Assembly: GCA_007125585.1 (NCBI GenBank)
Contig: SLCY01000021.1
Span: 1 to 54,141 of the forward strand
Reading direction: 5' to 3'
From: Bacteroidales bacterium
Lineage (GTDB): Bacteria > Bacteroidota > Bacteroidia > Bacteroidales > UBA7960
DNA length: 54,141 nt
The notes under the pieces were generated by a model, which worked only from the letters and a program-made list of their open reading frames with translations, searched no databases and was not told where the DNA came from. The translations under genes were made by a program, and so were the position numbers. Shown here piece after piece: positions 1-54,141 of this stretch (the first letter of the stretch is position 1; each line of letters begins with the position of its first letter).

Positions 1-66
1 CCATCCAAAGAAAAAGCTACCAAAAAGAAAGATCACCGCTTCTGATGCATCTGCTAAAATCTACGG
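1..66 (-). repeat. Dispersed repeat family A, copy 1 (cut by window edge)
   Basis: Reverse complement of a module seen again at 2098-2158 and 43943-44023. A 29-base stretch (20-48 here, 43961-43989 on the other strand) is identical in this copy and the third copy. The CCAAAGAAAAAG arm at 5-16 is half of the hairpin seen complete in the other two copies; the rest lies outside the window. No coding signal was seen. Confidence 0.8.
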
Positions 67-192
67 CATCTTTACCCTGCGCAGGCCTATCCGGCCGGCA
101 CGACGGCATGCCCCTTTTAAGACATTCATTAATGCCGTCCGGTGGCCTGCTTGCATATACCCTCCCTGGTAAAGATGCCTTGATTTTTTTAC

Positions 193-304
193 GCAGATCC
201 ATCAAATGCGGATTCATCCCCCCACGGGCCCGGTCAATTACATGTTTGTGCATGCTTTACAGGCAGATCCATCAAATGCGGATTTGTCCGCCCCACGGGC
301 CCGG
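193..304. repeat. Two-copy direct repeat of about 41 bp
   Basis: The segment starting gcagatccatcaaatgcgg and ending cacgggcccgg occurs at 193-233 and again at 263-304, 70 bases apart, with a few mismatches and a one-base length difference in the middle. The 17 bases tcaaatgcggatttgtc of the second copy reappear inverted at 43943-43959, inside repeat family A copy 3, so this is part of the same repeat mosaic and not a local accident. The small ORFs drawn over it (17-253 and 45-311) have no protein-like character. Confidence 0.75.
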
Positions 305-342
305 ACTTTAATGTGTTTGCAGATGCCCACACTGTTATAACG

Positions 343-426
343 GCCTTTCGTTCATTCGTTCCATCGTTCTTCCGTCATCTGTCAGCACACAAAATGGTGG
401 TGGTTTTTTTACAGGAGAAATATTTA
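343..426 (+). repeat. Dispersed repeat family B, copy 1
   Basis: It contains ttccatcgttcttccgtcat, then a variable spacer, then the module ggtggtttttttacagg followed by agaaatat. The same modules occur inverted at 2180-2426 and in the same orientation at 36805-37110. It lies immediately upstream of holA. The rest of 1-492 holds family A, the 41-bp direct repeat and unassigned sequence; no gene was seen. Confidence 0.75.
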
Positions 427-461
427 TGGCAAAAGAACAGACAGGCTTACAAAGGTTTCAT

Positions 462-469
462 TATTTTTG
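462..469 (+). promoter_or_regulatory. Candidate -7 box for holA
   Basis: TATTTTTG fits the Bacteroidota -7 consensus TAnnTTTG and sits 23 bases before the holA ATG. No convincing TTG-type -33 element was found at the expected distance, so this rests on one motif plus position. Confidence 0.4.
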
Positions 470-492
470 TCCTGACCTAACAACGGATTTTT

Positions 493-1500
493 ATGGTTGA
501 GTTAAATTATCAGAACATCCTCAGGGATATCCGCAAGAAGGTGCTGCAGCCTGTATATTTTCTTATGGGTGAAGAAAGCTTCTATATTGATGTGATTGCC
601 GGGTTCCTTGAGGATGATGTACTCAGTGAAACGGAGAAAGAGTTTAATCTCAGCATCTTCTACGGTAAAGACACAGATATTCCGACCATCATCAGTACCG
701 CCAAACGTTACCCCATGATGGCCAGCCACAACGTGGTCATCGTGCGTGAGGCCCAGCACCTGCAGGATATTGACGAACTCATGCCATATCTCCAGCAACC
801 ACTGGAATCAACCATACTGGTAGTCTGCTATAAATATAAGACGTTGGACCGGCGGACGAAGTTTTTCAAAGCATTAAGCCAGACGGGGCTTGTTTTTGTC
901 GGGAAAAAACTTTACGACAACCAGGTCCCGGGATGGATCGCTGACTATGTAAAGCGCCATGGATATAGCATTGGCCCCGAGGCTTTGCAGATGCTCGCCG
1001 ACCACCTTGGCAGCGACCTCGGCAAGATTGTCAATGAAGTGAGAAAGCTGTTCATCAACCAGGAAAAAGGGTCTGAGATCACTGCAAAAGTGATCGAAGA
1101 AAATATCGGCATCAGCAAAGACTTTAATATCTTTGAGTTTCAGAACGCATTGGGTGCAAGAAACAACCAGAAAGCCTATCAGATCGCGAAATATTTTGCC
1201 GACAATCCCCGGTCAAACCCTTTTGTTATGACGACAGGCGTGCTGTATCAGTTTTTTTCCAGGGTGCTGTTATATCACAGCCTGCCAGACAAGAGTAAGA
1301 ATAATGCCGCTGCGGAGCTGAGTGTGAACCCGTTTTTTATAAACCACTATGCGCTGGCAGCACGGAATTATGCACCGGATAAGTTGCTGCAGATCTTTTC
1401 TCACTTGAGGTCCTATGATCTAAAGTCCAAGGGTCTTGACAATGAAACCACGAACCATGGTGAGCTGGTGAAAGAACTAACGTTTAAGATACTCAATTGA
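493..1500 (+). CDS. holA: DNA polymerase III subunit delta
   Basis: Delta subunit of the clamp-loader complex, which opens the beta sliding clamp and places it on primed DNA at the replication fork. The 335-residue length and layout match the HolA family. The N-terminal part begins with the typical PVYFLMGEE segment and contains the degenerate nucleotide-binding-like fold; the middle and C-terminal helical parts carry KIVNEVRKL and a conserved FNIFEFQNA stretch typical of Bacteroidota HolA. The start is the ATG at 493, about 23 bases after a candidate -7 box. It is followed by the cvpA-like gene on the same strand with an 85-base gap, so the two may be co-transcribed. Nothing unusual was seen in the reading frame. 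Confidence 0.93.
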   Translation: MVELNYQNILRDIRKKVLQPVYFLMGEESFYIDVIAGFLEDDVLSETEKEFNLSIFYGKDTDIPTIISTAKRYPMMASHNVVIVREAQHLQDIDELMPYLQQPLESTILVVCYKYKTLDRRTKFFKALSQTGLVFVGKKLYDNQVPGWIADYVKRHGYSIGPEALQMLADHLGSDLGKIVNEVRKLFINQEKGSEITAKVIEENIGISKDFNIFEFQNALGARNNQKAYQIAKYFADNPRSNPFVMTTGVLYQFFSRVLLYHSLPDKSKNNAAAELSVNPFFINHYALAARNYAPDKLLQIFSHLRSYDLKSKGLDNETTNHGELVKELTFKILN

Positions 1501-1585
1501 TGAGGGGTGTTGTGTTGATGTAACAGTTTGCCCCTGACCAGCTGTGGCGGTCCATGGGTAACCATTCGTTTTTAAGGAAAAACCG

Positions 1586-2095
1586 ATGAACATTTTAGAC
1601 ATTATCATTGCCGTTATCCTGCTTCTGGGTGCCATCAGGGGTTACCAGAAGGGATTTTTCCACGAGGCATCCACCCTCGCAGGATTGGTGGCGGGGGTAT
1701 TCATAGCCATCCTTGCCGCGAAGATCATTGGAAACATCACGGAAAACCTGTTCGATTGGAATATCCAGGTGGTCAAGGTAGTGGTGTTTGTTATCGCCTT
1801 CATTATCGTGGTCGCCCTGGTGCGGTTGTTTGGGACGCTGCTCACAAAAGTTTTCAACGCACTGTTGCTGGGATTCATAAATCGCCTCGCCGGCTTCGGG
1901 CTTGGCATTCTGAAATGGGGGCTGATCCTGGCCGTGCTTTTCCTGGTAATTGATTTCTTTGACCATGGCAAAACGCTGATAACGGAAGAGATGCAGGCGA
2001 AAAGCTTACTGTATCCCCAGCTGGAATGGCTATATGCACTGATTATGGATGCCATCGGGTTCAATGCCGTTCCGGAGACCTTCTTTCTGGCTTGA
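1586..2095 (+). CDS. CvpA family integral membrane protein
   Basis: A 169-residue inner-membrane protein of the CvpA/colicin V production family. Four hydrophobic segments are visible (about residues 3-20, 25-45, 60-90 and 100-125), and the family signature is at the N-terminus: ILDIIIAVILLLGAIRGYQKG, with the basic-aromatic RGYQKGF turn after the first helix. E. coli CvpA is needed for colicin V production; the cellular role in Bacteroidota is not settled. The ATG at 1586 follows aaggaaaa, a reasonable ribosome-binding sequence. It lies downstream of holA, and a repeat hairpin that could end transcription follows about 30 bases after the stop. Confidence 0.88.
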   Translation: MNILDIIIAVILLLGAIRGYQKGFFHEASTLAGLVAGVFIAILAAKIIGNITENLFDWNIQVVKVVVFVIAFIIVVALVRLFGTLLTKVFNALLLGFINRLAGFGLGILKWGLILAVLFLVIDFFDHGKTLITEEMQAKSLLYPQLEWLYALIMDAIGFNAVPETFFLA

Positions 2096-2097
2096 CA

Positions 2098-2158
2098 ATC
2101 TACGGTGATCTTTCTTTTTGGTAGCTTTTTCTTTGGATGGGAGCCAAAGAAAAAGTAC
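2098..2158 (+). repeat. Dispersed repeat family A, copy 2, with hairpin
   Basis: Downstream of the cvpA-like gene, a perfect inverted repeat has 12-base arms (CTTTTTCTTTGG at 2125-2136, CCAAAGAAAAAG at 2144-2155) and a 7-base loop. It is preceded by ggtgatctttctttttgg, which is shared with the copies at 1-66 and 43943-44023. Its place just after a stop codon would suit a transcription terminator, but no long T-run follows the right arm, so that role is inferred. Confidence 0.75.
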
Positions 2159-2179
2159 ATCGCCACCGAAGGCGGGAGA

Positions 2180-2426
2180 GCGATGGAACGATGGAACGAT
2201 GGAACGAAGCTTTTGGGCATTGGCTGTAAGCTATTGGCTTTTAAACCTTTAACCCATTAAACTTTTAAACCCTTCAACCTCTCTGACCTTTTGACAAATG
2301 ATAAACATTAATAAACAAGCGACGACCGGATGAAAGACCTTGAGATTTTTTCATTCGTCTGTGTGTAATTTCGAACGAAAAAAAATCATGTATATTTCTC
2401 CTGTAAAAAACCACCACCATTTTGTG
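2180..2426 (-). repeat. Dispersed repeat family B, copy 2 (inverted, longest)
   Basis: It contains three gatggaac units, then a run of AAACCTTTAAACCC-like heptamers and octamers, then ccttttgacaaatgataaac, and finally the inverted form of the acaggagaaatat / ggtggt module (about 2391-2426). The same blocks in inverse orientation and order form the repeat at 36805-37110, and parts recur at 343-426 and 5740-5823. Together with family A and the two 52-bp repeats, it fills the 476-base gap 2096-2571; no gene was seen there. The ORF at 2351-2569 on the minus strand lies wholly inside repeats. Confidence 0.75.
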
Positions 2427-2534
2427 AAAAAAATATACAAAATGCTGTTGTACAGAAGGAACCGCTTCGCTTTCACATGATTTTTTTTCATTCGTCTGTG
2501 TGTAATTTCGAACGAAAAAAAATCATGTATATTT
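2346..2534 (+). repeat. Two direct copies of a 52-bp promoter-like segment
   Basis: The segment from ttttttcattcgtctgtgtg to atcatgtatattt is present at 2346-2397 and again at 2483-2534, identical over about 52 bases. The second copy ends in TATATTTG, a full -7 consensus; the first ends in TATATTTC, one base off. The inverted sequence ttacacacagac recurs in the family B copy at about 36830. The repeats lie just upstream of the DUF3127 gene. Confidence 0.8.
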
Positions 2535-2535
2535 G
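2528..2535 (+). promoter_or_regulatory. Candidate -7 box for the DUF3127 gene
   Basis: TATATTTG matches TAnnTTTG and lies 37 bases before the ATG at 2572, at the end of the second 52-bp repeat copy. No clear -33 element was found. Confidence 0.5.
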
Positions 2536-2571
2536 TAGCTGTTTTTTTAACATTCTTCAAAACCTGCAATA

Positions 2572-2961
2572 ATGGAACTCAGCGGCAGTATTCTTTCTGT
2601 ACTACCCGAGCAAAGCGGCGAAGGACGTAATGGCCCATGGCGGAAGCAGGAAGTTATCATTGAAACGGAAGGCCAGTACCCCCGAAAGGTATGCATCGCC
2701 ATTTGGGGCGACAAAATAGATCAGTTTTCCCTTGAAGAGGGGGAGCGGATCACTGCCTCGGTGAATATAGAAAGCCGTGAGTTCAATGGTCGCTGGTATA
2801 CCGATGTGAAGGCCTGGAAGGTGGACAGGGAGACGCAGTCCGGTGCCCGTCCCGGCGAGGCTCCACCTCCTGCAATGGACCCCCTCCCCCCTTCGCAAGC
2901 ACCTTTCCCTGACAATGAAGAGTTACCACCCCTTGAAGAGGAGGATGACCTGCCTTTTTAA
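2572..2961 (+). CDS. DUF3127 protein with SSB-like C-terminal tail
   Basis: A 129-residue protein whose first 85 residues match the Bacteroidota family DUF3127: MELSGSILSVLPEQSGEG at the start, a WRKQEVIIET strand, and a FNGRWYTDVKAWKV strand, a pattern compatible with a small OB-like beta barrel. From about residue 90 the chain becomes Pro-rich and acidic and ends in EEEDDLPF. That ending is the same kind of acidic DD-hydrophobic-P-F tip used by single-stranded DNA-binding protein to recruit repair and replication partners. The family is formally of unknown function; a role at single-stranded DNA is inferred from fold pattern and tail together. It has its own promoter-like sequence upstream, and the next gene starts 128 bases downstream on the same strand. 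Confidence 0.85.
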   Translation: MELSGSILSVLPEQSGEGRNGPWRKQEVIIETEGQYPRKVCIAIWGDKIDQFSLEEGERITASVNIESREFNGRWYTDVKAWKVDRETQSGARPGEAPPPAMDPLPPSQAPFPDNEELPPLEEEDDLPF

Positions 2962-3089
2962 CTGCGTCGGTCTTTCATGAATGACACTGTTTTTTTTCCT
3001 CCTGGTTCGCAGCAAATAGTTGGTCAGCAGGTGTGGAACCCGGCCAGCTGCCGAAAAATATCCGTAACTTCGCAATAAAACCTGCTGTG

Positions 3090-4502
3090 ATGGATAATGA
3101 TTCTTTTCGACGCCATGGCCATGAGTTTGTCGACTGGCTGGCTGATTATTTTGAAAATATTGAACGTTATCCCGTAAAGTCGGGAGCAGAACCGGGGGAG
3201 GTGCTTTCCCGGCTGCCATCGTCTCCTCCGACAGGGGGTGAGTCAATGGATGCTATTTTTAAGGATTTCCGGCAGGTGATCCTGCCCGGGATAACCCACT
3301 GGCAGCATCCAGGCTGGTTTGCCTATTTCCCGGCAAACAACAGTCCGTCTTCTGTGCTTGCCGAGATGCTGACTGCCGGACTCGGATGTCAGTGTATGAG
3401 TTGGCAGACCTCACCCGCTGCGACGGAACTGGAGGAACGTGTCATGGACTGGCTGAGGCAGATGATCGGCCTGCCTGAGGGGTTCACGGGTGTTATTCAG
3501 GATACGGCTTCAACAGCCACCCTTTGTGCATTGCTGTCGGCAAGGGAGTTTGCCACTGACTTTACTGCCAACGAAAGAGGCATCCATGCACCACTGATGG
3601 TGTACGCATCCACAGAGGCCCATTCAAGCATAGAGAAAGGGGTAAAGATAGCTGGTTTTGGGCGGGAGAACCTTCGTCTGATAGAAGCGAGGGATGATCT
3701 TTCGATGTGCCCTCAGTCACTGGAAGATGCCATTGGGCAAGATATTGGGGAGGGCAAAATACCGGCTTGTGCGGTGGCCACACTAGGCACCACCTCATCC
3801 ATGGCCATGGACCCGGTAGATGACATTTCAGCCATTTGTGAAAAGTATGGATTATGGCTCCATGTGGATGCAGCTTTTGCCGGCACTGCCGCGGTTGATC
3901 CACAACACCGGTGGTTCATGAAGGGAACCGGGAAGAGCGACTCTTTTGTGTTCAATCCCCACAAATGGATGCTTACAAACTTTGACTGTTCGGCTTATTT
4001 TGTTCGTGATCCCGGCATCCTGTTGCGGACCCTCAGCATGCAGCCCGAATATCTGAAAACAGCCGCTGATGAACAGGTTAAGAATTATCGCGACTGGGGC
4101 ATTCAACTGGGCAGGAGATTTCGTGCACTCAAACTTTGGTTTGTCATCCGATCCTATGGTATCAGGGGCATCAGCGAAATGGTGAACAAACACATAGGAC
4201 TCGCCCGGCACTTTGCACAATATGTGGCTGATGATGATGGCTTTGAGTTGCTTGCACCCCAGAGGCTGAGCCTTGTATGTTTCAGGTACAACCCTGGCAA
4301 GCTTGACGAAGAGGATCTGTTGCGCCTGAATCAAACCCTCATGGAGAAAGTGAATGCATCGGGTGAACTGTTTCTTACCCATACCGTACTGAAGGAAAAA
4401 TATTGCCTGCGGCTATCGGTGGGACAGCGGTCCACCGCTATGAAACACATTAAAAAAGCCTGGATCCTGATCAAAGATGCCAGCAATAGATTGATGGCAT
4501 GA
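3090..4502 (+). CDS. PLP-dependent group II decarboxylase, aromatic amino-acid type
   Basis: A 470-residue pyridoxal-phosphate enzyme of the aromatic-L-amino-acid decarboxylase family, which converts an aromatic amino acid to its amine and CO2. Visible signatures: HPGWFAYFPANNSPSSVLAE near the substrate channel, the HVDAAFAGTA segment with the PLP-contacting Asp, and NPHKWMLTNFDCSA with the lysine that forms the Schiff base. These sequences resemble the animal/plant AADC branch more than glutamate decarboxylase. The track ORF begins at 3033, but the ATG at 3090 (MDNDSFRRHGHEFVDWL) matches the family N-terminus. Substrate (Phe, Tyr, Trp or DOPA) cannot be read from the sequence. A semialdehyde-type dehydrogenase lies about 2.2 kb downstream, separated by other genes. 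Confidence 0.88.
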   Translation: MDNDSFRRHGHEFVDWLADYFENIERYPVKSGAEPGEVLSRLPSSPPTGGESMDAIFKDFRQVILPGITHWQHPGWFAYFPANNSPSSVLAEMLTAGLGCQCMSWQTSPAATELEERVMDWLRQMIGLPEGFTGVIQDTASTATLCALLSAREFATDFTANERGIHAPLMVYASTEAHSSIEKGVKIAGFGRENLRLIEARDDLSMCPQSLEDAIGQDIGEGKIPACAVATLGTTSSMAMDPVDDISAICEKYGLWLHVDAAFAGTAAVDPQHRWFMKGTGKSDSFVFNPHKWMLTNFDCSAYFVRDPGILLRTLSMQPEYLKTAADEQVKNYRDWGIQLGRRFRALKLWFVIRSYGIRGISEMVNKHIGLARHFAQYVADDDGFELLAPQRLSLVCFRYNPGKLDEEDLLRLNQTLMEKVNASGELFLTHTVLKEKYCLRLSVGQRSTAMKHIKKAWILIKDASNRLMA

Positions 4503-4874
4503 ACCGGGCCAAGACGATGATCAGATAAACAGGCGGATGATCATCGCATGGGGGGTCCCATATGATCGAAATATAATAATGAATGTCCCCCTTTTTTTCG
4601 TTTTCCGCCTTCCGTCTTCCATCAAAAATCTTGAATCAACACCCAAGGTGCTGAAATACAAAAAACAACGTAAATATATCCCCATCAAATAAAACACCAG
4701 CACCTGACCTGTCAACGATAAAACAGTACCTGGGAGCCTGTACCGGTAACCGGTTCAATGCCTGAAGGCAAATTGCACAAGACCCGATAAATAAAAGGAA
4801 AAGCATGAGAATGCAGACCATTAAAAGCCGTAACAAAGGATTTGAAAGGCCACAGAGGAATCCTTGCAGGCATC
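4503..4874. other. Gene-free stretch between convergent genes
   Basis: A 372-base spacer between the decarboxylase (plus) and the gasdermin-like gene (minus). No convincing ORF, RNA gene or strong terminator hairpin was seen. A ttttccgccttccgtcttcc tract at about 4601-4620 is reminiscent of, but does not clearly match, repeat family B. Confidence 0.6.
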
Positions 4875-5486
4875 TCAGACAGTAAATCCCCGGACGCCAA
4901 AAGGCACCTTGTCGTTTTTTGTAATTATCAGCGACTTATCTGTCTCCCACATATATTCTATTTCACCACTGACATTCACATGTGACATTTTTTCAAGTTC
5001 CGCTTTGGTGATGCGCTGGTTTTTCCTGAAAAAAGTTGCCCTAAACTCACTGGCGTAAAAGGTTTCAAGAGCGACGAAACGGTTATTAACCAGCCGCCAA
5101 CGTCCACGCCGGTCAATTCTGCGCAGTTCGTTAAGTTTGGGTTGCAGTATCAGCTGATGCATGTCGAGTGAGGCCCCGATCATTTCGCGAATTTCAATAT
5201 GCACCCTGAGGTCATGAGAAAATCCGCCACCTATGGAAAAAACGCCCAGCACATTCACGCGACTGCTCAATTTCCTGTCCATCGCTATGGTACCATAGAT
5301 CATGTTTGCCTCTGACCTGGTATAGGTCCAGGATGATTCTGGTTCATCAGGAAGCAGATCGCGGCAATGACCCAATAGCCGCATCTTTTCAGGATCCAGG
5401 ATAACCCCGGGTAAATATTGCTCCATGCTGGCAGGCAACACACGAAGACCAGGAATGTGTTTTCGAATGAATCTTTGAAATAACAT
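4875..5486 (-). CDS. Unknown protein, gasdermin-like pore-forming candidate
   Basis: A 203-residue protein with no signal peptide, no classical transmembrane helix and no recognised enzyme motif. Several positions resemble the bacterial gasdermin N-terminal domain: an amphipathic start followed by GLRVLPASMEQYLPGVIL and LLGHCRDLL, a NMIYGTIAMD strand leading into VNVLGVFSIGGGF, an alternating strand FVALETFYASEFRATFF, and a closing strand KVPFGVRGFTV at residues 193-203. Bacterial gasdermins usually continue for about 20 or more residues past that strand into an autoinhibitory tail; this protein stops there. It stands alone, convergent with the decarboxylase gene and divergent from mscS, with no caspase-like or subtilisin-like protease beside it. 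A canonical -7 box lies 30 bases upstream. The match is remembered family pattern, not a computed alignment, so a domain of unknown function remains a real alternative. That the ORF is a gene is much surer. Confidence 0.45.
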   Translation of the reverse strand: MLFQRFIRKHIPGLRVLPASMEQYLPGVILDPEKMRLLGHCRDLLPDEPESSWTYTRSEANMIYGTIAMDRKLSSRVNVLGVFSIGGGFSHDLRVHIEIREMIGASLDMHQLILQPKLNELRRIDRRGRWRLVNNRFVALETFYASEFRATFFRKNQRITKAELEKMSHVNVSGEIEYMWETDKSLIITKNDKVPFGVRGFTV

Positions 5487-5515
5487 CTTCGATAGATTTT
5501 ATTTGTTAATACAAA

Positions 5516-5523
5516 CAAAATTA
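5516..5523 (-). promoter_or_regulatory. Candidate -7 box for the gasdermin-like gene
   Basis: CAAAATTA on the plus strand is TAATTTTG on the minus strand, a full TAnnTTTG match 30 bases upstream of the ATG at 5486. The surrounding 5487-5640 region is clearly more AT-rich than the flanking genes. Confidence 0.5.
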
Positions 5524-5739
5524 ATATTTTTTTAGTTCCTATAAATTTTTTTATACGTTAAATAATTTACGTTGTGCAAACCACCACCCGACAATTTGAT
5601 TTTTTGCGTTTACCCCCTGAGTTCAACACAAAATCATTATTTTTGATGAAGATACAATCCATTCACTGGCGGGTTTTTATATCCGCTCAAACCACACGGT
5701 CGCCTTAATGCGACGGATAAAACGCCCATGACAAGATTT

Positions 5740-5823
5740 TAACACACAGAAACCCTTAAACCTTTAAACCCTTCAACCTTTAAACCTATTTGGCATTTCG
5801 CCCTTTTGACAAATGATAAACAG
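5740..5823 (-). repeat. Dispersed repeat family B, copy 3 (partial)
   Basis: It contains the run aacccttaaacctttaaaccc, then caacctttaaacctatttgg, catttcgcccttttgacaaa and tgataaac, which is the inverse of 36890-36960 with few changes. It runs right up to the mscS start and explains why the track ORF extends upstream to a TTG at 5806. The rest of the gap 5487-5739 is AT-rich and holds only the promoter candidate of the minus-strand gene. Confidence 0.75.
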
Positions 5824-6741
5824 ATGAACCATTTTAAACGCTTTGTCCTACCCATCCTCATTTTTCTCATTGCCCTGTTGATGAAGACCCTTGGCAGGCA
5901 CCTGGACTTTGTGCCGGAAGAGTTGCACAACCTTATTCACATCGCTGGATCCATCTTGCTCGTAATCGGTGTCACCTGGTCCATTATTGCAGTGATCCGC
6001 ACGGCAAAGGTCAGGCTTCTTGCAAGTTATGATATGGCTGTGGAGGATAATCTGCGGATTCGTAAATTGCACACACAGTATAACATCCTGGAAAAGATCC
6101 TGGTTTTTGTGATTATTCTGATTGCCCTTGGCATTACGCTGATGCAGTTCGATGGGGTGCGCAACATCGGCATCTCCCTTTTTGCTTCGGCCGGCATCGC
6201 CGGCCTTGTTATCGGTCTGGCGGCACAGAAAGCCCTGGGGACCATTCTTGCAGGCATTCAAATAGCCATTACCCAGCCCATCAGGCTCGATGATGTGGTG
6301 ATCGTAGAGAATGAATGGGGCTGGATAGAGGAGATCAACCTGACCTACGTCGTGATCCGAATATGGGACAAGCGGCGCCTGGTGGTTCCGACCACTTATT
6401 TTATGGAAAGGCCTTTCCAGAACTGGACCAGGACATCAGCCGACATTCTGGGCACTGTTTTCATTTACACCGATTATACCATTCCCCTGAAAGCCCTCCG
6501 CCAAGAGCTCACACGGCTGCTCGAATCAAGTCCTTACTGGGACAAAAAGGTTAACGTGTTGCAGGTTACTGATGCCAGGGAACACACCCTGGAGGTTAGG
6601 GCGCTCATGAGTGCCGCCAGCTCCCCTGACGCCTGGGAACTCAGGGTGTATGTACGGGAAAAACTGGTGGAATTCCTGCAGCGCGAATATCCGCAGTGCC
6701 TGCCCAGAACCAGGGTCATCCTTGACAAAAACACCTCATGA
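5824..6741 (+). CDS. MscS-family mechanosensitive ion channel
   Basis: A 305-residue inner-membrane channel that opens under membrane tension and lets solutes out during osmotic downshock. The N-terminal half has three hydrophobic segments (about residues 5-25, 35-60 and 90-115). These are followed by the pore-lining helix region with the small-residue pattern ASAGIAGLVIGLAAQKALG, and then the conserved beta-domain entry with ITQPIRLDDVV. The C-terminal beta domain carries WGWIEEINLTYVVIRIWD and the family-typical VPTTYFMERPFQNWTR. The start was set at the ATG at 5824; the upstream TTG lies inside repeat family B. The stop is 3 bases before the dehydrogenase start, so these two are probably one transcript. 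Compatible solutes such as trehalose, made by the next operon, are the kind of osmolyte such channels release. Confidence 0.92.
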   Translation: MNHFKRFVLPILIFLIALLMKTLGRHLDFVPEELHNLIHIAGSILLVIGVTWSIIAVIRTAKVRLLASYDMAVEDNLRIRKLHTQYNILEKILVFVIILIALGITLMQFDGVRNIGISLFASAGIAGLVIGLAAQKALGTILAGIQIAITQPIRLDDVVIVENEWGWIEEINLTYVVIRIWDKRRLVVPTTYFMERPFQNWTRTSADILGTVFIYTDYTIPLKALRQELTRLLESSPYWDKKVNVLQVTDAREHTLEVRALMSAASSPDAWELRVYVREKLVEFLQREYPQCLPRTRVILDKNTS

Positions 6742-6744
6742 GTT

Positions 6745-8109
6745 ATGCTGATATCCAGGAACCCGGCCACAGGTAAAACCATCGCGCAATACGAGGAACA
6801 TTCGCCGGCGGAGGTCAATGCCATCATTGACAAAACCGCAGCGGTCCAACGTACATGGTCCAAGAGCGATCTTTCTGCACGCGCCAGCCTCATGATCATT
6901 GCAGCCCGTGTGCTTCGGGATTGTTCAGGGGAGTATGCCCGGCTTATCACCGCAGAGATGGGCAAACCCATTGTACAGTCGAGGGGGGAAGTGGAGAAGT
7001 GCGCGAACGTTTGTGAATATTATGCGAAGCATGCAGCAGGCTTTTTGGCCAATGACCCCATACCGACGGCGGCCAGCAAGAGTTATGTCGCCTATCGTCC
7101 CCTTGGGTTGGTGCTGGCTGTAATGCCATGGAACTTTCCCTTCTGGCAGGTGTTTCGTTTTGCTGTCCCGGCGCTCATGGCCGGGAACGGAACCCTGCTC
7201 AAGCATGCTTCCAGCGTAACGGGTGCAGCCATGGCCATTGAAGCAGTTTTCAAAAAGGCAGGCTTCCCGGAACATCTTTTCAGCATATTGAAGGTGCCCG
7301 GCAAGAAGACAGGGGAGATCATCGGCAATCAGCAAATTAAAGCTGTCACCCTCACGGGCAGTGTGGGGGCGGGACGAGCCATCGCTTCCAGGGCGGGCGC
7401 CATGCTGAAAAAGACCGTCCTTGAACTGGGCGGCAGTGACCCATATCTCATCCTCGAAGATGCTGACCTGGACCAGGCCGTGCCCACCTGTGTCGAAAGC
7501 CGCCTGATAAACAACGGCCAGAGTTGCATCGCAGCCAAACGGTTCATCGTGGTAAAAACACATCGCAAATCATTTGAAGAACGATTTGTAGAACTGATGA
7601 AAGGAAAAGTCGTGGGTGATCCTATGGAGGAACATACGGACATCGGACCGCTGGCCAGTAATATATTGCGTGATGAGCTCCAGGCTCAGGTTGAAAGCAG
7701 CATGAAGCAGGGTGCAAGATGCCTGTTGGGCGGGAAAGTGCCCGACAAGACGGGGGCGTGGTACCCTCCCACCGTGCTGACTGATGTCAAGCCCGGCATG
7801 CCTGCATACGATGAGGAGATATTCGGACCGGTGGCCGCCATCATTGAAGCACATGACGAAGCAGATGCCATCCGCATCGCCAACGACAGTGTGTTCGGAC
7901 TGGGTGCGGCAGTGTTCACCCGACATGCGGAACGAGGGCGTTATATCGCAGAACATTTGCTGAATGCAGGATGCTGTTTTGTGAATGACCTTGTCCGGTC
8001 TGACCCCCGCCTTCCTTTCGGCGGCATTGGCGACAGCGGTTATGGAAGAGAACTCTCCTGTATCGGTATCCGTGAGTTCACCAACATCAAAACAGTGTAT
8101 GTGAAATAG
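6745..8109 (+). CDS. Aldehyde dehydrogenase, succinate-semialdehyde type
   Basis: A 454-residue NAD(P)-dependent aldehyde dehydrogenase. Catalytic features are in place: the Asn-containing PWNFPFWQVFR segment, the glycine motif LTGSVGAGRA, the general-base Glu in VLELGGSDPYLILEDADLD, and the nucleophilic Cys in NNGQSCIAAKRF. The LELGGSDPYL version of the Glu motif is the one seen in Sad/YneI-type succinate-semialdehyde dehydrogenases, so oxidation of succinate semialdehyde to succinate is the best guess, though substrate range in this group is broad. It begins 3 bases after mscS. It converges with the trehalose operon, with only 20 bases between the two stop codons and no clear terminator. 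Confidence 0.85.
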   Translation: MLISRNPATGKTIAQYEEHSPAEVNAIIDKTAAVQRTWSKSDLSARASLMIIAARVLRDCSGEYARLITAEMGKPIVQSRGEVEKCANVCEYYAKHAAGFLANDPIPTAASKSYVAYRPLGLVLAVMPWNFPFWQVFRFAVPALMAGNGTLLKHASSVTGAAMAIEAVFKKAGFPEHLFSILKVPGKKTGEIIGNQQIKAVTLTGSVGAGRAIASRAGAMLKKTVLELGGSDPYLILEDADLDQAVPTCVESRLINNGQSCIAAKRFIVVKTHRKSFEERFVELMKGKVVGDPMEEHTDIGPLASNILRDELQAQVESSMKQGARCLLGGKVPDKTGAWYPPTVLTDVKPGMPAYDEEIFGPVAAIIEAHDEADAIRIANDSVFGLGAAVFTRHAERGRYIAEHLLNAGCCFVNDLVRSDPRLPFGGIGDSGYGRELSCIGIREFTNIKTVYVK

Positions 8110-8129
8110 GGCAGCCCTATGCCGGAAGG

Positions 8130-10322
8130 TCAGTGATCCCGGAGCTTGTTCAAAAGTTCAATGGCATCCGTTTGATCTTCAACCACATGGTTGGCTGCAG
8201 TTTGTGACAATCCGACCTTGACAGACCAGGCATGGGGGGGCATTGTTTGAAACAACAGCTCATCAGACCAGCCGGCACCAATGGCAAGGATAAAATCATA
8301 TTCCTTTCTCGACAACCAGTGCATGGCAAGCTCCCCTTTGTTGATCCCGGAGTTACTCACTTCGATCACCTTGCTGCCATGAAGCACATGGGCACTGATG
8401 TTGGTCGTGATGGACAGCAAATGGTCGTTTACCTCTTTTACCAGTTGTGATGCCTGCTCAATATCCGCCCTGTGGTAATGCCAGGCAACAGAATACTCCC
8501 GTTCCTGGACATAGGATCCTGGCAGGCGGTCGGTGTACATATCCAGGATGGGGATCACCTCTTGCTTCCATTCAGACGACAGTGGCTTCAGCAAACGCCA
8601 CTCTTTTTTACCGGCCTCCCGGATCCATGAACCATGTTCTGCCGTTAGGTTTACAGGCAGATCACCCAGCCATTCTTCCAGTTCATCCTTGCCCCTTCCG
8701 CTGATGATCACAATATCCGTCCTGGCCCGCGCATCCAGGGTTTGCAACAGGCCAAGCAGAGCATCCGGCGGTTCGGCAGAGGCGGGGTATTTGGAATAAG
8801 GCACCAGGGTCCCGTCATAATTTACAATGATGATGCGGCTTTTAGCGTCATGAAATTGTTTAACCAACTTACCGGTCAATGACTTATTGAGCAATTTCGT
8901 GCTTACTGTATCTCTCGATATGCTGCTAATATTTAACAGGCTAGTGACAAAATCCGTTGCCCATTTGGTAACGTCATACCGCTTCAACCGCTTCTGCATG
9001 ATCTTGTTGCCCCTGACCTGGTCTTTGACCGGTATGGTCAGGGCCTCGGCGATGGACGCTGCGATCTCATCAACACTGTTGGGATTGATCACCACGGATT
9101 CACTGAGCTCTTTGGCTGCACCGGTGAACTCACTCAGAATCAATACCCCTCTCTGGTCGGTAAGCGAAGCAATATATTCCTTCGCCACCAGGTTCATACC
9201 GTCGCGGAGGGGCGTCAGCAACGCAACATCACTCCTGCGATACTGGGCAATCAGCTCTTTGTGAGGCAATGAAGTATACTGGTAGATCACCGGGATCCAC
9301 GACATGCTGCCAAAAGACCCATTGATCTGGCCAACGAATTCATCGAGCCTGCTTTTTATTTTCCGGTAAGCACCTACAGCCGTGCGCGAAGGCACTACGA
9401 TCATATTGAGGCATACCTTGCCATGCCATTCAGGATGTTTTTTCAGGAACAATTCAAATCCCTTTAACCGGTTAATGATCCCTTTGGAATAATCAAGCCG
9501 GTCGACCGAAAGCACGATCTTCGGTTTCCCTTTGCCGGGCTTCGATGATGGATATGGTGAAACATCCATGGTGTGGAACTTATTGAAGTCAATCCCCATC
9601 GGGAAAGTATCGATCTCTACCAAATGGTCCGGCATGGAGATCTTGCCCATATGGTTTTCCTTGCCCAGGATGCGCAACGCACAACGTAAAAAGTGCTGGG
9701 TGTAGTCGTGGGTATGAAAGCCGACCAAATCGGCACCCAGCAAACCTTCCAGTATCTTTGTGCGGCTTTCTTTATGAAGCATCCGGAACATCTCATACGA
9801 CGGAAAGGGAATGTGCAGGAAAAAGCCAATGGGGTTGGAGACCTTTTCGCGCAACAGGGCGGGCAGCAACATCAGGTGATAATCATGCACCCATATGATG
9901 TCGTCTTCCCTGATCTCACCGAGCAACTCGTCACGGAAGATCTCATTCATCCGCTTGTACTCACGCCAGAACTCCAGGTTGAAATGGGCATAGTTGGGAA
10001 AGTAATGGAAGAGCGGCCAGATGGTTTTGTTGCAAAAACCCAGGTACACTTTATCCATCAGCTTTTTGGACAGGAAGACCGGTGAGGCCTTATATTCTTT
10101 CTGCACTTTTTCGCGCACAAGGTCTTCATCTTCCTTTTCAATATTGGTGCCGGGCCAACCCATCCAGATATAGTCTTTGATATCAGAGTCTTTATTCCCC
10201 AGGGAACTTAAAAAGTCGCTAAGCCCGGAAACAAGTCCGCCGGCACTCTTTTCCATGGTGAACTTGCCGTTGGTTGTGCTGACAACAACCGGCAAACGGT
10301 TGGAAACAATTAGTAGCCTCAT
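8130..10322 (-). CDS. otsA: Trehalose-6-phosphate synthase with degenerate phosphatase domain
   Basis: A 730-residue fusion. Residues 1 to about 470 are a GT20 trehalose-6-phosphate synthase (UDP-glucose plus glucose-6-phosphate to trehalose-6-phosphate) with intact landmarks: VSNRLPVVV at the start, GGLVSGL, WVHDYHLMLLPALLRE and DRLDYSKGI. From about 495 to the end is a trehalose-phosphatase-like HAD domain, but motif I reads IVNYDGTL: Asn501 replaces the nucleophilic Asp. Motif IV reads AIGAGWSDELLF instead of the usual GDDxTDE. Motif II (IISGRGKDEL) and the motif III Lys region remain. Phosphatase activity is therefore probably lost, leaving a synthase with a structural or regulatory C-terminus. 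It is the last gene of the operon, 45 bases after the GH65 gene. The intact phosphatase two genes upstream would complete the pathway. Confidence 0.92.
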   Translation of the reverse strand: MRLLIVSNRLPVVVSTTNGKFTMEKSAGGLVSGLSDFLSSLGNKDSDIKDYIWMGWPGTNIEKEDEDLVREKVQKEYKASPVFLSKKLMDKVYLGFCNKTIWPLFHYFPNYAHFNLEFWREYKRMNEIFRDELLGEIREDDIIWVHDYHLMLLPALLREKVSNPIGFFLHIPFPSYEMFRMLHKESRTKILEGLLGADLVGFHTHDYTQHFLRCALRILGKENHMGKISMPDHLVEIDTFPMGIDFNKFHTMDVSPYPSSKPGKGKPKIVLSVDRLDYSKGIINRLKGFELFLKKHPEWHGKVCLNMIVVPSRTAVGAYRKIKSRLDEFVGQINGSFGSMSWIPVIYQYTSLPHKELIAQYRRSDVALLTPLRDGMNLVAKEYIASLTDQRGVLILSEFTGAAKELSESVVINPNSVDEIAASIAEALTIPVKDQVRGNKIMQKRLKRYDVTKWATDFVTSLLNISSISRDTVSTKLLNKSLTGKLVKQFHDAKSRIIIVNYDGTLVPYSKYPASAEPPDALLGLLQTLDARARTDIVIISGRGKDELEEWLGDLPVNLTAEHGSWIREAGKKEWRLLKPLSSEWKQEVIPILDMYTDRLPGSYVQEREYSVAWHYHRADIEQASQLVKEVNDHLLSITTNISAHVLHGSKVIEVSNSGINKGELAMHWLSRKEYDFILAIGAGWSDELLFQTMPPHAWSVKVGLSQTAANHVVEDQTDAIELLNKLRDH

Positions 10323-10367
10323 ATTGGTGTGTTTTTTTTATGATCTTTTAACCCTGTAGCAAGTTAA

Positions 10368-12785
10368 TTATTTATCGCTGCTAACTCGCTTTTTTAATGA
10401 AAACTCTTTATGATCATCGGTCTCAAAATAATATTTACGGCCATTCACCCCCACATGTACAGGTTCGGCCCATCCCCTGTCGAAATGTACTTTTAGCTTC
10501 TGATGATCAATGTCCAGTTTGATCCAGTGGCTGCGGTAGCGCACATGGAAGGAGAGGGATTTGATATCATCGGGCAAGTGTGGTTTCAGCCACAATGCAT
10601 CATCCCGTATCTCCAGACCGGAATAGCAGCGTTGTAAAATATCCAGTGACCCTGCCATTGCGCCCAGGTGTATCCCTTCATGGGTGGTGCCCCCCTGGAT
10701 GTCTTTAAAGTCGCTCATCAGGGCTTTACGGAAACTTTTCCATGAGCGTTCACGATGGCTGCGGGCATAAACCCATGCGTGAATTACCTGGCTTAATGTA
10801 GAACCGTGGGATGTTCTCTGGTAATAATAATCAATGTTTTTTAAAATGATCTCCTCGTTGAATGGATAGCCCAGATTATCGAAAAGCCTTTTCAGTTCTT
10901 CGTAAGAAAAAAGATAGAACAGCATCAACACATCCGCCTGCTTGCTCGCTTTATAGTAGTTCGGAGAATCATTCTCACTTTCCAGAATACGGTCAAGGCG
11001 CATCGCTTCGCCATATTTTCCAGTATAGTGATCCCAGTTCAGTTCTTTCAACTTCTCGTATCCTTCAAATTGTGAAATGATATCTCCTTCATGGTAGGGT
11101 ACGAACATTTTATGGGTGATATCTCTCCAACGGGCAATGTCTTTTTCATTGATTCCCATTTGTTTGCTCATCTGAACACTGCAGGCGTCATCCAGCAAGT
11201 CAATGAGTTTCAGTGCCCTTTCAATGACCCAGACTGCCATCACATTGGTGTAAGCATTGTTGTTGAGGCCCGGTTTTTCAATGCCAGGGTAGTGGGTATG
11301 GTATTCATCCGGCCCCATGATCCCGTTGATCTCATAACGATTGCGCATGGGATTGAACTGTGCAATATCTGACCAGAACAATGCCGTGGCTAAAATCATC
11401 TCCGCACCATACGCATTGAGGAAGTCCATATCGCCGGTACTTTGATAGTAGTGCCATACGTTGAATGGTATTGCCGCGTTGATATGGTATTGCAGATGGG
11501 TTACGTCAGGCAGCCATCTGCCCGATTTAGGGTTCAGATGTATCTTTTGTGTCTCTTCCCGGCCGTTGCTGCCACTTTGCCAGGGATACAAAGCCCCCCT
11601 GTAACCGCTTTCTTTCGCTGCCGCGTATGCCTCAGGAAGGCGGCGATACCTGTACATGAGCAGGGAACGTGACAGTTGAGGATAGTGCAGGTCGATGAAA
11701 GGCTGGATATACAGCTCATCCCAGAAAATATGCCCGCGATAGCCCTCACCATGCCATCCGCGGGCAGGAATGCCAATGTCGTAATCAATGCTGTTTTTCG
11801 ACACGGTCTGGTACAGATGAAAAATATGCAGACGGATCACCAGCTGGTCTTCATTGTTGGAATCCGCCAGCATGTCATTATGGTTCCACAGACATTCCCA
11901 CGCCATTCTCTGATGTTGCACCATATCGGCAAATGGGCCAATGCGCTTCATTTTGTTTTGCGCCTCCGTAAGAGGGTCGCTGATGGCAACATCCCGCGAT
12001 GTATATAACGAAACAAGCTTTTCCACCCTGATGGGTTCCAGCTTCTTGCACTCCAGCATGTAATCCCCTGCAACAGCATCCTTCAGGTGCACCAGTTTCT
12101 GATTTAACTCCAGCTTTTCGTGGTGTATATAAAATGATGTTTTCGCAGCCTGTGTTACCCGTATTTTTGACTGCTTTGTGCGGCTGGATAAATAAATGGT
12201 GTTGTCGTTCAGGCTGCCTTTACTGCTTACTTCCAGATGGTGCTGATTGAGATCTCTATAACGTTTCACATTGTTATTGATAAGGTTGCCGTCAATTCCC
12301 GAGCGGATGGTCAGCGGTCCGGACCAGTTTTCGGGAATAAAAGTCCACTCCAACCCGGCCACATGGTAGTCGGCCATGCTTACCAAACGCCGGCTGATGA
12401 TGGTGGTAATACGGCCTTCCTGATCGCTGAAGCGCATTTTCCTTTCCAAAATACCCTCTTTCATATTCAACGATGTAATAAACCCAAGCACCTTCATATC
12501 TTTTATGCTGAACCAGGGATTGTTGCCTATCCTGAACGTCAGCAGCAGCCAGTTGGGCCAGTTGACCAAATCCTCATTCTCTATCACCTTTCCGCTGATC
12601 TCTGACTTCATCCGGTTATACCCGCCTGCCAGGTAGGTTCCCGGATAATTGTGTTCGTTGTCTTTTTCCATTTCCAGCGCACCCCGGGTGACAAAATATC
12701 CATTGCCAAGCGCACACAAAGCTTCCTGCAATGGATGATCTTTTGGGTTCCACTGATCGTATTCAATAATCCATTTTTCGTCCAT
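10368..12785 (-). CDS. GH65 family glycoside phosphorylase/hydrolase (trehalose or related)
   Basis: An 805-residue cytoplasmic protein with the full GH65 layout: an N-terminal beta-sandwich (about 1-270), a linker, an (alpha/alpha)6 catalytic barrel (about 320-720) and a small C-terminal beta domain. Seen motifs are WHGEGYRGHIFWDELY, the general-acid region GIMGPDEYHTHYPG with Glu494, KQADVLMLFYLFS, and the TSHGSTLSQVIHAW segment near the phosphate site in phosphorylases. Family members phosphorolyse alpha-linked disaccharides (trehalose, maltose, kojibiose, nigerose) to beta-glucose-1-phosphate and glucose. The genomic partners favour trehalose or trehalose-6-phosphate as substrate. It sits 54 bases after the HAD-phosphatase gene and 45 before the synthase gene. 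Specificity is inferred from context only. Confidence 0.88.
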   Translation of the reverse strand: MDEKWIIEYDQWNPKDHPLQEALCALGNGYFVTRGALEMEKDNEHNYPGTYLAGGYNRMKSEISGKVIENEDLVNWPNWLLLTFRIGNNPWFSIKDMKVLGFITSLNMKEGILERKMRFSDQEGRITTIISRRLVSMADYHVAGLEWTFIPENWSGPLTIRSGIDGNLINNNVKRYRDLNQHHLEVSSKGSLNDNTIYLSSRTKQSKIRVTQAAKTSFYIHHEKLELNQKLVHLKDAVAGDYMLECKKLEPIRVEKLVSLYTSRDVAISDPLTEAQNKMKRIGPFADMVQHQRMAWECLWNHNDMLADSNNEDQLVIRLHIFHLYQTVSKNSIDYDIGIPARGWHGEGYRGHIFWDELYIQPFIDLHYPQLSRSLLMYRYRRLPEAYAAAKESGYRGALYPWQSGSNGREETQKIHLNPKSGRWLPDVTHLQYHINAAIPFNVWHYYQSTGDMDFLNAYGAEMILATALFWSDIAQFNPMRNRYEINGIMGPDEYHTHYPGIEKPGLNNNAYTNVMAVWVIERALKLIDLLDDACSVQMSKQMGINEKDIARWRDITHKMFVPYHEGDIISQFEGYEKLKELNWDHYTGKYGEAMRLDRILESENDSPNYYKASKQADVLMLFYLFSYEELKRLFDNLGYPFNEEIILKNIDYYYQRTSHGSTLSQVIHAWVYARSHRERSWKSFRKALMSDFKDIQGGTTHEGIHLGAMAGSLDILQRCYSGLEIRDDALWLKPHLPDDIKSLSFHVRYRSHWIKLDIDHQKLKVHFDRGWAEPVHVGVNGRKYYFETDDHKEFSLKKRVSSDK

Positions 12786-12839
12786 AGGATAACGTTTTGG
12801 GTTTTATATTTTGCGTTAGCGGGGGCCGCAACATCGTGA

Positions 12840-14417
12840 TCACCGATCTCCCTGCCCTCGTTTATCATGCATATCGATGATTTTCCTGAAGAACTGCTGC
12901 ACCTGGAAGACATCCTTGAGACTAAAGTCAGCCGCGGTATCCTGGCCCCTGTTCTCCACCAGTATGCCCAGCCCTTTGCCCTTAAGCACCTTGAAAGCGT
13001 CTTCATCCGTCACATCATCCCCGATAAATACGGGTATGCTGTCCGGTTGTTTATCCAACGCCAGTGCCTCGTAGATCCATAATACAGCTTTTCCCTTATG
13101 CCAGTCGATATCGGGTTTGAGCTCGACCACCATTTTCCCTTTCCCGGTTTTCAGGTTTTTGTATTTTTCAAGCATCTTCCCGACCATATCAACCACATAT
13201 GGTACATCCTTTTCATCTGCATTCCTGTAATGCACGGCAATGGCATAACGTTTCCGGTCGATCTGTACCCCCTCAGCCTTCCCCTCAAAAAGGTTATGAA
13301 GGTCTTCTTCTACCTGGTCCATGGTCTGGATGATCTCCTCAGATTTCTCATGTTTCATGTACAGGCCATCCGGGCCGGAAGTGATATATCCATGACTGCC
13401 CGAGTAGATCAGGTGATCCAGCTGAATAAAGTCCTGCACATCCTCCTTGTCCCTCCCGGTAACCACTGCCACCGTGAAACGTTCGGCAAGATCGGACAGG
13501 GTGTCGCGCATTTCGTCCGACAACACGGCATCTTCAGGCCGTTGCACAATGGGCGTAAGGGTCCCATCGTAATCCAGGAAAAATGCGGGCTTCTTCCCGG
13601 AAAGGATGGCGAACACATCCGACTCTTCAGAAAAGACCATGGGTTTGGTATATCTGAAGTATCCGGCAATCTCATCATCACCAAACAAATCGAACGCCCT
13701 GAAGTCAGATATGCAAATATCAGCCCCATGCCGGAGCAGCTCTTTCCGGTTATCGAATCGGGCAACCCCCACCACCAGTCCGAAGAAACCTCTCTGGCCC
13801 GCCTGTACACCGGAGATGGCATCCTCAAAGACAATGCTCCGCTCAGGACGTACCTGCAATTCCCTGGCTGCTTCGAGGAAAATATCAGGATCCGGCTTCC
13901 CATTGAGTCCGCGCTCAGCAGCTATTACACCATCGACACGCACATCAAACAGATCGGCAATACCTGCCTGCTGTATGATGGTTTTACAGTTCTTGCTTGA
14001 AGAAACAACAGCAGTCTTTATCCCTTCCGACCGCCATTTTTGTAACTGCTCAACCGCCTCATCGTAGACCTCGGCACCATCCTGCTCGATCAGCTTGTTG
14101 AACAAAACATTCTTTTTGTTTCCCAGGGCACAGACCGATCCATGGCCGGGGGAATCCTCCACATTCCCGTACGGAAGCCCTATCTCCCTGGACGCCAGAA
14201 AACTCTTCACACCCTCATACCTGGGCTTTCCATCAATGTATTCATCATAATCATGATCATTCATGAAATCATCAATGCCCCTTTCTTTCAAAAAATCATC
14301 CAATGAATGCTTCCAGGCTTTTTTATGAACCGAACGGGTTTGGGTAAGCACCCCATCCAGGTCAAATATCAATGCATCAATATCTTTTGCTTGCAATCCT
14401 TCGCTATTCTTTGCCAT
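12840..14417 (-). CDS. otsB: Beta-phosphoglucomutase-like HAD fused to trehalose-6-phosphate phosphatase
   Basis: A 525-residue two-domain protein. Residues about 10-250 form a beta-phosphoglucomutase-like HAD domain: motif I ALIFDLDGVLTQT with Asp19 and Asp21, the cap with DYDEYIDGKPRYEGVKSFL, then VVSSSKNC and SIVFEDAISGVQAG. Residues about 275-515 form a trehalose-phosphatase with all HAD motifs intact: FFLDYDGTLTP (Asp282, Asp284), AVVTGRDKEDV, and VFIGDDVTDEDAF. The first domain would turn the beta-glucose-1-phosphate made by the GH65 partner into glucose-6-phosphate; the second removes phosphate from trehalose-6-phosphate. It is first in the operon. The same HAD-TPP-GH65 order occurs within one polypeptide in mycobacterial OtsB1, here split after the phosphatase. 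An 8-base-arm inverted repeat lies upstream of the start. Confidence 0.9.
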   Translation of the reverse strand: MAKNSEGLQAKDIDALIFDLDGVLTQTRSVHKKAWKHSLDDFLKERGIDDFMNDHDYDEYIDGKPRYEGVKSFLASREIGLPYGNVEDSPGHGSVCALGNKKNVLFNKLIEQDGAEVYDEAVEQLQKWRSEGIKTAVVSSSKNCKTIIQQAGIADLFDVRVDGVIAAERGLNGKPDPDIFLEAARELQVRPERSIVFEDAISGVQAGQRGFFGLVVGVARFDNRKELLRHGADICISDFRAFDLFGDDEIAGYFRYTKPMVFSEESDVFAILSGKKPAFFLDYDGTLTPIVQRPEDAVLSDEMRDTLSDLAERFTVAVVTGRDKEDVQDFIQLDHLIYSGSHGYITSGPDGLYMKHEKSEEIIQTMDQVEEDLHNLFEGKAEGVQIDRKRYAIAVHYRNADEKDVPYVVDMVGKMLEKYKNLKTGKGKMVVELKPDIDWHKGKAVLWIYEALALDKQPDSIPVFIGDDVTDEDAFKVLKGKGLGILVENRGQDTAADFSLKDVFQVQQFFRKIIDMHDKRGQGDR

Positions 14418-14447
14418 CGAAAGAAATTTTTTAATTTATACAGACGG

Positions 14448-14470
14448 AAATGGCATAATGTGTGCCATTT
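14448..14470 (-). promoter_or_regulatory. Inverted repeat upstream of the trehalose operon
   Basis: AAATGGCA and TGCCATTT are perfect 8-base arms with a 7-base spacer, 31-53 bases upstream of the first operon gene. The size and place suit a binding site for a dimeric regulator, but no regulator gene lies nearby. A near -7 box (CAAATTAG on the plus strand, one base off) follows at 14504-14511. The rest of the gap 14418-14912 holds no gene. Confidence 0.4.
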
Positions 14471-14780
14471 TCCCATACGGCCTGAAAGATAATAATATAA
14501 TTTCAAATTAGCCCATTTCCTTAACCCAAACCAACCATCAGAAAATCTTTTCCGAAACCAAAGCCACTCATAGTAATGCATTTACGCTTCGCTTGCTTCA
14601 TCACCAACACGCAGGCGAAGCCTCGCTTGCAAAACCCTTTCCTGTTTTGGCTTATGGCCTCTCTTCAAGAAGGTCCAATAATCATTATAAAAAGAGAGCC
14701 TTTTTTGTGAAAGCAGGCATGCCTATTGGGGAAAAAATACACAGTAATGGTGACTGTCCCACACGATGGTTTTTCAATCA

Positions 14781-14788
14781 TACTTTTG
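14781..14788 (+). promoter_or_regulatory. Candidate -7 box for the amidohydrolase genes
   Basis: TACTTTTG matches TAnnTTTG about 125 bases before the chosen ATG at 14913, which would give a long leader. It is supported by the motif only. Confidence 0.3.
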
Positions 14789-14912
14789 TATTCATTCGTG
14801 GCAACAGGCATGCCGTCTGCAGGAAAGAACAGCATAAAAGCATTGCGATGCAAATATTATGAGTATTTTTAGTGCTTCCAAAAACACATTTACTCACAAC
14901 ATACAGATCAAA

Positions 14913-17798
14913 ATGATTAGACAGTTGATTTTTACACTGTTCCTGGTCCTGATTTTTTCATGGGATATTCATGCCCAGACCGAAAGGGCCATTGGACTGC
15001 GGGAAAACACCCCGGCGGTCTTTGCGTTCACCAATGCAGATATTGTAACCGGTCCGGGCAGGGTGATCCGTGGCGGGGAGGTTATTGTGCGAAACGGAAC
15101 CATTGAGGCAGCAGGATCCGGTTTGGATATCCCTTCCGATGCAAGTGTCATAGACCTGGACGGACGAATGGTCTACCCCGGTTTTATTGATATCATGAGC
15201 CATTATGGGATGCCTGAGCCTGAAGAGGAAGAAGGGCTTCACTACTGGAACCCCCAGGTCAGGGCACATTACCGCAGCGCTGAATTTTTCAGGCCGGATG
15301 AAGAACAGGCAGCGGACTTGCGTTCCCAGGGGTTTGTTGTTGTCAATACTGCATCCTGCAACGGCCTTTTTCGCGGAACCGGAAGCATTGTAAGTTTGGG
15401 GGATGGTGATGCAGCCCGGATGATCATTCGCCAGGATATCGTTCAACATATGGGATTTCGTCCATCCGAAAAGCTTGGCAAAGGTTATCCTGCTTCAGGC
15501 ATGGGTGCCATTGCCCTCATACGTCAATCCTTATTGGATGCCGGCTGGTATGTTGCCGCACACAGTGCCTTCGATGCCAACCCTGCGCTGGACCGCCCTG
15601 AAACCAACAAAACGCTGGATGCCATCGCCGGTGCCCGGAAAAGCATGACACCCTTCATCGTTGAGGTGGAAAATGAAAATTGGTTTTTACGGGCAGCAGC
15701 CATTGCCGGAGAGTTTGACCTCAACATGTGGATCGTTGGCAGCGGACATGAATATCGCCGCCTGGAAGCAATCGCACAGACAGGCATGCCTGTGATCCTG
15801 CCACTGGCTTTTCCAGAAGCACCCGATGTGACAACCCCTGAAAAATCGATCAATGTGTCGCTGGAAACCCTCCGGCACTGGTATCTGGCACCTGAAAATC
15901 CTTCAAGGCTTGCTGATAGCGGACTGATGGTGGCCTTGTCCTCTTACGGGAGCGAAGGGAACTTCCTTAAAAACCTTCAGGCTGCGGTGGAACGTGGACT
16001 GGACAAGGACAAGGCCCTGGCTGCGCTGACAACCATTCCCGCAAAAATGTTGGGGATTGACAACCGTTATGGTGCCATCGCTGAAGGAAACGCGGCAAGC
16101 TTCATCATTGCCGATGATGACATCTTTGACGGGCCATCCGGTATTCGTGAGGTCTGGGTTGACGGGAAGCGATATGTCATAAAAGCTGAACAGGAAAAAC
16201 CTTGTGGCACATGGCAGATATCGTCCGGGACAGACCTTGACGGGGCAGAACTGGATTTGCAGGGGGCAAGCGGAAAAATATCCCTTGAAGACCAGGGGAC
16301 GCGCCTGACATGGGTCAAAGCGAATGAACAAAGGGTCAATATTGGTTTTGTGGGTGACTCCATTGGCCTGGAAGGCTTTTATAACCTGTCGGCCAATCTC
16401 AGTGCCGATGAGTTGCTGGGGTTAGGGAAAAAGGCCACGGGTGATTTCTTCACATGGATGGCCAGGCGAACGGGGCAGGCCGGGACAGCGGATGACAGGC
16501 CGCAACGCCCATACAGTCGACTGGAGCTGCCCCGGCGTTACCCTTCCATGGAATATGGACTGGCATCACCGCCAGAACAACCAGCCCACGTGATTATCCG
16601 CAATGCAACCATTTGGACACAGGGCCCGGCCGGCATTCTGGAAAATGCCGATATGCTTATCGAACAGGGGCAAATCACGGCAGTCGGACACAACATCGCT
16701 GCCCCACGCCGCTCCCTGGAAATTGATGCCAGCGGCATGCATGTGACGCCAGGACTGATCGACCCCCACATCCATACCAGCATCACCGGCGGGGTAAATG
16801 AGACAGGTGATGCCATCACCGCTGAAACACGTATCACCGATGTGCTGCACGGCGACAATGTCTGGATATACCGGTTGCTTGCTGGTGGGATCACTTCGGC
16901 CACCCTATTCCATGGCTCAGCCAACCCCATCGGCGGACAAAATGCCGTCATCAAGATGCGCTGGGGCCAGCTGCCGGATCAGTTGACAATAGAAGATGCC
17001 GCACCCGGACTAAAGATGGCCCTTGGAGAAAATGTCAAACGATTGGCTTCCCGATATCCCGGCAGCAGACAAGGCACGGAACAGATCATCAGGGATGCGT
17101 TCCAGGCTGCGCTGGAATACAACGATGCATGGTCGCGCTGGGAAAAACAATCAAAAGGGATGCCCCCGCGTCGCGACCTGCAGCTTGAAGCCATCCTTGA
17201 AGTCATTAAAGGAGAAAGAAAAGCCCACGTGCATGCCTACCGGCAAGATGAAATGCTCATGATGATGCGGCTGGCAGAAGAGTTTGGTTTTACCGTCGGT
17301 TCTTTTGAGCATACTCTGGAAGGATATAAAATTGCAGATGAGCTGAGGGAGCATGGCGCCGGTGCTGTAGTGTGGACAGATTGGTCATCGTTCAAAGTGG
17401 AAGCCTATGACGGTATCTTATACAATGCCCGGCTGCTGAATGAAGCCGGCGTGCTGACATCCCTTCACTCCGACAACACCCAACTGTCAACACGTATGAA
17501 CTGGGAAGGCGCAAAAACAATGATGACAGGCGTTTCAGAAACAGATGCCATGAACTTCATCACCCTGCACCCGGCAAAGATCATGGGCATTGACCACCGG
17601 GTTGGATCGCTGGAAGCCGGCAAAGACGCTGATTTCGTGATCTGGAACGGACATCCAATGTCAACATTCTCCATCCCCGAACAAACATGGGTGGACGGGA
17701 AGAAATACTTCGACCGCAAAGAAGACAGGGTATTGCAGACGGCAGTGAAAAAGGAAAGGGCACTGATCATCAACAGGATCCATGAGGAAGCACAGTAA
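14913..17798 (+). CDS. Exported double-barrel amidohydrolase family protein
   Basis: A 961-residue protein with a clear signal peptide (MIRQLIFTLFLVLIFSWDIHA, cut near AQ), so it probably acts in the periplasm. Two amidohydrolase-like modules follow. The first (about residues 25-430) keeps the flanking beta-sandwich strands and the VYPGFIDIMSHYG turn, but the metal-binding HxH is replaced by an MSH sequence. The second (about 545-950) has VTPGLIDPHIHTS with intact HxH, KAHVHAYRQDEM, FEHTLEGYKIADE and the late Asp in TSLHSDNTQ, so it should bind metal. Its relatives are imidazolonepropionase-like hydrolases and Xaa-Pro dipeptidases; the substrate is unknown. The track start at 14859 was moved to the ATG at 14913, which opens the signal peptide directly. 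The next gene, 84 bases on, encodes a related single-barrel protein, so the two are likely co-expressed. Confidence 0.85.
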   Translation: MIRQLIFTLFLVLIFSWDIHAQTERAIGLRENTPAVFAFTNADIVTGPGRVIRGGEVIVRNGTIEAAGSGLDIPSDASVIDLDGRMVYPGFIDIMSHYGMPEPEEEEGLHYWNPQVRAHYRSAEFFRPDEEQAADLRSQGFVVVNTASCNGLFRGTGSIVSLGDGDAARMIIRQDIVQHMGFRPSEKLGKGYPASGMGAIALIRQSLLDAGWYVAAHSAFDANPALDRPETNKTLDAIAGARKSMTPFIVEVENENWFLRAAAIAGEFDLNMWIVGSGHEYRRLEAIAQTGMPVILPLAFPEAPDVTTPEKSINVSLETLRHWYLAPENPSRLADSGLMVALSSYGSEGNFLKNLQAAVERGLDKDKALAALTTIPAKMLGIDNRYGAIAEGNAASFIIADDDIFDGPSGIREVWVDGKRYVIKAEQEKPCGTWQISSGTDLDGAELDLQGASGKISLEDQGTRLTWVKANEQRVNIGFVGDSIGLEGFYNLSANLSADELLGLGKKATGDFFTWMARRTGQAGTADDRPQRPYSRLELPRRYPSMEYGLASPPEQPAHVIIRNATIWTQGPAGILENADMLIEQGQITAVGHNIAAPRRSLEIDASGMHVTPGLIDPHIHTSITGGVNETGDAITAETRITDVLHGDNVWIYRLLAGGITSATLFHGSANPIGGQNAVIKMRWGQLPDQLTIEDAAPGLKMALGENVKRLASRYPGSRQGTEQIIRDAFQAALEYNDAWSRWEKQSKGMPPRRDLQLEAILEVIKGERKAHVHAYRQDEMLMMMRLAEEFGFTVGSFEHTLEGYKIADELREHGAGAVVWTDWSSFKVEAYDGILYNARLLNEAGVLTSLHSDNTQLSTRMNWEGAKTMMTGVSETDAMNFITLHPAKIMGIDHRVGSLEAGKDADFVIWNGHPMSTFSIPEQTWVDGKKYFDRKEDRVLQTAVKKERALIINRIHEEAQ

Positions 17799-17882
17799 CG
17801 TTCATCATTTAAACTCTACGGTACCAACATTGAAAAATCATCATAAACACTTTTGGCCAAACCCTTTAACAAACAATATACA

Positions 17883-19193
17883 ATGAATGCATACGGCACA
17901 ACAACCCAACATGTTTTCAAAGCAATCTTTATTTTTTCCCTGTCAATTCTATTGCAAAGTGCGGGCACCTTTGCCCAGACACCTGCCCCGCCGCAGTCAG
18001 GTCCGGTCGCCATCACGGGCGGGACCATTCATACAGTGACACAAGGGGTTATTCCGGGCGGTACGGTGCTGTTCGATGATGGCAAGATCATCGCCGTGGG
18101 TCAGGATGTTGAGATCCCCGGTCACACAGAGATCATTGAAGCAGACGGCAGACATGTCTTTCCCGGCTTCATACACGGCCGCAGCACGATAGGCCTGATG
18201 GAGATTGCCCGCATCCGGGAAAGCACCGACCTTCAGGAGGTGGGCCAGATCAACCCAAACATTCGGGCCCGCGTTGCCTTTCATCCGGCGAGTGAGCATT
18301 TGCCGGTAGCCGCAGTGCACGGGGTCACCACTGTGGTGCCCACCCCCAGGGGCAGCCTGATTGCCGGCATGCCTGCCGCCATGATGACGGATGGATGGAC
18401 ATGGGAACAGATGACGCTCAGGGAAGAACTGGCCATGGTGGTCGAATGGCCTTCCATGGATGACACCGATCAATACCGTGAAGCATTCGGGTCATTAAAA
18501 CAGGCATTTGATAAAGCCCGAAGATACAAGGTGGCACGAAGTGCCCAACAACAAGGCAATGAACAGCACCATCCATATGATAGCCGCTGGGAAGCAATGG
18601 ACCCTGTGCTTGAAGGTGAAATGCCCGTCTTCCTGTCTGTTGGGGAATTACGACAGATCCAGGCTGCCATGGCCTGGGCAGAAAAAGAGAAGCTAAAGAT
18701 CGTCCTGGTGGGAAACAGGGACCTGGGATTGGTGGCCGACCAGCTGGCGGAAAAAAATATTCCCGTGATGCTTTCAGGTGTGATTGCCGGTCCGGCACGC
18801 CAATGGGAAGGCTACGACGAAGGCTATAAAACGCCGCTTCTGCTGCATGAAGCAGGTGTGGATTTCTGTATCGCCGGCGACATGGGGGCAGCAAGCACCT
18901 ATCGAATACATCATCACGCAGCATCTGCAGTCGCTTTCGGACTGCCGGAACAGCAAGCCCTTGAAGCCATCACCATCAATGCCGCAAGGATCCTTGGGAT
19001 CGACGACCTCGTGGGAAGCATAGAGCCCGGGAAACACGCTACCCTGATGATTACCGACGGGAACCCCATTGAACTGTGGACCAGCAAAGAACAAGTGTTT
19101 ATCAAAGGTCGAAGAATAGAGATGGTGGATAAACACAAACGCCTTTATGAGCAATATCACTTAAAACATCAGCAAAAAGAAAAGAACAAATAA
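17883..19193 (+). CDS. Exported amidohydrolase-family protein lacking metal ligands
   Basis: A 436-residue protein with a signal peptide ending near TFAQ, followed by an amidohydrolase-like barrel. The usual strand-1 motif PGxIDxHxH reads VFPGFIHGRSTIG, so the second His is missing. The strand that normally carries a metal His reads PVFLSVGELRQIQAA, with Ser at that place. The C-terminal composite sandwich (SIEPGKHATLMITDGNP) is normal. It is best read as a non-catalytic or altered homologue of the first module of its upstream neighbour, possibly forming a complex with it; that is inference. The start was set at the ATG at 17883, since the track start is a TTG upstream of a weaker N-terminus. 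Confidence 0.82.
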   Translation: MNAYGTTTQHVFKAIFIFSLSILLQSAGTFAQTPAPPQSGPVAITGGTIHTVTQGVIPGGTVLFDDGKIIAVGQDVEIPGHTEIIEADGRHVFPGFIHGRSTIGLMEIARIRESTDLQEVGQINPNIRARVAFHPASEHLPVAAVHGVTTVVPTPRGSLIAGMPAAMMTDGWTWEQMTLREELAMVVEWPSMDDTDQYREAFGSLKQAFDKARRYKVARSAQQQGNEQHHPYDSRWEAMDPVLEGEMPVFLSVGELRQIQAAMAWAEKEKLKIVLVGNRDLGLVADQLAEKNIPVMLSGVIAGPARQWEGYDEGYKTPLLLHEAGVDFCIAGDMGAASTYRIHHHAASAVAFGLPEQQALEAITINAARILGIDDLVGSIEPGKHATLMITDGNPIELWTSKEQVFIKGRRIEMVDKHKRLYEQYHLKHQQKEKNK

Positions 19194-19325
19194 CGGCCAA
19201 TTGCATTTTTTTTCTTAATTTTCGAAAAAATAAATAAAACAATAGGTTTTGCCATTTTAACACAAAATTGCAAGTTTGATGGTATGTCCAATCATTTTTC
19301 TTTTTAACCTAAAAACATTGATATT

Positions 19326-19745
19326 ATGAAAACCCACTCCAAATTCCATCAGAAAATGCTCCCATTAACCACCGTCTTGCTGCTTTCTCTTTTCCTCTTC
19401 TCATGTGGCGACGGAACGCAACAGGCGAAAAGACAGTTGGAAGAAGTTAAGGAAGACACTGAACTTCAGATCAAATTGTTAAGAAATGACATTGAGGAAC
19501 GCATCGAATACCTTGATGAACAGATTGAAGAAGCATCGGGAGAGCTGGAAGAAGAATTGAAAGAAGCCCGTAAAGCATTAAAAGAACAACAGGAGCGTAT
19601 CGACCAGGAGATAAAAAATGTGAAGGGTGCCACCCTCGAAACATGGGAGTCAGTGAGGGCCAATGTCCAGGAATCCTACCAGAAAGCCCGCACCAAAACC
19701 AACGAAGTTTCGAAAAAAGTCAGGGAAATGATCGAAGGAGAATAA
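19326..19745 (+). CDS. Small coiled-coil lipoprotein
   Basis: A 139-residue protein with a lipoprotein signal sequence: a basic N-terminus, a hydrophobic run and the lipobox LFLFSCGDG, giving a lipidated Cys at about residue 27. The remainder is nearly all charged helix with heptad periodicity (LEEVKEDTELQIKLLRNDIE and onward), rich in Glu, Lys and Gln, so it probably forms a long coiled coil anchored in a membrane. No family is recognised; it is reminiscent of small stress or envelope lipoproteins. It stands alone, 132 bases after the amidohydrolase pair, and is followed by a good terminator hairpin. Confidence 0.8.
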   Translation: MKTHSKFHQKMLPLTTVLLLSLFLFSCGDGTQQAKRQLEEVKEDTELQIKLLRNDIEERIEYLDEQIEEASGELEEELKEARKALKEQQERIDQEIKNVKGATLETWESVRANVQESYQKARTKTNEVSKKVREMIEGE

Positions 19746-19789
19746 TATTCTTCCCGGTACGGTATCCACAAAATGGTTAAGCCAAATAC

Positions 19790-19820
19790 AGCCCGTGGTG
19801 GTATCTCACCCCGGGCTTTT
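19790..19820 (+). terminator. Rho-independent terminator after the lipoprotein gene
   Basis: AGCCCG-T-GGTG pairs with CACC-C-CGGGCT around the loop GTATCT, giving a ten-pair stem with one mismatch, followed by TTTT. It lies 45 bases after the lipoprotein stop. The rest of the gap 19746-20056 contains the feoAB promoter candidate and no gene. Confidence 0.8.
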
Positions 19821-19999
19821 CTTACCATCACAATACCATCTTTGACAGATCAACATTTTCAGAAGCCCCCTGTCATCTGCACCTGGATCGCACACCCCCG
19901 GAAATCAATATAACCAACATGCCTAAACTTCGTGGACCCTCCTTACAGCAACCATGCCGTGATTTTAAACCACAAAACGGATGCTTAATCAAAATTTCA

Positions 20000-20007
20000 T
20001 ATCTTTG
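20000..20007 (+). promoter_or_regulatory. Candidate -7 box for feoAB
   Basis: TATCTTTG matches TAnnTTTG 50 bases before the ATG at 20057. No clear Fur-like box was recognised in the leader. Confidence 0.5.
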
Positions 20008-20056
20008 CATTGTCTTAATTCAATCTTAATAAAAACAATAATACACAAGACTTTCA

Positions 20057-22579
20057 ATGACGCTATACGATCTTCAGAATGGTGAAAAGGGCATCATCAT
20101 CAAGGTAAAAGGCCGGGGTGGCTTTCGCAGGCGCATCATTGAAATGGGATTTGTGGTTGGGAAAACCGTGCAGGTCATCAAGAAAGCGCCTTTGCGTGAC
20201 CCCATCGAGTACAGTGTCATGGGCTATAACGTTTCGCTCAGGCACAGTGAGGCTCGTTTGATAGAAGTGCTCCCTGAAAAGGATTTCCGGCCGGCAAAAG
20301 AGCAATCGTATGACGGCGTATTTTATACAGAAAAAACCGCCGCGTTCAGAAAACCCGGCAGCACCATCAATGTAGCCCTCGTGGGGAATCCCAATAGCGG
20401 CAAAACCACATTTTTCAATCATGCGTCAGGCTCCCGCGAACGCGTAGGCAACTACAGTGGGGTCACCGTGGAAGCAAAAGAAGCATTTTACGAACTAAAC
20501 GGTTACAAGTTCAACATCACAGACCTTCCGGGCACCTATTCAATATCTGCCTATTCGCCTGAGGAGGTCTTTGTCCGCGACTTCATCACCGGGATGGTTC
20601 CTGATGTGGTGATAAACATCGTGGACGGATCCAACCTGGAGCGTAATCTTTATCTTACTTCCCAGCTCATCGACATGGACATCCGTGTGGTGATGGTATT
20701 GAATATGTATGATGAGATGCAAGCCATTGGAGATGTATTGGATCATGAAAGCCTGGGCAGGATGATCGGTATCCCGATCATCCCCGCAGTGAGCCATAAA
20801 GGGAAAGGGGTGGAGGATGTTTTCCACAAAGTGATCGAGGTGCATGAAGACAGGGATGAGGTCGTCAGGCACATACATATCAATCACGGGGCCCTTGTGG
20901 AAGATTCGATAAAGAAAATACAGGAACATATCAATGCAGAGGGCAACGAGCACCTGACAGATCTTATTTCTTCCCGTTTCCTGGCGATAAAGCTGCTGGA
21001 GAATGATACAGAAGCCAAACGAAAAATACGGGACGAATGTCATAACCATGACAAGATCATTGATATTGCCCGGCAAGAAGCCAGCAAGCTGGAGCGCGAA
21101 TTCGGTGAGCCACCCGAATCGGCCATCACCGACCTTAAGTACGGCTTTATATCCGGTGCGCTCAAAGAAACGTTGCAACCCGGAAAGTCAGAGAAAAGAA
21201 AAGCCGGCGAGATCATTGATACTTTTTTGACCCACAAACTGTTTGGCTTCCCGATATTTTTGTTCTTCATGTGGGTGATGTTCTCTGTGACCTTTGTGTT
21301 GGGCAGCTACCCCATGGAGTGGATTGAGACGGGTGTCGAACATCTCGGGGCCTTTCTTGACACACATATGCAACCCGGGCCTTTCAAGGATCTTCTGATC
21401 AATGGTGTCATAAGTGGCGTGGGCGGGGTACTCGTTTTCCTGCCAAACATCATGATCCTGTTTTTCTTTATCAGCCTGATGGAAGACACCGGTTACATGT
21501 CGCGGGCGGTCTTCATCATGGACAAGCTCATGCACAAGATCGGCCTGCACGGCAAGTCCTTTATCCCAATACTGATGGGTTTTGGATGCAATGTGCCCGC
21601 GATCATGGCCACACGCACCCTGGCAAACCGAAATGACCGCATGATCACCATGTTGATCAACCCCTTCATCTCATGCAGTGCGCGGTTGCCCATATATGTG
21701 CTCTTTATCTCCGCATTTTTCGTACATTACCAGGGGACAATGCTTTTCCTTATTTATGTGACAGGAATACTGGTTGCCATAGGGATGGCATTGCTCTTCA
21801 AAAGATTCCTGTTTCGTACCGAAGAGGCTCCCTTTGTCATGGAACTCCCACCCTACCGTATCCCCACAATGAAGGCCATCACCCTGCATATGTGGGGCAA
21901 GGCGGTGCACTACCTGAGGAAGATCAGCGGCATCATCCTGGTGGCTTCCATCATCATATGGGCACTGGGTTATTTCCCCAACGGAAGCAACTACACCCAT
22001 CGGATAGAAGAAAGATCATTGGCCATCGAAGCCGAATATGCTGAAAACAAAGAGATGCTGACAGAGCCTGATGAAGTATCTGCCGCAGAACTTTTGGGAC
22101 AAAAAGAAGTGGCCCTGCGCAACATGGAAGCGAACCTTTACCTGGAAAGACAGGAAAACAGCTACATAGGCAAGCTTGGCAAGACCATTCAACCAGTGAT
22201 GTCCCCCCTGGGTTTCGACTGGAAAATGACCATCAGCATCCTGTCGGGCGTTGCAGCCAAAGAGATCGTGGTCAGCACCCTGGCGGTCCTCTACCAGGTC
22301 GATGAATCTGTGCAGGCGCACAGCCAGTCGCTGGTGGAAAAGATACAAAGCCAGACATATACCTCCGGACCTATGCAAGGCGAACCGGTCTTTTCACCAT
22401 TGGTGGCCTTATCCTTTATGTTGTTTACCCTGCTGTATTTCCCCTGCATCGGGGTGATCGCCACCATATCAAGGGAGTCCGGCCATTGGAAATGGGGGAT
22501 TTTTACGGTCATATATACCACCATCATTGCCTGGACAATCGCTTTCATAGTGTATCAGGTCGGTAGTTTGTTTGTCTAG
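20057..22579 (+). CDS. feoB: Fused FeoA-FeoB ferrous iron transporter
   Basis: An 840-residue protein for GTP-linked ferrous iron uptake across the inner membrane. Residues about 1-75 are a FeoA-like SH3 domain (MTLYDLQNGEKGIIIKVKG at the start). Residues about 95-260 form the G-protein domain, with G1 GNPNSGKTTFF, G3 DLPGTYS and an NMYDE motif at the G4 position. A helical linker leads to the membrane part with two Gate-type repeats: the first includes ILMGFGCNVPAIMATRTL, the second ILSGVAAKEIVVSTLAVLY. The FeoA fusion is common in Bacteroidota and explains the length beyond the usual 750-780 residues. The gene has its own -7 box and is followed by a small Cys-rich gene 74 bases downstream. 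Confidence 0.95.
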   Translation: MTLYDLQNGEKGIIIKVKGRGGFRRRIIEMGFVVGKTVQVIKKAPLRDPIEYSVMGYNVSLRHSEARLIEVLPEKDFRPAKEQSYDGVFYTEKTAAFRKPGSTINVALVGNPNSGKTTFFNHASGSRERVGNYSGVTVEAKEAFYELNGYKFNITDLPGTYSISAYSPEEVFVRDFITGMVPDVVINIVDGSNLERNLYLTSQLIDMDIRVVMVLNMYDEMQAIGDVLDHESLGRMIGIPIIPAVSHKGKGVEDVFHKVIEVHEDRDEVVRHIHINHGALVEDSIKKIQEHINAEGNEHLTDLISSRFLAIKLLENDTEAKRKIRDECHNHDKIIDIARQEASKLEREFGEPPESAITDLKYGFISGALKETLQPGKSEKRKAGEIIDTFLTHKLFGFPIFLFFMWVMFSVTFVLGSYPMEWIETGVEHLGAFLDTHMQPGPFKDLLINGVISGVGGVLVFLPNIMILFFFISLMEDTGYMSRAVFIMDKLMHKIGLHGKSFIPILMGFGCNVPAIMATRTLANRNDRMITMLINPFISCSARLPIYVLFISAFFVHYQGTMLFLIYVTGILVAIGMALLFKRFLFRTEEAPFVMELPPYRIPTMKAITLHMWGKAVHYLRKISGIILVASIIIWALGYFPNGSNYTHRIEERSLAIEAEYAENKEMLTEPDEVSAAELLGQKEVALRNMEANLYLERQENSYIGKLGKTIQPVMSPLGFDWKMTISILSGVAAKEIVVSTLAVLYQVDESVQAHSQSLVEKIQSQTYTSGPMQGEPVFSPLVALSFMLFTLLYFPCIGVIATISRESGHWKWGIFTVIYTTIIAWTIAFIVYQVGSLFV

Positions 22580-22653
22580 CGTCAGAGAGGGGGCAGGAAC
22601 GGCGTTCCGGCGTCAGAAAAACGTGATAATTCAACAATAAAGATCGATACGAG

Positions 22654-22857
22654 ATGATACAATGGGTCATTACAATAATCGTGTTACTGGCCGCTTTGAC
22701 TTACATGTCATGGCTCATTTATAAAATTTTCCGCCGTCCCGTCAAAGGGACCGCAGGCCCTTGCGACGAAATTCACGGTGACTGTGCACAATGCCTGAAG
22801 CATGTCCGTCAGCATGCAGACTGCAACCACGAAACTTCGATCGACAGCAGGGAGTAA
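22654..22857 (+). CDS. Small FeoB-associated Cys-rich membrane protein
   Basis: A 67-residue protein with one N-terminal transmembrane helix (about residues 4-24), then a short tail containing four Cys: CDEIHGDCAQC and a later Cys in ADCNHE. Small proteins of this type (one helix plus a Cys-rich tail) regularly follow feoB and are annotated as FeoB-associated Cys-rich membrane proteins. The Cys could bind iron or sense redox state, but the role is not established. Its position directly after feoAB supports the call. Confidence 0.75.
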   Translation: MIQWVITIIVLLAALTYMSWLIYKIFRRPVKGTAGPCDEIHGDCAQCLKHVRQHADCNHETSIDSRE

Positions 22858-22938
22858 TCAGCATTTTTTCAGGCAAATCGCTGAATATCCATCATCCGTT
22901 ACCATAAAGAAAGGAACCCCGGCCTGGCAATTATTTTG

Positions 22939-22969
22939 TATCTTTGGTATGTACTGCATACCAAAGATA
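22939..22969 (+). promoter_or_regulatory. Perfect 13-bp inverted repeat overlapping the recQ -7 box
   Basis: TATCTTTGGTATG and CATACCAAAGATA are perfect 13-base arms around TACTG. The left arm starts with TATCTTTG, a full TAnnTTTG -7 box, and by symmetry the right arm carries the same box on the other strand. The repeat ends 5 bases before the chosen recQ start codon. It could be an operator laid over the promoter, or a hairpin at the 5-prime end of the mRNA. Confidence 0.6.
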
Positions 22970-22974
22970 TAACC

Positions 22975-24882
22975 TTGAACCTTCAACCTGTTTTATTAAA
23001 ATACTGGGGTTTCTCTTCTTTCCGTCCTTTGCAGGAAGAGATTATTCGTTCTGTCATAGAAGGGGAGGACACGCTGGCCCTTTTGCCCACAGGCGGTGGC
23101 AAATCGCTGTGTTACCAGGTACCGGGGATCGCCGTGGATGGGCTCTGCATTGTTGTCAGCCCGCTGATCGCACTGATGAAGGACCAGGTCCAGGCATTGA
23201 AGGACAAAGGGATCAAAGCCGTGGGGATATATCACGGACTAAGCAAGTTAGAGATCGACAATGCGGTAGACAATTGTGTATACGGGGATGTGAAGTTTCT
23301 GTACATGAGTCCTGAGCGCCTTACAACGGATTTGATTCGCAGCCGCTTAGAAAAGATGAGGGTCAACCTTCTGGCCGTTGACGAAGCCCACTGCATTTCT
23401 CAATGGGGCTATGACTTCCGGCCTCCTTACCTGCGCATCGCCGAAGTGCGGGAACTGATCCCCAATACGCCAATCCTGGCCCTTACCGCCACAGCCACAA
23501 AAAATGTTGTCGCCGATATTCAGGAAAAGTTACAATTCAGAAAAGCCAATGTGTTTCAAAGAAGTTTTGAGCGCAAAAACCTGGCTTATATTGTTTTTAG
23601 GGAAGAAGACAAGCTGAAAAGGCTTTTGCGGATCTGCAACAAAGTGAAAGGGACCGGTGTGGTGTATGTCAGAAACCGCAAAAGAACAAGAGAGATCTCT
23701 GACTGGCTTGGCCAGCGAGGCATTAGTGCCGATTTCTATCATGCCGGCCTGACGAGTAAAGAAAGGGATACCCGGCAGGATGAATGGATGAAGGAAAGGA
23801 TCAGGGTGGTGGTTTCCACCAACGCTTTTGGCATGGGCATCGACAAACCCAATGTTCGCTTTGTGGTCCATATGGACCTTCCCGACAGTCCGGAAGCCTA
23901 TTTCCAGGAAGCAGGCAGGGCGGGCCGCGATGATCTGAAAGCCTACGCCGTCTTGCTGTTTAATCAGTCGGACATTATCGACATGAAACAGTTCCACGAA
24001 AGGTCATTTCCTCCTCTGAAAGAGATAAAGAAGATATACAACAGCCTGGGTAACTACTTCCAACTGGCTATCGGCAGCGGTAAAGAACAAAGCATGCCTT
24101 TCGACCTGGTGCACTTTGCAAAAACCTACGCCATGGATCCTTTCCTGGCATTCAATGCCCTGGGATTCCTTGAAAAGGAAGGATACCTGGCTTTCTCTGA
24201 GGCCCTTGCAAACCCTTCCCGGGTTATGTTTCTTGTAAACAACGAAGAACTATACCGTTTCCAGGTGGCCAATCCGCGCTACGACCCCTTCATAAAGCTC
24301 TTGCTCAGGTCATACACCGGACTGTTCAATGAGTTCACCAGGATCAGGGAGGGAGAAATAGCGAACAGGGCAGGAATACCGGAAAATACGGTTAAAAAGA
24401 TGCTGGAAGACTTGCACAACATGCAAATCCTGCATTACAAGGCACAGAACGAAACCCCTATGGTCACCTTTCTGGAGGAAAGGATGTCTGTAAACGACCT
24501 CATTATCTCCAAAGAAGTATACCAGCAGCGAAAAATTTATTCACGCGAACGGATGCAGGCAATGATGGAATATGCACAGTCAGAGACCAAATGCCGCAGC
24601 CTTTTCCTGCTGGGATATTTTGGCGAAACAAAAGCACAACGCTGCGGCCAGTGCGACATATGCCTGGAAAGGAACAAAGCCGGTGTGTCATCCTATGAGT
24701 ACAAACAGCTTGTTGAACTGATCAAACCCAGGATAGAGCGGGAGCAGCTTACGTTGGAAGCATTGTTGGGCACCCTGGATATAAATATGTCTGAAGAGAA
24801 AGTGCTGAACGTCATCCGGTATCTGAAAGATGTGGGAACAGTCACAGAAGGCACTAACCGCATCCTTCAGTGGAAGAAATGA
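22975..24882 (+). CDS. recQ: ATP-dependent DNA helicase RecQ, short form without HRDC
   Basis: A 635-residue 3-prime to 5-prime DNA helicase for recombination and fork repair. All superfamily 2 motifs are seen: motif 0 GFSSFRPLQEEII, Walker A LLPTGGGKSLCYQ, DEAH box AVDEAHCISQWGYDFRPPY, LTATAT, and motif VI QEAGRAGRD. The RecQ-C zinc site follows, with a Cys in TKCRSLFLLGYFG and CGQCDIC near residues 540-575. There is no HRDC domain; the protein ends in a short winged-helix-like region (LDINMSEEKVLNVIRYL). The track start at 22936 is a TTG upstream of, and partly inside, a palindromic promoter. A TTG at 22975 (LNLQPVLLKYWGFSSFRP) fits the family start and lies downstream of the -7 box, so it was preferred. 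Confidence 0.9.
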   Translation: MNLQPVLLKYWGFSSFRPLQEEIIRSVIEGEDTLALLPTGGGKSLCYQVPGIAVDGLCIVVSPLIALMKDQVQALKDKGIKAVGIYHGLSKLEIDNAVDNCVYGDVKFLYMSPERLTTDLIRSRLEKMRVNLLAVDEAHCISQWGYDFRPPYLRIAEVRELIPNTPILALTATATKNVVADIQEKLQFRKANVFQRSFERKNLAYIVFREEDKLKRLLRICNKVKGTGVVYVRNRKRTREISDWLGQRGISADFYHAGLTSKERDTRQDEWMKERIRVVVSTNAFGMGIDKPNVRFVVHMDLPDSPEAYFQEAGRAGRDDLKAYAVLLFNQSDIIDMKQFHERSFPPLKEIKKIYNSLGNYFQLAIGSGKEQSMPFDLVHFAKTYAMDPFLAFNALGFLEKEGYLAFSEALANPSRVMFLVNNEELYRFQVANPRYDPFIKLLLRSYTGLFNEFTRIREGEIANRAGIPENTVKKMLEDLHNMQILHYKAQNETPMVTFLEERMSVNDLIISKEVYQQRKIYSRERMQAMMEYAQSETKCRSLFLLGYFGETKAQRCGQCDICLERNKAGVSSYEYKQLVELIKPRIEREQLTLEALLGTLDINMSEEKVLNVIRYLKDVGTVTEGTNRILQWKK

Positions 24883-24947
24883 TGATCATTCAGAATGCTT
24901 CCCTGGTGTTGCGCGTATGCCGTTTTTTTATTTACCGCCCTGAAAAG

Positions 24948-25628
24948 TCACACCCTGCTTTTTGATGATGACGGGAAATGGGCCAGGGTGGTGATACCCC
25001 CTTTCACATGATCCCCCGGCTTAACATGTATTGTTGAACCCAAAGGGATGTATAGGTCGACCCGCGAACCAAATTTGATAAAACCAAGTTCTTCCCCCTG
25101 TCTGACCTGTTTGCCTTCATGGCAATAGCAAACGATACGGCGTGCAACCATGCCGGCGATCTGCCTTACAAGGAATCGTATCCCGCCGGGCGTTTCAAAA
25201 ACAATGGTGTTCCGCTCGTTCAGGCGACTGGACTTGGGATGCCAGGCTACCAGGTATTTGCCCGGATGATACCGGTATAGCACCACCTTCCCATCGGCAG
25301 GGACCCTGTTTAGATGGACATTCAGCGGTGACATAAAGATGGATAGTTTTTGCACAGCACGGTCAAAGACCTCTTCTTCGATGGTTTCCCCGACCATGAT
25401 CACCTTACCGTCGGCAGGACTGATGATTGCCCTGTCATCTCTTGACAATTGACGTTTCGGGGAGCGAAAAAAGAGCACAACGCCCGTAAAAAGGACCAAT
25501 AGCAGCAGGCAGGCCATGCAGAACATCCATTGGGGCAATGCGAAGAGCCAGTATGATCCGGCAGCCAGGCCTAAAGTGATCAGTGCGGCCAGGGCCACAA
25601 TCTTTCTTCCTTCCTTATGTATCTTCAT
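24948..25628 (-). CDS. psd: Phosphatidylserine decarboxylase, short proenzyme type
   Basis: A 226-residue membrane-associated enzyme that turns phosphatidylserine into phosphatidylethanolamine. The N-terminus has two hydrophobic segments (about residues 12-50). The body carries IISPADGKVIMVGE, FMSPLNVHLNRVPADGKV and the autocleavage region VDLYIPLGSTIHVKPGDHVKGG, where the Ser of LGST becomes the pyruvoyl group. The length fits the short, archaeal-like Psd found in Bacteroidota. It is last in the rsfS-to-psd operon, 53 bases after cdsA, which makes the CDP-diacylglycerol used upstream in the same lipid pathway. Confidence 0.93.
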   Translation of the reverse strand: MKIHKEGRKIVALAALITLGLAAGSYWLFALPQWMFCMACLLLLVLFTGVVLFFRSPKRQLSRDDRAIISPADGKVIMVGETIEEEVFDRAVQKLSIFMSPLNVHLNRVPADGKVVLYRYHPGKYLVAWHPKSSRLNERNTIVFETPGGIRFLVRQIAGMVARRIVCYCHEGKQVRQGEELGFIKFGSRVDLYIPLGSTIHVKPGDHVKGGITTLAHFPSSSKSRV

Positions 25629-25681
25629 GGATCAGTTGATATCAGATGCAGCACATGCTAACAGCAGCGTACAGGGATGCA

Positions 25682-26500
25682 TCAATACATCATTAAAAGA
25701 TAAACAAAAACGAACGGGGCCGCCATCAAGACCCCGTCAAAGCGATCCAGCACACCGCCATGGCCCGGAAGCATGTTGCCACTGTGCCTGGCCTTGATGC
25801 TCCGTTTAAACATCGACTCGAACAGATCGCCATAAGATCCAAAAACAACGACCATCAGGGCAATGATGAGCCAGTCGCGCAAAGAAATATGTGCATAATA
25901 GAAGGCGATCACAAACGCACTGGCCAGTGACAATATGCCGCCACCGAAAACCCCCTCCCACGTTTTGTTGGGAGACACCCGCCTGAACAAACTGTGCTTC
26001 CCGAAAGCCGATCCAATAAGGTAAGCCCCTGTTTCATTGACCCAGACAAGAATAAAGAACCCCAACAGCAGGCTGGAATGATAGACACCGGGGACAAAGG
26101 CCGGATTGGGAAAATAATTCAATAGAGAAAAGGGGACAGCCACGTAGAGAAGGCCAAAAAAAGTAAATGCAATATTGGTAAAAGGGTTGGGGTCATTGCG
26201 GTATAACTCCAGCAGGAATATCAAAAAGATACACACAAAATTGATCAGCAGCCATTCCAGCGCCATCATATTCAAAGATACCAGTGCGTTGGTAGTAAAA
26301 AGTACCAACCCGGCGATAAGGCCTGCGGTTTTATTGGGTAAAATCCCTGCCTTTTCCACCAGTGAATAGAATTCCCACAAACCTGCAATGGTAAACACCA
26401 GAAAAAGCAAGGCGAAGAGGTGTTGGTCCGTAATGGTTGCCGCGATCACCAATACAACCAAAATGATGCCTGTTATTGTTCTTTTTGCCAGATTGCTCAC
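25682..26500 (-). CDS. cdsA: Phosphatidate cytidylyltransferase
   Basis: A 272-residue polytopic inner-membrane enzyme that makes CDP-diacylglycerol from CTP and phosphatidic acid. About seven to eight hydrophobic segments are visible. The family signature lies near the C-terminus: VSPNKTWEGVFGG in the middle, and YGDLFESMFKRSIKARHSGNMLPGHGGVLDRFDGVL at about residues 220-255, with the conserved acidic and basic residues intact. The start codon overlaps the stop of the DUF2007 gene by 4 bases, showing translational coupling; psd follows. Confidence 0.95.
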   Translation of the reverse strand: MSNLAKRTITGIILVVLVIAATITDQHLFALLFLVFTIAGLWEFYSLVEKAGILPNKTAGLIAGLVLFTTNALVSLNMMALEWLLINFVCIFLIFLLELYRNDPNPFTNIAFTFFGLLYVAVPFSLLNYFPNPAFVPGVYHSSLLLGFFILVWVNETGAYLIGSAFGKHSLFRRVSPNKTWEGVFGGGILSLASAFVIAFYYAHISLRDWLIIALMVVVFGSYGDLFESMFKRSIKARHSGNMLPGHGGVLDRFDGVLMAAPFVFVYLLMMY

Positions 26501-26700
26501 AATGATTCTCTGTTGATGATTTGCTTAGCTTTCAATACATTGCCTGACTGAACATAAAGCTCTATATCACCGAAAAGATAGGCCGAGTCTTTTTTGTTCA
26601 TGACAACACTCTCTATTCCGGCATCTTTCAGGACCGCTTTTAAAATTTCAACCTTATGTTCAAAGGTATTGCTATAGACCTTTCGCCAATTACCATCCAT
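26497..26700 (-). CDS. DUF2007 family small protein
   Basis: A 67-residue protein of the DUF2007 family (putative signal-transducing proteins). The pattern is a short beta-alpha-beta-beta-alpha fold: WRKVYSNTFEHKVEILKAVL, DAGIESVVMNKKDS and IELYVQSGNVLKAKQII. It has no catalytic motif. It is coupled to cdsA by a 4-base overlap and starts 5 bases after the LUD gene, so it belongs to the same transcript. The function is unknown. Confidence 0.85.
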   Translation of the reverse strand: MDGNWRKVYSNTFEHKVEILKAVLKDAGIESVVMNKKDSAYLFGDIELYVQSGNVLKAKQIINRESL

Positions 26701-26705
26701 ATGTT

Positions 26706-27368
26706 CTAACCATCTGGGTGTGCCCCCTGGATATCAAGCATGAAGAGGTACAACTCTTTGGGGCCATGCACACCATGAACCAATGTTTTTTCAATATCGG
26801 CAGTGCGGCTCGGACCGCTTACAACAGTGATGAGAGAGGGTGTTTCTGTGCCATACTTGATCTGTATTGAACGAAAAGCCTCGGCCAGGTCTTTCACCAA
26901 TTGCTGGTTGGTGGCCACCACAATGTGCAATGGCGGGGCCACAAAACTCTTTCGCCCGCATTCCTGGCCACTGCTGAAGACGACGGAGCCATGCCGGGCC
27001 ACCAGTGCTTCACATGCGGTAACAGCCGCATCACAATGATGGATGTTGTCCGGGTCATTTTCGTGATCAATCCCCAGTTCCTTCAACAGATCAATAAGAA
27101 AAGCTTCCCTGCAGAACAGCTGTTTCACTTCTTTTTGTTCTGTCAACACTTTCAGCCCATAAGCCATCTCATGCACATCCTGGCAGAAGACAAATTTGCC
27201 TCCTGCCTTATTGAAAGCTTCGGCAAAGGCTTCTTCCATAAATTCTGTGCCGGGTTCTTTTATGACAGGGTTCTCCAGGTCTACGCCAACATAAGGTGAA
27301 GGCATTGCATTGACCAGGGCATCACGGATTTTTTTCAGCACTTTCTCTTTTGATGTAGTCTCCTTCAT
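26706..27368 (-). CDS. LUD domain protein (LutC/YkgG-like)
   Basis: A 220-residue LUD-domain protein related to LutC, a part of the iron-sulfur L-lactate oxidation complex LutABC. The family pattern GSVVFSSGQECGRKSFVAPPLHIVVA and the late VVSGPSRTADIEKTLVHGVHGPKELYLFMLD are clear. No lutA or lutB lies here. In Bacteroidota a lone LUD gene commonly follows ftsH, so a role in lactate use should not be assumed. The track start at 27506 lies inside ftsH; the ATG at 27368 (MKETTSKEKVLKKI) comes 7 bases after the ftsH stop and was preferred. Confidence 0.88.
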   Translation of the reverse strand: MKETTSKEKVLKKIRDALVNAMPSPYVGVDLENPVIKEPGTEFMEEAFAEAFNKAGGKFVFCQDVHEMAYGLKVLTEQKEVKQLFCREAFLIDLLKELGIDHENDPDNIHHCDAAVTACEALVARHGSVVFSSGQECGRKSFVAPPLHIVVATNQQLVKDLAEAFRSIQIKYGTETPSLITVVSGPSRTADIEKTLVHGVHGPKELYLFMLDIQGAHPDG

Positions 27369-27375
27369 GCCACGA

Positions 27376-29472
27376 TCAGGTTGGGTTATTCGTTTTTTCT
27401 CTGCCCTCCTTTTTTGAAGCAGTGCTTCCAACCTCCAACTCTTTCTCTTTGGATGTTTCCGGGTCAGGAAAAGGACGCTCACCGAAGATGCGCTCCAGAT
27501 CCTCACGGAAGATCACCTCTTTTTCAAGGAGCAGGTCACCAAGCTGAACCAGTTTTTCCCTGTGCTCCAACAGTATACCCTTTGCCCTTTCGTATGCCTT
27601 TTCAACCAGCCGGCTGACTTCTTCATCAATTTTTTGTGCCGTCTTCTCAGAATAAGGTTTGGTGAATGTATATTCATTTTGTCCGCTGGAGTCATAATAG
27701 CTGATATTGCCAATCTTTTTATTGAGGCCAAAATAGATGACCATGGCATATGCTTGTTTGGTAATTTTTTCCAGGTCGTTGAGGGCCCCGGTAGATATTT
27801 TACCAAAGATGATCTCTTCGGCGGCGCGGCCACCGAGGGTGCTGGTAATTTCATCAAACATCTGCTCGTAGGTTGATATCTGGCGCTCCTCCGGCAGGTA
27901 CCATGCAGCCCCCAGGGCTTTTCCCCTTGGGACGATGGTGACCTTTACCAGGGGGTGTGCATGTTCAAGCAACCAACTGACGGCAGCATGGCCGGATTCA
28001 TGGTAGGCGATGACCTTTTTCTCAGAAGGTGAGATGATCTTGTTGCGCTTTTCAAGTCCGCCGATGATACGGTCAACAGCATCCAGAAAATCCTGTTTGG
28101 CAACCGCTACATTGTTTCGCCGCGCAGCGATGAGCGCAGCTTCATTGCACACATTGGCAATATCGGCGCCAGAAAAGCCGGGTGTTTGTTTGGCCAGGAA
28201 ACCGGCTTCCAGTCCTTTCTCCAGCTTCAGGGGTTTCATGTGCACCTTGAATATGGCCTCACGTTCGGTGAGGTCCGGCATTTCCACATGTATCTGGCGG
28301 TCAAAGCGTCCGGCACGCATCAATGCCCTGTCGAGCACGTCCGCCCTGTTGGTCGCGGCCAGGATGATCACCCCGATGTTGGTGCCAAAGCCATCCATCT
28401 CAGCCAACAGCTGGTTGAGGGTGTTTTCCCTTTCATCGTTAGAACCTGTTACCGGGTTCTTCCCACGAGCACGGCCGACGGCATCAATCTCATCAATAAA
28501 AACAATGCAAGGGGCTTTTTCCTTGGCCTGTTTGAAAAGATCCCTGACCCTGGAAGCACCCACACCCACAAACATCTCCACGAAATCAGAACCACTAAGG
28601 GAAAAGAACGGCACCTGGGCCTGGCCAGCGACAGCTTTTGCCAGCAAGGTCTTCCCTGTACCGGGAGGGCCCACCAGCAAAGCACCCTTGGGAATCTTGC
28701 CACCAAGGTCAGTGTACTTTTTTGGGTTCCTCAAAAAGTCAACGAGCTCCATGAGCTCTACCTTTGCCTCCTCCAGTCCCGCCACATCCTTAAAATCGAT
28801 GTTCACATGGGTGTCTTTGTCAAAAAGCGTTGCCTTTGATTTGCCGATATTGAATATCTGGCCACCAGGACCCCCTCCCTTGGCCATTCTGCGCATGATA
28901 AATATCCAAAAGGCAATCAGCAACCCAATGGGTAAAAGCCAGCTGAGCACATCCGAACCCCAGCTTCTACGGGTTTCCGCATAAACGTCAATCCTGTCCT
29001 CAGAAGGCCATTCGGCCTGGGCTTCCCTGAGTCGATTGTCAAAGTTCTCAACAGATGCGATCTGGAACACATAATGGGGGCCCCCATCACCAATGCCCCG
29101 TCTTTCATCAACATCTTCATATTTCTCCTTGTAAAGACGGTCTTCCTTGAGATATACCTCGACAATTTCCTGGTTGACGATTATAATCTTTTGGATGTCA
29201 GTGCCATCCTGTTGATCCCATGTGAGTATTTCACTCTCAAACCGTCTCTGGGATATCTCAACGGCCGAACCACCCCAGTTAAAAAATTGCAAACCGATAA
29301 ATACAGCTGCCAGGATGGCGTAAACCCAGTAAAAATTAAAGCCCGGCTTCTTGTCACCCTTTTTGTCAGCAGGATCTCCGGAAGGTGAACCCTCCCCCCG
29401 CTGACTGCTCCCAGACTTGTTACGATCCGGGGGCACGCCCTTGTTGTTATGTTTTTTTTCTTCTTTATTCAT
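27376..29472 (-). CDS. ftsH: ATP-dependent zinc metalloprotease FtsH
   Basis: A 698-residue membrane-bound AAA+ protease that degrades misfolded membrane proteins and short-lived regulators. It has two transmembrane helices (about residues 43-62 and 175-195) flanking a periplasmic domain, then the AAA module with Walker A VGPPGTGKTLLAKA, Walker B IVFIDEIDAVG, and the SRH with AATNRADVLDRALMRAGRFDR. The zinc protease domain has the HESGH motif in VIAYHESGHAAVSW. The start was taken as the ATG at 29472 (MNKEEKKHNNKG), because the 17 residues added by the track start run back into the spacer after rsfS. The hydrophilic, charged N-terminal 40 residues and C-terminal tail are typical for the phylum. 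It is second in the operon, 51 bases after rsfS. Confidence 0.96.
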   Translation of the reverse strand: MNKEEKKHNNKGVPPDRNKSGSSQRGEGSPSGDPADKKGDKKPGFNFYWVYAILAAVFIGLQFFNWGGSAVEISQRRFESEILTWDQQDGTDIQKIIIVNQEIVEVYLKEDRLYKEKYEDVDERRGIGDGGPHYVFQIASVENFDNRLREAQAEWPSEDRIDVYAETRRSWGSDVLSWLLPIGLLIAFWIFIMRRMAKGGGPGGQIFNIGKSKATLFDKDTHVNIDFKDVAGLEEAKVELMELVDFLRNPKKYTDLGGKIPKGALLVGPPGTGKTLLAKAVAGQAQVPFFSLSGSDFVEMFVGVGASRVRDLFKQAKEKAPCIVFIDEIDAVGRARGKNPVTGSNDERENTLNQLLAEMDGFGTNIGVIILAATNRADVLDRALMRAGRFDRQIHVEMPDLTEREAIFKVHMKPLKLEKGLEAGFLAKQTPGFSGADIANVCNEAALIAARRNNVAVAKQDFLDAVDRIIGGLEKRNKIISPSEKKVIAYHESGHAAVSWLLEHAHPLVKVTIVPRGKALGAAWYLPEERQISTYEQMFDEITSTLGGRAAEEIIFGKISTGALNDLEKITKQAYAMVIYFGLNKKIGNISYYDSSGQNEYTFTKPYSEKTAQKIDEEVSRLVEKAYERAKGILLEHREKLVQLGDLLLEKEVIFREDLERIFGERPFPDPETSKEKELEVGSTASKKEGREKTNNPT

Positions 29473-29523
29473 TTCGATTGGACACTCAATAAAATATAAC
29501 GCCGTTGACAACAACGACAACAA

Positions 29524-29898
29524 TTATTCCTTGATCTGTTTTGCAGGCGCATCGGCCCACAGTTCTTCAAGCTGGTAGTAACGCCTCACCGGCTCCCGAA
29601 AAACATGTACCACCACATCAAGATAATCAAGCAACAGCCACTCCCCGTTCGTATAACCTTCCCGACGCGCAGGCTTTACCCCGCAGAGTTTGTTCACCTC
29701 CTCTTCCACCGACTCGGCTATGGCTGTAACATGATTATGGGAATTCCCATGACAAACAACAAAAAAATCACAAACAGTTGAATTGATCTTGCCCAGATTT
29801 ATACTGATGATTTCCTCGCCCTTTTTTCCCAGTATGCCATTTACTATCGCGTCAACAAGTACAACCGAACTGTCTTTTTTTGATGTTTTTTTTGTCAT
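29524..29898 (-). CDS. rsfS: Ribosomal silencing factor RsfS
   Basis: A 124-residue protein of the Iojap/RsfS family, which binds ribosomal protein uL14 and blocks subunit joining when nutrients run short. Conserved segments are seen: ICDFFVVCHGNS-like (CDFFVVCHGNSHNHVTAIAE), GYTNGEWLLLDYLDVVVHVF, and RRYYQLEELWADA at the end. It is first gene of the operon that continues with ftsH, LUD, DUF2007, cdsA and psd. A -7 box lies 25 bases upstream, and birA diverges on the other side. Confidence 0.93.
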   Translation of the reverse strand: MTKKTSKKDSSVVLVDAIVNGILGKKGEEIISINLGKINSTVCDFFVVCHGNSHNHVTAIAESVEEEVNKLCGVKPARREGYTNGEWLLLDYLDVVVHVFREPVRRYYQLEELWADAPAKQIKE

Positions 29899-29922
29899 TC
29901 GCCGAAACTTATATTTTTACTG

Positions 29923-29930
29923 CAAAATTA
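29923..29930 (-). promoter_or_regulatory. Candidate -7 box for the rsfS-ftsH-cdsA-psd operon
   Basis: CAAAATTA on the plus strand is TAATTTTG on the minus strand, matching TAnnTTTG, 25 bases upstream of the rsfS ATG in the divergent rsfS/birA spacer. Confidence 0.5.
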
Positions 29931-30021
29931 ACGATTTTTACGCACATTATTGTAATGCGCTTTTTTCGTGTTGTTTCAACCATTTGGTGTTTTCATTAAT
30001 TTTACAACAAATAACGGTGGT

Positions 30022-30768
30022 ATGGAAAGAGCAGCCCATTATTTTTTTCGGGAAACAGATTCAACAAACAAGGAGTTATGGCGTATGATCGAGGCGGGGG
30101 AAGCGCCTGGGGAAGGGACAGTCGTGCAGGCCGGCTATCAAACCGCAGGCAGGGGGCAGGCAAAAACCCATTGGGTGAGCGAAGCAGGAAAAAACCTTCT
30201 GTTCTCCATATTGCTGAAACCAGTGTTTCTGTCACCCGGCAGGCAGTTTATGCTGAACAAGTGTATCGCACTGTCCATCCGGGATGCAATGGCCTCCCTG
30301 TGCCAAGGCCATGCTTTTCTTATAAAATGGCCCAACGACATCTTGTCGGGTGGGAAAAAGATCGCCGGCACCCTTATAGAGAACAGGATCATGGGCAAAA
30401 CGTATGAAATATCTGTTGCCGGTATTGGGGTGAACATCAACCAATGCCGTTTCCCGCCCGGCATACCCAGCCCTGCATCACTGAAGATGTTGACTGGAAA
30501 AGATTACGACATCGATCGGTGTTTGCAGCAGGTGAAAATGAAGATACAATCCTACTATAACATGCTTCGGCAAGACGATACCGCCTGCATTGACAAAGCT
30601 TACCTGGACAATCTCCTTGGTTACGGGGAGCGCATCCAATATACCAGAGAGGGCCGGACATCAGCAGGTACGGTGGCCGGTGTGAATGAATATGGGAAGC
30701 TCCTGCTGAAAGATGATGAAGGGCGGCTGCAAACTTTTGGTATGAAAGAAATAGAGTTTCCTGCCTGA
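30022..30768 (+). CDS. birA: Biotin-acetyl-CoA-carboxylase ligase (monofunctional)
   Basis: A 248-residue biotin protein ligase that activates biotin as biotinyl-AMP and attaches it to carboxylase carrier domains. The biotin/ATP site motifs are present: TDSTNKELWRMI, AGRGQAKTHWVSEAGKNLLFS and IKWPNDILSGGKKIAGTLIE. A short C-terminal SH3-like domain follows (YTREGRTSAGTVAGVNEYG). There is no N-terminal helix-turn-helix, so it should not act as the biotin repressor. The start was moved from 29968 to the ATG at 30022, since the added residues are not family-like. It converges with the SRPBCC gene, with 2 bases between stops. Confidence 0.93.
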   Translation: MERAAHYFFRETDSTNKELWRMIEAGEAPGEGTVVQAGYQTAGRGQAKTHWVSEAGKNLLFSILLKPVFLSPGRQFMLNKCIALSIRDAMASLCQGHAFLIKWPNDILSGGKKIAGTLIENRIMGKTYEISVAGIGVNINQCRFPPGIPSPASLKMLTGKDYDIDRCLQQVKMKIQSYYNMLRQDDTACIDKAYLDNLLGYGERIQYTREGRTSAGTVAGVNEYGKLLLKDDEGRLQTFGMKEIEFPA

Positions 30769-30770
30769 TG

Positions 30771-31172
30771 TCAGGCGTACCTCTCCTGAAGCTTTTCGGC
30801 CAACAGGTCGACAAAATGTTGCAGTGGTTTGGACACCATGGTTTTTATAAACGGGTTCAGGTCCACATCGAACACAATGCTTACCCCGCAACGATTGTCA
30901 CCCTTTGCATTGAAGTAGTAATCCATTCGATAGTCAACCGGATTTTTTCCTTCGGAGACAATACGAATATTGCTGCACGGATACTTGCCGTCGATGCGCA
31001 TCGACAGGTCTGACAAACCTTGTATGGTAAACGAACACGATGATTCATCGGCCTTCCAGTTGGTCACCTGTTCAGGCATCAGTTCTTCAAAGTTCCGGAA
31101 ATCACCCAGGAAGGAAAACACCGTCTCGCAACTTGCATTGACAGGGATATTTTGTTTTTCAAATGTTGCCAT
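30771..31172 (-). CDS. SRPBCC-fold protein
   Basis: A 133-residue START/polyketide-cyclase-like protein (SRPBCC superfamily) with a typical beginning, KQNIPVNASCETVFSFLGDF RNFEELMP, and a helix at the end (MVSKPLQHFVDLLAEKL) that would close the hydrophobic cavity. Such proteins bind lipids or other hydrophobic ligands; the ligand is unknown. The ATG at 31172 (MATFEKQNIPV) was chosen over the track start, which lies inside pyrE. It follows pyrE by 17 bases on the same strand, an arrangement common in Bacteroidota. Confidence 0.82.
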   Translation of the reverse strand: MATFEKQNIPVNASCETVFSFLGDFRNFEELMPEQVTNWKADESSCSFTIQGLSDLSMRIDGKYPCSNIRIVSEGKNPVDYRMDYYFNAKGDNRCGVSIVFDVDLNPFIKTMVSKPLQHFVDLLAEKLQERYA

Positions 31173-31189
31173 GTTATTTTCATTTATTT

Positions 31190-31843
31190 TTAATGCATAC
31201 GGGCATCCGACCATGCTTCAGGGTCTTCACGCCATGCTTGTAATGCTGCCAATTCTCCGGGCGAAAATGTTTGCTGTGATTTCACCAGGTCCACCAGCGC
31301 CTGGTAGTTGCTTAAGCTGATGAAAGGGCATGCGGCGTCCCGGAGTCTTTTTTCCGCCGCATCCAGTCCGTAGGTAAATATAGCGACCATCCCTTTTATA
31401 ACCAGTCCGGCGCCGGAAAGTGCCTCAATTGCTGCCACGCTGCTTTTTGCTGTAGATACAAGGTCTTCCACAACCACAGTCTTCTGATCCTTTTCAAAAT
31501 GGCCTTCGATCTGCGAGGCCAGGCCATGACTTTTGGGGGTACTGCGGACATAAACGAAGGGCAGGCCCAGTTTCTCAGCCACCAACACCCCATGTGCGAT
31601 ACCTCCTGTGGCGACACCGGCAACCAGCCCAGCCTCGGGGAAGCGATCCCTGACAATCACCGACAAGCCATCCACTACCATACGGCGAATGGCAGGATAG
31701 GACAAAATGCGACGATTGTCGCAATAGATAGGCGAAAGCAAGCCCGAGGCCCACGTAAAAGGATTTTCCACATTCAATTTTATTGCGTTAATTTGCAACA
31801 GTGAATGGGCAACATCGGTCGCAGGATATTCAGATAGCGTCAT
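31190..31843 (-). CDS. pyrE: Orotate phosphoribosyltransferase
   Basis: A 217-residue enzyme of pyrimidine synthesis that joins orotate to PRPP to give OMP. Family signatures are seen: FTWASGLLSPIYCDNR near the N-terminus, ATGGIAHGVLVAEKLGLPFVYVR, and the PRPP-binding loop VVVEDLVSTAKSSVAAIEAL, where the usual VVEDxxTTGxS appears with Ser-Thr-Ala-Lys. The C-terminus is extended slightly beyond the usual length. A -7 box (CAAAACTA on the plus strand) lies 35 bases upstream. It diverges from the NUDIX gene and is followed by the SRPBCC gene. Confidence 0.93.
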   Translation of the reverse strand: MTLSEYPATDVAHSLLQINAIKLNVENPFTWASGLLSPIYCDNRRILSYPAIRRMVVDGLSVIVRDRFPEAGLVAGVATGGIAHGVLVAEKLGLPFVYVRSTPKSHGLASQIEGHFEKDQKTVVVEDLVSTAKSSVAAIEALSGAGLVIKGMVAIFTYGLDAAEKRLRDAACPFISLSNYQALVDLVKSQQTFSPGELAALQAWREDPEAWSDARMH

Positions 31844-31877
31844 GGGCTTCTCCCTTTGCGTTGTTGAAATGGTTTCA

Positions 31878-31885
31878 CAAAACTA
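31878..31885 (-). promoter_or_regulatory. Candidate -7 box for pyrE
   Basis: CAAAACTA on the plus strand is TAGTTTTG on the minus strand, a TAnnTTTG match 35 bases upstream of the pyrE ATG and inside the spacer shared with the divergent NUDIX gene. Confidence 0.5.
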
Positions 31886-31926
31886 ACAAAAAAGGATGCT
31901 TCCTGATCAATAAAACATCGTTCCCT

Positions 31927-32550
31927 ATGGAAAACAGATATGCCGTATATTTCGACCACAGGAAGATCCTGTTCTTGCCGGAACTGCCAGATCAGTTGAA
32001 CAGGAAGGATACAGTCATAAAAGATGCGGTTGGCTGGGACACGTTCAAGCGTTTTATTGATTCAGAAAAATCCTCGTTGCTATGTGTCAGCGACAATCCT
32101 TCCAGGATGTTCAGGCACTTCGCCACCTTTTTTCATTATATCGAAGCAGCCGGCGGATTGGTTGCTGACCCGACCGGTTACTGGTTGTTTATCTTCCGCA
32201 AGAGCCGGTGGGATTTGCCCAAGGGAAAGATGGAAAAGGATGAGCCGGCCGAGGATGCGGCCATCCGTGAGGTGCAGGAGGAGTGCGGCATTGGCAATTT
32301 GGAGGTATTGCACTCCCTGCCAAAGACGTATCATGTTTATCCTTACCTGGGGGATCAGTGGGCGCTAAAGAAAACGCACTGGTTTTTTATGAAGACAAGC
32401 ACTTGCTGCCGTGCGGAGCCACAAACCAGCGAAGGCATCATCCGTGCAGAGTGGAAGCATCCGGATCACCTTTCAGAGGTGATGTCAAACACCTATGGCA
32501 ACATCAAAGAACTGCTGGCCTTGTGCCGGCAACTGACCAGCCGGTCCTGA
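31927..32550 (+). CDS. NUDIX hydrolase
   Basis: A 207-residue protein with a C-terminal NUDIX domain: the box GKMEKDEPAEDAAIREVQEECG fits G-x5-E-x7-RE-U-x-EE-x-G-U, and DLPKGKM precedes it. Such enzymes hydrolyse nucleoside diphosphates linked to another group. The first 70 residues form an extra N-terminal domain conserved in Bacteroidota homologues. The final substrate is unknown; the preceding W-DLPKGK sequence is similar to diphosphoinositol/ApnA hydrolases, which is only a hint. The ATG at 31927 (MENRYAVYF) replaces the track start, which overlaps pyrE. Confidence 0.88.
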   Translation: MENRYAVYFDHRKILFLPELPDQLNRKDTVIKDAVGWDTFKRFIDSEKSSLLCVSDNPSRMFRHFATFFHYIEAAGGLVADPTGYWLFIFRKSRWDLPKGKMEKDEPAEDAAIREVQEECGIGNLEVLHSLPKTYHVYPYLGDQWALKKTHWFFMKTSTCCRAEPQTSEGIIRAEWKHPDHLSEVMSNTYGNIKELLALCRQLTSRS

Positions 32551-32584
32551 AAAGCCCCTCTTCCCCCCGGCCCGCAACCCGCTG

Positions 32585-33994
32585 TCATTTATTGATGAAA
32601 TCTTCAATTTTTTCAGCCGCCCCTGCGGAAGGTGAAACAAAAGGGAAGGCTGCGATATTGCCATCCGGGTCGATCAGTAAATACTGGGGAACCGTTCGCA
32701 CCCGGTAATCGTCAAGCAAACGGTAGTCACCGCCGAAGTGCAATAACCGGAAAGGAGACGCATCGTCTTCAAGGATTCCTGAAATACTGGTTGTCGCATT
32801 GTCGATCAATACGCCCAGAATGTGCAACGTGTCATCAAAGGTCGCCGTCAACGTTGACATTGCACCTGCTTCGGCCATGGAGACCGGGCACCAGCCGGCA
32901 CCAAAAAAAAGATAAAGGTAACGTCCCTGGTAATCCTCCAGGCGAAGGGTATCCCCCTCAGGGCCGGTTAGTGAAAAGCCAGGCGCAGGAGTGCCCGGTT
33001 TCAGTGCAAGGTGTTGTTCAAGAATATTTTCTGCAATCGCAGCATGCAAAGAGAACGTGCTCTGATGCCGGGCCTGCCGGAGGATCTCCACAACCATTCT
33101 GTTATCAAAATCAGCCATTCCCAACATTCTCCGGAGGCCGTTGAGCATGACAAGCTCCCTGAAACGGACATTATAAAACATGGTATCCTTTGCCAGGGTG
33201 TCCATTAGCGCACGATAGCTTGCCTGACGGTTCACGGCGAAATTGAGGCCGGCAGGACTTATCGAACGACTGCCGCCAAACAAATAGGTATCAAACATTG
33301 CCTGAAAGAAGTCCATGTACATTGGATGAGAATACAGTATTGGCCTGCAGTGAAGGAAGGATTCAACCAGCGCATCGAACGACTTTGTGTTCAGGGTCCT
33401 TTCCAGATAGGAAACATAGTAGCGTACATAATCATCAAAAAAAGCAGAGCGGGAGCGAACATGATGAAAAGCGGAATCCAGACGGGATTTAAAATCACCC
33501 AGTGAATGCCGGTGATTTGCACGTATGCTACCAGCCACGCTGGTTTGCAGATAATCTGCCACCATCACATTCAACTTTTCTGTCATCAGGTTCAAATCCG
33601 GATCCCCTTCATATTTGTTTCGTATTGTTACAGGGAAATGCTGCCTTAAAGGAACCTGATGATGCTGCTCATTGAGTGCGCCCGGGTCAACCGGGTCGAA
33701 TGACACCCAGTATTCCTGGCCGGGGGCCACATAAAAAGGGATCCTTGCGTGCATTATCCGAAAAAACATTTGCCCCGGTGAATCAATATGGACGCGAAAG
33801 GCAAATGCGCCATTCTCGTCGATGATGCAGGCATCCACCTCCTTTGAACGATAACTAATAAGGTCCATGGTCTCCATCAGGCGGATCTCCTCCCCCTCCG
33901 CCCCCGGAAAAACGCCCTTGACCAACACTTCGGAAATGCCCGGAAAAGGTGCGAAGAAAAGGATCAAACAAACAATAAAGGCAAGAAACCTCAT
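32585..33994 (-). CDS. Exported thioredoxin-fold protein with a single active-site Cys
   Basis: A 469-residue protein with a signal peptide (MRFLAFIVCLILFFAPFPGI). It is built from a beta-rich N-terminal domain (about 25-110), a helical middle (about 125-330) and a C-terminal TlpA/AhpC-like thioredoxin fold (about 335-469) beginning with GTPAPGFSLTGPEGDTLRLEDYQGRYLYLFFGAGWCPVSMAE. Bacteroidota have many such TlpA-like exported redox proteins, but the usual CxxC is CPVS here, so the second Cys is missing and dithiol-disulfide exchange by the standard route is unlikely. The cis-Pro region (VRTVPQYLLIDPDG) is retained. It follows coaD by 44 bases on the same strand. The start was moved to the ATG that opens the signal peptide. 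Confidence 0.75.
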   Translation of the reverse strand: MRFLAFIVCLILFFAPFPGISEVLVKGVFPGAEGEEIRLMETMDLISYRSKEVDACIIDENGAFAFRVHIDSPGQMFFRIMHARIPFYVAPGQEYWVSFDPVDPGALNEQHHQVPLRQHFPVTIRNKYEGDPDLNLMTEKLNVMVADYLQTSVAGSIRANHRHSLGDFKSRLDSAFHHVRSRSAFFDDYVRYYVSYLERTLNTKSFDALVESFLHCRPILYSHPMYMDFFQAMFDTYLFGGSRSISPAGLNFAVNRQASYRALMDTLAKDTMFYNVRFRELVMLNGLRRMLGMADFDNRMVVEILRQARHQSTFSLHAAIAENILEQHLALKPGTPAPGFSLTGPEGDTLRLEDYQGRYLYLFFGAGWCPVSMAEAGAMSTLTATFDDTLHILGVLIDNATTSISGILEDDASPFRLLHFGGDYRLLDDYRVRTVPQYLLIDPDGNIAAFPFVSPSAGAAEKIEDFINK

Positions 33995-34038
33995 GTGCAA
34001 ACCCATTCCATGTTATTTTCCGCTTTTCATTTTACGGT

Positions 34039-34524
34039 TCATTCTTTTGCAGGCTGCATGCCGGACGACAGGTTCACACCTTCGGGAATAAAGGAGGAAG
34101 CATCGCCACCATGCCTGATGATTTCGCGGACAATGTAGGAATTTACCGCGGTATACTCCGGGGTGGTTAACAAAAAAACCGTTTCCACATCCGGGAACAT
34201 TTTTTTGTTCATCTGCCCGATACTCCTTTCAAATTCAAAATCGGCCGAAGTACGCAGCCCCCTCAGGATATACTTTGCACCCAGCTTTTCACAGAGGTCA
34301 ACGGTAAGTCCCTCATAGGTAACGACACTGACTGCCGGATAGGGTGCAAATACTTTTTCAATCCATGCCTTGCGCTCGCCCAAAGGGAAAAAACTTTTTT
34401 TTTGCTCATTGATCCCAATGGCAATGATTATATTGTCAAAAAGAGGCAGTGCCCTCAGCACGATGGACTCATGTCCTTTTGTGATGGGATCAAAGGATCC
34501 CGGGAATAAGGCAATTCTTTTCAT
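34039..34524 (-). CDS. coaD: Phosphopantetheine adenylyltransferase
   Basis: A 161-residue enzyme of coenzyme A synthesis that adds AMP from ATP to 4-prime-phosphopantetheine. The nucleotidyltransferase signature is at the N-terminus, ALFPGSFDPITKGHESIVLRAL, with the TxGH motif, and later IAIGINEQKKSFF, YILRGLRTSADFEFE and VFLLTTPEYTAVNSYIVREI, all normal for the family. It has its own -7 box 75 bases upstream. The thioredoxin-fold gene follows. Confidence 0.95.
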   Translation of the reverse strand: MKRIALFPGSFDPITKGHESIVLRALPLFDNIIIAIGINEQKKSFFPLGERKAWIEKVFAPYPAVSVVTYEGLTVDLCEKLGAKYILRGLRTSADFEFERSIGQMNKKMFPDVETVFLLTTPEYTAVNSYIVREIIRHGGDASSFIPEGVNLSSGMQPAKE

Positions 34525-34598
34525 GCACCTGGGTATTATAACGCTTTCTTAAACAATCTCTTTACCAATAAAAATAGAGTCATATAAACAATTAAACC

Positions 34599-34606
34599 CA
34601 AAGTTA
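34599..34606 (-). promoter_or_regulatory. Candidate -7 box for coaD
   Basis: CAAAGTTA on the plus strand is TAACTTTG on the minus strand, matching TAnnTTTG, about 75 bases upstream of coaD in an AT-rich spacer after rsmD. Confidence 0.45.
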
Positions 34607-34647
34607 CGAAGCTAAAATTAATAAAAATATCAGAGTTGGTTATCCCT

Positions 34648-35178
34648 TCATTCGAAGAAGCTGAAATGCACCATGCTGTAATTTCGTTTTCGAACAAATT
34701 TCGGATGGTTGTCAAATACGATAGCTGATGAATGTTCGATGATCAGCCATCCGTTTTCGGCAAGCAGTTTTTGGGAAAAGATGGCATCGGGCAGTTGTTT
34801 TATGTTCTCCATATCATAGGGTGGGTCGGCGAAGACAATATCGAAAGCAGGGTGGCAGTGTTTAAGGAAGCGAAACACATCCGCTTTCAGGCAAACCAGG
34901 TTCTCCAGCGCCAGTTGTTCTTTTACCTGTCGCATAAACCGCAGACAGCGCAGGTTGTTTTCCACGGCCACCACTTCAGCCGCCCCCCTCGAGGCAAACT
35001 CAAATGAGATGCTGCCTGTCCCGGCAAAGAGGTCAAGCACACGGATCCCATCAAAATCAAAAACGTTTTGCAACACGTTGAACAATGCTTCCTTGGCTTT
35101 GTCGGTCGTAGGCCGGACAGGAAGACCGGCAGGCGGGCGGATGATTCTTCTTTGGTGAAGGCCCCCGATTATCCGCAT
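34648..35178 (-). CDS. rsmD: 16S rRNA guanine-966 N2-methyltransferase
   Basis: A 176-residue SAM-dependent methyltransferase that modifies G966 of 16S rRNA. The family opening MRIIGGLHQRRIIRPP and TDKAKEALFNVLQ are clear; the SAM site is VLDLFAGTGSISFEFASRGA, and the catalytic motif FADPPYD (N/D-PPY type) is intact. The start overlaps the end of the DUF3822 gene by 10 bases, so translation is probably coupled. The length is typical. Confidence 0.94.
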   Translation of the reverse strand: MRIIGGLHQRRIIRPPAGLPVRPTTDKAKEALFNVLQNVFDFDGIRVLDLFAGTGSISFEFASRGAAEVVAVENNLRCLRFMRQVKEQLALENLVCLKADVFRFLKHCHPAFDIVFADPPYDMENIKQLPDAIFSQKLLAENGWLIIEHSSAIVFDNHPKFVRKRNYSMVHFSFFE

Positions 35179-36038
35179 GAGTTTAAGTTTAGCAGATTGA
35201 AGTAAAAATGATAAGGCACCCGGTCAAACTCCGGGCTATACTTATACATGTCATTTTTCTCAGGAAAGGTTGCTTCCCTGAAGAAGGACCTCAGCGTGGC
35301 AAAAGCTTCAGTGTCCATCGGCAACTCACCCAGTATGATGGTTTTCAACTGTTCTGCCTGCAAACCATATTGCTCCAGCACATAGAAGATGTAGTACAGC
35401 ATGTCGTCAAAACACTGTATCGCGAAAGAATTATAATAGGTCAGTTTATCGCTTTCCAGTAACAAGAGTTCAAAATGGCTGGATTGAATATGCAGTACCA
35501 TGCCGGCGTTCCATTTTTCAAGCTTCTGACCTGCCAGGGTGCTTTCTATCAGGGCCGACCCGTAATGTCTCAGCCTGCAGCCCGAAAAAAACTCACCGCA
35601 AAGAGTGATCAATTCCACGGGAGTGGAATAGATGCCATGGGCTTTTGCAATGTGGAGATGGTCAGAACGTATCTGGTGATGATCGCTTCGTGTTGCGCAG
35701 AGGTCAAACAACGCTTTTTCATCCTCTTTGTTGTAAAGTGCGTCAGGGACGAGCACCAGCTTTGGAGAATAATAAAAGATATTGACCCTGTCGAACGGCT
35801 GGTTCAGGAGAGGGTTCTCATTGAGCTGATCCCTCAGGAAGGCAAAGTGGTGATGTGCGTCTGGTCGCCCTTCCTGTTTGTGTTCTTCCAGGGCGATGTA
35901 TTTAAATTCTTTGACATCAAGGATGGAAAAAACAAATCCATCGGACAACCACCCGATGGATAAGTTTTTTTTACGGCCGGGCCCTGCCTGGTAAACCTTG
36001 TCAACGATACTCAGGGTATTCCGGAAAGAGCCAGGCAT
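35169..36038 (-). CDS. DUF3822 family protein
   Basis: A 289-residue protein of the Bacteroidota family DUF3822. The segments KLEKWNAGMVLHIQSSHFELLLLESDKLTYYNSFAIQCFDDMLYYIFYVLEQY follow the two-lobed, ASKHA (actin-like ATPase)-like pattern suggested for the family, without obvious nucleotide-binding motifs. The function is unknown. It lies between the membrane-anchored 195-residue gene (18-base gap) and rsmD (10-base overlap), an arrangement also typical of the phylum. Confidence 0.82.
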   Translation of the reverse strand: MPGSFRNTLSIVDKVYQAGPGRKKNLSIGWLSDGFVFSILDVKEFKYIALEEHKQEGRPDAHHHFAFLRDQLNENPLLNQPFDRVNIFYYSPKLVLVPDALYNKEDEKALFDLCATRSDHHQIRSDHLHIAKAHGIYSTPVELITLCGEFFSGCRLRHYGSALIESTLAGQKLEKWNAGMVLHIQSSHFELLLLESDKLTYYNSFAIQCFDDMLYYIFYVLEQYGLQAEQLKTIILGELPMDTEAFATLRSFFREATFPEKNDMYKYSPEFDRVPYHFYFNLLNLNSCG

Positions 36039-36056
36039 AATACATAGGGGTTGTTG

Positions 36057-36644
36057 TTATTCCCAGTTTCCGTCCAGTACAGCTTCCTGCATCGATCCGA
36101 CCCTAAGGCCTTCTTCCCTTGTATAATAAACACGCCAGTTGTCAAGATCATTCATATATACAAAGGGCTTCACCCGGGCTTCAAAGACAGGCAGTTTTAC
36201 CAATCCTCTTTCAATGAAACCAGATTCCATTTCAAAACGTTCGCCTGCGCCATAAGGCACATAGGGCAGTGTATCGATGGGATATCTTGCATGCCGGAGC
36301 AGACTGTCCTTTGCGGCGATCCACAAAGTGTCGCGTTCCACAATGCCCAGGCGGACAGCTTCTGTTTCTGTCAGCGTATCAGGGACGGATCCGATGGCAC
36401 GCACCAGGGGCAGTGAATCTGCCTGAAAAAACATTACCAGGGAGTCCAAATCAGCTGTAAATCTTTGGTGCCGAGATCGATGTGATCTCTGCACTTCGCG
36501 GATATCTTTCAGCCTCTGGATAATCTCTCCCTCCCGCTGCTGCACTTCCTGGCGAAAGCGGACGGGCTCCATGATACTGTCATACACAAAATAGCCCAGA
36601 ATGATTATTACGAGGGCCAAAACAATCTGAATTGCTGTTTTCAT
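36057..36644 (-). CDS. Membrane-anchored protein of unknown function
   Basis: A 195-residue protein with one N-terminal transmembrane helix (AIQIVLALVIIILGYFVYDSIM, residues 4-25), a coiled-coil-like stretch (FRQEVQQREGEIIQRLKDIREVQRSH, about 30-60), and a globular part with RHQRFTADLDSLVMFFQADSLP and a Tyr-rich C-terminal region. The helix-RQEVQQREGEIIQRLKDIREVQ-layout resembles pilin-like proteins with a long N-terminal helix, but no prepilin cleavage site is seen. It is first gene of the rsmD transcript, with a -7 box 33 bases upstream. No function is assigned. Confidence 0.72.
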   Translation of the reverse strand: MKTAIQIVLALVIIILGYFVYDSIMEPVRFRQEVQQREGEIIQRLKDIREVQRSHRSRHQRFTADLDSLVMFFQADSLPLVRAIGSVPDTLTETEAVRLGIVERDTLWIAAKDSLLRHARYPIDTLPYVPYGAGERFEMESGFIERGLVKLPVFEARVKPFVYMNDLDNWRVYYTREEGLRVGSMQEAVLDGNWE

Positions 36645-36676
36645 ACGATCTGTATTGAGTGATTATTTTGAATATG

Positions 36677-36684
36677 CAAAGGTA
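36677..36684 (-). promoter_or_regulatory. Candidate -7 box for the 195-residue protein-DUF3822-rsmD transcript
   Basis: CAAAGGTA on the plus strand is TACCTTTG on the minus strand, matching TAnnTTTG, 33 bases upstream of the first start codon. Confidence 0.5.
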
Positions 36685-36804
36685 AAATAAATAACAAAAC
36701 AAAGCAGCATCATGAAAGGAATTCCTTCCAGCATCCAACCTTCAGCCTGAAGAAAATTTACGATCCATTATCACGACTGCAAATATTCATTATTTTTTTC
36801 AAAT

Positions 36805-37110
36805 TTACATGAATTTTTTTCATTCGGGATTACACACAGACACACAAAAACCTCTCAAGGCCTTTCACCCGGTCGTTGCTTGTTTATTAATGTTTATCAT
36901 TTGTCAAAAGGGCGAAATGTCAAATAGGTTGAAGGGTTTAAAAGTTGAAGGGTTTAATGGTTTAAAGGTTTATGGGTTGAATGGTTTAAAGGTTTAAAAG
37001 CCAATAGCTAACAGCCAAAAGCCAAAAGCTTCGTTCCATCGTTCCATCGTTCTTCCGTCATCCGTCAACATACAAAATGCTGATGTTTTTTTACAGGAGA
37101 AATATCCAAA
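36805..37110 (+). repeat. Dispersed repeat family B, copy 4 (longest, plus orientation)
   Basis: It contains ttcattcgggattacacac, then gtttatcatttgtcaaaagg, a run of TTTAAAGGTTGAAGGG-like units, gttccatcgttccatcgttc, ttccgtcatccgtc and finally tgtttttttacaggagaaat. Read in reverse it matches the block at 2180-2426 module by module. It fills most of the 496-base gene-free gap 36645-37140; the only other thing seen there is the promoter candidate at 36677. Confidence 0.8.
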
Positions 37111-37140
37111 ACATGTTGGGATAAAACCATGCCGGTCCGG

Positions 37141-38214
37141 TTATAAGGGGCAATCCACTTTCAGTTCCCTGCAAAGGTTCAGGATCTGCTCTTTCACTTT
37201 TTCCTGCAGGGAGACCCCGGTCCTTGTATTCCTTTCTTCTGCTTCCCTTTCGGGGTCGCCGGGAATTAAAACCCGTTCAGCGCCGTTTGCAGGCTGTGCT
37301 TCACGCATTGTTTTAATCCACCGGTCCATTCCTGACAAGAAGTGATCGGCAGGCAGGAAAGCATCTATGCGCATGGCACCAAAGAAATGGCCTGTGCCTT
37401 TGCCGAACAGATCCTTTTTCACCGGTAACCAGGCGACAGAGGGAGGTACAAAGGGGCCAAAGGCAGCACCCGAAAGCAGGGCGGAAAAAATATCTATGAT
37501 GGCAGCCATGCAATAGCCTTTGTGACTACCGAATTTCCTGGTACTTCCCAGGGGCAGGATGGAACCGCCACGGGTGAGGATGCCGGGATCCGTGCTTGGC
37601 TTGCCATCTGGCGCCTGAACAAAACCCTCTTCGATGGGTAGTCCTTTTTTGTGCAACAGGTCCACTTTTCCCCGTGCAATGGCTGCTGTAGCAAAGTCTG
37701 CCACCAACGGAGGCTCTTTGCCCGCCGGGATGGCAACAGCCAACGGGTTGGTGCCCATCATCCCTACAGCAGCAAACGTAGGGGCTACCAGTGGGTTTGC
37801 ATTACACATACAAACACCTATCATATTGTGCGGCAATGCCTGCATTGCATAATGGCCGGCAATACCAAAATGATTGCTGTGCCTTACGGCAACCCATCCG
37901 GTACCACAATCCCCGGCTTTTGCAATGGCGTGCCGGATGGCCTTGTCCGCGACAACAGGCCCCAGGCCATTGTCGCCATCCAGGGTAACCGTAGAGGCAG
38001 TTTGATGGACGATTTCAGGCATAGCCCCTGTATTGATACGCCCGCTGCGCAACATGCGAATATAATCGGTCAACCGCAACAATCCATGAGAAGGGATGTC
38101 GCGCATCTCGGCAGCAACAAGAGCACGCGCCGTGACAGCCGCATCATCATGCGACACACCACACCGGCCAAGCAAATCAACCACCAGCTTTGTCAACATC
38201 GTAGCATTGTACAT
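37141..38214 (-). CDS. Ldh family oxidoreductase (malate/lactate dehydrogenase type)
   Basis: A 357-residue NAD(P)-dependent enzyme of the malate/L-lactate dehydrogenase family (YlbC/ComC type, unlike the classical LDH fold), which oxidises or reduces 2-hydroxyacids. Visible segments are MRDIPSHGLLRLTDYIRML, the long NSNHFGIAGHYAMQA region here as VAVRHSNHFGIAGHYA, and GMMGTNPLAVAIPAG. The exact substrate (malate, lactate, ureidoglycolate or another) is unknown. The track start at 38346 was moved to the ATG at 38214 (MYNATMLTKLV), which follows a poly-A ribosome-binding stretch and matches the family N-terminus. Confidence 0.88.
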   Translation of the reverse strand: MYNATMLTKLVVDLLGRCGVSHDDAAVTARALVAAEMRDIPSHGLLRLTDYIRMLRSGRINTGAMPEIVHQTASTVTLDGDNGLGPVVADKAIRHAIAKAGDCGTGWVAVRHSNHFGIAGHYAMQALPHNMIGVCMCNANPLVAPTFAAVGMMGTNPLAVAIPAGKEPPLVADFATAAIARGKVDLLHKKGLPIEEGFVQAPDGKPSTDPGILTRGGSILPLGSTRKFGSHKGYCMAAIIDIFSALLSGAAFGPFVPPSVAWLPVKKDLFGKGTGHFFGAMRIDAFLPADHFLSGMDRWIKTMREAQPANGAERVLIPGDPEREAEERNTRTGVSLQEKVKEQILNLCRELKVDCPL

Positions 38215-38382
38215 TTTTTTCAGGTTTTGTTTCGACAGCCCTGGTCCTGTCCTTACTATACAGGTCAAGCCCTGTGGGCAAAACATATGGCAAGCCATTT
38301 CACCGGGCGGCATTATTACTGATTGCAGCATATAAGGTTTCAGCAAAGTGGTTCACCCCATCTCCGGCAAAACGTTCACAAC

Positions 38383-41142
38383 CTACTGAAACGCCCTGTC
38401 CAGGTGATGTGTACGGCGGGTCAGCTTCAGATCCTGCAGTACACTTGACTTGACACGAATGGTAAAATTATAACTCTGACGGAACCCCATCGGTATCCAG
38501 TTAAAGGTCATTTCCCAGCAGTGCAGGTCACGGTATATGTCAACAGAGGTATATGTTAGTTTGTGGTTGTCAAAGTCATAACCCGTACGGAAACCCACAC
38601 GCCATTTAGGCGTCAGGTGAACATCACCGGTAACAGACAGGTTCTGGACATAATTGCGGTCCATGCGCTCATCCATATGCTGGTACCGTGCATTGTAATT
38701 GAATGAATAAGAAAAGGTCAGGTTCCAGGGTACACTGTAATCAACGCCATTGGCTGGCTGTACAACCGACAGTTCCTCCCCGGGCATGCCTGTCCCATTG
38801 AGCGGGAGCCCCTCCTGGGCCCTTCCATGGGGCGCACCTTCAGGCGACAAGCCCTCCCTGTCATTTCCGTTGCGCCGGCCAGACCCGTTACGCGAACTCA
38901 ACGAATAGTTCAGGTTGAGTGCCCAGCTGGTATTGTTCAGTTTCAAAAACCTTTTTTCAGTGTTCCACAGGAACTGGTCGATACGCTGCCCATCGCTACC
39001 TGTAGCATATGGCGTCCATGTGCTGGAATAGCTAATGTCAAAGTTGCCCAACAGCCTGGTGCGGGCACTGATACGGATATCAGAAAAGTTCAGGGAGTCC
39101 CTGGCAATATCATAACCCCCGGATATCCTGAAGTTATCAATCAGTGCAATTTTTCGGTCTTCAGCATCAGGATCCCTCCTGTTGCGAAGTTTCATCTCCA
39201 GGTTGTTGGTCACTGAAAAACTCAAATTCCCTGAGCGGCCGGATGGGGGCCCGCCATAAATGCTGTTTTCAAAGATTGAATACTGCACCGTCTTGTCTGA
39301 GCGGGGATCAAAATAATCCTGATAGTAACCCCAGAAAGGGTCGGCGAAGTCGGGACGCATGGAAAAGCTCACACTGGGGGTTGCAACGTGTCTGAGTGCC
39401 GACACAGGACCGGATTGAAACTGCATCATCCCATATAGCCTGGTGCTGATGCCTGTCGAAAAATTGAACTCACGGGCTGCCTTAAAGCCCGGTACCGTAT
39501 CCGTCACCACACCGCCGTACAATGTATCCGTTGGCGTGATGGTCATGACACCATCATCCCATTCCTTCCTGATGGTGCTGAAATACCAACGCTCACTGTA
39601 ACTCACACCGGAACTGAAATTAAAGTGATTAAGGATGCGCGTGGAATAGCTTACCGGAATATCATGACGAACCCCGTTCCTGAACTCTGAAAGCGCGTCC
39701 TGCGTGAACAGAAGGGAGTCGGCAATGCTCAGCTGGTTGCGGGCAGACATGTTGTAACTCATGTTAATGTCTTCATACCATCTCATTTGCCCTGTTCTGG
39801 GCCCAGACCTCCGAAAAGGGTAAAACCTGTTGACGCTGAAGGTTAGTTCCGGCAGGCCCAGATCCACCATCTGGGTGTTGGTGTTCTGGCTGTGTCGCAG
39901 GTTGGCCGAAAAGTTGTACATCCCTGCCCAGCTTCTCGAATAGGACACGTTGGAGGAGAATGTATTGGTAAGATAGTCGGCATCCGATACGGGATTGAAG
40001 CGGCTCGCCTGGCTGCTGCCGGCATTGACGCTGGCGCGGAACGACCTTGTAGGATGTGCCTGTGGTGCCTGGTTGTGACTCCACTGTATGCGGAAGTCCC
40101 TGCTGCGCTCATAGCCGGGAAGGTTGCGCTCACCCAAAATATTCACCGCATATGAGAGATTTACACTGCCACTGTAGCGGTAACGCACTGAATAGTTGGA
40201 CCCGGCCCTCAACGCCCAGCTGCCCCTGGAATAAATATCCCCCCGTATTGACAAATCAAGGTATTCATTGATACCCCAATAAAAGCCGCCGTTTTCAAGG
40301 TAAAAACCACGGTTCCTGCTTTCTCCGTATGATGGGATCAGCACTCCGGATGCCTGGCCCCTCTTGTTGGGGAAAAAACCAAACGGAATAAACAAAGGGG
40401 TGGGAACGTCTCTCAGGACAAGGTAGGCAAAGCTGGATACGATCTTGTCGTCGGGAATGATCTTGGCCCGACGGAATGCGATATGAAAGTGCGGGTCAGC
40501 ATTGCTGCATGTGGTGTACTTCCCTTCAGAAACATGCACTTCCCTTGTAGGTTGGAGTTTTACAACATCACCATGGACAAAGCCATCGGCTTCCTCCGTA
40601 ACCACCCCAATGGTCCTTCCACGCCTGGTCTCAAAATTATACCTCAACTCCTCCGACTGAAAACTCTGCATTCCTTCACTGAAAACCGGTTTCCCCATTA
40701 TCACGCCGGCAGTGTCAGGCAACCCTTTGGCATATAATTCATTAACGTTGAAGTCTATCTCAATATATGCGGCGTTCAGGTGCATGTCCTCATAGGTGAG
40801 GTCGGCATTCCCATATATATAGACACGTTGATTGCGTATGTCATGATAGATCGTGTCCTCTGCCATATACTCCACCTTGTCATCCAGAATGAGGCCCGTG
40901 CCCTCTATCCTTTCCGGTGCCTCTGGCATTGTGTCCACAACCAGTGTGTCCTGAAATTCAATCGTCTGCCCATTGTCTGTCAAAGGAAAAGGTTCTGGAG
41001 AATCCGGGGGTTGGGCACCCGACACGACAGCACAAAAACAGAAAACACCGGTCATTGCAAATGCCTTTACGATGAAGTTTCTGATCAAAGTAAATGGAAG
41101 TTTGTGCACGAAGTGATTAAATATTATTTTTGTAGAAAACAT
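38383..41142 (-). CDS. lptD: LPS-assembly outer-membrane protein LptD
   Basis: A 919-residue outer-membrane protein that inserts lipopolysaccharide into the outer leaflet, using an N-terminal periplasmic OstA-like jellyroll and a large C-terminal barrel. A signal peptide (about residues 15-44, ending SGAQ) is followed by the jellyroll region (about 80-230: DDKVEYMAEDTIYHDIRNQRVYIYGNADLTYEDM, with the Bacteroidota-typical GKYTTCSNADPHFHIAF strand). The barrel part (about 250-900) has alternating aromatic strands such as GGFYWGINEYLDLSIRGDIYSRGSW. Length is within the LptD range for the phylum. It is divergent from the amidase gene, with a -7 box 39 bases upstream. Confidence 0.88.
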   Translation of the reverse strand: MFSTKIIFNHFVHKLPFTLIRNFIVKAFAMTGVFCFCAVVSGAQPPDSPEPFPLTDNGQTIEFQDTLVVDTMPEAPERIEGTGLILDDKVEYMAEDTIYHDIRNQRVYIYGNADLTYEDMHLNAAYIEIDFNVNELYAKGLPDTAGVIMGKPVFSEGMQSFQSEELRYNFETRRGRTIGVVTEEADGFVHGDVVKLQPTREVHVSEGKYTTCSNADPHFHIAFRRAKIIPDDKIVSSFAYLVLRDVPTPLFIPFGFFPNKRGQASGVLIPSYGESRNRGFYLENGGFYWGINEYLDLSIRGDIYSRGSWALRAGSNYSVRYRYSGSVNLSYAVNILGERNLPGYERSRDFRIQWSHNQAPQAHPTRSFRASVNAGSSQASRFNPVSDADYLTNTFSSNVSYSRSWAGMYNFSANLRHSQNTNTQMVDLGLPELTFSVNRFYPFRRSGPRTGQMRWYEDINMSYNMSARNQLSIADSLLFTQDALSEFRNGVRHDIPVSYSTRILNHFNFSSGVSYSERWYFSTIRKEWDDGVMTITPTDTLYGGVVTDTVPGFKAAREFNFSTGISTRLYGMMQFQSGPVSALRHVATPSVSFSMRPDFADPFWGYYQDYFDPRSDKTVQYSIFENSIYGGPPSGRSGNLSFSVTNNLEMKLRNRRDPDAEDRKIALIDNFRISGGYDIARDSLNFSDIRISARTRLLGNFDISYSSTWTPYATGSDGQRIDQFLWNTEKRFLKLNNTSWALNLNYSLSSRNGSGRRNGNDREGLSPEGAPHGRAQEGLPLNGTGMPGEELSVVQPANGVDYSVPWNLTFSYSFNYNARYQHMDERMDRNYVQNLSVTGDVHLTPKWRVGFRTGYDFDNHKLTYTSVDIYRDLHCWEMTFNWIPMGFRQSYNFTIRVKSSVLQDLKLTRRTHHLDRAFQ

Positions 41143-41180
41143 TCCGGTATTCCAACAGTGACATATCGGTCCAACATTGA

Positions 41181-41188
41181 CAAAACTA
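41181..41188 (-). promoter_or_regulatory. Candidate -7 box for lptD
   Basis: CAAAACTA on the plus strand is TAGTTTTG on the minus strand, matching TAnnTTTG, 39 bases upstream of the lptD ATG in a 67-base divergent spacer shared with the amidase gene. Confidence 0.5.
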
Positions 41189-41209
41189 ACTAAAAATAGC
41201 GTATCTTAA

Positions 41210-42391
41210 GTGAAACGTTTTCTTGTATTTTTTGGTATAATCCTGTTGATCGTCAGCATGTCATCGTTGATGGCAGCCGCTACCGGCGGTGCTGTAAGAA
41301 CGGTGGTTATTGATCCCGGGCATGGTGGACGCGACAGTGGCGCCATTGGCAGGCGCTCGATGGAAAAAGACATCGCCTTGGCCATCTCGCTGAAGCTGGG
41401 CGAATATATCCGTGAAAACCTTCCCGGTGTAGAAGTTGTCTTTACGAGGGAAACAGATGTGTTCGTCCCCCTGCATGAGCGGGCACAGATCGCCAATGAC
41501 AACAATGCCGATCTCTTTATCTCGATCCACTGCAACAGTACGGGCTCCTCAAGGGCACTAGGCACGGAAACATTTGTCATGGGTCTTCACCGAAGCCAGG
41601 CCAACCTGGAGGTGGCCAGGAGGGAAAACAAGTCCATCCTCTATGAGGATGACTATCTGGAAACCTATGACGGGTTTGACCCCAACTCGCCCGAGGCCAG
41701 CATCATCTTCGCCCTATACCAGAACGCCTACCTCGATCAGAGCCTTAACATGGCTTCTCTTATACAACAGCAGTTCAGGGATAGGGCAAGGCGCATTGAC
41801 AGGGGGGTTAAACAAGCCGGCTTTCTGGTGCTGTACCAGATCGCCATGCCCGGCGTCCTGGTGGAGACGGGTTTCCTGAGCAACCCGAACGAGGAACGGT
41901 ACCTGATGTCGGAATCAGGCCAGGCATACATTGCTTCGGCCATTTACCGGGCTTTCCGTGATTACAAGGAAGAAGAGGATGAACTGCTCGCCAGCCGCAA
42001 TGAATATCCCTATGGCCAGGGCACAACCAACACAATCCGCCACGAGGAAACCCCGGCCATTCATACAAACGAAAAAGCCACTCAAAAAGATGCAGGTCGT
42101 CCGGGCGATGCAGGCAGTATTGTTTTCCGGGTACAGTTTGCATCCACCTCAGAAAAAAGGCCGTATGATGACCCTGCATTCCGGGGACTTGAAAATGTTT
42201 CCTGCTATTTTCATGAAGGGCTGTACAAATATACCGTGGGGAATGAGCCTACCCTGGAAAGGGCCGCAGCAATTCAACAAAAGGTCCATGGTGCGGGGTT
42301 CCGGGATGCTTTCGTGGTCGCCTTTTTGAATGAAGAAAGGATCAGTGCAACAGAAGCCATTGAGTTGCTCAAAAAAACCGGCGCAGAATAA
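41210..42391 (+). CDS. N-acetylmuramoyl-L-alanine amidase with SPOR-like tail
   Basis: A 393-residue exported peptidoglycan amidase (Amidase_3, zinc-dependent) that cuts the bond between MurNAc and the stem peptide. A signal peptide starts at the GTG at 41210 (MKRFLVFFGIILLIVS). Zinc and catalytic residues are seen in VVIDPGHGGRDSGAIG (His), the strand with SIHCNS (His), and VLVETGFLSNPNE (Glu). The last 90 residues (about 300-390) form a SPOR-like domain (IVFRVQFAST...GLYKYTVGNEPTLERAAAIQQKV), which would bind denuded glycan at division sites. The dacB-like gene starts 4 bases after its stop, so both peptidoglycan enzymes are on one transcript. Confidence 0.92.
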   Translation: MKRFLVFFGIILLIVSMSSLMAAATGGAVRTVVIDPGHGGRDSGAIGRRSMEKDIALAISLKLGEYIRENLPGVEVVFTRETDVFVPLHERAQIANDNNADLFISIHCNSTGSSRALGTETFVMGLHRSQANLEVARRENKSILYEDDYLETYDGFDPNSPEASIIFALYQNAYLDQSLNMASLIQQQFRDRARRIDRGVKQAGFLVLYQIAMPGVLVETGFLSNPNEERYLMSESGQAYIASAIYRAFRDYKEEEDELLASRNEYPYGQGTTNTIRHEETPAIHTNEKATQKDAGRPGDAGSIVFRVQFASTSEKRPYDDPAFRGLENVSCYFHEGLYKYTVGNEPTLERAAAIQQKVHGAGFRDAFVVAFLNEERISATEAIELLKKTGAE

Positions 42392-42394
42392 ACC

Positions 42395-43924
42395 ATGACG
42401 CTGTTCCAATCATTACATGATCATTTTATGCGCCACCTTACTGTTTCCGTTTTCCTGATCTGCATTGGTGGGCTAAACGCTGGTGCAGCCAGCCAACCAG
42501 CCTCACCGACTCCTTTGCATGAAGCTTATGACAGCTTTCGTTCTGATGAGACCCTGCGAAATGCCAGCTGGGCGATCTATGTCAAAGATATCACCGCAGG
42601 TCAACCCATCCTGGCACACAATATCCACCAGCTGTTGGTCCCCGCATCCACCCAGAAGGTGATCACCACGGCCACCGTCCTGATGATGCTGGGTCCTGAT
42701 TACCGGTACGAGACACACCTTGAACACGATGGCATTGTTGACAGCCACGGGGTCCTGCGCGGCAATCTTTACATCAGGGGCAGTGGCGATCCTACCCTTG
42801 GCTCATCAGGGATGAGTGACACACTGGCGCTTGACAATGTTTATTCCCGGTGGCTGGAGGCGATGCATGGTGCCGGAATCACAAGGGTAGGCGGCCATAT
42901 TGTTGCAGACGCGCGCATTTTTGACGATGAGATGGTGCCCCGGCACTGGATATGGGAGGATATTGGCAACTATTTTGGTGCCGGTGCGAGCGGGCTGACG
43001 GTCATGGAGAATGAATACACCGTTTATTTTGATGCCGGTGGTGCGCTTGGCAGACCTGCCACGGTGGTGGCCACAGAACCCCTGATTCCCGGGATCTCTT
43101 TCGTGAATGAAGTTACCACGGACCTTGCAGGTTCCGGCGACCAGGTGTACATCTTTGGTGCGCCCTATGTAATGGAGAGACGTCTCACCGGCACCGTGCC
43201 TTTGGGTGCGAGATCGTTCCCCGTCAGGGGCTCCATGCCCGATCCGCCAGGGTTTCTGGCAGAGAGCTTCAGGATCTTCCTCACAAACCGGGGCATTGAA
43301 ACGGACGGGCAGGGCAGCACATACCGGACCGTCGCCTCTGATGGCATCATCCCATCAGAGGACAGAAAAACAATCAGCATCTGGCAATCCCCCCCCCTGG
43401 CCGACATCATTTACAGGACAAACATCACCAGTGTAAACACCTACGCAGAGAACCTTCTGAAGATCATCGGACAGCATGCTGCCGGAGAAGGAACACGTGA
43501 AGCAGGACTGAATGCTGTAAAAGCGTTCTGGGATGCTAACGGTGCCAATCCTCCCATTGGCCTGATGGTTGATGGCAGTGGATTGTCGCCCGTCAACCGT
43601 CTTACCGCCGGACAACTCATGACGGTCATGGCCGCTGCCGCACAACACCCAACATCCCACACATTCATGAACAGCCTGCCGCTGGCAGGATACAGTGGTT
43701 CCCTTTCCAACCGCCTGAAGGGCACCACCTCAGAAGGGCTGCTTCGGGCCAAAAGCGGCTTCCTCACCAACGTACTTGCCTACACAGGCTATACAACAAT
43801 GCAGAACGGAAACCAGGCCGCATTCGTCATCATCGTTAACAATTACGATGGATCACCTGTATCGATGAGAAACAAAATGATCAACCTGATGGATGCCATC
43901 ACGCAGCACACGGGTGCGTTTTGA
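42395..43924 (+). CDS. dacB: D-alanyl-D-alanine carboxypeptidase/endopeptidase (PBP4 type)
   Basis: A 509-residue exported penicillin-binding protein of the S13 family that trims and cleaves peptide cross-links. A signal peptide is visible (about residues 8-30). The three active-site motifs are present: SxxK as PASTQKVIT (about residue 83), SxN in NITSVNTYAENL, and KTG-type as RAKSGFLTNVLAYTGY. A large inserted domain lies between the first two motifs, as in E. coli PBP4. The start codon is 4 bases after the amidase stop; the two are co-transcribed. Confidence 0.92.
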   Translation: MTLFQSLHDHFMRHLTVSVFLICIGGLNAGAASQPASPTPLHEAYDSFRSDETLRNASWAIYVKDITAGQPILAHNIHQLLVPASTQKVITTATVLMMLGPDYRYETHLEHDGIVDSHGVLRGNLYIRGSGDPTLGSSGMSDTLALDNVYSRWLEAMHGAGITRVGGHIVADARIFDDEMVPRHWIWEDIGNYFGAGASGLTVMENEYTVYFDAGGALGRPATVVATEPLIPGISFVNEVTTDLAGSGDQVYIFGAPYVMERRLTGTVPLGARSFPVRGSMPDPPGFLAESFRIFLTNRGIETDGQGSTYRTVASDGIIPSEDRKTISIWQSPPLADIIYRTNITSVNTYAENLLKIIGQHAAGEGTREAGLNAVKAFWDANGANPPIGLMVDGSGLSPVNRLTAGQLMTVMAAAAQHPTSHTFMNSLPLAGYSGSLSNRLKGTTSEGLLRAKSGFLTNVLAYTGYTTMQNGNQAAFVIIVNNYDGSPVSMRNKMINLMDAITQHTGAF

Positions 43925-43942
43925 AGGTGGTGACCGGTTGAA

Positions 43943-44023
43943 GACAAATCCGCATTTGAGGCATCAGAAGCGGTGATCTTTCTTTTTGGCGCCTTTTTCT
44001 TTGTATGCCAGCCAAAGAAAAAG
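43943..44023 (+). repeat. Dispersed repeat family A, copy 3, with hairpin
   Basis: Just downstream of dacB, gcatcagaagcggtgatctt and the following bases are identical to the inverted copy at window positions 20-48. The hairpin arms are CTTTTTCTTTG (43993-44003) and CAAAGAAAAAG (44013-44023), 11 bases each with a 9-base loop. A 17-base stretch at 43943-43959 matches the 41-bp repeat at 263-304 in inverse orientation. The position after a stop codon again suits a terminator role. Confidence 0.75.
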
Positions 44024-44148
44024 TACAAAAAATAGTTCATGTATATTGCAACAAATAAACGAAAAAAGGATTCCGGGTTCCAAATAATATTATAATTTAG
44101 CAGGACATCATCATCTTTGTCCAATCATAAATCATAAAACCAGCCATT

Positions 44149-45168
44149 ATGCAAAACATAGACTGGGGAAAGCTTCCCTTTGGGTATTTCCAGACCGATT
44201 ACAATGTAAGGTGTTATTATCGAAACGGCCGGTGGGGCGAAGCAGAGATCTCTTCTTCCCCGCATATCAGCATCCACATGGCTGCCACATGCCTGCACTA
44301 TGGCCAGGAGGCTTTTGAGGGCATGAAAGCATACCGCGGGAGGGATGACCGGATCCGCTTGTTTCGCTGGGAGGAGAATGCAAAACGGATGCAACGTTCG
44401 GCCGACGGAATCCTGATGGCCAAAGTGCCGGAGCAGCTCTTCCACGACATGGTTCAGAAAGCCGTAAAGTTGAATGCGCAGTATGTTCCGCCTTTCGGGC
44501 ACGGTGCGGCGTTATATATCCGCCCGTTGCTTATTGGCACTGGTGTTCAGGTCGGGGTTAACCCTGCAAAAGAATACCTCTTCATGGTATTTGTCGGTCC
44601 TGTGGGGCCTTATTTCAAGGAGGGCTTCAATCCTGTTACCATGCAGATCATTCGCGACTACGACCGTGCCGCTCCTTTGGGCACCGGCCATATCAAAGTG
44701 GGGGGCAACTACGCCGGCAGTCTCCGCGCCTCCGAGAGGGCAAAAGCGGAAGGCTATGCTTCTGTGATCTTCCTGGAAGCCAAAGAGAAGAAGTATATTG
44801 ACGAGGCCGGGCCGGCCAACTTTTATGGTATCAGGGACAACACCTATATCACACCAAAATCCGACTCCATCCTGCCATCCATCACCAATATGAGCCTGAT
44901 GCAGATCGCTGAGGACATGGGCATGAAGGTGGAGCGACGCGAAGTGCCGGTGGAAGAACTGTCAACCTTCGAGGAAGCCGGTGCCTGTGGCACGGCAGCC
45001 ATCATATCGCCAATCGGCAAGATCGTTGAGAGAGAGAGCGGCAAAACATACACCTTTGGTGATCCATCCAAGGCAGGCCCCTGGTCAACAAAGCTTTACC
45101 AGAAGCTGCAAGGCATTCAGTATGGTGAAGAAGATGACCCGCACGGCTGGGTAAGCTTTGTTGAATAA
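44149..45168 (+). CDS. ilvE: Branched-chain amino-acid aminotransferase
   Basis: A 339-residue class IV PLP aminotransferase for the last step of valine, leucine and isoleucine synthesis or the first step of their breakdown. Signatures are GQEAFEGMKAYRG near the N-terminus, GTGHIKVGGNYAGSL with the Schiff-base Lys, and the late EAGACGTAAIISPIG stretch. The length fits the larger, eukaryote-like IlvE branch. It stands alone between the PBP4 gene and the oppositely oriented symporter gene. The ATG at 44149 follows a suitable leader. Confidence 0.93.
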   Translation: MQNIDWGKLPFGYFQTDYNVRCYYRNGRWGEAEISSSPHISIHMAATCLHYGQEAFEGMKAYRGRDDRIRLFRWEENAKRMQRSADGILMAKVPEQLFHDMVQKAVKLNAQYVPPFGHGAALYIRPLLIGTGVQVGVNPAKEYLFMVFVGPVGPYFKEGFNPVTMQIIRDYDRAAPLGTGHIKVGGNYAGSLRASERAKAEGYASVIFLEAKEKKYIDEAGPANFYGIRDNTYITPKSDSILPSITNMSLMQIAEDMGMKVERREVPVEELSTFEEAGACGTAAIISPIGKIVERESGKTYTFGDPSKAGPWSTKLYQKLQGIQYGEEDDPHGWVSFVE

Positions 45169-45227
45169 GCCGCACGCATCCAGGGTAGGGTCGTTCTTTA
45201 CCTGGCATCACAGCGGATGCAGAACCA

Positions 45228-46700
45228 TCAACCCTTTCCGGCCTTACCCTTTTTCCTTATTGCGTAAAGCCCAATAAAGGTGAAGAGCCCGTTGAGGATG
45301 AGGATCTCGAAGCCGAAGCGGTATCCGTTAAGCAGCCATTCAGAGTTGATGCTCAGCAGGTAACTAAGTAGTGGTGACATCAGGGCCACCAAGGGCACAA
45401 AACGGTCTTTTACCTGCCATTTCGTATACAAACCCACGAAGTACAACCCGAGCAAGGGGCCATAGGTGTATCCTGCAATGGTGAAGAGCTTGCTGATCAG
45501 GGCTTCGTCAGCGACCGCCCCATAACCGATGATGATGATCATCATCAGGATGGAAAAGGCTACATGCACCCGGTAACGCACCCGCTTCATCTTCTCCTCT
45601 GTCATGTCCGGCTGCCTCTTCAGGCCAAGAAAATCAATGCAAAACACAGTGGTCAGGGCAGTCAGTGTGCCATCAGCACTGGAGTATGCTGCCGACACCA
45701 AGCCGAAAAAGAAGGTAAGGCCCGCAACCACACCAAGGTATTGAAGTGCAATGGTGGGAAAAAGCTCGTCTGATGTTTGATCAGGGCCAAGGACGAGCCC
45801 CTCCCTGCTGGCATATATCCATAAAACAGAGCCCAAAAAGAGAAACAGAAGGTTGATGGGGATCAGTATGGCGCCAAAACTCAGCACATTTTTCTGTGCA
45901 TCACGCAGGTTGCGGCAGCTGAGATTCTTCTGCATCATGTCCTGGTCCAGGCCCGTCATTACGATGGTAATGAACATGCCGGCAAAGAACTGCTTCAAAA
46001 AGAAACGGGGATCGTTGATATCGAAAACGAAAAGCCTGGTATACCCCCTGCTGCCCGCTTCCGACACCAGGGCCCCAAAACCCATATCCAAACTATTGGA
46101 AATAAGAAAGATACTTATAATTACCGCCCCCACCATAAAAGTGGTCTGCAAAGTATCGGTCCATACAATGGTTTTAATGCCACCCTGCAAGGTGTACAAC
46201 AGGATAAGCGTCATGAACAGTGAAACCGTCACACCCAGCGGAATGCCCCAGCCATCAAAGACAAAACGTTGTAAGACGATCACAACCAAGAACATACGAA
46301 ATGCGCTGCCAATCAGGCGGCTTATAATGAAATAAAAAGAGCCGGTTTTATAGGCATAGAACCCAAAACGTTTTTCCAGGTAGGTGTAGATGGACGTGAG
46401 GTTCATTTTATAATACAATGGGAGCAGGATGCCGGCTATAACAGCATATCCCACCAGGTAACCCAGCACCAGGACCATGTAAGAGAACTGCTCACTGTGT
46501 ACCAGTCCGGGTACCGACATAAAGGTGACCCCTGAAAGTGATGCGCCGATCATGCCATACGCCACCACATACCATGGCGAATTACGGTTACCCAGAAAAT
46601 AGGTCTCGCTGTTCACCTTCCGACGCACCGTTAACCGGGAGATCAAAAAAATCAAAGACGTGTAGATGATGAAAGAAAACAGGATCAGGAGAGGCGTCAT
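45228..46700 (-). CDS. Sodium:solute symporter (SSS family)
   Basis: A 490-residue polytopic inner-membrane protein with about 13 hydrophobic segments. SSS-family signatures are the early SETYFLGNRNSPWYVVAYGMIGASLSGVTFMSVPG, the region GGIKTIVWTDTLQTTFM, and the tail FSVLYSSADGTLTAL-type motif seen as AAYSSADGTLTALTTV. It takes up a solute with Na+; the substrate is unknown (sialic acid, proline, pantothenate and sugars are all transported by relatives). The track start at 46907 adds 69 non-membrane residues that overlap the recR leader; the ATG at 46700 (MTPLLILFSFIIY) was chosen. A -7 box lies 29 bases upstream. Confidence 0.9.
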   Translation of the reverse strand: MTPLLILFSFIIYTSLIFLISRLTVRRKVNSETYFLGNRNSPWYVVAYGMIGASLSGVTFMSVPGLVHSEQFSYMVLVLGYLVGYAVIAGILLPLYYKMNLTSIYTYLEKRFGFYAYKTGSFYFIISRLIGSAFRMFLVVIVLQRFVFDGWGIPLGVTVSLFMTLILLYTLQGGIKTIVWTDTLQTTFMVGAVIISIFLISNSLDMGFGALVSEAGSRGYTRLFVFDINDPRFFLKQFFAGMFITIVMTGLDQDMMQKNLSCRNLRDAQKNVLSFGAILIPINLLFLFLGSVLWIYASREGLVLGPDQTSDELFPTIALQYLGVVAGLTFFFGLVSAAYSSADGTLTALTTVFCIDFLGLKRQPDMTEEKMKRVRYRVHVAFSILMMIIIIGYGAVADEALISKLFTIAGYTYGPLLGLYFVGLYTKWQVKDRFVPLVALMSPLLSYLLSINSEWLLNGYRFGFEILILNGLFTFIGLYAIRKKGKAGKG

Positions 46701-46728
46701 ACGCGTCCATTTAATTAGAATGATGCGG

Positions 46729-46736
46729 CAAAAATA
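46729..46736 (-). promoter_or_regulatory. Candidate -7 box for the SSS symporter gene
   Basis: CAAAAATA on the plus strand is TATTTTTG on the minus strand, matching TAnnTTTG, 29 bases upstream of the chosen ATG; this also supports the shortened start. Confidence 0.5.
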
Positions 46737-46772
46737 GCCAAAGATTTTATCTTTACACCGGGCATTTATTAT

Positions 46773-46780
46773 TAACTTTG
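46773..46780 (+). promoter_or_regulatory. Candidate -7 box for recR
   Basis: TAACTTTG matches TAnnTTTG about 130 bases before the chosen TTG start of recR, so the leader would be long. It lies 37 bases from the opposing symporter box. Confidence 0.4.
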
Positions 46781-46910
46781 GCCGTTGCTGTTGGCGGGAG
46801 GCTGATGGCCTTTGGTTGTTGGCCTTTTGGCCATTGACAGATGGCGGTTGCAGAAGCGCTGTACTTATGTCCCTGCACGAAACCGAAATGCAAACTGCAA
46901 AAAACAAAAC

Positions 46911-47534
46911 TTGGAAAACTTTTCATCAAAATTATTGCAATCGGCCGTTGAAGAATTTGCCCGGTTGCCGGGTATCGGTAAGAAGACGGCTTTAAGGCTG
47001 GTGCTGCATTTGTTAAAGCAGGACGGGGAAATCATGAACCGTTTCTCTGAAGCACTGTTAAAGCTGCACAGGGAAGTGGTTTACTGCAGGGAGTGCTACA
47101 ATATTTCTGACAGTCCGGTATGCGAGATCTGCAGTTCACCGCGCCGGGACAATACCATGATTTGTGTGACGGAAGATATCCGTGATGTGATTGCCATTGA
47201 AAATACGGGGCAGTACCACGGCCTCTATCATGTGCTGGGAGGGATCATCTCCCCCATTGACGGTATCGGGCCGGCCGACCTTAACATTGAAGCCCTGGAA
47301 AAGCGATTGCAGAGCAACCAGGAGGTCAGGGAGGTGATCCTTGCATTGAGTACGACCATGGAAGGCGACACCACCAATTTTTACCTGTATAAAAAAATAA
47401 AGCCTTTTAACCGGAAAGTAACTGTCATTGCAAGGGGTATTGCCATCGGTGATGAGTTGGAGTATGCCGATGAAGTTACCCTTGGCCGGAGTATCATTCA
47501 CCGCACCGAATATGACCAGAAAACCATCAGATGA
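46911..47534 (+). CDS. recR: Recombination mediator RecR
   Basis: A 207-residue protein that, with RecO and RecF, helps load RecA onto gapped DNA. The family layout is seen: helix-hairpin-helix at the N-terminus (EFARLPGIGKKTALRLVLHLL), the four-Cys zinc finger (CRECYNISDSPVCEICSSPRRD), and the Toprim domain (MICVTEDIRDVIAIEN through VTVIARGIAIGDELEYADEVTLGRS). The track ORF runs back to 46812, but the family N-terminus begins at LENFSSKLL, whose first codon is a TTG at 46911 preceded by aaaacaaaac; this start was preferred. A glycosyltransferase gene follows 109 bases downstream. Confidence 0.93.
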   Translation: MENFSSKLLQSAVEEFARLPGIGKKTALRLVLHLLKQDGEIMNRFSEALLKLHREVVYCRECYNISDSPVCEICSSPRRDNTMICVTEDIRDVIAIENTGQYHGLYHVLGGIISPIDGIGPADLNIEALEKRLQSNQEVREVILALSTTMEGDTTNFYLYKKIKPFNRKVTVIARGIAIGDELEYADEVTLGRSIIHRTEYDQKTIR

Positions 47535-47643
47535 ATTCGTGTGGTGAACTGTCACCGGCAACCCGGAACGCAAGATGCCGGGCAAAATCATCGGATGCCG
47601 ATGGCCCGGTATTTGAGAAACAGTGAAAACTATACAACAAGCC

Positions 47644-49626
47644 ATGCAGCTGTCCATCGTTATTGTAAATTACAATGTCAAGTATTTCCTGGAACAGTGC
47701 CTGCTTTCGGTGTTCAAGTCGGGTCAGGGGCTTGAGATGGAAGTCTTTGTGGTAGATAACCAGTCGGTGGATGGATCTGTGGAGATGGTAAGAAAGAAGT
47801 TTCCCCGGGTCAAGCTGATCGTCAACAAGGAAAACCAGGGGTTCAGCAAGGCGAACAACCAGGCTATCAGGCAGGCCAGGGGCCGGTATATACTGTTGCT
47901 CAATCCTGACACTGTGGTGGAGGATGACACCCTTCCCGGCGTGGTGGATTTCATGGACAAGCATCCAAAAGCCGGTGCTTTGGGCGTGAAGATGCTTGAC
48001 GGACAGGGTCGATTCCTTCCTGAATCCAAACGCGGGCTGCCAACACCAGGCGTGGCATTCTGCAAGATATTCGGCCTTTCGGCCCTGTTCCCAAAATCAA
48101 GGATTTTTGGGAGATACCACCTTGGCTATCTCGATAACGATACAACCCACGAGGTAGACGTGTTGTCAGGCGCATTTATGCTCCTCAGGAAAGAGGCCCT
48201 GGAAAAAACCGGCCTGCTTGATGAGTCGTTCTTCATGTACGGCGAAGACATTGATCTTTCACACCGAATAACAAAAGCAGGATATAAGAACTATTATTAC
48301 CCAGGTACCCGGATCATCCATTACAAGGGTGAAAGTACCAAGAAAAGCAGTGTCAACTACGTACTGGTATTTTACAATGCCATGATCATCTTTGCCCGAA
48401 AACATTTTTCACAGAACAATGCCAGGGTATTCTCCATGTTGATCAACCTGGCCGTTTACTTCCGGGCCATGATCGCCATCCTTTCCCGTTTTTCCCGGCG
48501 CATCTTCTGGCCGGTGATCGATGCCGCACTGATCTTCGGCGGCTTTTATTATCTGAAAAATTATTGGGGACACCAGGTTTTTGCCGTGGAGTCTGCTTAT
48601 TACCCACCCGAATTTATGCGTTTCTTCGTGCCGGCATATATCTTCATCTGGCTTTCGGCAGTGTACATCAGCGGAGGCTATGACCGCCCTGTCAGGCTCT
48701 TTCGTATTGTTAGGGGCATCGGTCTGGGGACCATTGCAATACTCGTTATATATGCACTGTTGCCGGTACATTTGAGGTTTTCCAGAGCCCTCATTTTGCT
48801 GGGCAGCGTCTGGTCTTTGTTTTCAATGACGCTTACCAGGACAACCGGCACGCTGATAAAGCATAAAACGCTTCATATTAGCACTCTTGTCAACAAAAGG
48901 GTGCTGATCGCGGGAGACGGACAGGAGGCAGCACGTATTTTGAAGATGCTCCGGCAGGGCGGCAACACTTCCTTCATCGGGCTGGTGTCACTGAAAGAAA
49001 AAAAACCTGATTCTGAAGGCTACCTGGGAACCATAAGGCAAATCAATGAGCTCATCGACATTTACCGCATCAACGAGGTGATTTTTTGTGCCGGCGACAT
49101 GCCTTCCCAAACCATCATCGACCACATGTCGAAATTACAGTCCAAGCAGGTACTCTTCAAGATCGCCCCGCCCGAAAGTCTTTACATCATTGGCAGCAAT
49201 AGCATCGACACCTTTGATGACCTGTTCACCATCAACGTAAATGCCATCAATTTGCCAGCCAACAAACGCAACAAAAGGTTGTTTGATCTGGCAGTGTCCC
49301 TTTTTCTGACCGTCACAATCCCTTTCCAGCTATTGATACAGAAAAACAGGTGGGGTTTTATAAAAAACCTCATAAAGGTGTTGTCCGGAAGGATCTCATG
49401 GGTCGGCTACCATCAGACCTCCAATGTAGGCAAACTGCCACCCCTGAAACAGGGCGTGCTGAGCCCCGGGGATGTGATCGCGGGAAAAACCCCGCACGAC
49501 AACACATTAGAGAATCTGAATAACCTGTATGCCAAAGATTACAAGTTGGAGAACGACCTTCAAATATGGATGAAGGGTTACCGAAACCTAGGGAGGAACC
49601 CGGATCCATCCCGTTATGCCTCATAG
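47644..49626 (+). CDS. Family 2 glycosyltransferase fused to a degenerate sugar-phosphotransferase
   Basis: A 660-residue membrane protein. Residues about 1-240 are a GT2 domain of the rhamnosyltransferase-like type: SIVIVNYNVKYFLEQCL, VDNQSVDGSVEMV, LLLNPDTVV (DxD-type region) and DESFFMYGEDIDLSHRI. A membrane region with about four helices follows (about 265-415). After it come a nucleotide-sugar-epimerase-like Rossmann segment (VLIAGDGQEAARILKMLRQGG) and a short stretch resembling the start and end of polyprenyl sugar-phosphate transferases (KRLFDLAVSLFLTVTIPFQ and LYAKDYKLENDLQIWMKGY). The catalytic middle of that family, with its Asp-Glu pair, is missing. The protein may act in surface polysaccharide synthesis as a glycosyltransferase only. 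The ATG at 47644 (MQLSIVIVNYN) was preferred to the track GTG at 47623. Substrate is unknown. Confidence 0.82.
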   Translation: MQLSIVIVNYNVKYFLEQCLLSVFKSGQGLEMEVFVVDNQSVDGSVEMVRKKFPRVKLIVNKENQGFSKANNQAIRQARGRYILLLNPDTVVEDDTLPGVVDFMDKHPKAGALGVKMLDGQGRFLPESKRGLPTPGVAFCKIFGLSALFPKSRIFGRYHLGYLDNDTTHEVDVLSGAFMLLRKEALEKTGLLDESFFMYGEDIDLSHRITKAGYKNYYYPGTRIIHYKGESTKKSSVNYVLVFYNAMIIFARKHFSQNNARVFSMLINLAVYFRAMIAILSRFSRRIFWPVIDAALIFGGFYYLKNYWGHQVFAVESAYYPPEFMRFFVPAYIFIWLSAVYISGGYDRPVRLFRIVRGIGLGTIAILVIYALLPVHLRFSRALILLGSVWSLFSMTLTRTTGTLIKHKTLHISTLVNKRVLIAGDGQEAARILKMLRQGGNTSFIGLVSLKEKKPDSEGYLGTIRQINELIDIYRINEVIFCAGDMPSQTIIDHMSKLQSKQVLFKIAPPESLYIIGSNSIDTFDDLFTINVNAINLPANKRNKRLFDLAVSLFLTVTIPFQLLIQKNRWGFIKNLIKVLSGRISWVGYHQTSNVGKLPPLKQGVLSPGDVIAGKTPHDNTLENLNNLYAKDYKLENDLQIWMKGYRNLGRNPDPSRYAS

Positions 49627-49708
49627 CATGATGTGTGGTCAAACCTTTTATGGTATTTTTTGTTTGCAAATATAGTGGACCTGATTATCTTTTTTAAAAA
49701 CAAGTTAT

Positions 49709-51055
49709 ATGGCGACCTTTGAACTGAAGATGCCCAAACTGGGTGAGAGTATAACGGAAGCGACCATTACCAAATGGTTGAAAAATGTTGGCGACCCTAT
49801 TGACCTGGACGACCCCATCCTTGAGCTGGCCACCGATAAAGTGGACTCTGAAATACCCAGTCCCGTAGAAGGGGTGCTGAAGGAGCAATTGTTTAATGAG
49901 GGGGATACTGTTGAAGTGGATACTGTTATTGCCCTCATTGAGATGGAAGATGAGGATGATGCGGGGGGGGATGAAAAGGGAGTTTCTGCGGTGGCACCAG
50001 AACAGCCTGATGAACCAGTCAGGGAAAAAGCGGGTGAAGGTGCACCAGGGGCAAGCCGTGAGGGCACTCCGGAAGAATCGGCACCGGCTGCCAGGAAAGG
50101 TGACAGCAACCGTTTTTATTCTCCGTTGGTCAGGAGTATTGCCAGGGAAGAGAACATCCCCATAGAGGAGCTTGAGGGCATTCCCGGGACGGGGAGCAAT
50201 AACAGGCTTACCAAACAAGACCTGCTTTCTTACCTTAAAAAGCGGGAAGGTGCAGCCACGGCACAGCTTGCATCAGCGCAAAAGCCACCGGCCGGAGCAG
50301 TCGCAGCGACACACAAGCCAGCCGCCCCGGCAATACCGGTGAACGAGAAAGATGAGGTCGTAGAGATGGACCGCATGCGCAAGCTCATCGCCGACCATAT
50401 GGTGATGTCAGAAGACACATCTGTTCACATCACCTTATTCAGGGAGGTGGACATGGAGAAGGTGGTCCGCTGGCGCAAAAAGAACAAGGCGATCCTCCAG
50501 GAAAGAGAGGGGGAGAAACTGACCTTCACGCCCATCTTTATTGAGGCCGTTGCCAAAGCCTTGCGAGATTATCCCATGGTAAATGTATCGCTCGACGGCC
50601 ATAAGATCATCAAACGGAAAAATATCAATGTCGGCATGGCAGCGGCCCTGCCCGACGGCAACCTCATCGTGCCCGTCATCAAAAATGCAGATCATAAAAA
50701 CCTGCTTGGCATTGTCAAAGAGGTGAATGACCTTGCCGGAAGGGCCCGGCAAAACAAGCTAAAGCCCGAGGAGATCCAGGGTGGCACGTTCACCCTCACC
50801 AACTTTGGTACCTTCGGCGCAACCATGGGCACACCCATCATCAACCAGCCGCAGTCAGGGATCCTGGGTGTGGGCCTGATACAGAAAAAACCTGTTGTGT
50901 TGGAAACCCCTGAAGGGGATACCATCGGGATCCGCCACAGAATGGACCTGTCGCTTTCCTGCGACCACAGAATAGTGGATGGCGCCCTGGGTGGCATGTT
51001 TTTGCAGCGGGTAGCCGAATACCTGGAAAATTTTGATGTGGACCAAACCATTTAA
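49709..51055 (+). CDS. 2-oxo acid dehydrogenase E2 acyltransferase
   Basis: A 448-residue dihydrolipoamide acyltransferase, the core of a pyruvate, 2-oxoglutarate or branched-chain 2-oxo acid dehydrogenase complex. One N-terminal lipoyl domain (residues about 2-77) carries the lipoylated Lys in ELATDKVDSEIPSP. An acidic-Pro/Ala linker leads to the E1/E3-binding domain (about 140-175: YSPLVRSIAREENIPIEELEGIPGTGSNNRLTKQDLLSYL). A second Ala-Pro linker precedes the catalytic domain (about 215-448), which ends with the active-site region LSCDHRIVDGALGG. No E1 or E3 gene lies nearby, so which complex it serves is undecided. A branched-chain aminotransferase sits 4.5 kb upstream but with other genes between. 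Confidence 0.9.
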   Translation: MATFELKMPKLGESITEATITKWLKNVGDPIDLDDPILELATDKVDSEIPSPVEGVLKEQLFNEGDTVEVDTVIALIEMEDEDDAGGDEKGVSAVAPEQPDEPVREKAGEGAPGASREGTPEESAPAARKGDSNRFYSPLVRSIAREENIPIEELEGIPGTGSNNRLTKQDLLSYLKKREGAATAQLASAQKPPAGAVAATHKPAAPAIPVNEKDEVVEMDRMRKLIADHMVMSEDTSVHITLFREVDMEKVVRWRKKNKAILQEREGEKLTFTPIFIEAVAKALRDYPMVNVSLDGHKIIKRKNINVGMAAALPDGNLIVPVIKNADHKNLLGIVKEVNDLAGRARQNKLKPEEIQGGTFTLTNFGTFGATMGTPIINQPQSGILGVGLIQKKPVVLETPEGDTIGIRHRMDLSLSCDHRIVDGALGGMFLQRVAEYLENFDVDQTI

Positions 51056-51223
51056 CCGTCAGGTCAACGTGGATTTGTTGTAATTTCGTGCTGACAGTGT
51101 TTGCCAGGAAAGATTGGCAGCAGGTGATGCCTTTGGCCGCCGGTTTCCTGCAGTATACTTAAGGAGAAGACCTTTTATCTGCTGATGCAGAAACTTTTTT
51201 TTTACCAAAGCAACCCACACCCT

Positions 51224-52054
51224 ATGCAGTTAAACCTTACCCGCCCCATCGCCTTCTTTGACCTGGAGACCACCGGCACCAATGTGGTCAGAGACCGTAT
51301 CGTAGAGATCAGTATTTATAAGATCTTGCCCGGTGGACATGCCGAATCGCTGACAAAGCTTATCAACCCGACGATCCCCATCCCCGGCGAGGTAAGTGCA
51401 ATCCACGGCATTAAGGATGAAGACGTGGCAGATGCGCCCACCTTTGCCCAGCTCGCCCCCACACTGGAAGGGTTTTTTAAAAATTGTGACCTTGCAGGCT
51501 ATAATTCAAACAAGTTTGATGTACCGATGCTCATCGAAGAGTTCCTGCGCTGCGGAATACAGTTTGACGTAAAGAAACGCAGGCTGGTGGACGTACAGAA
51601 CATCTTTCACAAAATGGAACCCCGTACACTGAGGGCAGCCTATAAATTTTACTGTGGCAAAGATCTCATAGACGCCCATGAGGCCGAGGCCGACACCAGG
51701 GCAACCTATGAGATATTGCTTGCACAGATCAAACGATACGAAGGGGTTGAATACGAGGATCGTGATGGCAGGGTCACCCAACCCGTCAGGAACGATATAG
51801 AGGCCTTGTATGAGTTCTCCTACAACCACTCGAACGCCGATCTTGTTGGCCATATTGGATACAACAAGGAAGGCAAGGAAATCTTCAAATTCGGTAAATA
51901 CAAGGGAAGGCTAGTGGAGGAAATCTTCAAAAAAGAGCCCCAGTATTTTGATTGGATGATGAAAGCCGACTTCCCCCTCTCCACCAAGAATGTTATACAG
52001 TCCATCATCCTCAGGGGCTTCGACAAGGGGAACAAGATCATTAAAGACCTCTGA
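51224..52054 (+). CDS. DEDDh 3-prime to 5-prime exonuclease with C-terminal extension
   Basis: A 276-residue exonuclease of the DnaQ-like superfamily. The four catalytic acidic motifs are seen: AFFDLETTGTN, HGIKDEDVADAPTFAQ, GYNSNKFDVPML and AHEAEADTRATYEI, the last giving the DEDDh type. After about residue 180 comes a short domain with IFKFGKYKGRLVEEIFKKEPQYFDWMMKADFPLSTKN, the type found after exonuclease domains in ExoX-like proteins (DUF3820-like). Proofreading or repair is likely; the DNA pol III epsilon role is not proved. The start was moved to the ATG at 51224 (MQLNLTRPIAFFDL). It begins a run of three closely spaced genes on this strand. Confidence 0.88.
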   Translation: MQLNLTRPIAFFDLETTGTNVVRDRIVEISIYKILPGGHAESLTKLINPTIPIPGEVSAIHGIKDEDVADAPTFAQLAPTLEGFFKNCDLAGYNSNKFDVPMLIEEFLRCGIQFDVKKRRLVDVQNIFHKMEPRTLRAAYKFYCGKDLIDAHEAEADTRATYEILLAQIKRYEGVEYEDRDGRVTQPVRNDIEALYEFSYNHSNADLVGHIGYNKEGKEIFKFGKYKGRLVEEIFKKEPQYFDWMMKADFPLSTKNVIQSIILRGFDKGNKIIKDL

Positions 52055-52060
52055 AACGCC

Positions 52061-52672
52061 ATGAAGATCATATGCATCGGCAGGAATTACCGGAAACATG
52101 TCGAGGAGATGAATCAGCAGTTTCCCGAACAACCCCTCTTTTTCATGAAACCCGAAACTGCCCTGATCAGGGCAAACCTGCCATTTTATTATCCCGGGTT
52201 TTCGGGTGAGATACATTATGAGGCGGAGCTGGTGTTAAAGATCTGTAAGCTGGGGAAAAACATACAGCGGCGTTTCGCCCATACTTATTATGATGCAGTT
52301 GCTGTCGGGCTGGACTTCACGGCCCGCGATCTGCAGCAAAGGTGTATCAGCAAAGGGCACCCGTGGGAGGTGGCCAAAGCATTCGACGGCTCAGCGGCTG
52401 TGGGCCCCTTTGTTCCCATCAGCAGTCTGAAGAACCCTGATGACATTCGTTTTTCCCTCAAGAAGAATGGACAGATGGTTCAGCTCGGCAGCTCCGCCGA
52501 GATGATCCATGGTTTTGATGCGCTGATAGAACATGTTTCAAAGTATGTCACCCTGAAGATCGGTGATTACCTCTTTACCGGAACACCTGCCGGCGTTGGA
52601 CCGGTTAAGGTTGGTGACTGGCTGGCGCTTTTATTGGAAGACAAGGAAATGATGTCGGTCGCCATAAAATAA
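52061..52672 (+). CDS. Fumarylacetoacetate hydrolase family protein
   Basis: A 203-residue FAH-family protein; relatives hydrolyse or decarboxylate acylpyruvates and oxaloacetate. The family start MKIICIGRNYRKHVEEMN, then FFMKPETALI, the metal ligands in GEIHYEAELVLKI, and the closing VGLDFTARDLQQRCISKGHPWEVAKAFDGSA and GDYLFTGTPAGVGPVKVGD are all present. The size fits the compact bacterial form such as FAHD1-like acylpyruvases. It starts 6 bases after the exonuclease stop and is followed by the methyltransferase gene 108 bases on. Confidence 0.88.
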   Translation: MKIICIGRNYRKHVEEMNQQFPEQPLFFMKPETALIRANLPFYYPGFSGEIHYEAELVLKICKLGKNIQRRFAHTYYDAVAVGLDFTARDLQQRCISKGHPWEVAKAFDGSAAVGPFVPISSLKNPDDIRFSLKKNGQMVQLGSSAEMIHGFDALIEHVSKYVTLKIGDYLFTGTPAGVGPVKVGDWLALLLEDKEMMSVAIK

Positions 52673-52780
52673 TCTGTGTTTGGCCCCGCACATTGATTCC
52701 TGGCCTGCACAGCACAAATTCTCCAGTTTTCATGTGTGGGGAAGCGGCAGATAACAGACATAAAAATCACTATACGGATC

Positions 52781-53977
52781 ATGTCACAGTCTTTAAAGGT
52801 CTTTTTGCGTTCAGGGAGAGATGATGCCGTCAGGCGTTTTCACCCCTGGGTTTTCAGCGGGGCCATCAAAAAGATGGAGGGTCCTGCCTGGGACGGCTGC
52901 CATGCTGAGGTCTTCTCGAACAAAAACGAGTATCTGGGCTGCGGCATCTACCAGGATGCCACCATTGCGGTCCGCCTCCTTGCTTTTGCCCCTGAACGTC
53001 CCACAGCTTTTGGCCCTGCATTCTGGCGAGAGAAGCTGATGGAAGCCTTGCTGCTACGCCAACTTGCAGGCCTGACCGACAACCCCATGACAAATGTTTA
53101 CAGGCTGGTACACGGTGAAGGCGACCACCTGCCGGGCCTCATCATCGACCACTACAACGGTCACCTCGTTATTCAGATCCATGCCACCGGTCTGTACCGC
53201 TTTATTGACGACATAGCAGAATCGCTAAGGACCATCTATGGTGATCGTCTTCAAAGCATTTATGACAAGAGCCGGGATACGCTGCCTGCCACCTTCTGGC
53301 AGGACAAGCTGCCAAAAGGGTTTCTCACCGGGGAAGCTGGTGCAGTGGAGGTCATCGAAAACGGCCTTCGTTTTATTGTTGACATTGAGAAAGGCCAGAA
53401 AACAGGGTTTTTTATAGATCAGCGTGAAAACAGGCAACTGCTGTCGCGCTATTGCAAGGGGAAAAAGATCCTGAACACCTTTTCCTACAGCGGGGGATTC
53501 TCGGTCTATGCCCTGAACGCGGGAGCTGCCGCGGTTCACTCCGTTGACAGCTCTGTCAGGGCCATGGACCTGTGCAAGCGAAATGTAGCCCTCAATGGCG
53601 GGGAAGAAAAGCATACTGCCCTCATTGAGGACGCAATGGACCACCTGAAGAGCGTGGATCACACCTATGACGTGCTGGTGCTTGACCCGCCGGCCTATGC
53701 CAAGCACCAGCACGTGAAGCACAAGGCCGTTCAGGGATATAAACGGCTCAACCTGGAAGCCCTGAAGTGCATTGCCCCCGGCGGTGTGCTCTTTACTTTC
53801 AGCTGTTCACAGGTGGTGGACATGCGACTCTTTCACTCCACCGTGACAGCCGCCGCCATCCTCGCCGGCCGCAAAGTGAGGGTGTTGCACCAACTGGCAC
53901 AGCCCGCCGACCACCCGGTGAATATATTTCATCCGGAAGGGCAGTACCTCAAAGGATTGGTGCTGGTGGTGGATTAA
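52781..53977 (+). CDS. Class I SAM-dependent rRNA methyltransferase, RlmI-like
   Basis: A 398-residue methyltransferase with the three-part layout of RlmI (23S rRNA m5C1962): an N-terminal PUA domain (VFLRSGRDDAVRRFHPWVFSGAI, about 1-75), a small beta domain (about 90-190), and a Rossmann-fold catalytic domain with FIDQRENRQLL, LNTFSYSGGFSVYALNAGAAAVHSVDSS and VLDPPAYAKHQHVK, followed by FTFSCSQVVDMRLF. The catalytic Cys in FSCSQ fits the m5C chemistry. The start was moved to the ATG at 52781 (MSQSLKVFLRSG). The gene ends 17 bases before a hexanucleotide repeat. Confidence 0.92.
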   Translation: MSQSLKVFLRSGRDDAVRRFHPWVFSGAIKKMEGPAWDGCHAEVFSNKNEYLGCGIYQDATIAVRLLAFAPERPTAFGPAFWREKLMEALLLRQLAGLTDNPMTNVYRLVHGEGDHLPGLIIDHYNGHLVIQIHATGLYRFIDDIAESLRTIYGDRLQSIYDKSRDTLPATFWQDKLPKGFLTGEAGAVEVIENGLRFIVDIEKGQKTGFFIDQRENRQLLSRYCKGKKILNTFSYSGGFSVYALNAGAAAVHSVDSSVRAMDLCKRNVALNGGEEKHTALIEDAMDHLKSVDHTYDVLVLDPPAYAKHQHVKHKAVQGYKRLNLEALKCIAPGGVLFTFSCSQVVDMRLFHSTVTAAAILAGRKVRVLHQLAQPADHPVNIFHPEGQYLKGLVLVVD

Positions 53978-53994
53978 CAGTCAGACCAAATCTT

Positions 53995-54141
53995 AACCTC
54001 AACCTCAACCTCAACCTCAACCTCAACCTTAACCTCAACCTCAACCTCAACCTCAACCTCAACCTCAACCTCAACCTCAACCTCAACCTCAACCTCAACC
54101 TCAACCTCAACCTCAACCTCAACCTCAACCTCAACCTCAAC
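53995..54141. repeat. Hexanucleotide tandem array (AACCTC)24.5, cut by window end
   Basis: It consists of twenty-four full copies and three bases of AACCTC from 53995 to the last base, with one variant copy (AACCTT at 54025-54030). The array clearly continues outside the window, so its true length is unknown. It follows the methyltransferase stop by 17 bases. The Leu-Arg ORF on the opposite strand is only a reading of the repeat. Confidence 0.97.

Follow-up and report, generated by a model that had tools for sequence, protein, structure and literature searches.

A tail-less gasdermin-like protein encoded at a conserved chromosomal site in a Bacteroidales family

Gasdermins perforate membranes when animal cells die, and the bacterial members (bGSDMs) are regarded as suicide proteins that a protease activates. 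The inhibitory peptide of bGSDMs is about 20 residues long and is removed by the protease (PMC9612521). Growth is arrested when the Runella, Bradyrhizobium or Vitiosangium protein is deprived of its tail (PMC10989679), and the same study asked how widespread the tail mechanism is in bacteria. The window analysed here, a contig of 54,141 nucleotides (C87) from a Bacteroidales genome of 2.57 Mb that is 97% complete, bears on this question. It encodes a 203-residue protein which the original prediction had described as a gasdermin-like domain ending at its last strand. Is this a genuine gasdermin, is the tail really missing, and how could such a protein be controlled?

A single-copy gene at one chromosomal site

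The open reading frame starts at an ATG and stops at a TGA codon. The gene, its promoter box and the neighbours that could be assigned with Pfam are the following.

4875..5486, minus strand, stop codon included: coding sequence of the 203-residue tail-less gasdermin-like protein (orthologues, profile, dN/dS, model)
5516..5523, minus strand: -7 promoter box of the Bacteroidota type, TAATTTTG, at -37 from the ATG
2572..2961, plus strand: DUF3127 protein, a neighbour in most relatives, here separated from the gene by the decarboxylase gene
3033..4502, plus strand: PLP-dependent decarboxylase, part of the conserved context
5806..6741, plus strand: mechanosensitive channel of the MscS type, oriented divergently to the gasdermin gene and next to it in some relatives

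Of 59 related genomes searched, 14 (its own among them) contained the gene, always at full length and without internal stops. The orthologue alignment has 15 rows, two of which (L001 and L005) are the same contig, leaving 14 distinct sequences. All of these, the window's own included, belong to one Bacteroidales family, have exactly 203 codons and align without gaps over 203 columns. Identity to the window protein ranges from 54 to 63%, and 39 columns are invariant; the last nine residues (PFGVRGFxV) contribute eight of them. The three closest pairs gave dN/dS ratios of 0.08-0.11 (NG86, with dS near saturation), and pairs from a second family gave about 0.05-0.12, again with dS near saturation. 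At a dN/dS of about 0.1, the frame is a real gene under strong purifying selection and not a chance open reading frame; constant length and dN/dS also rule out a truncated pseudogene.

Each genome with the gene gave a single match. In the relatives with enough flanking sequence the gene occupies one site, near holA, CvpA and the PLP decarboxylase gene and beside DUF3127, the other flank being formed either by MscS and aldehyde dehydrogenase genes or by large secreted-hydrolase-like genes. The remaining neighbours in the window, named by eye, we take to be holA, CvpA, aldehyde dehydrogenase and OtsA/B-like genes. Flanking sequence sufficed at 11 loci: in eight of them the gene lies about 70-110 bp upstream of DUF3127 in the same direction, and in two it is divergent from DUF3127. 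The DUF3127-decarboxylase pair is rearranged locally in the window, so that the gene looks more isolated there than usual. Its earlier description as an orphan has to be qualified, given the pairing with DUF3127 in 8 of 11 loci. The chain of the DUF3127 protein, the most constant neighbour, closes with EEEDDLPF, which resembles the acidic tip at the C-terminus of single-stranded-DNA-binding proteins (SSB).

The gene is found in three of the eight genera of the family, a patchy distribution, and no orthologue is present in a 93%-complete congener (G011). The site is clean in that genome: the same neighbourhood is kept (L077, 9204-9401), with DUF3127 directly beside the hydrolase-like gene. Together, the patchy distribution and the clean site indicate that the gene is not essential. 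The same congener carries a different tail-less relative of 227 residues elsewhere (L043, 364-1047). The gene is therefore single-copy and vertically inherited at one chromosomal site. This is the same housekeeping site in the relatives and not a defence island, whereas bGSDMs have been reported in defence islands (PMC10989679).

The original prediction had also placed the gene in an AT-rich setting with its own -7 box, and both features were recovered. The 90 bp preceding the ATG have a GC content of 18%, the gene itself one of 46%. The motif TAnnTTTG occurs within 90 bp of the start in 16 of 21 homologues, against 1.3 expected from mononucleotide shuffles, and most of these boxes lie at -37 to -33, so that the position seen in the window is conserved among relatives. 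Judged from this motif, the gene has its own conserved promoter.

Assignment to the gasdermin superfamily

Taken alone, the window protein matched the PADLOC bGSDM profile weakly (E 0.0015). The profile was nevertheless matched by 13 of the 15 orthologue rows, at best with 7.9e-8, and was the sole reproducible profile match. The profile of the family retrieved two 204-residue relatives that belong to another Bacteroidales family and that matched the bGSDM profile at 2.1e-10 and 2.3e-7; residues 5-200 of these distant relatives align to model positions 5-211 of 257, which is nearly the whole pore-forming domain. Profile-profile comparison (hhalign) with bGSDM-like proteins of other Bacteroidota gave a probability of 92.5% (E 4.9e-7), the end of the tail-less chain falling at position 213 of 233.

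Structures were reached by sequence only when distant relatives were included. With phmmer, the window protein retrieved the bGSDM structures 9v2s (E 0.24) and 7n52 (E 0.30), both sub-threshold, and a profile of the close orthologues alone found no gasdermin in the PDB; the wide alignment, with distant relatives added, placed a bGSDM first (E 0.003-0.004). The top phmmer match, Ten1 (3kf8, E 0.066), was without structural support, and we regard it as a coincidence. For the window protein no significant match, whether to gasdermins or to another family, came from Pfam or NCBIfam, and the relatives scanned against Pfam or PHROGs gave none either.

A first AlphaFold model based on 15 close sequences was poor (pLDDT 58). 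Addition of diverse relatives, giving an alignment of 25 sequences, raised this value to 84 (AlphaFold2; pLDDT 83.8, pTM 0.78). When the improved model was compared by Foldseek with 350,542 PDB chains, the top 13 matches were all gasdermins, from Vitiosangium, Runella, Bradyrhizobium, GSDME, Trichoplax and RCD-1 (E 3.3e-6 to 0.03). The first eight had a probability of 1.00, with Vitiosangium 7n51 at E 3.3e-6 and a TM-score of 0.60. The top 10 matches of the poor first model were likewise only gasdermins, and viral structures gave nothing meaningful. The following elements could be placed on the model.

5457..5480, minus strand: N-terminal helix, residues 3-10, without the cysteine found here in most bGSDMs
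5166..5294, minus strand: predicted first extendable hairpin, residues 65-107 (strands 65-70, 77-79, 83-87 and 93-107)
4944..5078, minus strand: predicted membrane-inserting region, residues 137-181 (strand 137-154, helix 161-167, strands 168-172 and 178-181)
4878..4904, minus strand: almost invariant terminal strand PFGVRGFTV, residues 195-203 (last element of the model, strand 195-202)

The model contains the twisted antiparallel sheet with two hairpins, the first of which is its lowest-confidence part (mean pLDDT 52-78). The second hairpin region keeps a beta-alpha-beta order, and residues 137-181 match the preformed beta-alpha-beta motif reported for the membrane-inserting region of bGSDMs (PMC12547243). 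An amphipathic beta pattern was significant for residues 168-181 only (P 0.003) and marginal for 93-104, and counts as weak evidence. By profile and predicted fold, the protein has a pore-forming domain homologous to those of the Vitiosangium (7n51/9a84), Runella (7n52) and Bradyrhizobium (7n50) bGSDMs, with the same order of strands and helices, the beta-alpha-beta element included. On these profile and model data we hold the gasdermin homology and fold of the 203-residue protein to be nearly certain. The proposal of a gasdermin N-terminal-like domain whose chain stops at the last strand was thus borne out by the PADLOC profile, by hhalign and by the AlphaFold2 and Foldseek results, in which RCD-1 was among the matches; neither a confident alternative fold nor, in Pfam and NCBIfam, an unrelated family emerged. 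The short peptides that the prediction had cited as gasdermin-like were an impression gained by eye.

The missing tail

The length of the missing part was estimated by alignment to known bGSDMs. In the Vitiosangium protein 7n51 (266 residues), residue 200 of a distant relative falls at position 216 of the phmmer alignment, which places the chain end near 220; the 8sl0 chain (237 residues) is identical in the part aligned. In the Runella bGSDM (268 residues), residue 199 of the window protein aligns at 223. Known bGSDMs therefore extend about 40-46 residues further, the 203-residue chain ending about 46 residues earlier than the Vitiosangium protein and 41 earlier than that of Runella. As aligned, the family is without the inhibitory peptide, the cleavage site and the stretch that precedes the peptide. 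All 14 orthologues share the C-terminus PFGVRGFxV-COOH, in which one residue varies, and since the tail is missing throughout the family, the short chain is not a truncation. The predicted absence of an autoinhibitory tail was thus confirmed in every orthologue.

More distant tail-less proteins end 0 to 7 residues past the homologous point. They comprise seven 204-residue proteins from one family, one protein of 209 and one of 211 residues from two further families, a 227-residue protein in a congener, and a 228-residue protein on a phage contig. The tail-less form is thus present in no fewer than 14 genomes of related bacteria, in three further bacterial families and on one phage contig. Proteins with the same core but a longer chain were found in other Bacteroidota with the bGSDM profile or the wide family alignment: two have 233 residues (L046, L047) and continue for 20 residues past the tail-less stop point, and a third has 232 (L059) and continues for about 11. 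No recognised protease was found by Pfam among the few neighbours checked of L046 (7462-8163) and L047 (7161-7862).

The other hallmarks of the protease-activated systems were also missing. Most bGSDMs are palmitoylated at an N-terminal cysteine (PMC9612521, PMC12547243), whereas no orthologue has a cysteine before residue 28, so that the N-terminal lipidation cysteine is absent. Cys41 is present in 11 of the 15 rows, and no cysteine is invariant. A basic pI of 9-10 was calculated, and the window protein has no hydrophobic helix, the maximum Kyte-Doolittle value over 19 residues being 0.9. No protease gene was found in the conserved neighbourhood, nor, as had been noted earlier, among the neighbours in the window. 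A genome-wide protease search, which covered the C14 (PF00656) and CHAT (PF12770) families, gave no match in the 97%-complete genome; proteases of other types would in any case find no tail to remove. By profiles and model, the protein belongs to the gasdermin superfamily but stands outside the canonical protease-activated bGSDM systems, from which it differs by the absence of inhibitory peptide, cleavage site, N-terminal cysteine, protease gene and defence-island setting. These observations suggest that gasdermin searches which demand a nearby protease miss members. We found no description of tail-less bacterial gasdermins in the open-access literature searched.

Control without a tail and possible roles

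In the absence of the tail, any pore activity must be controlled in another way. We favour the reading that the protein is a minimal gasdermin pore-forming domain working without proteolytic activation, to which we give a probability of about 0.5. It would be made as a soluble, basic and latent monomer. Following a stress or infection signal it would bind the anionic inner membrane, where its two hairpins would extend and oligomers would form a pore, so that the cell would be depolarised or lysed. Latency would come from an intrinsic barrier to oligomerisation instead of a tail, and the trigger lifting this barrier could be a partner protein, a change in lipid or voltage, or raised expression.

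Precedents for a barrier combined with a trigger are given by the eukaryotic gasdermins RCD-1 and TrichoGSDM, which act independently of cleavage. RCD-1 proteins lack an inhibitory part and depend on an incompatible partner (PMC12547243, PMC11760362). Like the 203-residue protein, RCD-1-1 and RCD-1-2 of Neurospora crassa consist of the gasdermin N-terminal domain only (Foldseek E 0.026), although they are longer (257 and 244 residues). In RCD-1 two antagonistic alleles must meet, whereas one copy per genome under purifying selection implies that, here, two host copies do not as a rule pair in the same cell; an encounter with a foreign copy, carried by a phage, may occur. TrichoGSDM of Trichoplax adhaerens (8jyv/8jyw; Foldseek E 8e-4 to the model) is reported to be activated without cleavage and to be released by disulfide reduction (PMC12547243). 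Intermolecular disulfides hold it inactive; a conserved lock of this kind was rejected here, since none of the cysteines is common to all orthologues. With one copy per genome and no invariant cysteine, neither lock is directly transferable. What remains as control, on this analysis, would be an intrinsic barrier plus trigger, or expression from the conserved promoter.

Some points argue against this reading. Besides the low confidence of the first hairpin in the model and the failure of the close-orthologue profile to find gasdermins in the PDB, the chain is about 17 residues short of the end of the 8sl0 Vitiosangium construct and may lack elements for assembly. Vertical, syntenic inheritance under purifying selection is also unusual for a suicide effector. 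Somewhat less probable than the favoured reading itself is that the family forms a vertically inherited, cleavage-free bGSDM branch with a role other than protease-triggered abortive infection, for example in the physiology of the envelope or in lysis, the latter in common with phages.

The main alternative, which we hold to be possible but less likely, is that the gasdermin fold has been exapted for a non-lethal, constitutive role in the envelope of normal cells. The protein could then bind anionic lipids, remodel or repair membranes, or form a small regulated pore for osmotic relief. A fixed housekeeping site, single copy, exact length and dN/dS of about 0.1 favour such a function. So do the basic pI of 9-10 and the losses in the protein, which include the lipidation cysteine, the tail with its cleavage site, and some 17-25 residues at the end of the activated domain. 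In a subset of relatives the genes for an MscS channel and trehalose-synthesis-like genes also lie nearby. However, the patchy distribution (3 of 8 genera, and absence from the 93%-complete congener) fits this role poorly, and the tail-less relatives found in a phage and beside an endolysin-family gene fit lysis better.

These relatives raise a further possibility, namely that the protein derives from a phage lysis or conflict protein forming holin-like pores, the chromosomal branch being a domesticated copy that serves either phages or the defence against them. The 228-residue relative is encoded on a phage contig of 91.7 kb that also has genes for terminase, portal and major head proteins (L048, IMGVR_UViG_3300005077_000010, 11633-12319, minus strand), where the 3' end of its gene overlaps the start of a 151-residue reading frame with an N-terminal hydrophobic stretch. 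In another genome (G847; L057, 8411-10658, plus strand) a gene for a putative membrane protein begins 2 bp after the gene for the 209-residue relative, and an endolysin-family gene comes next (phrog_17001, E 7.6e-87). Such an arrangement recalls the holin-endolysin-like layouts that a review noted in bGSDM operons (PMC9612521). We nevertheless consider a phage origin improbable. A single contig among the 2.9 million of IMG/VR carried a relative, 50,697 annotated phage records gave no match, and no phrog_17001 endolysin was found on the phage contig; plasmid record collections gave no match either. No phage genes were found around the chromosomal branch, and the endolysin family seen in G847 is also present in bacterial genomes where no gasdermin lies alongside. 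Phage holins, moreover, have transmembrane helices and lie beside an endolysin gene, whereas the window protein has no hydrophobic helix and its context no lysis gene, the holin-like layout being limited to the relative in G847.

The short form without elements of the activated domain, and its carriage by phages, would also suit an antagonist, a pore-incompetent gasdermin that poisons the assembly of another gasdermin, of phage or host, through mixed oligomers. In the same genomes, however, no second gasdermin was found, and the bGSDM profile matched nothing else in the genome of the window, which makes an antagonist very improbable.

If the family is a vertically inherited, cleavage-free branch with a role of its own, it would parallel, in bacteria, the eukaryotic gasdermins that act without cleavage, and the bare domain without a tail would be suggested as a stable, selectable state. 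A tail-less family kept for long at one chromosomal place has either another lock or no lethal effect. Its small single-domain proteins could be used for testing how prevalent the tail mechanism is.

The surroundings of two distant members contain further genes. A CHAT-domain gene lies on the other strand about 4-5 kb from the 209-residue member in G847. The 211-residue member (G890; L055, 1486-2685, minus strand) is located about 85 bp downstream of the gene for a 159-residue protein, which has hydrophobic stretches and no family match.
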